DNA from: Deltaproteobacteria bacterium
GTDB taxonomy: Bacteria; Desulfobacterota; Syntrophia; Syntrophales; Smithellaceae
Direction of reading: 5' to 3'
Length of the DNA: 48,688 nt
Assembly (NCBI GenBank): GCA_025361065.1
Contig: JANYAY010000090.1
Span: forward strand, 1 to 48,688
This document shows, piece after piece, positions 1 to 48,688 of the stretch. A program made the position numbers and the translations under genes. A model generated the notes under the pieces. That model was not told the origin of the DNA and ran no database searches. It saw only the letters and a program-made list of their open reading frames with translations. Position 1 is the stretch's first letter. Each line of letters begins with the position of its first letter.

Positions 1-41
1 CTCCTCAATCCCTGTTTTTTGGATAAAACTGTTAAAAGCAT

Positions 42-797
42 TTACTGTTTGGGTTTGCCTGCCCCTTGAATTTTCATTTCGAATTTCTGATGGCAACTCA
101 GGCAATAAACCTTGGATTCGCCGTGCGCTTTGTGACAGACAGTGCAGGCAACATCACCCAGGTGAGACTTATGAGGGTTGCGGTCTTTAAAGTCGGCCGG
201 CTCTGTTTTCTTCGCCAACTGGTCCATCGGCCCGTGACATTCCAAACATTTTTTGTTTTCCACAGTTGCATCAGGAGCCGGCAATTCTTTCCCATGGCAA
301 TTCGCGCAGGATACGGAAGCTTTGGCATGCAGGTTGTCCATATACTCGGACGCAGCCCAGGAGTTAAATATTTCTTTCAGGATATCCATATCTTCTTTGG
401 TCGGTGCTCCCCATGATTCTTTCATGCCGGGCAATCCGAAGTTCTTTCCGGCCGACCATTGATGGCAGTTCAGGCAATCCCCTTTCCCTTTCGGCGGCAG
501 ATGACCCATATGGATACGGGTGGAAAAAGCATTTTTCTTTTCCATACCCGGCATGCCCGGTTGATGGCAGGCCGTGCAAGAGGACAGTTCGTTGCCCTTC
601 ACTGGCGGATGGCCCTGGGGAATCAGCGAAGAAAAATCGGCATGGCAGGTTTTGCAGGATGTCTTGGCCTGGACTGGCACTTTGGTTGCTTTTACCGTCT
701 TGGCGGGCTTTGCCGCATCCACTGGTGAATTTTCAAAAACGGTGTATCCCAGAGCAAACACCAGGGCGGCTATCAAGAGTAACCAGTTTTTTTTCAT
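42..797 (-). CDS. Seven-haem periplasmic c-type cytochrome
   Basis: A 251-residue exported cytochrome. Residues 1-28 form a Sec signal peptide (lysines, then a hydrophobic stretch). Seven CXXCH haem-binding motifs lie at about residues 48, 74, 108, 164, 184, 218 and 232. The last four are spaced like the small tetrahaem cytochrome domain found in flavocytochrome c fumarate reductases of Shewanella; the first three form a separate N-terminal cluster. A Shine-Dalgarno GGAGG precedes the ATG. It lies 61 bases downstream of the Tat-exported flavoprotein on the same strand, so it is probably that enzyme's electron donor (inference). In Shewanella Fcc3 haem and flavin domains are fused; here they are separate polypeptides. 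The haem motifs are certain; the partner and substrate are not. Confidence 0.9.
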   Translation of the reverse strand: MKKNWLLLIAALVFALGYTVFENSPVDAAKPAKTVKATKVPVQAKTSCKTCHADFSSLIPQGHPPVKGNELSSCTACHQPGMPGMEKKNAFSTRIHMGHLPPKGKGDCLNCHQWSAGKNFGLPGMKESWGAPTKEDMDILKEIFNSWAASEYMDNLHAKASVSCANCHGKELPAPDATVENKKCLECHGPMDQLAKKTEPADFKDRNPHKSHLGDVACTVCHKAHGESKVYCLSCHQKFEMKIQGAGKPKQ

Positions 798-858
798 ATT
801 TCACTCTCCTCCAGGATAAGTGGGCGACCCAGAATAAGCGTGAGTCGCCCACCAGTTT

Positions 859-2433
859 TTAAGCTTTCGATTTTTCCTTTGCCGCGTTGGTTCCCGCGAC
901 ACGGCCGAAAGAAACCGCGTCCGGAATGGCATTGCTTCCCAGACGATTGGAGCCATGCACACCGCCTGACACTTCACCTGCCGCATATAATCCAGGAATT
1001 ATTTTGCCGAAAATATCGACCACCTGTGCCTTAGGATTAATCCGTAGTCCACCCATTGTGTGGTGAACCGCCGGCCACTGGGCAAGAGCATAGAATGGTC
1101 CCTGTACCATCGGGATCATTACTTTGGTTATGGGTTTGTTAAAATCGGGATCTTTACCGTCTTCGATATATTTGTTGTGTTTGTTAATGGTTTCGACAAG
1201 GGCATCGGCCGGAATGTTGATCTTTCCCGCCAGTTCCTCGATGGTATCCGCCTTGATGAACCGGCCCTTGGCAATACCTGCGGCGACTTCTTCGTTGGAT
1301 CCGCCCATCTTCAAAACCATGGCGTCACTGAAGATGGAGTATGTCGGTTTTGCATTAGCTCCCAGGTTGATCTGGGCAAATGCACAGACGTCCCGGCGTT
1401 CCAATTCATTAACAAAGCGTTTTCCCTGCTTGCTCACGTAAACTATGCCGTAGCCGGGGCCGTTGAATGGATAAACTGCCGGTGTATCCAGAATGCCGGT
1501 TTCCGGTTCGGCAAAAGGATAGAGTTGAATAAAGTTCATCTGCAATGTATCGGCGCCAACATACTGAGCAAAACGGATCGTTTCGCCGGTAGCACCCGGA
1601 TGGTTGGTACAGTTAAAGGATTCGACCAATCTGGGATTATGCGCCAGTCTCATCTTGATATCGCGGCTGAAACCGCCTGAGGCCAGGATGACGGCTTTTT
1701 TGGCTTTAATATTGAGCGTTCTTCTGCCGCGTTTGACTTCAACTCCCAGAACAGGGCTTTCTGGATCGACATCCTTGCGCCAGATCCAGGTGACTTCAGA
1801 GTTCAGTACCATCTTCGCTCCGCGCTTCTCTGCTATTTTACGGAGAGCTTCCGTATATTCCCATCCGACACCTGCTACAGCCGAATGCGTTCTGTAAGCA
1901 GTATGACCGCCTGCCCGCGTAACCGTAGGCCGGATCTTGGCACCGCCTTCATCAATCATCCAATTCAGGGCCGGCGCTGCTCCATTGGCCATCACTTCCA
2001 CCAGTTCGGGCAAGTTGTAATAATCACCACCCTTGACGGTGTCATTAGCATGCTGTTTGGGACTGTCGTCACCCAGGTTCAGATTTTGGCGATAGTGAAA
2101 TTTGCTGTCCCACGCCGCATATACGCCGCCGTTGATGATGGAGTTGCCTCCATAGGTGGGCATTTTTTCCAGAACAACAGTTTTGGCCCCTCCTCCTGCC
2201 GCCTCCGCTGCCGAGGCCTGACCGGCAAAACCGGAACCGATAATGACGACATCCCATGTTTCATCCCATTTGGTGGGCATTTTTTTGAGCGCCGCCTGAG
2301 CGGACCCCGGTGCTGCCAGATTGAGAGCCAATCCGCCGGAAACAGCCACCGCACCCAAAGCCACGGCCCCCTTCAAAACGGAACGTCGGCTGACGATTGC
2401 CTTGTTTTCAGTTTTAACATATTCGTCTGTCAT
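859..2433 (-). CDS. Tat-exported FAD-dependent reductase, flavocytochrome c / fumarate reductase-like flavoprotein family
   Basis: A 524-residue periplasmic flavoprotein. The start is the ATG giving MTDEY, because AGGAGG sits 7 bases upstream; an upstream in-frame start would add nine residues without this site. A twin-arginine motif (SRRSVLKG, about 15-22) and hydrophobic stretch end at an Ala-x-Ala-type site near 47. A dinucleotide-binding motif (GSGFAG, 66-71) binds FAD. The C-terminal part keeps the HHTMGG and NRLG motifs and an ELERRD segment that line the active site of fumarate reductase-type enzymes. Where fumarate reductases have QIHPT this protein has QLYPF, replacing an active-site His with Tyr, so a 2-enoate other than fumarate (for example a urocanate-like acid) is plausible. 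It is transcribed ahead of the seven-haem cytochrome. Confidence 0.88.
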   Translation of the reverse strand: MTDEYVKTENKAIVSRRSVLKGAVALGAVAVSGGLALNLAAPGSAQAALKKMPTKWDETWDVVIIGSGFAGQASAAEAAGGGAKTVVLEKMPTYGGNSIINGGVYAAWDSKFHYRQNLNLGDDSPKQHANDTVKGGDYYNLPELVEVMANGAAPALNWMIDEGGAKIRPTVTRAGGHTAYRTHSAVAGVGWEYTEALRKIAEKRGAKMVLNSEVTWIWRKDVDPESPVLGVEVKRGRRTLNIKAKKAVILASGGFSRDIKMRLAHNPRLVESFNCTNHPGATGETIRFAQYVGADTLQMNFIQLYPFAEPETGILDTPAVYPFNGPGYGIVYVSKQGKRFVNELERRDVCAFAQINLGANAKPTYSIFSDAMVLKMGGSNEEVAAGIAKGRFIKADTIEELAGKINIPADALVETINKHNKYIEDGKDPDFNKPITKVMIPMVQGPFYALAQWPAVHHTMGGLRINPKAQVVDIFGKIIPGLYAAGEVSGGVHGSNRLGSNAIPDAVSFGRVAGTNAAKEKSKA

Positions 2434-2872
2434 AGCATTACCTCCTTTGTGTATCCTCAATTGTTTAATATACCGGGGATAGTCTCCCCGCTTTTATAAT
2501 CACGACATATTGCATGATCGTTTTAAGAATGAAATTCACACATCTGCCAATGGAACTGAAACAGTCCTTGCGGACACCTTATTCAGCAAACAAAGATTGG
2601 AAATCTGCGGAACTGTTGCTGAAGGAAGTAAGTCAGTGAATGAGTTTCCTGTTTGTTCGTGCATTTGCCAACAGTGGAATATCAATTGCAAATGGAATGC
2701 CAATAGCCGTAAGAAAATCAGAAGTTTGGTTCATCTTTTAATAATAAGGGGTTAGATTAGCAGGGGGAAAAGTAGAAAAGGATGAAATGATTCGTTTGGC
2801 CTCAATATTTGGTGGAACATCCGTATATTGAGAGAGCTTTGCCTAGAGTCTTGGATTATGGATTATAGAAGA
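2434..2872. other. Gap upstream of the flavoprotein, with a degenerate repeat
   Basis: About 440 bases without a gene I can support. The leader of the flavoprotein occupies the first part. From about 2747 to 2815 the sequence resembles the ~195-bp repeat seen at 11943 and 14880: it shares TAGATTAGC and the block CCTCAATATTTGGT, but then diverges. An 81-codon open frame on the plus strand (2510-2755) has no ribosome-binding site and looks non-coding. Confidence 0.35.
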
Positions 2873-3712
2873 CTATTTCGTCAGGCAGTTATTTTGACCC
2901 AAACGCAAAACAGGATCCTGGCGGTAATATTCTTTGAGCACCCGATAAAGTTCGGGTGCGTGTTTGATCATTAAACGGGGTTGGTCGAAGAATTGCTCAG
3001 TGGCCACAGCGAAGAATTCAGCTTCATTAGTGGCACCGTAGGCATTAAGAAATGACTTTTTACCGCGCTCGGCATCATGCCTGAGACGAAGATATACGGA
3101 AGAGCATGTCTTTACCCAGTCGCGGTATTCGGCACGGTCACGCAGCGGAGGCGTTCCGTCAGCCGCACCGTCGAGCATATCCAGCTTGTGGGCAAATTCG
3201 TGATAGATAACGTTATGGCCTAACTCCGGATGGCGGCCGCCTTGTAACGTAGCATCCCAAATAATTACTACCGGTCCCTGCAGCATCGCCTGCCCGATAA
3301 TCGGCTGGCTGAACTCTACCGGCGCCGATGCATTTTCAAAAAAACCAAGTTTTCGTTGGGGTGGAACCACAGTAGAGGGATAGACAATAATGGATTCAAC
3401 ATTCTGATAATAGTTGTGAGGCAGTCCCAGAAGAAGCAGACAGGCCTGGGCGGAAACGGTAACTCGGATTTCATCAGTCAGTATCAGCCCACCGGCGCCT
3501 TCCCAATTTTTTTCGGCAATGAAAACCTGGATCAGAGTGCGCAGTTTCGCGCGTTCGGCATCACTGAGCATGCAGTAATGGGCAACATTACGCCGGATGA
3601 TATCTTCCCATTCAGTAGGGAATGGAACTGCCGTTAGTTTTTTACGGCGGCGTGTGGCAAACCATGAAAACAATGTTGATCCTTTTGGGAGAATATTCCA
3701 CCCCTTCCGCAT
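2873..3712 (-). CDS. mtfA: MtfA-like zinc-dependent peptidase (family M90)
   Basis: A 279-residue protein close in length to E. coli MtfA (about 265). The zinc motif HEFAHKLDM is at 171-179, matching the HEFAHxLD signature of the M90 family, and a downstream NEAEFFAVATE segment carries the probable third zinc ligand. Family knowledge: MtfA is a cytosolic metallopeptidase that interacts with the Mlc glucose-PTS regulator in enterobacteria; that partner is unlikely here. It is the last gene of the five-gene TetR operon, 28 bases after the SDR gene. I see no good ribosome-binding site at this ATG, so the start is less sure than the family. Confidence 0.88.
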   Translation of the reverse strand: MRKGWNILPKGSTLFSWFATRRRKKLTAVPFPTEWEDIIRRNVAHYCMLSDAERAKLRTLIQVFIAEKNWEGAGGLILTDEIRVTVSAQACLLLLGLPHNYYQNVESIIVYPSTVVPPQRKLGFFENASAPVEFSQPIIGQAMLQGPVVIIWDATLQGGRHPELGHNVIYHEFAHKLDMLDGAADGTPPLRDRAEYRDWVKTCSSVYLRLRHDAERGKKSFLNAYGATNEAEFFAVATEQFFDQPRLMIKHAPELYRVLKEYYRQDPVLRLGQNNCLTK

Positions 3713-3740
3713 TCATGAATGAAACTGACCGGCTAACTAT

Positions 3741-4520
3741 TTAATAGATGTATGTGACGGAACCGCCGTCCACCACCATTATCTGGCCGGAAACAAAGGC
3801 CGAGGCATCGGAGGCAAGAAACAGTGCGGCTCCTTTCATGTCTTCTGTTTCGGCGATACGTCCCAGAGCCGTATGTTTCACGATACTCTTTTCGAGTTTG
3901 CCTTCGCCCATTTCCAGAGCATTCTTGATCATGTCAGTCCTCGTAGCACCGGGTGCCAGAACATTGACCCGAATGTTGTGTTTGCCCAATTCAAAAGCCA
4001 AAACCTGGGCCAAAGCGTGTTCGCCTGCCTTGCTGACGGAGTATACCCCCACACCCTTGTTGGGCTTGAAGCCGTTCGTGGAGCCGATAAAGATGATGGA
4101 CCCTCCGCCTTGAGGGATCATGATTTTCGCCACTTTTTTACTCAGCAGGAAGAAGCCCTTCAGATTCAGGTTCATAACCTTGTCCCAGGCCCATTCTTCC
4201 GTTTCGATAACATCGGCAAACTGGGCGTTTGTGGCGGCATTGCAGACCAGAATATCGATTCTCCCCCATTCCTTAATCGTCCTCGCGACCAGATTGTCCA
4301 CTTCATCTTTTTTGCCTGCATCAGCGGCAACAGTAAGGCAACGAGCGCCTACGGAGGATATTTCTTTGGCGGCTTCATCAAGGTCGGACTGATGCCTGCC
4401 CGAGATGACGACGTTCGCGCCGGCCTCCGCAAAGCTCATCGCCATCGCCTTGCCGATACCCCGTGATCCTCCGGTGATCAGAGCCACCTTATTGTCCAGA
4501 CGAAACTTGTCGAAAATCAT
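3741..4520 (-). CDS. SDR-family NAD(P)-dependent oxidoreductase
   Basis: A 259-residue classical short-chain dehydrogenase/reductase. Landmarks: cofactor motif TGGSRGIG (16-23), NAA structural motif (94-96), and catalytic Ser147, Tyr160 and Lys164 (YSVSK). The C-terminal PEFVSGQ-type region appears as AFVSGQIMVVDGG. The start at MIFDK is chosen because GGAAAGGGGAAG precedes it; the longer frame adds eight residues that include this ribosome-binding site. It probably oxidises or reduces a hydroxyl/keto group on an alcohol or acyl intermediate, but the substrate cannot be read from sequence. Fourth gene of the TetR operon. Confidence 0.88.
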   Translation of the reverse strand: MIFDKFRLDNKVALITGGSRGIGKAMAMSFAEAGANVVISGRHQSDLDEAAKEISSVGARCLTVAADAGKKDEVDNLVARTIKEWGRIDILVCNAATNAQFADVIETEEWAWDKVMNLNLKGFFLLSKKVAKIMIPQGGGSIIFIGSTNGFKPNKGVGVYSVSKAGEHALAQVLAFELGKHNIRVNVLAPGATRTDMIKNALEMGEGKLEKSIVKHTALGRIAETEDMKGAALFLASDASAFVSGQIMVVDGGSVTYIY

Positions 4521-4568
4521 GTTCTTCCCCTTTCCCTCCGCCAATAGTTCCCGGCGTGATCCGCCTGG

Positions 4569-5111
4569 TCAGTCCACCAGCATGAGGCAATAGTCGTTAT
4601 GTGTATCCTCTTTTTCCTTGAGGGTTGTGATGAAAAAACCGTTGTTCCGGGCTGTCTGAAAAACGTCGATGCCGCAGGCCTCCATGGCCGGCCGGACTCG
4701 TCCCATATGCATACAGGGATTTCCCGTCAGAATGCCGCATTTTTTGCATTTGAGGCAGGGACCGGAAAGGAACACGAAAGCCTTGTAGTAGCCGTCCTTG
4801 AACATGGTTCCCTCCAGTTCGATAAGCATGTCCATATAGGCCTTGTAACGCTTCCCCCGGCCTTCCGCTGCCGGAGCCTCGATGTGAAGAAGAATGGCCC
4901 GCCCGTAAGAATCCAGAATTGCCCTCGTCTGGTCGTACGTAGGCGTGTGCGGCGGACAGCAGTGTCCCATCCCATAGACGGGACAGCCGAATTGACATTT
5001 AATCCTCACCCATGGTGCTGTTACGACGCTGCCGGGATGAATAGGAACGGCATCGGTCGCCCCTCCATCCAGGGCAATACGACAATATTTTTCCAAATCT
5101 TTTTGCGGCAT
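4569..5111 (-). CDS. DUF2284 family cysteine-rich metal-binding protein
   Basis: A 180-residue soluble protein starting at MPQKDLEKY, preceded by AAGGAG; the open frame extends upstream into the DUF1295 gene but without a site. It holds two cysteine clusters typical of DUF2284: CQFGCPVYGMGHCCPP near the N-terminal third, and CLKCKKCGILTGNPC with a later Cys in the last third. Family proteins are predicted metal- or Fe-S-binding and common in anaerobes; no reaction is established. It lies 31 bases after the DUF1295 gene in the TetR operon, suggesting a shared process with the SDR and the membrane protein. Confidence 0.85.
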   Translation of the reverse strand: MPQKDLEKYCRIALDGGATDAVPIHPGSVVTAPWVRIKCQFGCPVYGMGHCCPPHTPTYDQTRAILDSYGRAILLHIEAPAAEGRGKRYKAYMDMLIELEGTMFKDGYYKAFVFLSGPCLKCKKCGILTGNPCMHMGRVRPAMEACGIDVFQTARNNGFFITTLKEKEDTHNDYCLMLVD

Positions 5112-5142
5112 GTGAATTATTCTCCTTAGAATTAATTTTGAA

Positions 5143-6006
5143 TTATTTTTTGGGGAACCAGGGAATAAACATGCTTGTTCGGCGCTTGTAATCGTCAAAT
5201 CCCGGCAATCCCTTGATGAGGTTTTCCGCCAGAGGCACACCTGAAACATAGAGCAGTAAAAATGTGATCAACAGCGGTCCGAAAAAGAAGAGCCATCCTC
5301 CATCAAAACCGAGAGCGATAAGGAATATGCCCCACCATAGTGACGCTTCTCCAAAGTAATTGGGATGCCGCGAATACCTCCAGAGACCTCCGGTCATTAT
5401 CTGCCCCTGATTTTGCGGAGCTGCAAGAAATGTTTTCAGTTGTTTATCGCCAATTACTTCAAATAAAAATCCGATTACCCATATAGCAATTCCGATTTGA
5501 TAAAAGGGCATTACGCCATCTTGACCTCTGGTATTGATAAATACTATAGGAGCGGCGATGATCCAGGCCAGAAATCCCTGAGCGATATAGATGCGCAAAT
5601 AAGTTATCAGGAGCGGATGTTTCCCCGATTCCATCTGCTTCCTCATCTGCTGATACCTCGGATCTTCCTTCGCGCCAACTGTGCGTTTCATAATGTGAGT
5701 AAAGAGCCGTAATCCCCAGATAGTAACCATGGCCAGGACAGTCCATTGAATAGTTGTATGGGTTTGCTGCATCCAGAAGGTAACATGAGCGACAATAACG
5801 AAGTTCAATCCCCAGGCGGTGTCAACAAAGGTGTGATTTTTCCTCCATAACCCGATGATAAAAAAGATGTGCATGAAAATCATTACACCCAACAGGGCCA
5901 CACCTACAAAAGGCAGGATACCGTATGAAGAAGCAACAATCGGATAAAATATCAAGAAAAACAACATCAACAACAAATAGACTTTTAACGCCTGTTTTTG
6001 GGTCAT
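5143..6006 (-). CDS. DUF1295 membrane protein, steroid 5-alpha-reductase-like
   Basis: A 287-residue integral membrane protein with about seven hydrophobic segments. The C-terminal signature GGLWRYSRHPNYFGEASLWW is the hallmark of DUF1295 and of the wider 5-alpha-reductase / isoprenylcysteine methyltransferase fold; the RHPNYFGE motif is thought to bind the nicotinamide cofactor. AAAGGAGAAGG precedes the ATG. Members may reduce enone lipids, but substrates in bacteria are mostly unknown. It follows the TetR gene by 65 bases and precedes DUF2284 by 31 bases. Confidence 0.88.
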   Translation of the reverse strand: MTQKQALKVYLLLMLFFLIFYPIVASSYGILPFVGVALLGVMIFMHIFFIIGLWRKNHTFVDTAWGLNFVIVAHVTFWMQQTHTTIQWTVLAMVTIWGLRLFTHIMKRTVGAKEDPRYQQMRKQMESGKHPLLITYLRIYIAQGFLAWIIAAPIVFINTRGQDGVMPFYQIGIAIWVIGFLFEVIGDKQLKTFLAAPQNQGQIMTGGLWRYSRHPNYFGEASLWWGIFLIALGFDGGWLFFFGPLLITFLLLYVSGVPLAENLIKGLPGFDDYKRRTSMFIPWFPKK

Positions 6007-6071
6007 AGCCTTCTCCTTTGGTTTAAATGTGTCCTGCTTTGTTGGGCCGGTCTGCGCAGCGTTGCCCGCGC

Positions 6072-6644
6072 TTACTGCTTCAAGGACTGTTTGATCCGTC
6101 GAATAGCCATATCCAGATAAGTCGTATCCGTTGCCCTTACCATCTGTGAGGCGCCCTGCAGCGCCGCCAGAACAAAGACCGCTTGTTCTTTCGGCTTTCC
6201 GAAAAAAGCAAAGTCTCCGGCCTCTCTCCCGTCCTTCAAGAGTTTTTCCAGCCAGATAAGAAAATCGGCGATGAAGGCGCTTGTTTCCTGCTGCATCGTC
6301 TCAGGAAGCGTGTTAAAATCATGCTCGAGAGCGCTTCCCAGACACACATGGCCTTCAAATTTGAGAAAGTCACGGAAGATGTCGCAAAAGGCATCGAGTT
6401 TCTTGGCGAAACTCATGCTGCTCATCCGGGGATGAAGGGTCCATTTTTCGAACTGCTGCCGCGATCTCTGAATAATGGCGACGCCCAGTTCGGTTTTCGT
6501 CGGGAAGTGGTAATGGATGGCTGCATTTTTGACATGGAGAGCCGAAGATATGTGCGTGTAGCTAAAGCCGTTATAGCCGCGTTGCAGCAGGAGGCTTTCG
6601 GCCAGGTCGATAATCTGGTTTTTTGTATCGTTTATGGGCGTCAT
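6072..6644 (-). CDS. TetR-family transcriptional regulator
   Basis: A 190-residue regulator. An N-terminal helix-turn-helix spans about 8-55 (GYNGFSYTHISSAL, then HYHFPTKTELGVAII), followed by an all-helical ligand-binding domain with the FLIWLEKLL pattern common to TetR_C domains. A GAGGAA site precedes the ATG. It is the first gene of the operon through mtfA. A 14-bp perfect palindrome lies between the -35 and -10 of its own promoter, so it almost certainly represses itself and the operon and is relieved by a lipid- or aromatic-like ligand (inference). Confidence 0.9.
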   Translation of the reverse strand: MTPINDTKNQIIDLAESLLLQRGYNGFSYTHISSALHVKNAAIHYHFPTKTELGVAIIQRSRQQFEKWTLHPRMSSMSFAKKLDAFCDIFRDFLKFEGHVCLGSALEHDFNTLPETMQQETSAFIADFLIWLEKLLKDGREAGDFAFFGKPKEQAVFVLAALQGASQMVRATDTTYLDMAIRRIKQSLKQ

Positions 6645-6673
6645 CGGGGTTTATTCCTCTTTTCGTGAGAACG

Positions 6674-6702
6674 ATCATACTTACTAGTAAGTAAGTTGTC
6701 AA
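6674..6702 (-). promoter_or_regulatory. Sigma-70 promoter of the TetR operon with operator in the spacer
   Basis: On the minus strand TTGACA (6702-6697) is followed by a 17-base spacer and TATGAT (6679-6674), one base off the consensus -10. The perfect palindrome ACTTACTAGTAAGT (6679-6692) fills the spacer and touches the -10. The expected start site is near 6667, leaving a leader of about 23 bases with its ribosome-binding site. Confidence 0.8.
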
Positions 6703-6750
6703 GAACTTTTTTGTACTGCGGAAGATTACCGTTACCGCCGTATTATTACG

Positions 6751-6945
6751 TTACCCCGGAGGAAAAATAATAGAAGAAAAGACACCGGAACCAAGGAGGT
6801 ATTTTCTTTCTGTTGAGAAGCGTATTACAATGCCGGAGTTGAAAAGATATGACCTTTGACTTCGATCGATGACCATAACCTCATCGCTGACCGCATTCAT
6901 CAGTGTGTCCATGAAACTCCGGTCAAAATGAATGCTGCTAATATT
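6751..6945 (-). pseudogene. Possible PAS sensor-protein remnant in the 6703-7050 gap
   Basis: In the gap between the TetR promoter and the PNPOx gene, one minus-strand frame ending at TAA 6751 contains SFMDTLMNAVSDEVMVIDR, which resembles the segment leading into a PAS domain of a sensor kinase. After it the frame loses recognisable similarity. There is no ribosome-binding site. It is short and could be chance; offered as a weak candidate remnant. I see nothing else in this gap. Confidence 0.22.
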
Positions 6946-7050
6946 TATGTATAACTTAATTATTTTTCATGGTATTTTGCTGTTATCCTTTACAATCCGT
7001 CAAGAAGGTCTTAAACTAAGTAAACAAAGTCAATAAACAATGGAGGAAAT

Positions 7051-7437
7051 ATGAAGCTAAACGAATATTTTGATAAAGCTGACGGGTTTGGAGTTCTTGC
7101 GACGGCAGATAAAAGCGGAAAGGTTGATGCAGCAATATACGGAAGGCCACACTTTATGGACGATGAAACGATTGCTTTCATTGCCGCAGATAAACTGACT
7201 CACGCCAATTTACAGCTTAACCCTCATGCCGTCTATATTTTCAAGGAAGCGGGGCATTATGAAGGACGTAGACTGTATATCACGAAGTTACGCGAGGAAA
7301 AAGACAGTCCGCTGATACAAGAAATCCGCAGGAAAAAATATCCCGAAGTGGAAGGCAAATACAAAACAGAATCCAAGTTTTTGATTTATTTTAAATTGGA
7401 CAAGGTGTTGCCGCTTATCGGCGACGGGCAGTTATAA
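7051..7437 (+). CDS. Pyridoxamine 5'-phosphate oxidase-fold (FMN-binding split barrel) protein
   Basis: A 128-residue single-domain protein. The N-terminal segment (FGVLATADKSGKVDAAIYG) and following FIAADKLTHANLQLNP are typical of the split-barrel flavin-binding fold of general-stress/PNPOx-like proteins, in which the first strand is followed by a phosphate-contacting Thr/Asn loop. TGGAGGAAAT precedes the ATG. It is a single plus-strand gene between two minus-strand operons. Function unknown; true PNPOx activity is unlikely at this size. Confidence 0.8.
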   Translation: MKLNEYFDKADGFGVLATADKSGKVDAAIYGRPHFMDDETIAFIAADKLTHANLQLNPHAVYIFKEAGHYEGRRLYITKLREEKDSPLIQEIRRKKYPEVEGKYKTESKFLIYFKLDKVLPLIGDGQL

Positions 7438-7516
7438 TAATAAATACCATTGTTACCTGATAAGTTGTCATCCATGCTGTTTTTTTGCACCGGTGATTTA
7501 TTATTCTTCACTGCTT

Positions 7517-7924
7517 CTATGATTTATTGGATTGATTGTACTCCATGATCGCCGCAACAACCTTGCGGGGATCAAAATAAACTTCATTGCGACGGATCTT
7601 CCCGAGATCGTCGAATTGCACCAGTCAGACACCGACGCATTCGACAACCTTTTCGCCAACCGGTATCCGGGCCAACCATTTGCATAGGAAACCGCCTTCC
7701 ATGGGAATCGCCTCGATCTGCGTCCAGACCCAATTGGGATTCTGGCCCAATAGATTGCGGAAGTGCGCGAGAAGTTTATCCTTACCTTGTACTCCCCGCG
7801 GCACTAGATGATCGGCATAGAACGCATCATCGGAATAAAAACTGGCCAATTTTTCCGGATCGTTGCCGGTCCAGGCAGGCAGCCATCGCGAGGTAAATTC
7901 CTTTGCCTGTTCCTTTGTTTTCAT
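7517..7924 (-). CDS. NTF2/SnoaL-like protein with in-frame TGA: candidate selenoprotein
   Basis: Conventional reading gives 99 residues (7924 to a TGA at 7627-7625), which is short for this fold. In the same frame reading continues for 35 more codons to TAG at 7519-7517, giving LVQFDDLGKIRRNEVYFD and a helix. The KIRRNEVYFD segment is the conserved last-strand motif of SnoaL/NTF2-like proteins, so the region after the TGA is coding-like. Full length would be 135 residues, normal for the family. The TGA would be residue 100 in ECVGV-x-LVQF. A strong hairpin begins 11 bases after it. Either selenocysteine is inserted here, or a nonsense mutation or base-call error (TGC or TGG to TGA) has split the gene. 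The N-terminus has a normal ribosome-binding site (AGGTGAG). Confidence 0.7.
7590..7613 (-). promoter_or_regulatory. SECIS-like stem-loop after in-frame TGA
   Basis: On the minus strand, CGACG+ATCT pairs with AGAT+CGTCG around the five-base loop CGGGA, with one bulged C on the 3' arm: nine base pairs. It begins 11 bases after the TGA and the loop starts 20 bases after it, with G at loop position 2. This fits the known bacterial SECIS pattern (loop about 16-37 bases from the UGA, G in the first two loop positions). It is inside the coding frame, as bacterial SECIS elements are. Confidence 0.55.
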
Positions 7925-8003
7925 GATTTCTCACCTTTGATGTTTTGTCTTGAGTTTTGCCTTATTGGTTTCCGACCATGATTATCGGATTATCGATACA
8001 TTC

Positions 8004-8050
8004 ATCCGGCCAACCAGTCCTCTGTCAAACGCAGAACTGGCTGGCCGGAT
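8004..8050. repeat. Long intergenic hairpin
   Basis: ATCCGGCCAACCAGT (8004-8018) and ACTGGCTGGCCGGAT (8036-8050) pair over 15 bases with one mismatch around a 17-base loop. It lies after the stop of the 3-hydroxyacyl-CoA dehydrogenase gene and before the NTF2-like gene on the minus strand. No T-run follows on either strand, so it is not a textbook intrinsic terminator; a transcript-stabilising or REP-like role is possible. Confidence 0.6.
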
Positions 8051-8072
8051 GGAATTGTGTTTTCGGTAACGT

Positions 8073-9224
8073 TTATACTTTGATATTTCCCGCTTTCATT
8101 GTCTTTGTTGCCACTAATGTGTCCAGAGGAAATTTTTTGTGCAGTTCTTCGAGTTTTGCCAGAAGCACATTGTAGCCGATACTCTGCGCCAGGGCAAATG
8201 GTCCGAAGGGCGAGCCACCGCCGTTGGCCATCGCCAGATCGATCTCTTTGGGATCGTCGGCGACACCTTCTTCCAGAAGTTTGGTCGCTTCATTGACTTG
8301 CATAGCGATTAAATGGTTCACATCATATTCTTTGGTTGCCTTGGCCAGATCAATAGCCGGTCTGCCCTGGGACCAGTCATAAAACCCTTTCCCGGTTTTT
8401 TTGCCCAGGTTTCCGGATTTCAGATAAGACATAATTGCGTCGGATGGTTTATAATCCTTGGAAAGCACCTGTGAGAAATAGTCCATTCCGTGCACGGCAA
8501 CATCAATACCTACATAGTCAACCAGTTCAAAGGGAGGCATGGGCATGAATGGTTTGAGCGCCGCGTCGAACTCTTCGGGTGTGGGATGTCCCGCTTCCAG
8601 GATTTTAGAAATTAACAGCAGCGTGGGTTCGTTGACCCGGTTGTAAATAAAACCGGGTGAATCCTTCTTCACGATTACCGGTACCTTCCTGATCTTTTTG
8701 GCAATATCATAACCAATTTGAATTGATTCATCTGATGTTTTGCCGCCTTTTATTACTTCGACCAGCTTCATCAGAATAGCCGGGTTGAAAAAATGATAAC
8801 CGATTACCTTTTCCGGTCGGCCGGTCGCAGAGGCGATGTCCGTGATGCTGATATTGGATGTATTGGAGGCCAGAATGGCATGTTTGGGCGCATACTTGTC
8901 CAGATCGGCAAAAACGCTCTTTTTGAGGTCGAGTTTTTCCGGCACGGCTTCGATGACGAAATCGGCATCCTTCACGGCCGTCTGAAGATCAACCATGGGG
9001 ATCAGGCGCGCCAGAGCGTCTGTATAAGCCTCCGGTGTCATCTTGCCTTTCTCTTTAAATTTATCGAAGCTCGCTTTAATACCGGCCATTCCCTTGTCGA
9101 CATACTTCTGTTCGATATCACGCAGGACAACCGTGTATCCTCCCATCAGGCAGCAGGCCGCGATGCCGTGCCCCATATCACCCGCACCGATCATTGCAAT
9201 ATTTTTTACTTCTTCCGCTTTCAT
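8073..9224 (-). CDS. 3-hydroxyacyl-CoA dehydrogenase
   Basis: A 383-residue NAD-dependent enzyme of beta-oxidation or the reverse crotonyl-CoA pathway, converting (S)-3-hydroxyacyl-CoA and acetoacetyl-type CoA esters. The N-terminal Rossmann domain starts with IGAGDMGHGIA (about 12-22); the SNTS and YHFFNPAILMKLVEV motifs carry the catalytic Ser/Asn/His region. It is about 100 residues longer than butyryl-type Hbd (about 280) because a second C-terminal 3HCDH domain follows the first (ending SPFGPFALAQSIGYNVLLAKLEEL). AAGGAG precedes the ATG. No partner enoyl-CoA hydratase is adjacent; one lies at 26338. Confidence 0.93.
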   Translation of the reverse strand: MKAEEVKNIAMIGAGDMGHGIAACCLMGGYTVVLRDIEQKYVDKGMAGIKASFDKFKEKGKMTPEAYTDALARLIPMVDLQTAVKDADFVIEAVPEKLDLKKSVFADLDKYAPKHAILASNTSNISITDIASATGRPEKVIGYHFFNPAILMKLVEVIKGGKTSDESIQIGYDIAKKIRKVPVIVKKDSPGFIYNRVNEPTLLLISKILEAGHPTPEEFDAALKPFMPMPPFELVDYVGIDVAVHGMDYFSQVLSKDYKPSDAIMSYLKSGNLGKKTGKGFYDWSQGRPAIDLAKATKEYDVNHLIAMQVNEATKLLEEGVADDPKEIDLAMANGGGSPFGPFALAQSIGYNVLLAKLEELHKKFPLDTLVATKTMKAGNIKV

Positions 9225-9402
9225 TTTGAATCTCCTTTCTTCAGTTTGATGTTGAATTTTGTTTTATATCTGCAGGGAAAACAGCAGCTTCCTATTACTT
9301 ATGTCCCTTTGGTATTTTAACTTTAGCCTCGTGTATTCATCCTGTCAATTTATGTGAAATAGCGCGGTATCAGATAAATTGCCTGAGAAAGCAGAAACGG
9401 AA

Positions 9403-9463
9403 TTTAATCCCGCTGCTGCGGGACGAGCGTTAATTCTCCGCAGCGAGCTCGCGAGGTGGTTGA
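9403..9463. repeat. 61-bp REP-like element, copy 1
   Basis: The reverse complement of this stretch is nearly identical to 39472-39532: both hold TCAACCACCTCGCGAGCTCG, then GAATTAACGCTCGTCC (ATTAACGCTCGTCC in copy 3) and GCGGGATTAAA. A longer relative is at 21240-21342. It sits in the 335-base gap between the 3-hydroxyacyl-CoA dehydrogenase and the GGDEF gene, in which I see nothing else. Confidence 0.75.
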
Positions 9464-9560
9464 TTGTGATATTTATTTTTCATTTTCACGTGGGAAATAT
9501 TAACAGAAAGCGCAATAATGTCAAGAGTCGTGAATTCAGATGTCGCAACCATTAGGACAT

Positions 9561-10691
9561 TCATTTTGGATTGAACAATTGATAGGTGTTGCGCCCGGTT
9601 TTCTTGGCTTGATACATAGCTGTATCGGCGTTTCTTACCACCGTTTCGCTATCCTGGCCGTCGTCGGGATAGATGCTGATGCCGATGCTGATTGTGACGC
9701 GGAGCTCATGGCCGGTGACGAGATGTGGCTGAGCCATGGCTTCGATCAACTTCTTTGCTGTGACGACAGCTTCCTGAACGTCCTCAACCTCGGGCAGCAG
9801 CACGACGAATTCGTCCCCCCCCTGGCGGCTGACCGTATCAGAGAGGCGGACGCAGGTTTGCAAGCGTGTTGCAGCCGACTGCAACACTTTATCACCGATC
9901 TCATGCCCCAGAGAATCATTGATGTGCTTGAAGTGGTCGAGGTCCAGATAAATCAGGGCGAGCTTCTTGCCATGGCGCTGCGCGAGCTCAATTGATTGAG
10001 CCAGGCGGTCGGTCAGCAGTGCACGGTTCGGCAGGCCGGTCAGAAAGTCGTGCTCGGCAATATGAGAAATCCGTTCAGCGGTTAACTCGGCGGCCTCTGT
10101 CATCTTCTGGGCGTTAATCGCCGTGACAACGAGACGCTCGTTCACTTCCCGCAACTGCGCCTGGGTGCTCTCGCTGAATGTGGCTTGGACACTGGCGGCC
10201 TCCTCGCGCTGGTTGGCGATTTCTTCACGCTGGTCAGCGATTTCTTCGCGCTGATCAGCGGTATCTTCGCGCCGGTCAGCAGTTACCTGGCGTCGGTCAG
10301 CAGTTACTTCCCGCTGCAAGGCGGCCTCTTGGCGCCGGTCAGTGGTCTTTTGGCGCTGGTCGGCGGCTTCTTCGCGTTGGCCGGCAATTTCTTCGCGCTG
10401 ATTGGCAATTTCTTCGCGCTGATTGGCGATTTCTTCACGCTGGTCAGCAATTTGTTCGCGCTGGTCGGCAGCCTCTTCGCGCTGGTCGGCAGCCTCTTCA
10501 CGCTGGTTGGCAGTTACTTCACGCTGCTTGGCATCCTCTTCACGACTAAAGGCAGCCTGTTTGTCGGCAATGACCACAACCTCGCGCTCGGCGAGAATCT
10601 TCCCGGCCCCGTCCGGAAATGGCACGCTTTTGTCTTCCTCAAGCGGCTGCCCGGCCACTTTCCAAACCCGGCGCTCCTTTTTGCTCATCAT
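9561..10691 (-). CDS. Diguanylate cyclase with long heptad coiled coil
   Basis: A 376-residue protein. Residues 50-167 consist of about 17 heptads of the type REEIADQ, with alternating charge, predicting a long parallel coiled coil. The GGDEF domain follows (212-376): DFLTGLPNRALLTDRL, then the catalytic GGDEF at 291-295 and an RLSD product-inhibition site (282-285) five residues before it. It makes c-di-GMP and is probably feedback-inhibited. No membrane segment or sensor domain is visible; the coil must dimerise or dock to another protein. Two ATG codons in tandem start the gene and overlap (ATGA) the stop of a KaiC-like remnant, so it was once coupled to that gene. Confidence 0.92.
   Translation of the reverse strand: MMSKKERRVWKVAGQPLEEDKSVPFPDGAGKILAEREVVVIADKQAAFSREEDAKQREVTANQREEAADQREEAADQREQIADQREEIANQREEIANQREEIAGQREEAADQRQKTTDRRQEAALQREVTADRRQVTADRREDTADQREEIADQREEIANQREEAASVQATFSESTQAQLREVNERLVVTAINAQKMTEAAELTAERISHIAEHDFLTGLPNRALLTDRLAQSIELAQRHGKKLALIYLDLDHFKHINDSLGHEIGDKVLQSAATRLQTCVRLSDTVSRQGGDEFVVLLPEVEDVQEAVVTAKKLIEAMAQPHLVTGHELRVTISIGISIYPDDGQDSETVVRNADTAMYQAKKTGRNTYQLFNPK
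10190..10544 (-). repeat. Imperfect 21-bp tandem repeat encoding heptads
   Basis: The coding DNA for the coiled coil is an imperfect array of 21-bp units (visible on the plus strand as variants of TTCTTCGCGCTGGTCGGCA). Such arrays expand and contract by slippage in multiples of 21 bases and so keep the frame. The array also creates long open frames on the opposite strand that are not genes. Confidence 0.8.
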
Positions 10692-10924
10692 GGCTTACCT
10701 CTATCGACCATCTTGGACGCATTTACCCGCGTCGGTTGCCCACCCGGAATTCCTGCGAAGTCGGTTACCGGATTACCGATCACGATACCGTCCTCGGTAA
10801 TCCCGAATCGGCTGATTTCGGTGCGGTGGGCGCCGGCGCGGACTTTTACAACAACCGTGACAAGCTGCAAGCGGCTCTCCACTCCAGATGACGCTACCGG
10901 GGATACCCAAACAGAACTCAACAA
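10688..10924 (-). pseudogene. KaiC-like ATPase, C-terminal remnant
   Basis: A 78-codon frame ending at TGA 10688. Its second half (AHRTEISRFGITEDGIVIG followed by NPVTDF and GIPGGQPTRV) resembles the very C-terminus of KaiC-family RecA-fold ATPases, where a basic KxRxGxH strand leads to REF-I-D-GI-IGEP. The upstream 400 residues of such a protein, including Walker motifs, are absent. Its stop overlaps the GGDEF start by ATGA. Likely the surviving tail of a deleted gene; similarity was judged by eye. Confidence 0.45.
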
Positions 10925-10980
10925 ACGCTCGGTTAAGGATTCTCCTCATTTTCATAAAGGAGTGATGACCGGTATTAATA

Positions 10981-11064
10981 TCATTTCGCAGAATAAAGAG
11001 ATTCAATCTGATCTTTGAGTTTCTCAAAAACAACCGGCCGTTTCAATTTCATGGTCTGGGTCAT
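10981..11064 (-). pseudogene. Long-chain acyl-CoA ligase, C-terminal remnant
   Basis: This short minus-strand frame reads MTQTMKLKRPVVFEKLKDQI and ends ESLYSAK. Long-chain fatty-acid-CoA ligases end with the pattern LTPTLKLKRxVVxEKYKDLI-E-LY, so this is very probably the last 28 residues of a lost acyl-CoA ligase. A TAG lies just upstream in frame. Together with the KaiC remnant it marks 10690-11065 as a patch of deleted genes. Confidence 0.5.
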
Positions 11065-11213
11065 CGGGCGCCATCCCTAATTATGCTGCATTTGCCACTT
11101 CGGTAAGCCGCAAACAGCAAGTATCCCCGGCCCGGGTAAACCAACAGTGAATAACAGGCGAGCTGCGCTTCCGGCTAAACAGCGCAACGCCTGGGCCGTT
11201 TCCCGCGCATCTA

Positions 11214-11468
11214 CTATTTTTCTGGTGCCGGCGCAGGGGCTCCAGGGGCTCCGGCTGCGCCAGGTGCACCGGCAGCTCCAGGGGCGCCTTTTTCCGGGGC
11301 CGCAGCCGCTCCAGGGGCTCCGGCAGCTCCGGGTGCTCCAGGTGCGCCAGGCGCTCCAGCCACGCCAGGGGCGCCCTTCTCCGGTGACGGAGTTGATTGA
11401 TTGCAGCCAATCAATGAAAAAGTTCCCAGAAATGTTATAGCTACAAATAACACCAATAATTTCTTCAT
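11214..11468 (-). CDS. Collagen-like lipoprotein (Gly-Ala-Pro repeats)
   Basis: An 84-residue protein starting at MKKLLVLF, preceded by AAAGGAGAGG. A signal peptide ends in the lipobox SLIGC, so the mature protein is lipid-anchored at Cys21. The rest is a low-complexity Gly-X-Y run with two GAP/GAA-rich collagen-like blocks, each preceded by PEKGAPG. Collagen-like bacterial proteins can form triple helices, but this run is short. Function unknown. The DNA is a repetitive array and so probably varies in length between strains. Confidence 0.75.
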   Translation of the reverse strand: MKKLLVLFVAITFLGTFSLIGCNQSTPSPEKGAPGVAGAPGAPGAPGAAGAPGAAAAPEKGAPGAAGAPGAAGAPGAPAPAPEK

Positions 11469-11676
11469 ATACTTTCCTCTCCTTTTTTTGATAAGATTTT
11501 GTTTTTGCATCAAAATAATATGAAATACCAGGGACAGCGCCCAATTAATCTCAGCATAAACAGACCGGCCAAAAAAAAACAAATCATACGGGTTAAAATA
11601 ATAGGTGATATCCCTAATTAACCCCTTAACTTATCTTAAGAATAAATCAGATAATTCTCTCTAAACCATCCTCCCT

Positions 11677-11874
11677 TCACTTCCACTTCCCAATACGGAT
11701 CGTTGAGATGTTTCCTATTATTCCGAAGACACTCAAGAGCCAAACAATTACTACAATAATCACTACCACATTCAATATTGTCTTTATTGTAGACTGCATC
11801 GGTATAAATCTATTAATCGCCCACAGGACCACGCCAACAACAACCAAAACAAGGACTAACTGAATTAACGGCAT
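11677..11874 (-). CDS. Thivi_2564-type small membrane protein
   Basis: A 65-residue protein with two transmembrane segments (about 5-22 and 33-52) separated by a short NRFIPMQSTIK loop, ending in a basic tail. The MPLIQLV start, the NRFIPM loop and the following ILNVVVIIVVIVWLL pattern match the small Thivi_2564 membrane family. AAAGGAGAG precedes the ATG. Function unknown. The ~195-bp repeat copy lies directly upstream. Confidence 0.75.
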   Translation of the reverse strand: MPLIQLVLVLVVVGVVLWAINRFIPMQSTIKTILNVVVIIVVIVWLLSVFGIIGNISTIRIGKWK

Positions 11875-11942
11875 CGTTCTCTCCTTTCTAATTTAGTTTC
11901 CGGATTCTCATGTCCGGATGAGAAAGATCATCCTAATGGTGC

Positions 11943-12137
11943 TTGCAAATGGCTTGCCAACAACCGGGGAAAAGCAGATGCTGGAAATCATCCTTTAACA
12001 ACAGTAGATTAGCTTATTGAGAAGGGAACAATGGAGGAGCAGGGGATGGTCCATTTACCTCAATATTTGGTTGAACCTCAATATGCTGAGGGAACATATC
12101 GGTGTGATATCTGAATATTAGGATAAAGGATCGTTGG
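11943..12137. repeat. ~195-bp dispersed repeat, copy B
   Basis: Aligns along its length with 14880-15076 in the same orientation. Shared blocks include GGAAATCATCCTTTAACAAC, CCTCAATATTTGGT, GAACCTCAATATGCTGAGGG and GTGATATCTGAATATTA. The segment CCTCAATATGCTGAGG can form a small hairpin. It lies upstream of the small membrane gene and downstream of the PBP gene. No open reading frame is shared by the copies. Confidence 0.8.
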
Positions 12138-12258
12138 AAACCTGTACCCCAGGCATTGCGGTTTTCTACTGCGCACTTTGCGACCGGATGGGATAATACC
12201 CTTACAGAGGCTAAACCTCCACCGAATTGACATCACCAAATATTTTATTCCATTATGC

Positions 12259-14556
12259 TCAATGATTGGATATCTGGATCACGGATAGGTCCGGCTGCGG
12301 CAGGTCTTCACTATCCGGCGGTTCGCCTCTCAGGTAAGCGTTAATGCTTTGCTCCATTTTATCCGGAAACTCAGGCACCGGCCCTGCCAGATTTTCCCGG
12401 TACACCCGGAGCATTATTTCTTTGAACACCGGAAGCGCAACTCTGCCGCCGGTCTCTCTGGGACCCAGAGAACGGTTGTCATCGAAACCGATGCGGATGG
12501 CAACGGTGATTCCTGCCGGGCCATAGGTGGAGCCTACAAAGAGCGCATCCCGAAACTCATTGGTCGTTCCTGTCTTTCCCATCACGGCGATAGGGAAACG
12601 ACTTGAATCCAGTGCATGAGCCGTACCTGAGGGCAGTCGCACCACACTGCGCAGACCTTCCTGGATGAGCGCAAGCGCGGAGGTGTCGATGGAGGCCAGA
12701 TAATTGCGGCGTTCGTTACCCGCCGTCACTTCACCTGAATTGCGGACAATCTTCCGGATCACATAAGGCTGGGCGATGATGCCTGATGCTATAGTGCGAT
12801 AGGCATTGGCCAGCTCCAGCAAATTCATTTCGGACGCGCCTAGTGCGGTCGTGGCGTATCGCCGCAGTCTTGTCTGGACTCCCAGAATCTCCGATGTCCA
12901 CAGGATACTGCTGATGCCGATTTGCTCTGTGATCCAAATCGTGGCGGCGTTTCTGGATTCAGCCAGCGCTTCGCGGACAGGGATCAATCCCTTGAATTGA
13001 CCATCGTAATTGGCGATACATTTCGCAGTTTGCTTCCCCCCGTCGGGCACACAGATAGGTTTGTCGGGAATCATGCTGCCCAGATTGAATATTCCCTCCC
13101 GAAAGGCCGCGAGATAAACAATTGGTTTCATTGCAGACCCCGGTTGCCGCAGAGACTTCGTGACACGGTTAAAGTCGCTGTATAAGTTAGTGCGGTCGGC
13201 ATAGAAATGACGGCCGCCCGCCTCGGCAAGAACGCTCGCATCGCGATTTCTCAGGACGACAATGGAACCCTGAGCCATCCCCTTGGTCCTCGGGTGTCGC
13301 TTCTCATAAAGTTCGAGGCCATTCTCCAGTGCCTCGTTCACAATTTCCTGTACGCGGGCATCCACTGTCGAGTAAACCTGGATCCGTCCATCCAGAAGGT
13401 CTTTAATGCCCAGATCAATATTGAGAACTTTGAGTTCTTCCAGAACACTGTCAACGGCGGCGCCCGCCTGGAGCATTTTGCTCTTGTTCGGCGGGCATGC
13501 CGGAAGCGGGCGCTCTCCGGCTTTCTTCTCGCTTTCCGTGGAAATAAAGCCGTTGGCGGCCATGAGTGCCAGAGTTTGATTTCTGCGGCGCAGGACTCTC
13601 CCGGTCTCGCTTGCATTGGGTGCATAGTAACGCGGTGACTTGGCAATACTTGCCAGCAGTGCTGCCTTGTCGGCATCATCGGCGGTAAGCGTGGCCAGAG
13701 GCCGCCCGAAATAATGTTCCGCAGCAGTCGCAAATCCATACTGACCATTGCCCATATAAATGAGGCTGGCGTATCGGGCCAGGATTTCCTCCTTGGCGCG
13801 ACGTTTCGAACCAAAATGTTCCTGCATTTCTTTTTCGACCCACAGTGATAATCGAATCTCCTCCAGCTTCCGGACAAACATGTTGGCGCTGCGCGCACCG
13901 ATCAGATAAGAGAGAGCGCGTGGCAACATGATGCCCTGACGGAGCTGATTGCGGTTTTCCTGCGCCGTCAGATTTTTGAAAGCCGTGAGATTTTGGAGAA
14001 AATGACCCCGAACCAGTTGTTGAGTGATCGTCGATCCGCCTTGCGGAAAAATCACCGGACTATTTCCCTCGTCTTGTCTTCTCTGCCCTGTGAGGTCCGG
14101 AAGCAGAGTGCGAATCCTGACTTTGCTGAGCACGCGCAGAATTCCGGAATAGTCAATTCCACTATGGGCAAAAAAATTCTTGTCCTCAGTAGCCAGGATC
14201 GCATCACGAACAATGGGCGGGATGTCCTCATAATTGATGATTCGCCGGCGCTCTTTTGCCAGTTCCATAAGCGGCCGGCCTTTGTCGTCGTATATGTGGC
14301 CGATCGTGGGATATTCAAAGCGGTTGAATGCTCCTATGTCAGGAAGATTTGTTCGGTCAAGATAGACATGATGGAAAGCTATTGCTGCGATAGCGGACAC
14401 AATGACTGCTGTGCCCATTACGAAGCAAAGGACACCCTTTTTCCAGGGCAATCCGCCTAAGCGGCTGCAACGGATGTTGCGGGCTATCGATCCTAAGCGC
14501 ACTCGCATAAGTCTGAGCCAGGTTGCGGCAAGAATCGCCGGGTTCATCGCCGACAT
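12259..14556 (-). CDS. Class A penicillin-binding protein (bifunctional peptidoglycan synthase)
   Basis: A 765-residue inner-membrane enzyme that polymerises and crosslinks peptidoglycan. A single transmembrane helix (about 43-63) follows a basic cytoplasmic tail. The GT51 transglycosylase domain carries ATEDKNFFAHSG with the catalytic Glu and GGSTITQQLVRG. The transpeptidase domain carries GSAMKP (active-site Ser, SxxK), SRN and KTGTTN. All catalytic motifs are intact. The start lies inside the end of the upstream ABM gene (13-base overlap), implying translational coupling. Confidence 0.93.
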   Translation of the reverse strand: MSAMNPAILAATWLRLMRVRLGSIARNIRCSRLGGLPWKKGVLCFVMGTAVIVSAIAAIAFHHVYLDRTNLPDIGAFNRFEYPTIGHIYDDKGRPLMELAKERRRIINYEDIPPIVRDAILATEDKNFFAHSGIDYSGILRVLSKVRIRTLLPDLTGQRRQDEGNSPVIFPQGGSTITQQLVRGHFLQNLTAFKNLTAQENRNQLRQGIMLPRALSYLIGARSANMFVRKLEEIRLSLWVEKEMQEHFGSKRRAKEEILARYASLIYMGNGQYGFATAAEHYFGRPLATLTADDADKAALLASIAKSPRYYAPNASETGRVLRRRNQTLALMAANGFISTESEKKAGERPLPACPPNKSKMLQAGAAVDSVLEELKVLNIDLGIKDLLDGRIQVYSTVDARVQEIVNEALENGLELYEKRHPRTKGMAQGSIVVLRNRDASVLAEAGGRHFYADRTNLYSDFNRVTKSLRQPGSAMKPIVYLAAFREGIFNLGSMIPDKPICVPDGGKQTAKCIANYDGQFKGLIPVREALAESRNAATIWITEQIGISSILWTSEILGVQTRLRRYATTALGASEMNLLELANAYRTIASGIIAQPYVIRKIVRNSGEVTAGNERRNYLASIDTSALALIQEGLRSVVRLPSGTAHALDSSRFPIAVMGKTGTTNEFRDALFVGSTYGPAGITVAIRIGFDDNRSLGPRETGGRVALPVFKEIMLRVYRENLAGPVPEFPDKMEQSINAYLRGEPPDSEDLPQPDLSVIQISNH

Positions 14557-14870
14557 GGATACGGCTCCGTTATTCCCGTTTTATCGGGACGGTCAACGGT
14601 GCAGCACATCATTTCAGATGGTTTCTGGAGAAGGTTCAGCGTTCCCCGGAGCACTCTGAAACGATCTGACTCCAGGTGTCCTTTGAGATTCTCCCGGGTG
14701 TTCCATTCCTCAAGAAGAATGAGTTCATTTTCATCCTCCATGCTCCGGCAAAAGTCGCAGTGCTCGCATCCCTTCTCAGTTCTTATGGAAATGATCAGCG
14801 AAGCAATTGTCTGTGACAGCTCCTTGTACTTACCGGGAATAACCTTCATTCTTATAATAACCAAGATCAT
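14544..14870 (-). CDS. ABM-domain (quinol monooxygenase-like) protein
   Basis: A small dimeric ferredoxin-like-fold protein of about 108 residues. The segments MKVIPGKYKEL, CRSMEDENELILLEEWNTRE and HLESDRFRVLRG are characteristic of antibiotic biosynthesis monooxygenase (YgiN-like) proteins. The start is placed at MILVIIRM because the fold's first strand begins there; the open frame extends 20 residues further into the dispersed repeat. No strong ribosome-binding site is seen. It runs into the PBP gene by 13 bases. Cys-rich patches (CEHCDFC, MMCC) are unusual for the family. Confidence 0.75.
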   Translation of the reverse strand: MILVIIRMKVIPGKYKELSQTIASLIISIRTEKGCEHCDFCRSMEDENELILLEEWNTRENLKGHLESDRFRVLRGTLNLLQKPSEMMCCTVDRPDKTGITEPYPCRR

Positions 14871-14879
14871 GAAAACGAT

Positions 14880-15076
14880 TAATGCAAAGGGCTTGCCAGC
14901 AAAGGGGAAAAAGCAGATTTCGGAAATCATCCTTTAACAACGGGATATTAGCATATGAGGAGAGAACATTGGATGAGCAGGGAATGGTTCCTCAACCTCA
15001 ATATTTGGTCGAACCTCAATATGCTGAGGGAACCTTCGAGGGTGATATCTGAATATTAAGATAAGGGGTCGTTGCC
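14880..15076. repeat. ~195-bp dispersed repeat, copy C
   Basis: Partner of 11943-12137, same orientation. It begins a few bases upstream of the ABM start codon, so it holds that gene's promoter region. It also includes the small palindrome CCTCAATATGCTGAGG. In both copies the element lies immediately upstream of a minus-strand gene. Confidence 0.8.
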
Positions 15077-15162
15077 AATGGCCTGACACCATTCTTTACT
15101 AAAAATTTACAACTTACTTTACTGATACTAGTGAATTATCTTGACAATACATTAATTAAGCA

Positions 15163-15183
15163 TTAGCTGGTTTTACCAGTTAA
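15163..15183 (+). promoter_or_regulatory. FadR/GntR-like operator upstream of the glycyl radical pair
   Basis: TTAGCTGGT-TTT-ACCAGTTAA is an inverted repeat with nine-base arms and one mismatch. The core CTGGT-N3-ACCAG with this spacing matches the FadR-type operator form. A TTGACA lies at 15141-15146, with no good -10 at the expected distance. No GntR-family gene is present in the window, so the regulator would act from elsewhere. Confidence 0.5.
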
Positions 15184-15241
15184 TAGGCAATAACTTGCAA
15201 GGACAATCAACCCCTTCGTATTGTATATACCGGTAATCTAT

Positions 15242-16150
15242 ATGGATAAACCTGCTCACTGTGTCATATTCGACATCCAGCGCTTTTCTCTGCACGACGG
15301 TCCGGGTCTGCGAACCACGCTTTTCTTCAAGGGATGTTCTCTTTCCTGCCGCTGGTGCCAGAATCCGGAATCGCACAGTATGGAGCCGGAAATGGCCTTT
15401 TATGAGGAACGGTGCCGGGGCTGCTGCGAATGTGAAAAAGCATGTCCTGCCGGGGCAATACTGCACAACCCCGGGCAGCGCATCGATCACTCGCACTGCA
15501 CATTATGCGGCCTATGCGCCGGGGTATGCACAACCGGGGCACTCAGGCTGATCGGCTGCACATGGCAAGCGCCTAAGCTGGCTGATGAGGTATCACGCGA
15601 CAGGGACTTTTTTAACGATTCAGGCGGAGGCATAACCCTGTCCGGAGGCGAACCGATGCTCCAGAGCGGCTTCATTTCAGAGCTGTGCCGGCTGCTGAAA
15701 AATCGGGGTATTCATATCGTGATGGAAACAGCCGGCCATGTTAAGCCGGAATTGTTCGACAAACTATCCGGCTTGATCGACATCTATTTTTTTGACATCA
15801 AGCACAGCGACAGTGAAAAGCACCGTGCATTGACCGGTTTCGGCAATGATCTTATCCTCCGGAACTTCCGTCGCCTGGCCGGCGGCTGCGGTTCTGTTCA
15901 GCCCCGGATGCCCGTCATACCGGGAACAAACGATGATGAAGTCAACATCAGAAATACTGCCCGCCTTATCAGAAACGCCGGACTATCATCCATATATTGC
16001 CTCCCCTGGCACGGCCTCGGCAACTCGAAGCTGCCGAGGCTCAATTCAGCGCCAATGCCCTTCGAAAGCGTGGCGCCGGATCCGGCCATGATGGAAAGAG
16101 TGAGAAGTATATTCTACCGGGAGGGAATCGATGCACGTATCTGCCAGTAA
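15242..16150 (+). CDS. Glycyl radical enzyme activating enzyme (radical SAM)
   Basis: A 302-residue activase that installs the glycyl radical on the adjacent enzyme. The radical SAM cluster CSLSCRWC (Cys32, 36, 39) binds a [4Fe-4S] and S-adenosylmethionine. Two further ferredoxin-type clusters follow: CRGCCECEKACP (58-69) and CTLCGLCAGVC (86-96), as in activases of glycerol/choline-type enzymes and unlike PflA, which lacks them. The start MDKPAHC places the conserved DIQRFSLHDGPG at the usual distance; neither candidate start has a strong ribosome-binding site. It overlaps the enzyme gene by 20 bases. Confidence 0.93.
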   Translation: MDKPAHCVIFDIQRFSLHDGPGLRTTLFFKGCSLSCRWCQNPESHSMEPEMAFYEERCRGCCECEKACPAGAILHNPGQRIDHSHCTLCGLCAGVCTTGALRLIGCTWQAPKLADEVSRDRDFFNDSGGGITLSGGEPMLQSGFISELCRLLKNRGIHIVMETAGHVKPELFDKLSGLIDIYFFDIKHSDSEKHRALTGFGNDLILRNFRRLAGGCGSVQPRMPVIPGTNDDEVNIRNTARLIRNAGLSSIYCLPWHGLGNSKLPRLNSAPMPFESVAPDPAMMERVRSIFYREGIDARICQ

Positions 16151-18542
16151 TAATGCAAAAGATGAAGGCCGGGCGCCGAAAACCGCGGCCTCGGAAAGAG
16201 TTATCCGGCTAAAGACGGAGGTGATGGAAGCAAAGCCCGGGATCTGTCCCGAACGCGCCCTCATTTGGACCAGATACTTCCGCAGTCGGGTAAACAGGAA
16301 GCGGTCCCCCCATATATCCATTGCCGGCGCCCTATCTGAGGTGCTGGCCGGAAAATCGATTGCGATCCATCCCGGTGAGCTCATCGTGGGCAATTTCACA
16401 GCGGAGCGTGTCGGCGGCTCCATCTTCCCGGAACTGCATGGCCTCCTGGTGCTTCTTGACCTCTTTAGCTTTTCATCACGGGAAACAAACCCTCTCGAAA
16501 TCTCCGGCGGCAAGAAATGGGCACTGATCAAAATAATTCCCTTCTGGCTGTTCCGGTTCCTGGGCATAAAAGTTTATTCTTCGCCGCTGCGGGAAGCGCG
16601 TCTGCTTATCGACCAGCTCAAGGCGCACCACTATCTCATCAATGAAACAGGCGGCATATCCCATATCGCCCCTGATTATGAAAGCCTGATCAGGATGGGG
16701 ACCGACGGCTACAAAATAAAAGCACAAAAGCTGCAGGCCGCGACAGACCGGGGATCGGAGCGCTGGCTTGTATACGAGGGAATGATAACGATTGCTGAAG
16801 GGTTGGCTCACTTCGGCAAGCGCTATGCAGACCTGGCCGCAGAAATGTCGCACCGGGAAAAGGACCCGAGCAGGAAAGCCGAGCTGGAAGAAATAGCCTC
16901 TGTCTGCAGGCAGGTGCCGCGTCATGCCGCCCGCAGCTTCCGCGAAGCGCTGCAGTCCCTCTTTTTTGCGCAGATCGCCCTCAACCATGAAAGCCTTGAC
17001 AACTCGGTATGTCCCGGCCGCATGGACCAGTATCTCTACCCTTATTATAGTGAGGATATTAAAAAGGGCGTCATCACCCGAGAAAGCGCCAAGGAATTGC
17101 TGTCCTGTTTTTCGATAAAGATGTCGGAAATCATACCGGTTTTTTCCCGCCAAATCACGAATTTCCACGGCGGCATGTTTAACGGTCAGGTCGTAACCGT
17201 GGGCGGTATGGACCGCGACGGACGGGATGCCGTCAACGAACTGAGCTATATCTTTCTGGAGATCATGGACGAGCTGCGGATGCGGCAGCCGAACTATCAT
17301 GCCCGGATCCATGCCGGTGCCAACCGCCAGTATCTGGACAAGATATATTCCATGCTCGCCTCGGGAAGCAACTCTCCGGCGCTGTACTGCGATGAAACCA
17401 TTATTAAGACCATGACCGGCAACGGATACAGCATCGAAGACGCGCGGGACTACACGCCGGTAGGATGCGTTGAACCTGTGTGCCAGGGTAAAAGCTTTTC
17501 CTCCACCGACGCGGCGATTTTCAATGTACCGGTCATACTGGAAATGGCGTTGAACAGCGGCAGGCGCTTCGGCCACTTATTCCGGTCGGGCCCGAAAACC
17601 ATGAGTGCGCGGAAAATGAAGTCCATGGCCGACGTGACAGCCGCTTTCGAAACGCAGCTCCGGTTCAAAATGGACAACCTCATCGCGGACCTGCGCGCCG
17701 TGGAAGAGGCCAACCGGAAGTACCACCCGACACCGCTCACCAGCATGCTCATCGAAGGGTGCCTGGAGCGCGGTATCTGCTCGACCGCCGGTGGGGCTCT
17801 CTACAATTATTCCGGCATCCAGTGCGTGGCGCCGGCGGACACGGGCGATGCCCTGCGGGCCATTGAAAAACTTGTTTTCGAAGACGGGAAAATTGATTTG
17901 CCGGAACTGCTGGCGGCGCTCAAGAAAAACCTGCCGGATGAAAATGTGCGGTCATTACTTAAGAAAACAGAGAAATTCGGCAATGACAATGCCGCTGCGG
18001 ACCACTGGACACGTTACGTAATCGATACCTTCGCCGGAATGCTGAGATCATCGGGAGGAAACACCCGCGGAGGCGATTACATGATGGGGCTCTATTCTGT
18101 CACTGCGCACGAGTACTTTGGCCGCATCACCGGAGCACTTCCCAACGGCAGAAGAAAGGGCGAGCCCTTCGGCGCCGGTATCGCTCCCTCCAATGGAATG
18201 GACCGGGAAGGTCCAACCGCCGTTCTCAACTCGATGAACAGTCTGGATCACAGCAGAGCCGGGAACGGGATCAATTTCAACATGAAGTTTTCTCCCCATA
18301 CGCTGCGGGGTGAAGAGGGCCGCCGCGCCCTGGGCACGCTCATTGGCACCTATTTCCGCCGGGGCGGCATGCAGGTCCAGATCAATGTCATGGACCCTGC
18401 CCTGCTTACCGACGCGCGCAATCATCCGGGAAAGTATCCGAATCTGCTGGTGCGCGTCTCCGGGTATTCGGCCTATTTCAATGATCTCACGCCGGCCATG
18501 AAGGATGAGATCATCCAAAGATCATCGCTCTCCGTGATGTAA
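16131..18542 (+). CDS. Glycyl radical enzyme, eliminase/dehydratase type
   Basis: An 803-residue PFL-superfamily enzyme. The thiyl site is YTPVGCVEP (441-449): Cys446 with Glu448 two residues later is the arrangement of eliminating enzymes (glycerol and propanediol dehydratases, choline TMA-lyase, hydroxyproline dehydratase) and not pyruvate formate-lyase, which has adjacent cysteines. The C-terminal glycyl radical motif is RVSGYSAYF with the radical Gly near 778. The N-terminal half keeps GGISHIAPDYESL. GGGAGG precedes the ATG. Its substrate is not evident: no microcompartment genes or aldehyde dehydrogenase are adjacent. Convergent with the YitT gene, 33 bases away. Confidence 0.93.
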   Translation: MHVSASNNAKDEGRAPKTAASERVIRLKTEVMEAKPGICPERALIWTRYFRSRVNRKRSPHISIAGALSEVLAGKSIAIHPGELIVGNFTAERVGGSIFPELHGLLVLLDLFSFSSRETNPLEISGGKKWALIKIIPFWLFRFLGIKVYSSPLREARLLIDQLKAHHYLINETGGISHIAPDYESLIRMGTDGYKIKAQKLQAATDRGSERWLVYEGMITIAEGLAHFGKRYADLAAEMSHREKDPSRKAELEEIASVCRQVPRHAARSFREALQSLFFAQIALNHESLDNSVCPGRMDQYLYPYYSEDIKKGVITRESAKELLSCFSIKMSEIIPVFSRQITNFHGGMFNGQVVTVGGMDRDGRDAVNELSYIFLEIMDELRMRQPNYHARIHAGANRQYLDKIYSMLASGSNSPALYCDETIIKTMTGNGYSIEDARDYTPVGCVEPVCQGKSFSSTDAAIFNVPVILEMALNSGRRFGHLFRSGPKTMSARKMKSMADVTAAFETQLRFKMDNLIADLRAVEEANRKYHPTPLTSMLIEGCLERGICSTAGGALYNYSGIQCVAPADTGDALRAIEKLVFEDGKIDLPELLAALKKNLPDENVRSLLKKTEKFGNDNAAADHWTRYVIDTFAGMLRSSGGNTRGGDYMMGLYSVTAHEYFGRITGALPNGRRKGEPFGAGIAPSNGMDREGPTAVLNSMNSLDHSRAGNGINFNMKFSPHTLRGEEGRRALGTLIGTYFRRGGMQVQINVMDPALLTDARNHPGKYPNLLVRVSGYSAYFNDLTPAMKDEIIQRSSLSVM

Positions 18543-18575
18543 CGTCGCTCGGCTGCGTCGCCGGTAGCGGCATAA

Positions 18576-19460
18576 TTACCAGTGCGGTTGGTTGCCGATT
18601 CTGTAGCCCATGACCTCCGCCGTGTCACTGATGACCACGAAGGCACTCGGATCGATCTCATTAATCAGTCTTTTCATTCCGGCCAGCTGGCGAAAAGCGA
18701 TCACCGTGTAGATAATATCGGTAGATTCTCCCGAATAGCCTCCCTGTCCCTTGATGACTGTAACCCCGCGATTCAATTCCTTCAGAATCCTGACGATAAT
18801 GTCTCCCCGCGCTTTGGAAATAATCATCACGGATTTTCGCTGGCTGAACCCCGAAACGACAAGATCGAGAATGCGGGATGAAACATAGATAAAGACGAGG
18901 GTGTACAAGGCGGATTCCAGCGAAAAGAGAATCGCTGCCGCAACCAGGACAATGCTGTTGAAAGCCAGCACGGTGTTTCCCATGCGGACGGAAAACCTGG
19001 TCTGGAACATGACTGAGATAATGTCGGTTCCCCCGGAGGAACCGACGGAACGCAGGATAATGCCGTTTCCGATGCCCATAATGATTCCCGCCAGCAGGGC
19101 GCACAAGAGCGGATCGGAGACAGGAATAGGCATGGAAATCCACTGCACGGCAGCGGCAAAGATGGCGGTGCCGACGATGCTGTAAAGGAAAAACCGACGG
19201 CTCACATATTTCCATCCCATGGCGAACAGCGGAACATTGAAGAGCAGATACAAGACGCTCACCGGGAGATAAGGCATGATATAATGCAGGACCAGGGAAA
19301 CGCCGGCCACCCCGCCGCTGACGAATCCCCGGGGGATGAGAATTCCATTGATGGCTAAGGCGCAGATGCTGCTTCCCATGGTGAGGAGAATGAGATTCCA
19401 GACACCCTGCTGCATGTTCTTCACTGCCGGCGACCGCAGAAATGACATCATGCTTTGCAT
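18576..19460 (-). CDS. YitT family membrane protein
   Basis: A 294-residue inner-membrane protein. Five to six hydrophobic helices occupy the first 180 residues, with the family motifs GFVSGGVAGVSLVLHY and SSGGTDIISVMFQ. A C-terminal soluble DUF2179 domain follows, with HGVTxIxGxGxYSG-type motif seen as GVTVIKGQGGYSG. The ATG at 19460 is chosen because GGGAG precedes it; a TTG nine codons upstream has none. Physiological role of the family is not established (possibly transport). Gene context here gives no clear partner. Confidence 0.9.
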   Translation of the reverse strand: MQSMMSFLRSPAVKNMQQGVWNLILLTMGSSICALAINGILIPRGFVSGGVAGVSLVLHYIMPYLPVSVLYLLFNVPLFAMGWKYVSRRFFLYSIVGTAIFAAAVQWISMPIPVSDPLLCALLAGIIMGIGNGIILRSVGSSGGTDIISVMFQTRFSVRMGNTVLAFNSIVLVAAAILFSLESALYTLVFIYVSSRILDLVVSGFSQRKSVMIISKARGDIIVRILKELNRGVTVIKGQGGYSGESTDIIYTVIAFRQLAGMKRLINEIDPSAFVVISDTAEVMGYRIGNQPHW

Positions 19461-19644
19461 ACTTTTTGCTCCCGGGAAGTGACGCAACTAACAACGATGC
19501 GGTCAAGATTTGAGAGAGACTTCCTTTTTGCGGGCAGACTATAAGACAAATGGCCTTATGTGTCAATGGAACAATGACATGAGATAATGCACCTTACGCC
19601 CATGCACAGACAAATAGGTGTTGTGTCCCTGGAATTCCCCATTG

Positions 19645-21198
19645 TCATAGCATAATTTTATCGACGTCATAAATCCTGCCGTCTTTGATCACCATCTGCG
19701 GTTGGCGGCAGGTCTCGATGTTTTGCAGAGGGTCTCCGTTGAGGATCACCAGATCGGCGTATTTACCCGTCTCCACCGTTCCTATTTTATCGGCCATTCC
19801 GACAATCTTTGCGTTGTTGATGGTGGCGCACTGCAGGACTTCGGCGTGGGAAAATCCACTGCGGCCTAACATTTCCATTTCCCGCCACAGTGTCCCGTGA
19901 TAGTCCAAAGGAACGCCGGCATCCGTACCGCAGCCGATGACTATGCCCGCGTCTTTCATCGCCTGCAAATTCCGGGGGCCGATCAGCAGTATATTGAAAT
20001 AGATTTCCGGATCAGACATATATCTGCCTTCTTTGGATAAATTGCGGCAACCGTATTTTCTGTAATTCTCCATATAGGCAATATTGTCCTGATGAATAGA
20101 CTTTTCTGTATAATTTTCCAACGACGAATTGATGTATTCGCCCCGGATGGCCATTTCCCGGTCAATAAAATCATTGCGGTATTTTTCCGGCAGTTTTGTG
20201 TAGGCTTCCGGCGCAGCCAGCAACTGCGCGATAACCATTGTCGGAACAATGGCGATCTTCTTTTCAGCCATCGCAATTACTTCCTTATCGTTCAGCACTG
20301 CATCGGCAATGGAATGTTCCATCGAACCGATACCGTATTGCAGGGCGCGGTCAAACCCGAATTTCGTATGAATATGTCCGGCGGTCGCCAGATTGTTTTT
20401 TTGCGCGTAGTCAAATATTGCTTTTAAATGTTCATCGGTATAGACGGGTATTTCTCCTTTCCCGCACAAAAGGGATTTGTTGTCCAGCGTCAGTTTGATA
20501 AACGCCGCACCGCCTGCGCTGTTTTGTTGCATCTTTTCCGTAAGCTCTGCCGTGTCTTTGAACCATAAATTCGGACTGCCGGTAAAAGCCATAACCAGCG
20601 GGGCAAAAACACTGATATCGGCGGGATCAATATCCGGATGGCCGCCGCAAATATTGGTGAACGAATTGCAGTAGACAATCCGCGGACCGATGAGTTCGCC
20701 TTTATCAATTTGTTTCAGATAATCACGCAGGATATTCGGCAGCGCGCCCATGTCGCGGATGGTGGTCACACCCTGTCTGATCTGCTGGACATAATTTCTT
20801 TTCATCTGGCGCATGGTTGTCAAAAGGCTGAACGGATTGAGAGTCCATTCGCCGGACAGGGTTGCATGGCAATGAGCATCAATCAAACCGGGAATGACGA
20901 AATTATTTTTCAAATCAAGCAATATATCTCCCTCCCGCACCGAGGGAACTTGCCGGGAAATCGCTTCAATGACGCCGCCCCGAATAGTAATTGTCTGGTC
21001 GTGACTGATAGTACCCCGGACAACATCCAGCACATTGCCATGAAGGAGATACAGTGCTTTGCCCGCAGCGGTGCCCTGGGGTTGATATTGCGGAATAGAT
21101 GCACAACTGCTGATTTCAGGCATTGCCACAACTAATGCCGTCGCTGCTGCCGACTGCATCAGCTGCCTTCTGGTCATCTTGCCTGAAATATGATCCAT
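19645..21198 (-). CDS. Exported amidohydrolase (lipoprotein, Tat-type signal)
   Basis: A 517-residue metal-dependent hydrolase. The N-terminus TRRQLMQ followed by a hydrophobic stretch and ISSC suggests a twin-arginine lipoprotein signal with lipidation at that Cys. The amidohydrolase barrel shows LIDAHCHA (HxH metal ligands), AGHIHTKFG, and the C-terminal CGTDAGVPLDYHG, with the family end motif KYADLVILNGDPL. It resembles imidazolonepropionase/prolidase-like hydrolases that cleave cyclic or dipeptide amides. The start is put at MDHISGK because the 43 upstream codons fall in a REP element and lack a site. Placed in the periplasm it could act on imported peptides or xenobiotics (inference). 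Confidence 0.88.
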   Translation of the reverse strand: MDHISGKMTRRQLMQSAAATALVVAMPEISSCASIPQYQPQGTAAGKALYLLHGNVLDVVRGTISHDQTITIRGGVIEAISRQVPSVREGDILLDLKNNFVIPGLIDAHCHATLSGEWTLNPFSLLTTMRQMKRNYVQQIRQGVTTIRDMGALPNILRDYLKQIDKGELIGPRIVYCNSFTNICGGHPDIDPADISVFAPLVMAFTGSPNLWFKDTAELTEKMQQNSAGGAAFIKLTLDNKSLLCGKGEIPVYTDEHLKAIFDYAQKNNLATAGHIHTKFGFDRALQYGIGSMEHSIADAVLNDKEVIAMAEKKIAIVPTMVIAQLLAAPEAYTKLPEKYRNDFIDREMAIRGEYINSSLENYTEKSIHQDNIAYMENYRKYGCRNLSKEGRYMSDPEIYFNILLIGPRNLQAMKDAGIVIGCGTDAGVPLDYHGTLWREMEMLGRSGFSHAEVLQCATINNAKIVGMADKIGTVETGKYADLVILNGDPLQNIETCRQPQMVIKDGRIYDVDKIML

Positions 21199-21239
21199 GG
21201 ACAAATGCTCCGATCTTCTATTCCATTCAGGGAAACCGA

Positions 21240-21342
21240 TCAACCACTTCGCGAGCTCGCTGTCGAGGCATGAAATGAACGTCATTATATCGCGAGCGAG
21301 CTCACGAGAATTAACGCTCGTCCCCAAGTGAGCTCGATTAAA
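21240..21342. repeat. REP-like element, long variant (copy 2)
   Basis: Begins TCAACCACTTCGCGAGCTCG and ends with GAATTAACGCTCGTCC and a GATTAAA tail, as in copies 1 and 3, but holds about 42 extra bases in the middle including a second GCGAGCGAGCTC block. Its end contains the stop codon (TAA, 21340-21338) of the acyl-CoA synthetase gene, so the insertion replaced or set the gene's last codons. Confidence 0.7.
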
Positions 21343-23521
21343 TGCCCTCCCGCTTCAACCAGCCGTTGTAGGAAACCATCCGGGACAGCACTTTGACGGC
21401 CCGCTCCGGTGTCAGGAAGGCGATCCCGCTGTAAGGACTTCCGGGAATCTCGGTGATGGTCTTGCTATGGACATCATCGAGGAACACACCCAGGATGGGT
21501 TTCCCGTATTTTGTCATTAGTTCTGCGCTGCGCTTGAATATATCAGCCTCCGAATCCTGGTACATCTTGATGCCCTGCTCGTATAATTCCTGCTGGACTA
21601 CCTGTCCGGTTTCGCGGGCTGCCTGCAACATCGCATCGATCAGGCGGAGCCTTCCCACGACACCCAAATGGATGATGGCATCGCACTCATCCCACTTAGC
21701 AAGGATTTCCAGCACCTTCACGGGAATTTCCGCACCCATCTCACCGACAAGATCGACAGGATTCTCCTTGCTCCAGAAGGGCGGCAGGATCTGATCAATT
21801 TGAGCAATCACGTCGGAGGTCAGGTGCGGAATCTCCAGGCCGGCCTCGATGCACAGATCCGTTGTCACAACGCCCCAGCCGCCGCCCAGTGTCATAATGG
21901 CGACACGCTTCCCCCTGGGCAGAGGTAAGGATGAAAAGGCAGCGGAAAGGTCGAGGAGATCCATGGGCTGGTCCGCAAGGACGACTCCGGCCTGACGGCA
22001 GGCCGCATTGAGGATTTTTATATTGGAAGCCATAGCGCCTGTGTGGCTCGCCGCTGCGCGGCTCCCGGCGGTCGTCCGCCCGCCCTTAAGGGCGACGATA
22101 GGCTTCTTCCGCGACACCTGCTGCGCTGTTTTGAAGAACCTTTTGCCGTCCTTGATACTTTCGATATAGAGGACGATGGTCTTCGTCAAGTCGTCCAGAG
22201 CGGAGGTGCGCAGAAAATCCTCTATCGTGATCATGGCTTCGTTGCCCGAACCGCAAAAAGAGCGGATGCCGATGCCTTCCGCTTCCGCAAAAGCCATCAG
22301 CTGGGTTCCCAGATTGCCCGATTGGGAGACAAGCCCGATTGATCCGGCTTTGGGCCAGCAGGGCGTTCCGATGCAGTAGAATTTAATATGGGGATTGCAG
22401 ATGCCCATGGTATTGGGCCCTAAAACAGAGACGCCGGCCTCGGCTGCGGACTGGATCAGGGTCTTTTCCAACTCGCTGCCTGCTGGACCAACCTCACTGA
22501 ATCCCGAGGAGATGAGGAGCATATACCGGATGCCTTTGGCCTTGAGTTCGGGAATCAGCTTCAGGACGTGGACTGCCGGGACGGTCACGATGGCGAGATC
22601 CACCTTTCCCGGAACTTCACCGATGGTCTTGTACACCTTGCGCCCGGCGATCTCTTCACCCTTGGAGTTGACCAGGTATACTTCGCCCTCATACCCGCCG
22701 GCCAGGACGTCGGTCATGAGCATGTTCCCCCATTTGCCCAGCTGGGCGGAAGCGCCGATAAAGGCAATCGAGTCGGGATGAAAAAGCTTGCCGATCTCTC
22801 GCGGGTCCACAGGGGGGCGGGCCGATACCTCTTCCGGCCTTTCCCCGATAATGATCAGGGCATCGACGGCCGTTACATGGCCGTCGGCAGCAACGAGCAA
22901 TGGGTTGATATCCACTTCCGTAATAGCGCTCCAATCGGCGGCCAGGCGGGAAAGGCCGACTAAGGTCTTGACAATCTCTTTCCGGCAAACAGCCGCTTCA
23001 CCGCGGAAGGGGCCGAGAAGCCCTGTGGCGCGGATTTCATCGAGCATCGACTCCGCCTCCCGTTCTTCCAATGGAGCCACGCGAAAGACAACGTCCCCCA
23101 GAGACTCCGTCAAGATGCCCCCCAGACCGAACATCACGATGGGACCGAACTGGGGATCGCAAAACATTCCGGCGACAAATTCCCGCCGCCCTTTGAGCAT
23201 GGGCGACACAAGGAAGCCCTCCAGATCGTTGCCTGCCGATTGCGCGATGGCCTGTGCCGCATCTATCACTTCCTGACGGTCCTTGAGGTTCAGATAAACC
23301 AGCCCCCGTTCCGTTTTATGGGTTAATTTTGTTCCCAATCCCTTGAGGACTGCGGGGAATCCTAATATCTCCGCGTGTTGTGCGGCTTCTTCCGGTGTAG
23401 CTGCCACGACTTCGTTCACGACGGGAACTCCGTAAAGGTTCAAGACCCGTTTGGCTTCCGCCTCGGTCAAGGCTGTTCGTCCTTCCTTCTTCGCCTGTTC
23501 CAGCAGCTTTTTAATATCCAT
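21338..23521 (-). CDS. ADP-forming acyl-CoA synthetase, beta-alpha fusion
   Basis: A 727-residue enzyme that makes ATP from acyl-CoA and ADP plus phosphate, or runs in reverse to activate acids. The ATP-grasp (beta) domain is N-terminal (ALTEAEAKRVLNLYGVPVV, KGLGTKLTHKTERG), followed by the CoA-binding domain (FHPDSIAFIGASAQLGKWG) and succinyl-CoA-ligase-like domain (GLVSQSGNLGTQLMAF). The segment ASHTGAMA carries the phosphohistidine. The beta-alpha order is reversed from the commoner alpha-beta fusion. AGGAGATAAG precedes the ATG. In fermenting or syntrophic anaerobes this gives substrate-level ATP from acetyl-, benzoyl- or branched acyl-CoA; the actual acid is unknown. Confidence 0.93.
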   Translation of the reverse strand: MDIKKLLEQAKKEGRTALTEAEAKRVLNLYGVPVVNEVVAATPEEAAQHAEILGFPAVLKGLGTKLTHKTERGLVYLNLKDRQEVIDAAQAIAQSAGNDLEGFLVSPMLKGRREFVAGMFCDPQFGPIVMFGLGGILTESLGDVVFRVAPLEEREAESMLDEIRATGLLGPFRGEAAVCRKEIVKTLVGLSRLAADWSAITEVDINPLLVAADGHVTAVDALIIIGERPEEVSARPPVDPREIGKLFHPDSIAFIGASAQLGKWGNMLMTDVLAGGYEGEVYLVNSKGEEIAGRKVYKTIGEVPGKVDLAIVTVPAVHVLKLIPELKAKGIRYMLLISSGFSEVGPAGSELEKTLIQSAAEAGVSVLGPNTMGICNPHIKFYCIGTPCWPKAGSIGLVSQSGNLGTQLMAFAEAEGIGIRSFCGSGNEAMITIEDFLRTSALDDLTKTIVLYIESIKDGKRFFKTAQQVSRKKPIVALKGGRTTAGSRAAASHTGAMASNIKILNAACRQAGVVLADQPMDLLDLSAAFSSLPLPRGKRVAIMTLGGGWGVVTTDLCIEAGLEIPHLTSDVIAQIDQILPPFWSKENPVDLVGEMGAEIPVKVLEILAKWDECDAIIHLGVVGRLRLIDAMLQAARETGQVVQQELYEQGIKMYQDSEADIFKRSAELMTKYGKPILGVFLDDVHSKTITEIPGSPYSGIAFLTPERAVKVLSRMVSYNGWLKREGI

Positions 23522-23688
23522 GACTTATCTCCTCTTCTGTATGCATAATTTGTTCTGCAACATGTTACCTCTTATTAATACTATGTCAAATGCAAATAAT
23601 CTCCGGCTCAATGCAGCAAAATAGGATAACGGCAAGCAACCCCGTGCCCAAACACATCATGCGACACAGGGAATAAAGAGAGGCTTAG

Positions 23689-24276
23689 TTAAACGCTTAG
23701 TCCCGAAAATTGGGCGGAAGAACATCCTTCCTGCAGAAGCTGGAGAACGCCGGTGAAGTTTTCCTTATTGCAATAGAGGCCGATGGGTTTCTGCGACCAG
23801 TCACCCCTCACCAGAATATAACGGCGGCGGGAATTTACCTTAACCCGGGTAATTTCACTGTAAGGGATAAACACATTCTGCTCGGATTTAGCAGCCGAAC
23901 CTGCCGCCATTGTGGTGAGACTTCCCGCCAGGACTCCGCCGACGAAGGCTGTATTCGCCGCCACCCTGGCACCCTTACCGGATATGCTGCGGACACCGCG
24001 GCTGGTGATAATAAAATTAACCCGGAATCCCCCGAAAATATCGATGATTCCTGCTACAATAACAAAATTGACCATCAGGCCGCCAAAAAGACCGGCGCCG
24101 AGGTATAGTCCTTTTATACTCTTACTGATAAAGGCAAGAAGAATCCCCAATCCCAGCGCCCCTGCTCCCAGACTTAAACCGACTCCGCGCCAGGCGGAAG
24201 GATTGGACAATACAAGCACGGCAGCCGCCCAGGAGCTAAGCACCACTTCTTCCGGTATCAAAGATTTGTCGTCCAT
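23689..24276 (-). CDS. Unknown membrane protein
   Basis: A 195-residue protein I do not recognise. Residues 35-90 hold two hydrophobic helices rich in Gly and Leu (GVGLSLGAGALGLGILLAF, then LFGGLMVNFVIVAGIIDIF). A following beta-rich part (FRVNFIITSRGVRSISG, FIPYSEITRVKV, RRYILVRGDW) looks like a PH-like/bPH membrane-associated domain, with a Gly/Ala-rich helix between. It lies 23 bases after the ankyrin gene's end on the same strand. Function unknown. Confidence 0.65.
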   Translation of the reverse strand: MDDKSLIPEEVVLSSWAAAVLVLSNPSAWRGVGLSLGAGALGLGILLAFISKSIKGLYLGAGLFGGLMVNFVIVAGIIDIFGGFRVNFIITSRGVRSISGKGARVAANTAFVGGVLAGSLTTMAAGSAAKSEQNVFIPYSEITRVKVNSRRRYILVRGDWSQKPIGLYCNKENFTGVLQLLQEGCSSAQFSGLSV

Positions 24277-24299
24277 TTAATTAATGATCTCCACCGGAT

Positions 24300-25190
24300 T
24301 TATTTTGCACCGGCTTTTTTCAGCATTTCCATGATTACTTTATTCTCGTTTCTTTTGGCCGCAGCTAAAGGGGATTCACCGGTTTTTGTTTTGCTGTTTA
24401 CATTGGCTTTGTTGGCAAGAAGCAGCGCCACTATTTCTTTTTGATTATTGTTGACGGCGGCGTAAAGTGCCGTTTCCCCGCTATTGGGTTTGGCGTTAAT
24501 GTCTGCCCCATGCTCAATAAAATATTTTACCATCTCTATCTGAGTGCAACCCTTTACAGGCTCGCAATTGTTTATAATTGAATATAAAAACGGTGTTTCA
24601 CCGCCCCAGTTCTTTGATCTTTTGTAATTAATGTTGGCGCCCCTGCCGACAAGAGTTTTAACCCTGTCGAGGTAACCGCCCGCTGCTGCGATAAAAATTG
24701 CCGTTTCATCTTTGCTGCCGGCAAAATTAACGTTCGCCCCTTTTTCTATTAAGTAGTTGAATATCTCGTCGCCATTCTTACCGGGCATATTGGCCGCTGT
24801 TATAAGAGGAGGTGTTCCATATTGTGTTTTCTTATTTATATCGGCTCCCTTTTCCACAAGCAGTTTTACAAGCTCCACAACCCTGGTATAGGTCGCATAC
24901 ATCAGGGCGGTTTCACCCCCTTTTGCCAACGCATTTACATCAGCACCATGTTCCACCAATGGTTTTATTGTTAACATTCTACCGGAATCCATGTGCATTA
25001 AACACCATACCAGCGCCCACTCGCCATCGGCCATTTTAATATTGGGATTAGCGCCTTTATCCAGCAATTCCTGAGCTTTTAGAGAATTGCCGCTGGCAAT
25101 TACCGCTGCCAGATCCTGGCAAAACGCATTAGCCGTTAATACAAAAAATACAAACACCAGCAATATTGTTACATTATAAAAACGGTGCAT
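24300..25190 (-). CDS. Secreted ankyrin-repeat protein
   Basis: A 296-residue protein with a Sec signal peptide (MHRFYNVTILLVFVFFVL, cleavage after ANAFC-like region) preceded by GGGAGGTC. About seven ankyrin repeats follow, each with a DKGAN/EHGAD-type turn and hydrophobic helices (for example LVEKGADINKKTQYGTPPL). It is probably periplasmic or outer-membrane associated and mediates protein-protein contact. No catalytic domain. It is transcribed just ahead of the unknown membrane protein, which may be its partner. Confidence 0.85.
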   Translation of the reverse strand: MHRFYNVTILLVFVFFVLTANAFCQDLAAVIASGNSLKAQELLDKGANPNIKMADGEWALVWCLMHMDSGRMLTIKPLVEHGADVNALAKGGETALMYATYTRVVELVKLLVEKGADINKKTQYGTPPLITAANMPGKNGDEIFNYLIEKGANVNFAGSKDETAIFIAAAGGYLDRVKTLVGRGANINYKRSKNWGGETPFLYSIINNCEPVKGCTQIEMVKYFIEHGADINAKPNSGETALYAAVNNNQKEIVALLLANKANVNSKTKTGESPLAAAKRNENKVIMEMLKKAGAK

Positions 25191-25428
25191 AACTTGACCT
25201 CCCAAAGAGTTTACAAAAGTTTAATCACATCAATTAATCAAATTAAGAGATAACACATTTTAAGAGACGCGGCTAAATATACCCGCAATTTTCTTTATTT
25301 CAATTCCTCTTTAAAAGAAGACCGCAGACAAGAGGCGGCGAGAAGACGTCCGGATGTTTCCTGCGCATAACGCCGGTTATATTTTGCCGGAAAAAAGTAA
25401 TTTGAGAACTTGCACAACCACTCTAATT

Positions 25429-25685
25429 GTCATACCGGTCTTGTGACCTTCAGATTACGAAGGCCTTTACCCAGGCGTCGTCCCGGCGAAAGAGACTGTG
25501 TCGTAATAGAAAAAGTGCTATCAATAGCGTCATGCCGATGAAAATCGGCATCCAGACGTCGTCCCGGCGAAAGCCGGGAACCAGAATATTTGATAAAAAT
25601 ACTGGATTTCCCCGTATCAAGTACGGGGCAGGCTCTTCGTAGGGCTTCGCTGGACTATAATCCGGCATATGCCGGGCGGTATGAC
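25429..25685. repeat. 257-bp MITE-like element with four hairpins
   Basis: Bounded by a nine-base terminal inverted repeat, GTCATACCG (25429) and CGGTATGAC (25677-25685). Inside lie perfect hairpins: ATGCCGAT-GAAA-ATCGGCAT (25532-25551), CCCGGC-GAAA-GCCGGG (25563-25578), CCCCGTA-TCAAG-TACGGGG (25610-25628) and the palindrome CCGGCATATGCCGG (25662-25675). A 16-base block GTCGTCCCGGCGAAAG occurs twice (near 25477 and 25560). No gene lies in this 560-base gap. Confidence 0.75.
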
Positions 25686-25753
25686 AAAATTTTTTGTTTT
25701 ATGTAATTATACAAAGCTTTCAAACAATCGTCATTTATCAGAAAGGAGTTATT

Positions 25754-26329
25754 ATGAAAATTTCCCTTCCGGCAGAAACAATATTGCTTCCCTCTCCCGT
25801 GCTCATCATTGGAACATATGGCGCAGGCGGCAGGCCTAATATCATGAATGCCGCCTGGGGCGGAATCGCGTCGAGCAAACCACCCTGCCTTAGTGTGTCT
25901 CTTCGCGAGGCGACGCTTACTTATCACAATATCAAACACACCAAGGCCTTCACCGTGAATATTCCCTCGGAAAAATATTTTAAAGAGGCCGACTTTGTCG
26001 GCATGGTTTCGGGAAGAGAACACGACAAATTCCGGGAAACCGGGCTTACCGCGGAAAAGGGCAAACTGGTCAATGCACCGCTCGTCAAAGAATTTCCCTA
26101 TGCCCTGGAATGCAATCTGGTCAGACAGGTTGATCTTGGCCTGCATACAATGTTCATCGGAGAAATTGTCGGAATGTTCGCGGACAGCGAGATCCTGAAT
26201 CCCGATCAACTTCCGGACATCGAGAAGGTGCGGCCAATACTGTGGGGTTCATATGGCAGTATGGCGTATTATAATGTCGGCGGCAAGCTTGGCGCTGCGT
26301 TCTCCGTGGGCAAAGAACTAAAACGATAG
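25754..26329 (+). CDS. Flavin reductase-like (FMN-binding) protein
   Basis: A 191-residue protein. The N-terminal LPSPVLIIGTYGAGGRPNIM and the WGGIASSKPPCLSVSLR segment are typical of flavin-reductase/FMN-binding split-barrel proteins (FlaRed family); the middle HTKAFTVNIPSEKY is also conserved. AGAAAGGAG precedes the ATG; the open frame upstream lies in the MITE-like element. It likely carries FMN; an NAD(P)H-dependent reductase or flavin-binding electron carrier of anaerobes is the usual assignment. Function not proven. Confidence 0.87.
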   Translation: MKISLPAETILLPSPVLIIGTYGAGGRPNIMNAAWGGIASSKPPCLSVSLREATLTYHNIKHTKAFTVNIPSEKYFKEADFVGMVSGREHDKFRETGLTAEKGKLVNAPLVKEFPYALECNLVRQVDLGLHTMFIGEIVGMFADSEILNPDQLPDIEKVRPILWGSYGSMAYYNVGGKLGAAFSVGKELKR

Positions 26330-26337
26330 TGAATTCC

Positions 26338-27111
26338 CTAAACCGGTTTCTTCTTCAGGTTGCGGAAATTGGGTTTTCGTTTCTCGATAAACGACATCAT
26401 GGCCTCGATATTTTCCGGCCCTCCGGCCAGTTTGTCCATGACCTCATGCTCAATTTTTATGGCCGTTTCGATACCCGCTTTATGCGCCATTTTGAGGCAC
26501 CTTTTCGTTTCCCGCAGGGAGCTCAAAGGCCACTGCGCAATTTCCGCGGCTTTGGCCAGCGCGTTGGACAAAAGCTCCTCATCCTTGAACTTGCGGGAGG
26601 CTATGCGCAATTCCAGAGCCTTAGCGGCGTCTATCCATTCCGTGGTAAAAAGGATTTCGGCCGCGCTCTGCGTCCCGATGAGCGCCTGCAGCGTATAACT
26701 GCAAGCGAATTCCGGCGCCATGCCCAAGCTGTTGAAGGGCAGACGCAGGCGCAGACTTTCACCGACATAGAGCACATCGCTATGGAACAAAATGGTCGCG
26801 CCGCCCCCGACGGCGACCCCCTTGGCCGCGGCAACAAGCGGTTTATCAAAGTCGATGACCGCACGTTCCGTAATTCTATAACTGTGCAACGCGCCGGGAA
26901 CCATGGCGTCCTTCAAATCCTGGCCTGCCGAGAAATCATTGCCCGCACCAGTAATGACTACCACATTAACGTCATCGTCTTCCCGGGCTGCATCCAGCTC
27001 GGCGGCAAAAGCCGTCCATTGTTCCGTGTTGAATGAGTTCTTCTTCTCGGGACGATTCAATGTCAATAACAGGATTCCGTCTTTTAACTCCTTTAAAACC
27101 GTACTGCTCAT
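26338..27111 (-). CDS. Enoyl-CoA hydratase/isomerase family protein
   Basis: A 257-residue crotonase-fold protein. Landmarks: the CoA-binding ITGAGNDFSAGQDLKD oxyanion-hole segment, and AAAKGVAVGGGATILFHSD with the second oxyanion Gly. The following LPFNSLGMAPEFACSY carries a Glu where hydratases have a catalytic one. C-terminal SLRETKRCLKMAHKAG is the family end. GAGG lies 7 bases before the ATG at 27111. It hydrates or isomerises trans-enoyl-CoA; with the 3-hydroxyacyl-CoA dehydrogenase at 8073 it could serve beta-oxidation, though they are not adjacent. Confidence 0.9.
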   Translation of the reverse strand: MSSTVLKELKDGILLLTLNRPEKKNSFNTEQWTAFAAELDAAREDDDVNVVVITGAGNDFSAGQDLKDAMVPGALHSYRITERAVIDFDKPLVAAAKGVAVGGGATILFHSDVLYVGESLRLRLPFNSLGMAPEFACSYTLQALIGTQSAAEILFTTEWIDAAKALELRIASRKFKDEELLSNALAKAAEIAQWPLSSLRETKRCLKMAHKAGIETAIKIEHEVMDKLAGGPENIEAMMSFIEKRKPNFRNLKKKPV

Positions 27112-27185
27112 CGTCATACCTCTCTTTTTTTTATTTCGCCGCTCTGTCCTACCTTAAATGGACTCGTCCCCTTTATTCCCTTTGT

Positions 27186-27491
27186 CTAAGCGACAAGGCG
27201 TGTATGGACTTCGTCTTTAATTTTAGAGCCGATGGCTTTTTCAGTTATTTTCAGATCATAGCTGGTTTGCAGGTTCAGCCAGAACTGAGCGGTTGTTCCG
27301 AGATAGCGCGCCAGTCTCAGTGCCGTGTCTGGCGTGATGGCGCGACGTTCACGAACAATATCATTGATTCGCGGTGCCGGAACTTTGAGTGCCACTGCCA
27401 GCGCGTGGGCGCTCAGAGCCAGCGGCACAAGAAACTCCTCCCGCAATATTTCGCCGGGATGAATGGGCCGCATTTTGTTTTTTATAGTCAT
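27186..27491 (-). CDS. higA: HigA-type antitoxin, orphan
   Basis: A 101-residue Cro/CI-like helix-turn-helix protein with the HigA/VapI signature: HPGEILREEFLVPL, then ALAVALKVPAPRINDIVRER and TALRLARYLGTTAQFWLNLQ. GAGGAGG precedes the ATG. In the normal HigBA order the toxin gene precedes the antitoxin; here only the toxin's last residues remain just upstream (27504-27551). The antitoxin is therefore orphan, and may act as a free regulator. Confidence 0.87.
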   Translation of the reverse strand: MTIKNKMRPIHPGEILREEFLVPLALSAHALAVALKVPAPRINDIVRERRAITPDTALRLARYLGTTAQFWLNLQTSYDLKITEKAIGSKIKDEVHTRLVA

Positions 27492-27503
27492 CGTATAACC
27501 TCC

Positions 27504-27551
27504 TCAATGATAATCGACGATTTCCATGTCCAAGGCGTATAACGCCGCACA
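27504..27551 (-). pseudogene. higB: HigB toxin remnant
   Basis: The frame ending in TGA at 27506-27504 reads ALDMEIVDYH, the hallmark last residues of HigB-family RelE-like toxins (AYDVEIVDYH). The stop lies 12 bases before the higA start, as in intact pairs. Upstream in the same frame an in-frame TAA interrupts after 15 codons and no toxin body is seen, so the toxin is deleted or degraded. Confidence 0.6.
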
Positions 27552-27853
27552 TTAAACGTCAAGTGAAAAATCTGATAGTTGAATCGTGGCATGTGAAATA
27601 GTATTTCAGAAACCCAACACTGAGATACGCCAAGAAGAGACTTGACCCGTCTTCATTTGGAAAGAATGAAAAAGATTGGACGGGAAAAAAGGGGTTCAGT
27701 TTAACCACCAGCGGCATCCGGGCAGGTCAAGGGAAAGCTCCGTTTTCCTCTTGACATTTCTTATCATGAATGTCCCCATTTTTCCACAGTCTCTAAGTTA
27801 CCGAATTAGTGAGCTAGTACAACCGTTCCTTTTATTTCCTGTGAAAATAAATT
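27552..27853. other. Gap without recognised genes
   Basis: About 300 bases between the HigB remnant and the end of the TPR gene. I see no coding frame with a ribosome-binding site and no convincing terminator. Composition becomes AT-rich toward 27850, marking the start of the low-GC island. Confidence 0.4.
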
Positions 27854-29242
27854 TCATTTGAGAGCCTTTCTTAAATTATTGCATCCCGCCTTATCCCCCA
27901 TATCACAGGCTCTTTCAAAATCCTTAACTGCTTCCTTCATATTTCCGGTAATCGCATATTCAACTCCACGATTGTTGTACTCATAAATAAAATTCGGGTT
28001 AATGGCAATAGCCATGTTAAAATCTTGTATAGCTCTTTCATGTTGACCTGCTTTACCATAGAGAAGCCCGCGATTGTGGTACGCAGAACGATCATTCGGA
28101 TTTATGGAAATTGCCTGATCAAAATCTTGAACAGCATGATCATATTGACCTTTATAGTTATAGGTAGTCCCACGGTTGACAAATGCCCTTTCATCATTTG
28201 GGTTTATGGAAATTGCCTTATTGTAATCTTCAATAGCTTTATCATAGAGCCCTGCCTCTGTATAAATAGTACCACGATTGATGAAAGCCTCGCCATAATT
28301 TGGATTTATAACAATTGCTTTATTGAAGTCTTCCATGGCTCTGTCGTATTGCTTATTTTCTAGATAGCTAATTCCACGACTGTTAAAGGCTCCGGCATTA
28401 TGCGGGTATAGGGAAATTGCTTTATTAAAATCTTCTATCGCTCTGTCATATTGACCTTTATCTTTATAAGAAGTCCCACGATTGAAGTAAGCATTATCAT
28501 TATCCGGGTTTAGGGAAATTGACTTATTGTAATCTTCTATCGCTCTATCTGCTTGCCCTTTACGGGAATAGTTAACACCACGGTCATTGTAAGCTTCAAA
28601 GTAATTAGGGTTTAGGGTTATAGCAGAGGTGAGTGATTCTATTGCATTGTCGTATTCCTTGTTCATATAGTGTAAGTATCCCTTATAATACCACTCAATA
28701 GCCTGAAATAGTCTCTCATCGTTGGCAATTTTCTTTTCAACCTTTTTCTTCTCTCTCAGTCCTTTGGTTTTCACCAATTGTTTCTTTAGTGTCTCGATTT
28801 CCTTCTGGCTTTTATCATATGCCTCTTGTATTTTTTTGTAATCCTCAACAACAGACCTTTCTTTGACCCTCTTTGCCATTTCTTCCATTTTGACCGTAGA
28901 AACCACAGCCTTGATCTTTACCCAAAAATTAAAACCATCGCCTATAATAGCTCTTTTTTTATCTAAAATAGAGACCTCCATAACACCCGATGCCAAAACC
29001 TGTATTTCATCATCGGTTAATTGAAAGTTATTGATCTTGGAATAACTCTCAACATAAGTCCCGGCTTGTTCCACAGCGATCCTTTTTGCTTGAAGTAATG
29101 CACGGCTTTCGGCAACAATAGGTGTCTCTCCGTCACCCATATTGTATGTACCTTCGGAAATAATTTCTTTACTTTCAGCAATGGCTATCACAGGTAACAA
29201 TAGAATTATGATGATGAATAAATTTGAAATAATTCTTTTCAT
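27854..29242 (-). CDS. Secreted TPR-repeat protein
   Basis: A 462-residue protein with a Sec signal peptide (about 1-22). An N-terminal domain (25-125) with EGTYNMGDGET and a region about AVEQAGTYVES resembles domains that start some LPP20/FlgT-like outer-membrane proteins. A charged coil (about 125-165) leads to eight tetratricopeptide repeats of 34 residues, each with the pattern A-Y-N-RG-Y-KG-YDRAIEDFNKAI-NP. Such arrays bind partner proteins. A GAGGTT-like site precedes the ATG. Low GC and repetitive DNA (about 102-bp units) fit an acquired or expanding gene. Function unknown. Confidence 0.85.
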   Translation of the reverse strand: MKRIISNLFIIIILLLPVIAIAESKEIISEGTYNMGDGETPIVAESRALLQAKRIAVEQAGTYVESYSKINNFQLTDDEIQVLASGVMEVSILDKKRAIIGDGFNFWVKIKAVVSTVKMEEMAKRVKERSVVEDYKKIQEAYDKSQKEIETLKKQLVKTKGLREKKKVEKKIANDERLFQAIEWYYKGYLHYMNKEYDNAIESLTSAITLNPNYFEAYNDRGVNYSRKGQADRAIEDYNKSISLNPDNDNAYFNRGTSYKDKGQYDRAIEDFNKAISLYPHNAGAFNSRGISYLENKQYDRAMEDFNKAIVINPNYGEAFINRGTIYTEAGLYDKAIEDYNKAISINPNDERAFVNRGTTYNYKGQYDHAVQDFDQAISINPNDRSAYHNRGLLYGKAGQHERAIQDFNMAIAINPNFIYEYNNRGVEYAITGNMKEAVKDFERACDMGDKAGCNNLRKALK

Positions 29243-29637
29243 CTGAACCTCCTAAAGACCATAGCTGAAAGCAATTTTTATAATAAGAAAAATAAAAAGA
29301 TGATCGTTGTTATAGCCCATTAAATAGATGTCTCTATCTTTACAAAATGTGCTAATTTAGTATATTAAAATTTGCCAGACATCAGCAAGGGGTTATCAAT
29401 TTCCCCTTGAAATGTTTGCTGTCAATAAAAATAGCCGGACGCTTTGTGTCAGGAAGTACGCTTTAGTCGGATGAACCATAATTTTATTATCCTTTAATAC
29501 AGTAAACAATCCATAGAGCAATTAGCACTGTTATTATCCACATAATTTAAAAACATTAATCATATTATTAACTTAATAATAAATAATCATTTTTGTCAAT
29601 AATCTGCGAAGCTCTGCCAGAAATGGCAGGGCTTTTT
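29243..29637. other. AT-rich gap with one hairpin
   Basis: About 395 bases with no supported gene. At 29610-29633 AGCTCTGCCA-GAAA-TGGCAGGGCT forms a hairpin with one G-T pair, followed on the plus strand by TTTTTT. No plus-strand gene precedes it; in the minus direction it lies after the gene ending at 29638. It may be a bidirectional terminator for that gene. Confidence 0.5.
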
Positions 29638-29639
29638 TT
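29610..29639 (+). terminator. Hairpin plus T-run (probable bidirectional terminator)
   Basis: Ten-base stem, GAAA loop, and a run of six Ts after it on the plus strand; on the minus strand the same run is A-rich before the stem. It lies just after the stop of the unknown gene at 29638-30033. Confidence 0.45.
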
Positions 29640-30033
29640 ATTTTTGTTTATTTATTAAGCCATTAATGTGTTTTAATCTTTCCTCTATGTTGTCGTATAA
29701 TGTTACATAAATTTTGTTTTCTTTTTTCTCGATAACAACAAGGACAGTTTCTGTTTTTTTAAAATGTCCAAAATAATCAGTGGGGCGACTTTTGCTAATT
29801 CTTATTTGATAAAACCACCCATAGCCAGCCTTTCCATAATAAATATATCCGGGAACAAGGCAATTATATTTTAATGAATTTATTATTATCTCTGTTCTAT
29901 GGTTGCCTGATAAACTTATGAATCCGTCTTTTTCTAATTGCGCGTAATATTTTTTGGGAATTGTAAGAAGATTGTTTTCGATAAATGCTTTTCCGACTTT
30001 AAAAGGAAATAATATAATTTTATTATTGTCCAT
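29638..30033 (-). CDS. Unknown protein
   Basis: A 131-residue acidic-to-neutral protein I do not recognise. It is beta-strand rich, with a KYYAQLEKDGF block and Tyr/Gly-rich YIYYGKAGYGWFYQIRIS core, and ends in a charged helix (ENKIYVTLYDNIEERLKH). It has no membrane segment or signal peptide. It follows the small coiled protein at 30055 by 21 bases on the same strand, and both sit in the low-GC island. Function unknown. Confidence 0.5.
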   Translation of the reverse strand: MDNNKIILFPFKVGKAFIENNLLTIPKKYYAQLEKDGFISLSGNHRTEIIINSLKYNCLVPGYIYYGKAGYGWFYQIRISKSRPTDYFGHFKKTETVLVVIEKKENKIYVTLYDNIEERLKHINGLINKQK

Positions 30034-30054
30034 TGCCTATAACCTCTTTTAATA

Positions 30055-30279
30055 TCACGCAGAAGCAAATTTTCTTTTAGCCTTTTTTTTAATTTCATCC
30101 AATTCTTTTTTTAAAAATTCAATTTGTCCTTCTATTTCTTCATAACTCAAACAATCTGGAGTAATATAAACATTACCCTTTTCATCCAAAGATGCTGATT
30201 GTTCGATATATATTTTTGCTACAGGTCCATGAACTTTCGGAAGCGTTGATTTTATAAATTTTAAATTAAATCTAATCAT
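30055..30279 (-). CDS. Small unknown protein with C-terminal coil
   Basis: A 74-residue protein beginning MIRFNLKFIK, preceded by GGGGAAAAAT; the longer frame adds 14 residues without a site. The first half is beta-like (HGPVAKIYIEQSASL, NVYITPDCLS); the second half is a charged coiled helix (EIEGQIEFLKKELDEIKKK). No family recognised. Probably co-transcribed with the gene at 29638, 21 bases on. Confidence 0.5.
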   Translation of the reverse strand: MIRFNLKFIKSTLPKVHGPVAKIYIEQSASLDEKGNVYITPDCLSYEEIEGQIEFLKKELDEIKKKAKRKFASA

Positions 30280-30470
30280 AATTTTTCCCCTAGTCATCAA
30301 TTTTATTATGTTTATTAGCATAATAATCTATTTCTTTTTTATCAATAAGATAAAACAATGCTTTGTCAAACGCCAAAGTGACACATAGCGAAATAAATGC
30401 CCAATACCATTCTGATATTTTCCAAATAACAAGTGCAATAATATAAATAAGGGGAACGTTCTATTTAATT
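30280..30470 (-). pseudogene. Truncated membrane-protein-like cistron
   Basis: The frame ending in TAG at 30295-30293 runs without stop for about 55 codons and encodes a membrane-like segment (LIYIIALVIWKISEWYWAFI) then a charged tail (LIDKKEIDYYANKHNK). It has no start codon and begins inside the left arm of the inverted repeat at 30456. The TAG lies next to the ribosome-binding site of the 30279 gene, as in a cistron. It reads as the 3' part of a gene whose 5' end was lost at this repeat. Confidence 0.4.
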
Positions 30471-30506
30471 CATTTATCGTCAGTCTATTTCAATTAAATA
30501 GAACGT
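30456..30506. repeat. 15-bp inverted repeat with 21-base loop
   Basis: ACGTTCTATTTAATT (30456-30470) and AATTAAATAGAACGT (30492-30506) are perfect reverse complements around a 21-base loop. The arms resemble palindromes found beside REP-associated transposase genes. It lies at the broken 5' edge of the truncated cistron. Confidence 0.7.
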
Positions 30507-30654
30507 CCTCAATATTTTTTGAGTCCCGGCCTTCTATTCTCCTCAGGTCATATCCTCTTTCCAGGGCCAGAGAAACAAGGGAATTCCGGAGCCATAATAC
30601 TTAATTCACCTTTTCGTTTCTTCTCAGGTACGGGGCTGTCCCGAAGAATCCAAC

Positions 30655-30975
30655 TTAAACAATCCTGATCCCCGTTTCTAGAATTTCCTTGACGAAGTAA
30701 TCGCTGTCGTTGAAGTCTTCCGGGCGATATGGCATCGGCGATATATCACTATTTACTTGCAATGTAATTTTACGGATTTTGTTTCTGTCTTCAAATCTGT
30801 TTCCTGCAAAATCGTTCGAAACAATCGCCAGGTCAATATCACTCCATTCGTCAAATTTCCCACTGGCATAGGAACCGAATAAAATCGCCTGTTGGACGTG
30901 AATGCCGCTATTTTCCAGTTGTTCAATATAAGATTTGACGGTTTTTTCTATTTTTCGATCTGCTTTTTGAATCAT
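30655..30975 (-). CDS. MNT-type nucleotidyltransferase, orphan
   Basis: A 106-residue minimal nucleotidyltransferase with the signature ILFGSYASGKFDEWSDIDLAIV (GSxASG... DxD), the two metal-binding Asp being those of SDIDL. The ATG at 30975 is preferred because AAGGAG lies 9 bases upstream; a GTG two codons upstream lacks spacing. In MNT/HEPN toxin-antitoxin pairs this protein AMPylates or masks its HEPN partner; here no HEPN gene is visible on either side, so it is an orphan or has lost its partner. Confidence 0.85.
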   Translation of the reverse strand: MIQKADRKIEKTVKSYIEQLENSGIHVQQAILFGSYASGKFDEWSDIDLAIVSNDFAGNRFEDRNKIRKITLQVNSDISPMPYRPEDFNDSDYFVKEILETGIRIV

Positions 30976-31138
30976 CCGCACATCTCCTTATCCATGCCAA
31001 TTCCTCTTTCGTGTTAGCAATATAAATAACTAATGAAATGAAATCAAGTGAATATGCACACGTGGAAGGAAAGCACCATACCGTTCCGGCGGAAGCCACT
31101 ATGGAAATCTGATTGAAGTCGCCGCTCCCGGGTCGCAC

Positions 31139-31573
31139 CTAATCTGTCGTTTTCGGCAAAACGGCGAATCCTTCATTGCGTGCAGCCTCTCTTAACCTTG
31201 TGTCCAGGCAGACAAATTCGTTTTTTTCAACGGGAGTTCCGGACCAGATCAGTGCCGCAGCCAACTGCAAAGCATCAGCAGCCCGCAGAGGATGCGTCAT
31301 TAGTAAACGAGCGGCGGTTTTACGCACATTTTCACAAGCGAGAATTTCCACAAAGGCTGATGACAACTCTTCGAGCAACTCAATCAATTCTTCTTCATCA
31401 GGAGACGCTAAAATCCCTTCTCGCTTCAGGCGGGTAAATGCCGACCGACATTCCAAGGGAGTTCCCCACCAGACAACAATCTGCCCGTCTTCTCCGGCAA
31501 TCGACCTCACGAACTCGGAATGCGCCTCTTCCAGCAGAAGCGGCAGCAATGCCGACGAATCCCAAAATTTCAT
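31139..31573 (-). CDS. vapC: PIN-domain toxin (VapC family)
   Basis: A 144-residue PIN ribonuclease. The acidic residues expected in the metal site are visible: Asp5 (KFWDSSAL), Glu41 (TPLECRSA), Asp100 (RAADALQL) and Asp124 (CLDTRL). It is transcribed after its antitoxin with the ATGA overlap typical of these pairs (start at 31573). Cleaves tRNA or rRNA when free of the antitoxin (family knowledge). Confidence 0.93.
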   Translation of the reverse strand: MKFWDSSALLPLLLEEAHSEFVRSIAGEDGQIVVWWGTPLECRSAFTRLKREGILASPDEEELIELLEELSSAFVEILACENVRKTAARLLMTHPLRAADALQLAAALIWSGTPVEKNEFVCLDTRLREAARNEGFAVLPKTTD

Positions 31574-31863
31574 CTTCCTTCGCCTCGTTCCTGCAAAAGA
31601 TATTTAAGCGCGCTGCCCTGCTTATCGGAAAATCTGGGCCGTTTCCAAAAATCCTCAGGTATCGAACCCGTTCCAATACGGGCCAGTCCAGCCTTTTCCA
31701 AACTAAGGACGCGGCCCGAAATTTCTCCGTTTTGTCTCCCCATCGGCACAAGCTTGGCTACAGGAGTGCCCCGATCCGTCACAATAACTTCCTCACCCGC
31801 TTTTAATCCGGCAAGATATTCGCTAAGTGATGCCTTCAACTCCGATATAGCTGCCATTTTCAT
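31570..31863 (-). CDS. Phd/YefM-type antitoxin
   Basis: A 97-residue antitoxin. The N-terminal MAAISELKASLSEYLAGLK and VIVTDRGTPVAKL are the Phd/YefM DNA-binding fold; the longer C-terminal tail (DFWKRPRFSD... LLQERG) would wrap the VapC toxin. Of several ATGs, 31863 is chosen because TGGAGG lies 5 bases before it. The promoter at 31894-31922 carries an overlapping inverted repeat, so the pair is probably autoregulated. Confidence 0.9.
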   Translation of the reverse strand: MKMAAISELKASLSEYLAGLKAGEEVIVTDRGTPVAKLVPMGRQNGEISGRVLSLEKAGLARIGTGSIPEDFWKRPRFSDKQGSALKYLLQERGEGR

Positions 31864-31887
31864 AGCGACCTCCATGGACATTTACTC

Positions 31888-31922
31888 ATGACCATAATAG
31901 TCATATAATTTGCCAATGTCAA
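31888..31922 (-). promoter_or_regulatory. Promoter and operator of the toxin-antitoxin pair
   Basis: On the minus strand TTGACA (31922-31917), a 17-base spacer and TATTAT (31899-31894). The inverted repeat ATGAC-N7-GTCAT (31888-31904) overlaps the -10. The leader to the antitoxin start is about 24 bases. Confidence 0.7.
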
Positions 31923-32052
31923 TCAAACATTTTGTCCGGCTTATGTCTTGCGGAAATACAGCGTCGGAAATTAGGTAGCATTCGGGGGGAAATAATACAT
32001 TAATTCACAGGGCACTATGAAGCCAACAAAGGTCACGATTGACTTTTCCGGG

Positions 32053-32751
32053 TTACGGCTTCTTCAACTCCCGAATGTGATGGTAAATGGTATATTTCGA
32101 TATGCCCATCTCGCCGGCCACGATCTCGATGGCCCCCTTGATCTCGAAGACGCCCTTTTCCATGAGTTCCGCGATGGTCATTTTGTTTTTTTCCGCGGAG
32201 GAAATACCCTTCATAAGGTTAATCCGGGTGATACAAGCCTCAAGCGCTGTGTGTACCAGGTCATTGATTTCCGTGGGGTAATTCTCGACCGTCTGGTTTT
32301 TTTCTTCGGAACCGGGAACGAAATCGTTGATGAAATCGATCAGCGGAGCGTTTAAGTCAATGTTGATGCAGAGCATCCCGATAGGATTCTTTTTACCGTT
32401 GCGCACCAGGATCGTGATCGAGCGGAACAGTTTGCCGGTTTCGGTTCGCGTATAGTAGCTTCCAACAATGTCTGTATTGTTTGTGAAGGACTGCACCAGA
32501 ACGCTGAGGCCCAGATCGGTAATCGGAGAGCCGACCTTTCTGCCGGTGATATGGGCATTGGCAATTTCCATAACCGAATGACCGGGATCTTCAAACGAGT
32601 GGAGAATCACCTCGCAGTTTCGGCCGAAAAGCTCGGCGATGCCGTGGACGACCGGCACGATGCTCTGAAGGATCTCTTTATCCCGGGCGCTAAGCTTGAT
32701 CGATTTTAAGACATCATGCGGGTTAATTTTTTGCACATCAATAGTTCGCAC
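32053..32751 (-). CDS. YheO-type PAS and HTH transcriptional regulator
   Basis: A 232-residue regulator from the GTG giving VRTIDVQKINPHDV, preceded by GGGAGGGAA; this matches the usual family length, whereas the 279-residue frame adds an N-terminal part unlike the family. The PAS_6 sensor domain covers about 25-140 (VHGIAELFGRNCEVILHSFED, MLCINIDLNAPL). The C-terminal HTH_22 (IEIVAGEMGISKYTIYHHIREL) binds DNA. It is divergent from the M24 operon. YheO/DauR-type regulators control amino-acid catabolism operons, often with RidA, which fits this context (inference). Confidence 0.88.
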   Translation of the reverse strand: MRTIDVQKINPHDVLKSIKLSARDKEILQSIVPVVHGIAELFGRNCEVILHSFEDPGHSVMEIANAHITGRKVGSPITDLGLSVLVQSFTNNTDIVGSYYTRTETGKLFRSITILVRNGKKNPIGMLCINIDLNAPLIDFINDFVPGSEEKNQTVENYPTEINDLVHTALEACITRINLMKGISSAEKNKMTIAELMEKGVFEIKGAIEIVAGEMGISKYTIYHHIRELKKP

Positions 32752-33058
32752 TGCTTCCCTCCCATAGTCGTATCGCGCTGCCGGAGGGTATCCCGAAAGA
32801 AATCCGATCTTGCCGGAGGCACGCATGATAGTCGATAATATTTGCAAACATACCGTTTTTGCAGGCAAATAGGAAAGAATCTCCTTCCCCATTCCTGTGT
32901 AAAGCAGAATACCACAATTCTGTGTGAATGTAAAAATATTTTAATAATTAAAAAGTATTGTAAAACATACAATATTTTGTTTACTCGGTATAATCTTCGT
33001 GATATCATAATTACGAAGAAAGCAAAAAGGTGCATTCATATTAGAGGAGGTGCCAACC
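32752..33058. other. Divergent promoter region
   Basis: About 300 bases between the regulator and the M24 gene. It holds a TATAAT (32989-32994), the inverted repeats TATTGTA-AAACA-TACAATA (32956-32974) and CTTCGT-N12-ACGAAG (32995-33018). The rest, including an in-frame extension of the regulator gene to 32892, looks non-coding. Confidence 0.6.
32956..32974 (+). promoter_or_regulatory. Candidate operator for the divergent regulator
   Basis: TATTGTA-AAACA-TACAATA has seven-base perfect arms. It lies 15 bases before the TATAAT at 32989, where a class II activator would bind over the -35, which otherwise is poor. Confidence 0.5.
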
Positions 33059-34345
33059 ATGAATACAAAGCATACAGCAAAAGATCACCAAATGGAACGT
33101 GAAGGGGTGGCATGGAGCGATTCCACCGCGGACGATGATTTTATTCCGCATCTTCCGAAAGAAGAGTTCGACCACAGAATCGCCGCCGCAAAGAAGATGC
33201 TCGCGAAGCACGGCCTTGATGCGATGATCCTGTTTTCATACGACAACAAGTATTATTACGGTGGTTACCGTGAATCGAACATCCGCTACAGCCACCGCTG
33301 GCGACACTGCGTCATCGTATCACAGGAACACGACCCCGTGTTTGTCGGAGAAACGGTGCTTTCCAACAGCGTGCGCCGCACGACCTGGATCAGGGACGTC
33401 CGTTCCTGGAGCCAGATCAAGATGTGGCGTCTGCCGATGAAGTTTATCGATGTGCTGGTCGACGCCCTAAAAAGCATTCACCTCGCAGACAAGGTCATCG
33501 GCCTTGAGTATGGCCCGGAATACGTCCACGAGGTTTCGATTGACGAGATCCGCGAGATCGAACACTCACTGCCCGACGCGAAATTTGTGAGCGCCGACAA
33601 AGTGGTCTGGGAGCAGCGGATGGTCAAAACCCCGTGGGAAATAGAACTGATGCGGATCGCCTGCGACAAGGCGGGCCGGGTACTCGCAAAGGGGTGGCGC
33701 GCAATCCGTCCCGGGCTTACCGAGCGGGACATCCATCGCATTATCTGGGAAGAATACGTCAAAGAAGACATGTACGATGCAATCGATATTACAAATGTGA
33801 CGCTCTTCATGTGCGGCACCGACGCCCCAGGCAAATGGCGACTGGTGTCCACACCTTTCTATGACCGCGTAATTAAAGAGGGCGACCAGGGATTTGCCGA
33901 CAGCGGTCCGACCTATAAGGGATACTGGACCGATTTCCAGCGTTCGTTCTATGTCGGGAAAAAGCTGCCGCCGAAACTGGCAGACCTTTCGAAATGGGGG
34001 CGCGACGCCTACCTCAATACCGTAAAGAACATTGTTCCGGGTATGCGCGGCTGCGACATCTTCAAACTGGCGGAAAAGGAGACATACCGGCAGGACTGGA
34101 ACCAGGCGGTGCCGATCGATTTCGTCGGGCACGGCATCGGGCTTCTCAATCATGAGCAGCCATGGTTTTCCCCGGATGATGTCACCGAACTGAAACCGGG
34201 GATGGTGGTGTGTGTCGAAATGGGGTGTTTTGGCAACGACCTTTTGTATTTCGGCAATATGCCCGAGGACATCTACCTCGTCACCGATACGGGGCTCGAA
34301 AAACTGGGGATCGACTTCCCTATCGACGTCTATTTATGCAAGTAA
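33059..34345 (+). CDS. M24 family metallopeptidase (aminopeptidase P/creatinase-like)
   Basis: A 428-residue enzyme with the two-domain creatinase/Xaa-Pro peptidase architecture: an N-terminal domain (about 1-160; DAMILFSYDNKYYYGGY) and a pita-bread C-terminal domain. Metal ligands appear as ADSGPTYKGYWTDFQRSF (two Asp), FVGHGIGLLNHE (His), CVEMGCF (Glu) and MPEDIYLVTD (Glu), all conserved. AGGAGG lies 8 bases before this ATG; a GTG three codons upstream is too close. Members hydrolyse Xaa-Pro dipeptides, creatine or ectoine. First gene of the catabolic cassette. Confidence 0.9.
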   Translation: MNTKHTAKDHQMEREGVAWSDSTADDDFIPHLPKEEFDHRIAAAKKMLAKHGLDAMILFSYDNKYYYGGYRESNIRYSHRWRHCVIVSQEHDPVFVGETVLSNSVRRTTWIRDVRSWSQIKMWRLPMKFIDVLVDALKSIHLADKVIGLEYGPEYVHEVSIDEIREIEHSLPDAKFVSADKVVWEQRMVKTPWEIELMRIACDKAGRVLAKGWRAIRPGLTERDIHRIIWEEYVKEDMYDAIDITNVTLFMCGTDAPGKWRLVSTPFYDRVIKEGDQGFADSGPTYKGYWTDFQRSFYVGKKLPPKLADLSKWGRDAYLNTVKNIVPGMRGCDIFKLAEKETYRQDWNQAVPIDFVGHGIGLLNHEQPWFSPDDVTELKPGMVVCVEMGCFGNDLLYFGNMPEDIYLVTDTGLEKLGIDFPIDVYLCK

Positions 34346-34376
34346 TGCTGTCATTCAGGACAAGGAGGCTCGTGTA

Positions 34377-35678
34377 ATGACTGTGTCCAGGAATACAAGC
34401 TTTCAATCAACACCGGCATCGTATCAACCCGGCGGGCCGAGTGCTTATATCATTCTTGTCTTGTTGTGCCTGACTTATGCGTTTGATTATACCGACCGGA
34501 TGATCGTCGCATCACTGATTCCGTTTATCAAACAGGCGTGGGGCCTATCCGACACCCTTTTGGGATCGCTGACAGGCGTGGTATCGCTGTTCATCGCGAT
34601 ATTTGTGATCCCGTTCTCTCTCCTGGTGGACCGATGGAGCCGCAGAAAGATGATCTCCATCATGGTTTTTGGCTGGAGCATCGCAACCATCCTGTGCGCT
34701 TTTGCGCGTAACTATAATGAGCTCCTGATCGCGCGGGCCTTTACCGGGATTGGCGAAGCCGCCTATGCACCTGCGGCCATCGCGATGATCGCGGCATCCT
34801 TTCCTCGGGAACAGCGAGCGATTGCCGTTGGTGTATGGGATGCATTTGCGCCCATCGGCGCCGCCGTCGGCTTCCTGGTCGGCGGTTTCGTGGGCCTGCA
34901 CTATGGATGGCAGTATGCCTTCGGGCTGGTCGGTATTCCCGGCATCATCCTCGCGGCAGTCTACTGGTTTACCCGTGATTATAAAACTGTGCCGCTTGAG
35001 CATGCACTTGGAGCCGGCACCGGGAAAGCAGGCAGCCTCTGGACAAGCGCCAAAGGGCTGCTCCATATCCCCACCATCTGGTTTGTTTATATCGCGTTTG
35101 CGATGAACATCGCGGTAACCACCCCGATCATGACATGGCTTCCTTCGTATCTCAACCGCTTCCACGGGATGAACGTACAGCAGGCCGGCAACATGACGGC
35201 GCTCCTGGCGATGCTGCTGCTGGTGGGCGCACCGCTCGGCGGTTACCTTGCCGACCGCTGGATGAAGAAGCGGACAAACGCGCGGATGGTGTTCTCCGCG
35301 GTCACCTCGCTTTTGTCGGCGCTTCTGCTCGCCGCGGCTTTTATGATGCCGCAGAGCGCGTTTTTCAAACCGCTGATGATGGGATTCGGTGTGCTGTCTA
35401 TTGCGTTTCTGGCGCCCGCGGCGGCGGTCATCCAGGATGTGGTGCACCCGGGACTCCGCGCGCTGGCCTATGGCCTGTGCGTTATCTGCCAGCATATCTT
35501 CGGCGCCGCCTGGTCGCCGATGCTCGTTGGAAACATCTCCGATCATATCGGGCTGGAGAGGGCGCTGCTGGTGCTTCCTGTATTCGGTATTATAGCGGCC
35601 GTGCTGTTCCTGTTGGGCGCCCGCTACTACGAAAAAGATCTCAACCGGGTCAATAATGTCGTATTACTGAGTGAATAA
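34377..35678 (+). CDS. MFS transporter
   Basis: A 433-residue protein with twelve transmembrane helices. The loop after helix 2 (LVDRWSRRKMISIMVF) carries the MFS DxxxRR motif; helix 4 region is typical (ARAFTGIGEAAYAPAAIAMIA) of anion/organic-acid or oligopeptide-type MFS proteins. GGAGG precedes the ATG at 34377. It lies 31 bases after the peptidase gene and 32 bases before the PLP enzyme, and so probably imports the substrate degraded by the cassette. Confidence 0.9.
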   Translation: MTVSRNTSFQSTPASYQPGGPSAYIILVLLCLTYAFDYTDRMIVASLIPFIKQAWGLSDTLLGSLTGVVSLFIAIFVIPFSLLVDRWSRRKMISIMVFGWSIATILCAFARNYNELLIARAFTGIGEAAYAPAAIAMIAASFPREQRAIAVGVWDAFAPIGAAVGFLVGGFVGLHYGWQYAFGLVGIPGIILAAVYWFTRDYKTVPLEHALGAGTGKAGSLWTSAKGLLHIPTIWFVYIAFAMNIAVTTPIMTWLPSYLNRFHGMNVQQAGNMTALLAMLLLVGAPLGGYLADRWMKKRTNARMVFSAVTSLLSALLLAAAFMMPQSAFFKPLMMGFGVLSIAFLAPAAAVIQDVVHPGLRALAYGLCVICQHIFGAAWSPMLVGNISDHIGLERALLVLPVFGIIAAVLFLLGARYYEKDLNRVNNVVLLSE

Positions 35679-35710
35679 CAACGATTAATATAACAATAAG
35701 GAGATGAAGA

Positions 35711-36913
35711 ATGTTTGTCAGCCATCTGGGATGTCCAAAGTGTCACAAAACGTATGAAAGCAACAGGAAGATACAGCTCTGTACCTGCGGTTCACCGCTC
35801 CTGGTCGAGTATGATCTGCAGAAGGTCAAGAAATCCCTGACAAAGGAATCCCTGCCGCAGCGGAGAAACGATCTCTGGCGATATCGGGAACTGCTTCCGG
35901 TGCGTGAAGAAAAAAACATAGTTACGTTGGGAGAAGGCATGACCCCGCTGCTGAAGCTGCATAATATCGGCGCGGATATGGGCCTGTCCAACCTCTTCCT
36001 GAAAGATGAGGGGATCATTCCCACGGGAACTTTCAAGGCGCGCGGCGCCACTGTCGGCGTATCGATGGCGAAGGAACTCGGCGTCACGGCACTGGCGATG
36101 CCGACCAACGGAAACGCCGGCGGTGCCTGGGCAATGTACTGCGCTGCAGCCGGGATACGATCGGTGATCGTCATGCCGAAGGACGCGCCCTCCATCCCCC
36201 GCAAGGAATGCGTCATTGCGGGGGCGTCGCTATACCTGGTGGAGGGCCTTATCAGCGATGCGGGCAAGATCGTTGGCCGTGCCGTTGCCGATTACGGCCT
36301 CTATGACGCGTCGACGCTGAAAGAGCCGTATCGCATTGAAGGAAAGAAAACCATGGGCATTGAGATCGCCGAGCAATTCGGCTGGGATGTGCCCGAGGTC
36401 ATCCTCTATCCCACCGGTGGTGGTGTCGGTATCATCGGCATCTACAAGGCGCTCAAAGAACTCCAGGAACTCGGCTGGATCGGCCCCCGCATGCCGCGTC
36501 TTGTCGCAGTGCAGGCCAGTGGATGTGCCCCGGTGGTCAGGGCATGGCAGGAAAAAAAGACCGAATCGGTGTTCTGGGAAAACTCGCAAACCGTGGCCTT
36601 TGGCATTAACGTCCCGAAGCCTTTGGGCGATTTTCTTGTGCTCGACGCGGTGTATGCTACGAACGGATGCGCCGTTGCGGTGACGGACGAGGAAATTATG
36701 GACGTGCATGCCTTGCTGGGCAGGCGGGAAGGCCTGTTCGTGTGCCCCGAGGGCGCCGCGACACTTGCCGCCGTACGCAGGCTTGTTCAAGAGGGCTGGA
36801 TTGAAAAGAACGAAAGAGTCGTACTTCTCAACACCGGCACGGGCTTGAAGTATCCCGATTCTGTGGACGCACGGCCGCCGGTATTGCAGCCGAGCGATTC
36901 GATTAAACTATAA
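35711..36913 (+). CDS. Threonine synthase-like PLP enzyme
   Basis: A 400-residue fold-type II PLP enzyme. The N-terminal zinc-ribbon-like CPKCHKTY...CTCG and [11 protein letters not shown] match threonine synthases; the PLP lysine is in [26 protein letters not shown] is the phosphate-binding region. A biosynthetic role (O-phosphohomoserine to threonine) is possible, but the operon with a peptidase, transporter and RidA instead suggests a beta- or gamma-eliminating lyase on an amino acid product. GGAGA lies before the ATG. Confidence 0.88.
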
Positions 36914-36935
36914 GAGATACGGAAGGATAACCAAT

Positions 36936-37322
36936 ATGAAAAAGATCATCGCAACAAAAAACGCACCGCAGGCGATAGGCCCTTATTCACAGGCTGTTCA
37001 AGCAGGAGACATGCTGTTTATTTCGGGGCAGATTCCCCTCGATCCGGCAACCTCGGAAATCGTCGGCCGCACCGCTGCCGAGCAGTCCGAGCAGGTATTC
37101 AAGAACATCGGAGCGATCCTGAAGGCGGCGGGACTCGACTATCAGGATGTGGTCAAGACCACAGTGCTTCTCAAAAGCATCCAGGACTTCGCGTCGGTAA
37201 ACGAGGTGTACGCGCGTTATTTTACAGGCGAGTATCCCGCACGTGCGGCGTATGAAGTCGGTAATCTCCCGAAAAACGCGCTAGTCGAGATCGAAGCAAT
37301 TGCCACGCTGTCGCGTCTGTAA
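36936..37322 (+). CDS. ridA: RidA family enamine/imine deaminase
   Basis: A 128-residue protein with the RidA features: [20 protein letters not shown], then the Arg of [10 protein letters not shown] and a C-terminal [10 protein letters not shown]. RidA hydrolyses 2-aminoacrylate and related enamines released by PLP lyases. Its position 22 bases after the PLP enzyme supports that the latter makes such an enamine. GGAAGGAT precedes the ATG. Confidence 0.93.
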
Positions 37323-37354
37323 TCGACCCCGATAACAAGCAAGGATTCACCGTC

Positions 37355-37744
37355 ATGCCGAAGTTCCCCCCTGCAGATCGCGCTGCGGGAGTCATCGCCA
37401 GCCTCGGCGAGGCGCCTGCAGCAATCGCACGCACCGTCGTCGCGATCCTGTTTTATATTATCTGACGGATGTCCTGGGGATGGCGCCTTTTGCCGCGGGC
37501 TTGCTCATCATGTTCGGCAGGATATGCGAAGCGGCGCTCGATGCGCTACTGACGATGTCCCACAGAGAAGCGGTCACGCCTTTCTGGTGGCGCGGAGTCC
37601 GCGCGGGGGGGCGTCGCCCTTTTCGCAGGACTTTCGTTCGTCGTCCTGTGGTATCCGTTCCTCGCGTCCGGCCGTTCTGCCGCTTCGGTGGCCGCGGTCA
37701 TGCTGCCGACCAGGGTTGTCCTGAATATCATGGGAGTATTGTGA
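37355..37744 (+). pseudogene. Decayed GPH-type (MFS) symporter, N-terminal remnant
   Basis: Three frames together give the start of a glycoside-pentoside-hexuronide:cation symporter: VIASLGEAPAAIARTVVAILFY, then LTDVLGMAPFAAGLLIMFGR in another frame, and in a third SFVVLWYPFLASGRS ending MGVL* at 37744. Known GPH symporters read GSLGEAPAYNAFTVFFLFFLTDV and LPFGLSFVLLWYP. The AAGGA at 37341 and the ATG at 37355 survive. At least two frameshifts and a TGA disrupt it; it is not functional. It follows RidA by 32 bases, so the cassette once had a second transporter. Confidence 0.6.
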
Positions 37745-37774
37745 AGTCCCTTTTTCCTGTTTTCAGGCCATCCG

Positions 37775-39202
37775 TTATTGCAGGTCGTATTTATGCTCTG
37801 TCCGGGCAACACCGGTGGCTAAGGCCGCTTCACGTACGGCGTGAGCAACTTTTTCCGCAACCTGGCGGTTAAAAACGCTGGGAATGATATAGTCCTCCAT
37901 CAGCTCCTCCGACGCCACGCAGGAGGAAATAGCCCGGGCGGCGGCAATAAGCATCTCCCGGTTAATATCCCGGGCGTTGCAATCGAAGACGCCCCGAAAA
38001 AGACCGGGAAAGCAAAGGACATTATTAATCTGATTGTGGAAATCAGACCGCCCGGTTGCCATAATACGGACGTAAGGCGCGGCTTCCTCGGGCATGATTT
38101 CCGGATCCGGATTTGCCATGGCAAAGACAATGGAGTCCCTCGCCATCTTCTTGACATCCCGGCCATGGAGAATATTTCCTACGGAGACACCGATAAAAAC
38201 ATCGGCTCCCTGCAGGGCATTGGCGAGATTGCCCTTGATCCGTCCGGGGTTCGTCTCGGCGGCAAGGTCTTCCTTGATCGGATTCATGTTCTCCTTGCGC
38301 CCACGGTAAAGAATTCCCTGGCTGTCACAGCCGATGATGTGACCCACACCGCAGGACAGGAGAAGCTTTATGGTGGACGCTCCGGCCGCCCCCAGGCCGT
38401 TGACAACAACCCGGATATCTTTTATATCCTTACCGACGATCTTCAGGGCATTCAAAAGACCGGCAAGAATCACCGTGGCGGTGCCGTGCTGATCATCGTG
38501 AAATACGGGAATATCCAGTTCTTTCTTTAGACGATTCTCAATCTCAAAACAACGGGGTGCGGAGATGTCCTCCAGATTAATTCCGCCAAAACCCGGCGAA
38601 ATCAACTTTACGACAGAAATTATTTCCTCCGGATTTTTCGTATCGAGGCAGATGGGAAAGGCATCAATCCGGCCGAAGGTTTTAAAAAGCATAGCCTTAC
38701 CCTCCATAACCGGCATGGCGGCCCGGGGACCGATATCCCCGAGACCCAGGACGGCGCTGCCGTCAGTTACTATCGCCACGGTATTACACTTAATCGTCAG
38801 ATCATATACCCGTTCGGGGTTTTCGTGGATGGCCATAGCCACCCGGGCAACCCCCGGCGTGTAGGCCATGGCAAGATCATCTCTGGTTTTCAGAGGAATC
38901 TTGTTCCGAATTTCGATCTTGCCGCCGTGATGAACCATCATGGTCCGGTCCGTCGCCCGGATAAAACCGACATCGGGAATCTTCTTCACGGTATCAATGA
39001 TTTGCTTCAGCATGGCATTGTCCGCAGCACTGACGACTATGTCGCGGATAATACATTCTTGCCGGAATCCGGCGATATCAATGGCCCCAATATTGCCGCC
39101 CTTTTTAGCAATAGCCGCAATTACTTTCGCCAGCTTCCCCGGTTTATTCGGGATCTCCAGACGGATCGAAATACTGAAACTGGGAGTCGTTGATCTAATC
39201 AT
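37775..39202 (-). CDS. ACT-domain NAD(P)-dependent malic enzyme
   Basis: A 475-residue enzyme converting malate to pyruvate and CO2. An N-terminal ACT domain (about 10-85; EIPNKPGKLAKVIAAIAKKGGNIG) precedes the malic enzyme core: MAYTPGVARV (catalytic Tyr), CLDTKNPEE, VFHDDQHGTA (metal Asp) and GLGAAGAST (NAD site). AGGAGG precedes the ATG at 39202; the longer frame adds 21 residues without a site. The ACT domain suggests amino-acid control. Convergent with the cassette. Confidence 0.93.
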   Translation of the reverse strand: MIRSTTPSFSISIRLEIPNKPGKLAKVIAAIAKKGGNIGAIDIAGFRQECIIRDIVVSAADNAMLKQIIDTVKKIPDVGFIRATDRTMMVHHGGKIEIRNKIPLKTRDDLAMAYTPGVARVAMAIHENPERVYDLTIKCNTVAIVTDGSAVLGLGDIGPRAAMPVMEGKAMLFKTFGRIDAFPICLDTKNPEEIISVVKLISPGFGGINLEDISAPRCFEIENRLKKELDIPVFHDDQHGTATVILAGLLNALKIVGKDIKDIRVVVNGLGAAGASTIKLLLSCGVGHIIGCDSQGILYRGRKENMNPIKEDLAAETNPGRIKGNLANALQGADVFIGVSVGNILHGRDVKKMARDSIVFAMANPDPEIMPEEAAPYVRIMATGRSDFHNQINNVLCFPGLFRGVFDCNARDINREMLIAAARAISSCVASEELMEDYIIPSVFNRQVAEKVAHAVREAALATGVARTEHKYDLQ

Positions 39203-39545
39203 TCTGGGCCTCCTTTGGCAGCTACGAAAAGAAATCCGACCACAACCATCGAGGACAAATTCCATACGGGATAAACAATTCTATAATGTTTACATGACAA
39301 TCGCAGCAATAATCTTTTGACTACGGCGCGTTTCAACATGATATGATTATCCGGTACTGTCAAGATTTTTTATGAAGCCCAATATGCGGCAATAATTGCC
39401 AAGGCGATACTTCAGAAAAGCGGGGATGAGAAAGAAGCAATAATGATTGCTAATGCGAATGCAAAATTAAATCAACCACCTCGCGAGCTCGCTGCGGATA
39501 ATTAACGCTCGTCCGGCTTGAGCGGGATTAAAGATTAATCCCGGA
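39203..39545. other. Gap with a protein-like remnant and REP copy 3
   Basis: About 340 bases between the malic enzyme start and the MFS gene. A plus-strand frame (about 39351-39505) reads YEAQYAAIIAKAILQKSGDE and then into the REP element. It has no start codon and stops in the element; it could be a decayed gene tail. No other feature seen. Confidence 0.35.
39472..39532. repeat. 61-bp REP-like element, copy 3
   Basis: Reverse complement of copy 1 (9403-9463) with few differences; starts TCAACCACCTCGCGAGCTCG, ends GCGGGATTAAA. It lies in the gap between two genes and is not followed by a T-run. Confidence 0.75.
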
Positions 39546-40754
39546 TCATTCAGGCCCAACGAGGTCTGCCCGTGCTTCAGGAGTGCGCACGGTCATGTAC
39601 ATTATCATGCCCGCCAACATTACCACTGCAGCTCCATAGTAAAGTGCCACATACCCTAAACGGTCGATCATAAATCCGGCTATTGCCGGTCCGAGCAAAA
39701 GCGTCCCGTTCTGACAGCCCAGGTAGAGTCCGACAAACCCGGCCGTATTTCCCTCCGGCACTAAGCTCAGGAAGAACGGGTAGGACACGGCAAGTATCGT
39801 ACCGTATCCCGCACCGGCTATTACCATAAAAACAAGAAGTGTCGGATATGTTTTTATAAGAGGGATACAACAAAAACAGACTATCAGAATCGCAACCCCG
39901 GATATCGTTATCCTTTTCATCCCCAGCTTTGTCGCCAGCAATCCTGCGGGAAGGGCAGAAAAAACGAAAGAAGCGTTCAGCGTAAAAAACGCTGTGACTG
40001 CGCGCTCGACGGTCAAACCGAAAAGCCCTATGCAGGTGATCACTAAAAAAGCGCTCACCATCCACAGACCGACCCATTGGAAAGTCATACCGACAAGGAA
40101 TCTCCGAAGGTTTTTTTCGCCCGCGAGGCTCTTCAGCAGGCTTTGATGTTTGATCGGGCCTTGCGCCCTTCCCTCCTTCACGGAAAAGCACATGATCGTA
40201 ACGGAAACACAAACCGCAATCACGACCCACACGAACGGACGGATGTGTGACGTATCCCACAAGCGGGCGGCAAACATCAGATAGCTCAGAATTCCTGTGC
40301 CCCCGACCAGAAACATGATGCCTGAGGCAAAACTTCGCTGCGATACGGGAACCGTGTCGGGAAGAAGTGCGAAATAGGGGCCGATGGCGAAGAAAAATCC
40401 TGCATAGGCAAGAACGATAACGGGCAACGCCACAAAAAGGGAATCGATCCGCATAAGCAACAGTAACATGGCACAAGCCAGGATCCATCCCGCGACGATC
40501 AGCGGCCGCCTACGCCCCAGCGGCGTGTTGATCCGGTCGGACAGTGAGCCTGCCAACACCGGGAAAAACAGGCCGGTGATTCCGGCCATCGATATAATAA
40601 TCCCTGTTACCGCATTTGAGCCGGTGAGCTCCTTCAGGTAAAGGGGCAGCGTCGCCCAGGTAAAGCCCCAGAACGTCTGGACCGCAAACAGACCCATGGC
40701 AAAACCTGCAAGTTTCAGAAGCGTGACATGCGCGGAACCGTTATTATCGGACAT
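39546..40754 (-). CDS. MFS transporter (SLC45/GPH-like)
   Basis: A 402-residue protein with about eleven or twelve transmembrane helices. The loop SDRINTPLGRRRPLIVAGW is the SLC45/GPH-type motif (LGRRRPxI), placing it near sugar or oligosaccharide symporters. No strong ribosome-binding site is seen at MSDNN. It is a single gene, with no sugar enzymes nearby. Substrate unknown. Confidence 0.88.
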   Translation of the reverse strand: MSDNNGSAHVTLLKLAGFAMGLFAVQTFWGFTWATLPLYLKELTGSNAVTGIIISMAGITGLFFPVLAGSLSDRINTPLGRRRPLIVAGWILACAMLLLLMRIDSLFVALPVIVLAYAGFFFAIGPYFALLPDTVPVSQRSFASGIMFLVGGTGILSYLMFAARLWDTSHIRPFVWVVIAVCVSVTIMCFSVKEGRAQGPIKHQSLLKSLAGEKNLRRFLVGMTFQWVGLWMVSAFLVITCIGLFGLTVERAVTAFFTLNASFVFSALPAGLLATKLGMKRITISGVAILIVCFCCIPLIKTYPTLLVFMVIAGAGYGTILAVSYPFFLSLVPEGNTAGFVGLYLGCQNGTLLLGPAIAGFMIDRLGYVALYYGAAVVMLAGMIMYMTVRTPEARADLVGPE

Positions 40755-40904
40755 AACAACCTCTTAAATGATATTTTAATCTCCATACAGTCTCTGCATG
40801 AAGCGCTCCGGTTGAGTAACCTTGAGGTCACAAGATATTTACAAAAGTGAGACGAAGAAACCGCTACATACATCCTTCAGTCTTCAGTCTTCAGTCTTTT
40901 GTCT

Positions 40905-41623
40905 TCATCCTCCCAGATATGCTTCCTTGACTCGCGGATTACCCATGAGTTCTTTACCTGAACCGGACAGCACGACACGGCCGGTTTCCAGAACATAGCC
41001 GCGCGAAGCGATGTGCAATGACATGTTGGCATTTTGTTCCACAAGCAGGATGGTTTTTCCCGCCTGATTGATATCCCGGATTATCTGAAAGATATCCCGC
41101 ACCAGAACGGGAGAGAGCCCCATGGATGGCTCATCGAGCAAAAGCATTGGCGCATCCGTCATGAGCGCCCGGCCCACGGCCAGCATTTGCTGCTCGCCGC
41201 CGGAGAGCATTCCGCCTAACTGCTTCTTTCGTTCACACAGGCGGGGGAATAATTCAAAAACGTGTTTCAGATCGCCGGCGATTTTGACTTTATCCTTGCG
41301 CTGCCAGGTGGCCAGTTGCAGATTTTCCCGCACGGTCAGATTGCCGAAGATGCCCCGGCCTTCCGGCACGTGGGCGATGCCTGTAGCGACAATTTGATCG
41401 GCGGCAATATTTTTTAAATTTTTTCCCGAAAAAGTAATGCCGCCCTCAAACGGAATCAGGCCGGAGATGCCCGCAGGATGGATGATTTCCCCGCGCCGTT
41501 GGCGCCGATCAAGGTTACGATTTCTCCGCGGGCGACATCAAACGAAATATCGTCAACAGCGCGGATGCTGTCGTAGGAAACATTCAAATGAGAAACGGTA
41601 AGAATTCGCTCTTTGGGCATCAT
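40905..41623 (-). pseudogene. livF: livF, branched-chain amino acid ABC ATPase, frameshifted
   Basis: The gene starts at the ATGATG that overlaps the livG stop (41623/41620). The first frame gives MPKERILTVSHLNVSYDS, the Walker A GANGAGKSS and ends LRASPA* at 41456. The other frame resumes with ISGLIPFEGG and the remaining domain: signature LSGGEQQMLAVGRAL, Walker B MLLLDEPSMGLSP. One base is missing near 41468/41469 (LRA|ISGL in the family). A single inserted base restores a normal ~240-residue LivF. It may be a real mutation or a base-call error. Confidence 0.85.
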
Positions 41624-42393
41624 TGTGCAACCTCCACGCCCAGATATGCTTCCATAACCTTGGGGTTATTTTGAATTTCCGCGCACAATCCTGCCGCAAT
41701 CGTCGCGCCAAAATCCAGCACCACCAGGCGTTCGCAAATGCCCATCACCAGGCGCATCTGGTGTTCAATCAAAATGATAGTGACCGAAAAAGTTTGGCGA
41801 ATCCAGCCGATAAATTCCATCAGCTGAATAATTTCATTGGGGTTCATTCCGGCCGCCGGCTCGTCCAGCAGCAGAAGTTTGGGCCCGGTGGCGAGCGCCC
41901 GGGCAATCTCCAGACGGCGCTGTAAACCGTAAGGCAGATTTTTCGCTTTTTCATTAGCCATATCGTCGAGCTTAAACATTGACAGTAAATCCAGCGTGAG
42001 ATCCGTGATACGTTTTTCTTCGGCACGAAACCGGCCTATATGCAGAAGCGCTTCGACCGGAGTGTAAGCCATCCGGCCATAGTGCGCGATGCGCACATTG
42101 TCCAGGACACTGAGTTCGCGAAATAACCGGATGTTCTGAAATGTGCGGGCAATGCCTGAACGGGTGATTGTATGAGGTGTCTGGCCGACCAGATCCCGCC
42201 CTGCGAGTTTGATGCTGCCTGCGGTAGCTTTATAGACGCCGGTGATTAAATTAAAAACAGTGGTTTTTCCCGCACCGTTGGGGCCGATAATACCGACCAG
42301 CTCATGCGGGTCGATGATAAAATTGAAATCGGAAACAGCGCAAAGTCCTGCGAAGCGGTGTGTCAGTCCGGATATTTCAAGTAGAGGCATCAT
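41620..42393 (-). CDS. livG: LivG, branched-chain amino acid ABC ATPase
   Basis: A 257-residue cytoplasmic ATPase: Walker A GPNGAGKTTVF (about 36-46), signature LPYGLQRRLEIARAL, Walker B LLLLDEPAAGMNP, and the LivG end LGVEV. GAAGGAGG precedes the ATG. It overlaps livM by 17 bases and livF by 4, as in a tight operon. It powers import of Leu/Ile/Val or related amides. Confidence 0.94.
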   Translation of the reverse strand: MMPLLEISGLTHRFAGLCAVSDFNFIIDPHELVGIIGPNGAGKTTVFNLITGVYKATAGSIKLAGRDLVGQTPHTITRSGIARTFQNIRLFRELSVLDNVRIAHYGRMAYTPVEALLHIGRFRAEEKRITDLTLDLLSMFKLDDMANEKAKNLPYGLQRRLEIARALATGPKLLLLDEPAAGMNPNEIIQLMEFIGWIRQTFSVTIILIEHQMRLVMGICERLVVLDFGATIAAGLCAEIQNNPKVMEAYLGVEVAQ

Positions 42394-43420
42394 TGGCCTC
42401 CTTCTTTTTCTGCCGCCAGAGTTTTTCCGTAAGAAAATCGCTAAGCGGCATAAACAGGCGGGCTTCCTTCAAACCCATGATACCGCGCGGACGATAGATC
42501 ATCAGCAAAACAAGCATGAGCGGCATGAGCACCATCCGCCAGATGCCCAGAGGTCGCAGTATTTCCAGCAAGATGGTATAAATGACCGCACCGATGATTG
42601 ATCCGGAAATGGACGCGATGCCGCCCAAGTATACCATGATCAGAATATCTGTGGACTTGATAATATCAAACATGCGCGGGTTGATAAACTGCAGCGCATG
42701 GGCAAACAGGCCTCCGGCAATGCCCGCAAAAAAAGAAGAAACCACAAAGGCGATGATTTTCACCTGCCGTGTGTCCACACTCATCAGATCGCTGGCGATT
42801 TCATCTTCCCGGATGGACAAAACGCCCCGCCCGAAATTCGAATAAACCAGATTGCGGATCACCCACACGGAAAGCGCCGTCCAGAAAAAGACCCATGGCA
42901 GCGTCGTGAGCTTTTCCATGCCCAAAAGTCCCCGCGGCCCGCCGACAGCATCGATGTTTTCCAAAACGGACTTCACAATCATGCAAAAGGCCAGAGTGAC
43001 AATGGCCAGATAATCGCCGCGTGTTTTAAAAGAAGGTATCGCCACCAGAAAGCCGATAAACGCCGCGCCGACACCGCCGGCAAGGATCGCCAGCGGAAAT
43101 AAAATATTTGCGGCAGCCTCAGGAAATACATGAACGGTTAACAGGGAGGCAACGTAAGCTCCCACGGCCATAAAACCGGCATGGCCCACGGAGAATTCGC
43201 CCATGTAACCGTTGATTAAATTCAGACTGACGGTGAGGATAATATTGATGCCCACATAAATTAAAATCAGTTGCAGATATAAATCCAGAAATTCAAAAGT
43301 TGAGGCGGCAGCGCAAAATAGCAGTCCGGCAACCATGAAGACCGGCCAGAAATATTTGCAGCCGGTTAGCGTATGCCATTGTTCGAGCAGTTTATGATAT
43401 GCGGTGGATAGTTTGGGCAT
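42377..43420 (-). CDS. livM: LivM, ABC permease
   Basis: A 347-residue inner-membrane permease with about nine helices and the BPD_transp_2 family motif GYMGEFSVGHAGFMAVGAY near 75-95, plus the C-terminal LFMPLSDFL tail. It lies 4 bases after livH's stop on the minus strand. Forms the channel with LivH. Confidence 0.93.
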   Translation of the reverse strand: MPKLSTAYHKLLEQWHTLTGCKYFWPVFMVAGLLFCAAASTFEFLDLYLQLILIYVGINIILTVSLNLINGYMGEFSVGHAGFMAVGAYVASLLTVHVFPEAAANILFPLAILAGGVGAAFIGFLVAIPSFKTRGDYLAIVTLAFCMIVKSVLENIDAVGGPRGLLGMEKLTTLPWVFFWTALSVWVIRNLVYSNFGRGVLSIREDEIASDLMSVDTRQVKIIAFVVSSFFAGIAGGLFAHALQFINPRMFDIIKSTDILIMVYLGGIASISGSIIGAVIYTILLEILRPLGIWRMVLMPLMLVLLMIYRPRGIMGLKEARLFMPLSDFLTEKLWRQKKKEANDAST

Positions 43421-43423
43421 GGT

Positions 43424-44299
43424 CTACACCTTTTGCGGCTGAGGTTTGCCCAGGATACCGTAAGGCCGAACTATCAGCAAAATCAAAAGCAGGGTGAAAG
43501 CCACAAAATCCCGGTACGTGGATGGGAAAAACGCGGCCACCATAATTTCCACTGCGCCCAGGATAAAGCCACCGATCATTGCGCCGCGGATATTACCGAT
43601 CCCGCCGATCACGGCGGAAATGAACGCTTTCCAGCCGACCATAATGCCCATGTAAGGATCGATTACCGGATAAGCCAGGCCATACATCATTCCGGCGGAG
43701 CCTCCGAGGCCCGTGCCGATCGCAAACGTCAGGGAGATGATTTTATTTACCGGCACGCCCATCAACGGGACAATTGTCTTGTCCCAGGAAATGGCACGCA
43801 TGGCCATACCGGCTTTGGTTCGCTGTACAATAAAATCCAGAAGCAGCATGAGGACGAGCGAGAGGACAATGACCAGAATTTGCAGTGAGGAAATGGAGAG
43901 AGTGCCGAGCGTCCAGGTCGTGTTTTCCAGCAGCGGTGGAATATGCTGGGGATAGGGAGAAAGTGCCAGCGTGAAATTTTCCAGAAAGAGGCCTACGCCC
44001 AGCGCGGTGATGATGGCGGAAACGCGCGGGGCGTTGCGCAACGGTTTATAGGCCAGCCGTTCGATAATTACACCCAGAAAGGCCACGCCCAGCATGGATA
44101 AAAGGAGTGTCGGAACAAAGGACAGATGGAGATAGACGGCAATCAGAAAACAGAAAAAGGCGCCGATCATGAACAGATCACCATGCGCGAAGTTGATCAT
44201 CGTCAGTATGCCATAAACCATGGTGTAGCCCAGGGCGATCAGGGCATAGATGCTGCCCAGCTGCAGGGCATTAAGAGCTTGTTGAAATATATAAACCAT
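43424..44299 (-). CDS. livH: LivH, ABC permease
   Basis: A 291-residue permease with about eight helices and the conserved start MVYIFQQALNALQLGSIYALIALGY, followed by NFAHGDLFM. The start at 44299 is chosen from family alignment; it lacks a good ribosome-binding site, and a longer frame to 44356 includes part of a repeat. It follows the DUF4365 gene by 62 bases, where livK would be expected. Confidence 0.9.
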   Translation of the reverse strand: MVYIFQQALNALQLGSIYALIALGYTMVYGILTMINFAHGDLFMIGAFFCFLIAVYLHLSFVPTLLLSMLGVAFLGVIIERLAYKPLRNAPRVSAIITALGVGLFLENFTLALSPYPQHIPPLLENTTWTLGTLSISSLQILVIVLSLVLMLLLDFIVQRTKAGMAMRAISWDKTIVPLMGVPVNKIISLTFAIGTGLGGSAGMMYGLAYPVIDPYMGIMVGWKAFISAVIGGIGNIRGAMIGGFILGAVEIMVAAFFPSTYRDFVAFTLLLILLIVRPYGILGKPQPQKV

Positions 44300-44361
44300 A
44301 GAGGGATTAAATGTTTTCCTTTGTTCTGTCATTCCGGCCAACAAGCCAGGATTCAATTCAA

Positions 44362-45120
44362 CTACGAAATCTCCCGGAACGTATCGAGCGGGTGTATTGC
44401 CTTTGCACTCTTTGTGATCTTAACAAAACCACGACTGTTCCCAGGATCAAATTTCCTCAACATTTCATCATCATCGAATTTGACGAAAAAATAGTAATCA
44501 GTTGCCTCTTCAATAATACCTCGTCCAAATGCATCATGAATAACTGTTTCCCCAATCACAAAGTCTAGCGTTGGTTCGAAATTTTCTGGGGATGCTGGCG
44601 CTGACAAATCTATATTAGCCTTTGCCTCATAATAGCGTTCCATTCTCTCTTCTCTTTTGGTAAGACTCAATTTCTCTCGTAATTGCATCAAATAAGTTGC
44701 GATTGTGCCGCATTTACTACGCAGCCATTTATCATCTGTATTCATTATGAAAGAAACAGACTTTTCATTTCTATAACGTTCTTTTGCGGATGGTAGAGAA
44801 AACCACTTTGCGAATAGCTGCCCTGAAGGTTGGTGAAACAACACTAATAATAGTGGCAACGCAAGAGTATCATAGTAATCACATTTTTCTTGTGGGAGCC
44901 TTATTGTCAAGGCCTGAATTAAATCTTCCTTCCCCGTAGCCTTTAGCTGAACAAAGAAAAAATCGCCTGTGGCGATGCCTTTCTCGCTAAAAACCTCTAC
45001 AAGTCCATCTATTCCATAGTCGGGATTTACGGTGCGATAAACCCACTCTGCCGGAAGTGTCGATTCAAAAGCTATCCGTGATTTAGTTTCAAGTTGATGT
45101 TGAATTGGCCTATTGGACAT
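44362..45120 (-). CDS. DUF4365 nuclease-like protein with C-terminal Tudor-like domain
   Basis: A 252-residue protein. The N-terminal DUF4365 domain holds RTVNPDYGIDGLVEVF and FFVQLKATGK, i.e. an Asp followed by a Q-x-K motif as in PD-(D/E)xK nucleases. The C-terminal part (PTLDFVIGETVIHDAFGRGIIEEATDYYFFVKFDDDEM) resembles the small Tudor/SH3-like barrel at the end of PcrA/UvrD helicases (V-H-xFG-G-I...VxFDD). DUF4365 genes often lie in defence islands. It is cut into the liv operon between livK and livH; this order is not seen in normal operons. GGG-rich AAAGGG precedes the ATG. Confidence 0.75.
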   Translation of the reverse strand: MSNRPIQHQLETKSRIAFESTLPAEWVYRTVNPDYGIDGLVEVFSEKGIATGDFFFVQLKATGKEDLIQALTIRLPQEKCDYYDTLALPLLLVLFHQPSGQLFAKWFSLPSAKERYRNEKSVSFIMNTDDKWLRSKCGTIATYLMQLREKLSLTKREERMERYYEAKANIDLSAPASPENFEPTLDFVIGETVIHDAFGRGIIEEATDYYFFVKFDDDEMLRKFDPGNSRGFVKITKSAKAIHPLDTFREIS

Positions 45121-45249
45121 TTTACCCTTTTACTATCAAGTCAAAAGCATAACTATTGATCTCTGGATACCGGCCTTCGCCGGTATGACGACTATTGTGA
45201 TAACTTCGGTTATTAGAACGCTGTCTTTGCACCGAAATAAAACTTCGAG

Positions 45250-45372
45250 GCGGCTTGTTCAAACGATCCAGAGGCAAGGCGCACGAGTTACGAGGAATGA
45301 GGCGTACTTTATGTACGCCGCAGTGACGAGTAACGAAGTGCAACGCAGCATATGGACGTTTTAACAAGTCGC
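45250..45372. repeat. Palindromic MITE-like element downstream of livK
   Basis: Both ends are inverted: GCGGCTTGTTCAAACGATCCA (left) and, on the right, the complement of GCGACTTGTTAAAACGTCCA. The centre GGCGTACTTTATGTACGCC is a hairpin. Its right end runs into the livK stop codon. A short CCGGCCTTCGCCGG-type hairpin (45165-45185) precedes it. These lie between livK and the DUF4365 gene. Confidence 0.65.
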
Positions 45373-46538
45373 TATGGTTTGGCGTTGGCAAACCACGTAA
45401 ACTTCCCATCTTTTATTTTTAAAATTACGGCGCTTTTAACCGGGTCACCGGAGCCTTCCCGAAATTGCATGTTCCCGGTCACTCCACCGTAGAGCGGAAT
45501 TTTGGCCAGCGCATCGCGCACAGCCTGACGGTCGTTTTTCCCGGCAGTTTTAAGAGCCTGCCACAGCAGGCCGAACGAATCGTAGGTCAAGGCGGCCACG
45601 TCATCCGGTGTTGTTCCATATTTGGATTTATAATTCGCAATGAATTTCTTCGTTGCGTCAGTTGCTGCGTCGGCGGCGTAATGTGTACTGAAATAGTAAT
45701 CATTGCAGTCTTTACCGCAGAGTTTAATCAGTTCTTCCGAACCCCAGGAATCGGAACCGATAAACGGGACGGTTATGCCCAGACGCTTGGCCTGCTGAAT
45801 TTGCAGGGGCACTTCGCTGTAATAGTTGGGCAGGAAAATAACATCCGGCGCTGCCTTTTTGATTTTGGTCAATTGGGAAGAAAAATCCTTATCGTTGGTG
45901 GTGTAAGTTTCAAACGCAACTACCTTGCCACCGTTTTTCTCATAGACTTCCCTGAAAATTTCAGCGATGCCTTTGTTGTATTCGGAAGCGACATCATAAA
46001 GAACCGCCGCTTTCTTCAGATGGAGATTATCCAGCGCGAATTTCGCCAGCACGCCCCCCTGGAACGGATCGATAAAGCAGGCACGGAAAACATATTTTTT
46101 GGAAGCACCTGTTTTGGAATCAAGCGTCGCTTTCGGCGCGGTGGACCAGGGGGTAATTAAGACGACTTTGCCCGATTCGGCAATTTCCGCAGCCGGTAGC
46201 GCGTAACGGCTGGCGTTGGGACCGACAATAGCTGTAACCTTTTGCTGTGTAATCAGCTTTTGCGCGGAGGATGCCGATTGGTCAGCCTTTCCGGCGTTGT
46301 CCTCGATAATTAATTTGATTTTATATTTCTTTTCGGCCAATTGAATGCCGCCTGCATCGTTGATTTCGGCTGCGGCCATTTCCGCTGCATTTTTACAGGA
46401 TGCGCCCACGGCAGGAATATCGCCGGTCAGTTCAGCAATGACGCCTATTTTGATCTGCGATGAATCATCTTTGCCGCAACCGCAAATACCCAGAGAGAGA
46501 ATCACCAAAAGAACAATAAATATTGCTGATTTTTTCAT
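45372..46538 (-). CDS. livK: LivK-type ABC substrate-binding lipoprotein
   Basis: A 388-residue protein starting MKKSAIFIVLL, preceded by ACAGGAGA. The signal ends in a lipobox-like ICGC, so it is lipid-anchored. The mature part shows IKIGVIAELTGDIPAVGASC and the periplasmic-binding fold (VTAIVGPNASRYALPAAEIAES, SKYGTTPDDVAALTYDS). It binds branched-chain amino acids or amides for the Liv permease. The longer frame to 46793 runs through the upstream repeat. It is the first gene of the liv operon. Confidence 0.93.
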   Translation of the reverse strand: MKKSAIFIVLLVILSLGICGCGKDDSSQIKIGVIAELTGDIPAVGASCKNAAEMAAAEINDAGGIQLAEKKYKIKLIIEDNAGKADQSASSAQKLITQQKVTAIVGPNASRYALPAAEIAESGKVVLITPWSTAPKATLDSKTGASKKYVFRACFIDPFQGGVLAKFALDNLHLKKAAVLYDVASEYNKGIAEIFREVYEKNGGKVVAFETYTTNDKDFSSQLTKIKKAAPDVIFLPNYYSEVPLQIQQAKRLGITVPFIGSDSWGSEELIKLCGKDCNDYYFSTHYAADAATDATKKFIANYKSKYGTTPDDVAALTYDSFGLLWQALKTAGKNDRQAVRDALAKIPLYGGVTGNMQFREGSGDPVKSAVILKIKDGKFTWFANAKP

Positions 46539-46589
46539 ATAATGTCTCCTGTTTTGATTATACCATGTTGCATTCAAAATGATAACGCG

Positions 46590-46775
46590 GCGGCAGTGAA
46601 ACTCCAATTCCGAAAGCGAAGCGCGACGGAATTGGTAAGTTGAACTATCCTGCGCCAGCTGTGGCAAGGAGGAGGCGACGAGGCGTATTGTGTACATACG
46701 TCGAGGAAGCCGACGACCCCGGCCTGCGCCGGGGCAGGCTGTGCCAACAAAGATAGCGTTTGAATGCGACTTGGT
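46590..46775. repeat. Hairpin-rich repeat upstream of livK
   Basis: CCAATTCCG (46602-46610) and CGGAATTGG (46626-46634) form a nine-base stem. Further on CCCCGGC-CTGC-GCCGGGG is a seven-base hairpin, and CGACGAGGCGTATTGTGTACATACGTCG is palindromic, like the centre of the element at 45250. It sits where the livK promoter should be. Confidence 0.55.
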
Positions 46776-46860
46776 ATTCAATATTTTGCCCACAGTTTAT
46801 AAGGGAAGGCTATGTCCCTGTCAATGTAAATATGTCGTCGAACAGGAAGGAGACAGATAG

Positions 46861-47985
46861 TTAAGCGACAAGTTCCAGGCGATTGCGACCGGCTTTTTTT
46901 GCGCGATACACGGCATCGTCGGCTCGGGCAATCGATTTACCGATGTCTTCTTGCACATGATATTCCGTCAGTCCCAGAGAAACAGTAATTTTAAAGTCCT
47001 CTCCCAAATCAGGAAAAAGACTCTGTTCAATATCGGAGCGCACACGTTCCGCACAGATCATGGCCTCTTTAATATCCGTTTGAGTCAAAACAAGGAGAAA
47101 CTCATCCCCCCCGTAACGACCGCAAAAGTCTGTACTGCGCAGGGCATGACAAATAGCATTGGTAACTGTCCGCAATACTTTATCTCCTACGAGATGGCCA
47201 TGTTGATCGTTGACTTCCTTGAAGTTGTCAATGTCCAGCATAACAATTGAAAACAGTTCTCCGCCACGTAATGCCCTGTTTTTCTCATATTCCAGAAGAT
47301 CCATTAAATGGCGACGGTTATAGACATAGGTAAGTTCGTCACGGATGGACAATTCCCGGATGGTCGCAATGGATTTTTCCAGTCCCGAACGGCTGATGCT
47401 CAAGTTCTGACGCAGAGCGCTGATATACCCTCCCAGAACGGAAAAGGCGACCAGGACAAAGGCCAACACAACCAATTGAAGATATTCGATGTGCAAATTT
47501 ACTTTTTGAGCACGGAAGTAATGGAGCAGAACGATATCAACGCCGTAGGTGAGCAAAGCGAAAAGACTGATTAATAAAAAACTGCGGTAATTAAGGCGGA
47601 AGATCCCGAACAGAAGAATGATTACATAGACCAGCAGCAGGACGCCGCGGGACTCGTTGGCAAAATACAATCCATACATGGCTACGAGTATACCGGCGCA
47701 CATTTGTATCGCCGTCAGACTGGGATCAGCCATTCGCAAATTAAAGCCGGTACGAAAGACTATGTATAAGACAATATTGATGACAGGGATAATTATCAGG
47801 AACCCGGCAATTGCCTGCCATTCCATCATGCCCGCGAGGTATGAGCAATACGCCACAATAATGCAGAGGAGATAGGCTGTCGATGCCATAAATAGACGGC
47901 GGATACGTAGAACCTGCTTCGCATTGTCCACAGGAAAAATGGGAAAATGGATAAGGGCTTTCCAAAACGGATTATGCTTTGTCAT
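46861..47985 (-). CDS. Membrane diguanylate cyclase (GGDEF)
   Basis: A 374-residue protein. About six transmembrane helices fill residues 34-190; a short coil (SGLEKSIATIRELSIRDELTYVYNRRH) leads into the GGDEF domain. The catalytic motif is YGGDEF with RSTD five residues before it as product-inhibition site. It makes c-di-GMP in response to an unknown membrane signal. It is a single gene next to livK. No ribosome-binding site is strong; MTKHNP is the natural start. Confidence 0.92.
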   Translation of the reverse strand: MTKHNPFWKALIHFPIFPVDNAKQVLRIRRLFMASTAYLLCIIVAYCSYLAGMMEWQAIAGFLIIIPVINIVLYIVFRTGFNLRMADPSLTAIQMCAGILVAMYGLYFANESRGVLLLVYVIILLFGIFRLNYRSFLLISLFALLTYGVDIVLLHYFRAQKVNLHIEYLQLVVLAFVLVAFSVLGGYISALRQNLSISRSGLEKSIATIRELSIRDELTYVYNRRHLMDLLEYEKNRALRGGELFSIVMLDIDNFKEVNDQHGHLVGDKVLRTVTNAICHALRSTDFCGRYGGDEFLLVLTQTDIKEAMICAERVRSDIEQSLFPDLGEDFKITVSLGLTEYHVQEDIGKSIARADDAVYRAKKAGRNRLELVA

Positions 47986-48398
47986 ATTTTTTACAATAAT
48001 CCTCTGCTATCGGCAAAAATTCTCTTTTTCGGGATGCGGAAGTATAGGGAAACATTCGCTGGTTGTCAATAAAACGTTGACTGCAAAATATAGAATGCCG
48101 CAAATTTCGCCCTTTTTGTGATGATGGTATTTTAATATAGAACTGGAACACATTTTATCTATTATACTTATTTAGGCCGGTTTTAATTTTTTTTCACATT
48201 TCGTTCAATGTCTTTTAACATTTTATTGAAAGAAACACAGAAGAAAGGGCCGAATTATGTTTATCCGGACTGCCCCTCAACGATTATTTATCTGTATTAT
48301 CATGGCTTTATAAATATATATTTTAATCTTCTGCTTTTTGGCACGATACTTCCAGTAGAATAAGGCAAATCAGACAGACCAACAGGAGGTAACAGATC
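47986..48398. other. Gap between two divergent genes
   Basis: About 410 AT-rich bases between the GGDEF gene and the small plus-strand gene. I see no gene. A TTTTAATTTTTTTT run at 48181-48194 is not preceded by a clear hairpin. Promoters for both genes should lie here but none matches consensus closely. Confidence 0.4.
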
Positions 48399-48674
48399 AT
48401 GAAAAAGACTTTTGGAACAATGGTGGTAACGGCAGCAGTAGTCCTTTTAACGGCAACTTTCGGCTTTGCCGAATACACAGCAACGGGCGCAACTAACTTT
48501 CCCTATTTTCAGCTGGGCTGCTTAATCGTCGGCGGGTTGATTCTTGTCTCTTTAAAGAAAAGATTTGAAAAGCTCTATACGGCGGAAGTAGTTGGTGCCT
48601 TTGCCCTGTATACAATCTTGATGGCACTGTTCACCAATCCGGTGATTGAAGTTGTGAAGAACATCGTTAGCTGA
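48399..48674 (+). CDS. Small membrane protein
   Basis: A 91-residue protein. Residues 1-24 (KKTFGTMVVTAAVVLLTATFGFA) form a signal peptide or helix; two further helices follow (LGCLIVGGLILVSLKK and VVGAFALYTILMALF). AGGAGGTAA precedes the ATG. I recognise no family; it may be a small electron-transfer or transport accessory protein, but nothing supports this. The gene ends 14 bases before the window edge. Confidence 0.7.
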   Translation: MKKTFGTMVVTAAVVLLTATFGFAEYTATGATNFPYFQLGCLIVGGLILVSLKKRFEKLYTAEVVGAFALYTILMALFTNPVIEVVKNIVS

Positions 48675-48688
48675 GAGGCAGGCTCATT

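Follow-up and report, generated by a model that had tools for sequence, protein, structure and literature searches.

A SnoaL-like/ketosteroid-isomerase-like gene is located at positions 7517-7924 on the reverse strand of the window, the whole stretch of 48,688 nucleotides under analysis. After an ATG at 7924, which is preceded by a Shine-Dalgarno-like AAGGTGAG judged by eye (7930-7937, reverse strand), the reading frame runs through 99 codons to an in-frame TGA at codon 100 (7625-7627, reverse strand), the proposed selenocysteine codon, and over a further 35 codons including the segment KIRRNEVYFD to a TAG at 7519-7517, to give 135 residues if the UGA is read through. This continuation of the frame had been put forward in a first-pass annotation and is confirmed by sequence and translation. 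The gene passes the Pfam cut-off for SnoaL_2 (PF12680; 38.4 versus 27 bits), while the best NCBIfam model, TIGR02096 'ketosteroid isomerase-related protein', is matched below its cut-off (41.9 versus 97.1 bits). One copy was found in the organism's own genome. Nine neighbour proteins from six loci share no common theme; they match M19 peptidase, DcuC, DUF2059, SurE, 4HBT and C_GCAxxG_C_C or, under the cut-off, HTH_18 and PNPOx-like models, and one is without a match. UGA also serves as a stop codon, with 48 of 204 simple gene calls from the window and 17 stretches ending in TGA. Elsewhere in the window, a DUF2284 gene ends in a TGA stop (4569-4571) and an SDR gene comes next in its frame, with 275 codons open, which is probably an ordinary arrangement of tandem genes.

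The occupancy of residue 100 was compiled from 46 loci (L011-L045 and L065-L075), of which L045 stops short of the site; the window gene (L009) and the sister gene under its entry L010 were left out, the latter being the same as L039, which forms the TGA row. Among the 45 loci reaching the site, 37 encode Cys (21 TGC and 16 TGT codons), seven encode Asp and one has TGA, whereby the 37 Cys rows represent about 35 genes, as L040 and L041 repeat L013 and L012, respectively, at the same positions. Homologues were matched in 34 of 155 genomes of the order and in 16 of 395 sampled genomes of the phylum, and a scan of a contig collection gave seven loci; order and phylum matches without an extracted locus were judged by the stop column and not by residue 100. 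Cys in most homologues and a TGA in a few had been named beforehand as marks of a selenocysteine codon, and both are found, the TGA in a second species. Asp at this position, on the other hand, had been named as a sign against it. Asp forms do exist, but as a distant subgroup (7 of 45 loci) with 43-52% identity to the window protein, compared to 50-73% for the Cys forms, and all homologues above 53% identity have Cys or TGA; among the Cys forms, L044 is no closer than the Asp forms.

Downstream of the site, the RNEVYFD block is invariant in alignment A1, which comprises 26 sequences, the two TGA genes and 24 Cys loci. The Cys forms match the window protein on average at 69% of the positions before residue 100 and at 80% over residues 101-118, and the frame past the TGA is therefore a normal part of the protein. 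No further TGA orthologue was encountered among the matches in the 155 genomes of the order, in 155 genomes searched as class and in the 395 genomes of the phylum, and the scan of the contig collection gave L039 as the only TGA locus. In these searches, the TGA form is thus confined to two species of one genus.

The second species is represented by the uncultured delta proteobacterium AlinenLipids_bin-4002, with the TGA at codon 100 on CAIVQG010000072.1 (locus L039, which agrees in contig number and coordinates with the gene of genome G027). Upstream of the TGA, the two genes differ in 35 of 99 codons (28 of the differences synonymous) and in 38 of 297 bases, while downstream a single one of 35 codons differs (Fisher p 9e-5); at third positions the differences amount to 27 of 99 versus 1 of 35 (p 0.0014). 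Across an alignment of 2.26 kb, the two species differ least in the TGA-to-stop stretch (7517-7627, reverse strand), with one difference in bases 7624-7517; of 2154 segments of 108 bases, the nine that lie on this stretch have the fewest differences (1, compared to a median of 13). At the third-position rate of the gene, at most one change per 105 bases has a probability of 1.2e-13, and at its overall rate of 9.4e-6. A dead frame would be expected to diverge more than this, and the conservation of the frame past the TGA goes far beyond what chance would give; judged by this comparison, selected coding sequence continues past the UGA. The low divergence continues 3' of the hairpin described below as far as the stop codon, although a SECIS element does not need so long a stretch; an extra RNA constraint or recombination may contribute, neither being a firm explanation. 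Downstream of the TGA, the two genes are near-identical in their bases, so that covariation or compensatory changes lend no support to the hairpin.

The SECIS-like hairpin (7590-7613, reverse strand) has a stem of nine base pairs, interrupted by one bulged C and capped by the five-base loop CGGGA, and folds with -8.1 kcal/mol. It begins 11 bases after the TGA, with 20 bases to the loop and a G at loop position 2, and the nine pairs, the distance and the G that the first-pass annotation had read from the letters are reproduced by the fold. The bSECIS rules as given in PMC13188914 call for a loop of 3-9 bases with G among the first two, a stem of 4-16 bp, a spacing of 16-37 bases and an energy of at most -7.5 kcal/mol, and the hairpin agrees with all four in our own coding of the rules. 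The same coded rules are, however, also passed by 7 of 47 ordinary TGA stops of the genome and, among the Cys orthologues, by 7 of 36, L040 being left out of the 37 Cys rows for this count. The hairpin as proof of selenocysteine was rejected for this low specificity, which the first-pass annotation had missed in its use of the hairpin as evidence. The folding energy is ordinary as compared to shuffled sequences (z -0.76; equalled or bettered by 43 of 200 shuffles), and a 71-base fold including the TGA favours pairs with upstream bases (z -0.49), while folds beginning after the UGA give the hairpin. A narrower rule, with a spacing of 16-26 bases and a loop N0-1-G-G/U, which was picked after the hairpin was known, passes 1 of 47 TGA stops, 1 of 36 Cys orthologues and both fdhA sites of the genome, while its selD site, taken as that of a known selenoprotein, fails. 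The hairpin is thus compatible support for selenocysteine, weak when taken alone.

The presence of selA, selB, selC and selD in the same genome had been proposed as a check, and all four are found. The genome, a draft (3.95 Mb in 186 contigs, 97% complete, 3.94% contamination), encodes the selenocysteine machinery with selA at 608 bits, selB at 364, selD at 379 and tRNA-Sec at 70.9, all on contigs other than that of the window, and tRNA-Sec is over the cut-off in all three other genomes of the genus searched. The genome also holds other TGA-bearing selenoprotein genes. Its selD has a TGA in the context GAG-U-ACK and a hairpin loop CGGGC in a 48-base fold, which resembles the loop CGGGA of the candidate gene. 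An fdhA gene (L076; 899 bits, over the cut-off) has a TGA at 1894 before HSVT and a loop GGUCU, and an fdhA-like gene (L079; 195 bits for its best piece, under the cut-off) has a TGA at 1924 of the reverse strand before HSPT. The candidate resembles the FdhA and SelD selenoproteins in its in-frame UGA, its Cys orthologues, a hairpin within 16-37 bases and the full selABCD set.

With respect to structure, the protein is assigned a ketosteroid-isomerase (NTF2/SnoaL) fold on the predicted model, an AlphaFold2 model from seven sequences with a mean pLDDT of 90. The first Foldseek match of this model is a ketosteroid isomerase (KSI) variant (2.6e-8), and VIA-align superimposes the predicted model on KSI 1oh0 over 123 residues with a Z of 18.5, an rmsd of 2.2-2.3 and 16% identity. 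A profile alignment with the KSI of Pseudomonas putida by hhalign (probability 73%, E 3e-5), which is backed by the fold match, pairs residue 100 with Asp103, Asp38 with Asp40 and Trp14 with Tyr16. In KSI, Asp40 is the general base, while Tyr16 and Asp103 form the oxyanion hole; in PDB titles of the structural matches, Tyr16, Asp40 and Asp103 appear as mutation targets. The likeness to KSI extends over residues 1-124 of the fold and to the general base, codon 38 (7811-7813, reverse strand) being Asp throughout the 26 sequences of A1. The oxyanion hole differs, however, as Tyr16 and Asp103 of KSI are opposed by Trp14 and Cys or Sec100 in the candidate. At residue 100, the distant relatives have Asp, in agreement with KSI. 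The match of residue 100 to Asp103 had escaped the first-pass annotation and emerges from the profile alignment.

In the model, strands 78-89 and 92-104 are joined by a two-residue turn, which should place residues 81 and 100 opposite one another. Judged by this strand register, codon 81 (Cys; 7682-7684, reverse strand) encodes the predicted cross-strand partner of residue 100. Among the aligned sequences, a Cys at residue 81 is limited to the two TGA proteins; the other 24 of the 26 sequences of A1 have Asn, and the six Asp forms, which alignment A4 with its 16 sequences was picked to take in, have Leu. As the TGA lineage has this Cys81 on the neighbouring strand, a selenenylsulfide pair may form between it and Sec100. 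The proposed Sec100 is part of neither a CxxU nor a UxxC motif in the sequence.

Cumulatively, these results favour, with a probability of about 85% for the explanation as a whole, a protein of the KSI fold in which UGA100 is read as selenocysteine by means of SelB and the hairpin and in which Cys81 may act as a partner. Against it count the unexceptional hairpin, a TGA seen in two species of one genus, the low divergence that reaches past the hairpin, the draft genome with its sel genes on other contigs and the second UCA tRNA described below. SelB with Sec-tRNA-Sec would recognize the hairpin (7613-7590), starting 11 bases past the UGA, and codon 100 would be decoded as Sec. The Sec would take the place of the Cys of the close orthologues, at the position of the oxyanion-hole Asp103 of KSI, with the general-base Asp (D38) kept, while the TGA lineage would have gained Cys81 on the neighbouring strand in contact with Sec100. 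Within the pocket, Sec100 may have a redox or nucleophilic role. The suggestion of the first-pass annotation that residue 100 is Sec is supported by the exchange between Cys and TGA, the second species, the sel genes and the bSECIS rules.

Another candidate for decoding UGA is a second tRNA-Sec-like gene on contig C127 (12460-12553, minus strand; L002:1501-1594), which has a UCA anticodon, U73 and a tRNA-Sec-like body. Such a tRNA was matched in 20 of 59 genomes, the own genome included, all from the same family, and the TGA-bearing sister has one. All 20 aligned sequences have U73, and ARAGORN reads UCA in 19 of 20, with GGA in L121. U73 also occurs in tRNA-Gly. As G73 has been concluded to be essential for tRNA-Sec (PMC5330540), the second UCA tRNA with its U73 is not regarded as a second tRNA-Sec. 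On the other hand, tRNA-Cys species of the selC* type with U73 and in some cases UCA are described, among others, for delta-proteobacteria (PMC7609411, citing Mukai et al. 2017), with an 8/4 acceptor/T arm with bulged A51a as a feature, and selB* is given in PMC7609411 for two selC* subgroups only. The second tRNA shares with selC* tRNA-Cys the tRNA-Sec-like body, the UCA anticodon and U73; its sequences can be drawn by eye as 8/4 or 7/5, and no bulged A was recognized. It is probably a selC*-type tRNA-Cys, which would make Cys its amino acid. Differing from those selC* systems that have a selB*, the own genome shows one SelB over the cut-off; the second-best SelB hit, on C103, was rejected as it reads by eye as EF-Tu, and neither selB nor cysS was seen by eye when the reading frames in 3.1 kb surrounding the second tRNA were inspected. 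Two cysteinyl-tRNA synthetase (CysRS) genes are over the cut-off, one of them on C52 about 7 kb from selB. On C103 (L126:1456-3807), a frame of 783 residues joins, by eye, a cysteine-synthase-like part to a full-length cysteinyl-tRNA synthetase downstream of it. That this enzyme is the CysRS* without anticodon domain of PMC7609411 was rejected, as it covers positions 2-464 of the CysRS model.

As the second tRNA resembles selC* tRNA-Cys, UGA100 might at times be read as Cys, wholly or when selenium is short. The alternatives considered by the first-pass annotation, nonsense mutation and base error, did not include such an insertion of Cys, which the presence of a UCA tRNA of the Cys type turns into a serious alternative. 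Cys at residue 100 would work, as the close orthologues have Cys there, and the U73 UCA tRNA in both TGA-bearing organisms and the two CysRS genes are consistent with it. A reading by the second tRNA is nevertheless unlikely in view of the SECIS-like hairpin after the UGA, the complete selenocysteine pathway, the other TGA-bearing selenoprotein genes and the single SelB found, with no selB* among the hits. Moreover, the second tRNA does not go with the gene, as genome G025 has the tRNA and no match to the gene was found there. Sec is favoured over Cys by the selenocysteine pathway and the hairpin. A TGA that acts as a genuine stop or arose by nonsense mutation, leaving a 99-residue product or a pseudogene, would fit the normal use of TGA as stop in 48 of the 204 gene calls, but is quite improbable: the same TGA is followed by an intact frame in both species despite their divergence, with a single change over 105 downstream bases, and a stop would, according to the model, cut one strand short and remove the final strand and helix, including RNEVYFD. 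An error of base calling or assembly that turned TGT or TGC into TGA, which the first-pass annotation had also named, is extremely unlikely, as the assembly of another species, made separately and differing in 38 of 297 upstream bases, has the TGA at the same codon. Both alternatives of that annotation are thus disfavoured by the TGA and the conserved frame in the second species, and selenocysteine remains the preferred reading of codon 100.

The first-pass annotation knew of no NTF2-like proteins among the published selenoprotein families, which agrees with the inventory consulted: among the 119 selenoprotein families and subfamilies in Table 1 of PMC13188914 (2026), judged by name and number, none is given as SnoaL, NTF2 or PF12680, and these terms were not found in its main text either. 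By this table, the candidate differs from the known bacterial selenoproteins. A search of paper listings showed no natural NTF2-like, SnoaL or KSI selenoprotein, and a prior mention in subscription papers is possible. Very probably the locus is a real selenoprotein gene of a family absent from the Table 1 inventory, with the usual bacterial decoding. A more far-reaching proposal combines a new KSI-fold selenocysteine family, with Sec in place of the oxyanion-hole Asp and the lineage-specific Cys81 as partner across the sheet, with a UGA codon that in this genus could be read as Sec or Cys, the selenium supply possibly deciding between the two forms of the protein. The double reading would follow from a Cys-type UCA tRNA in a genome with one SelB found, and the combination as a whole is tentative and rather doubtful.

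The majority of characterized selenoproteins have, according to PMC13188914, a thioredoxin-like fold and a redox motif. If true, the finding would place selenium in a KSI-fold pocket, where acid-base chemistry is the known function, and would suggest that this protein carries out redox or nucleophilic chemistry. Related bacteria have Asp, Cys or TGA forms of the protein, so that what selenium contributes at a single site can be compared directly among them, and the second UCA tRNA would make the choice between Sec and Cys at natural UGA codons testable.
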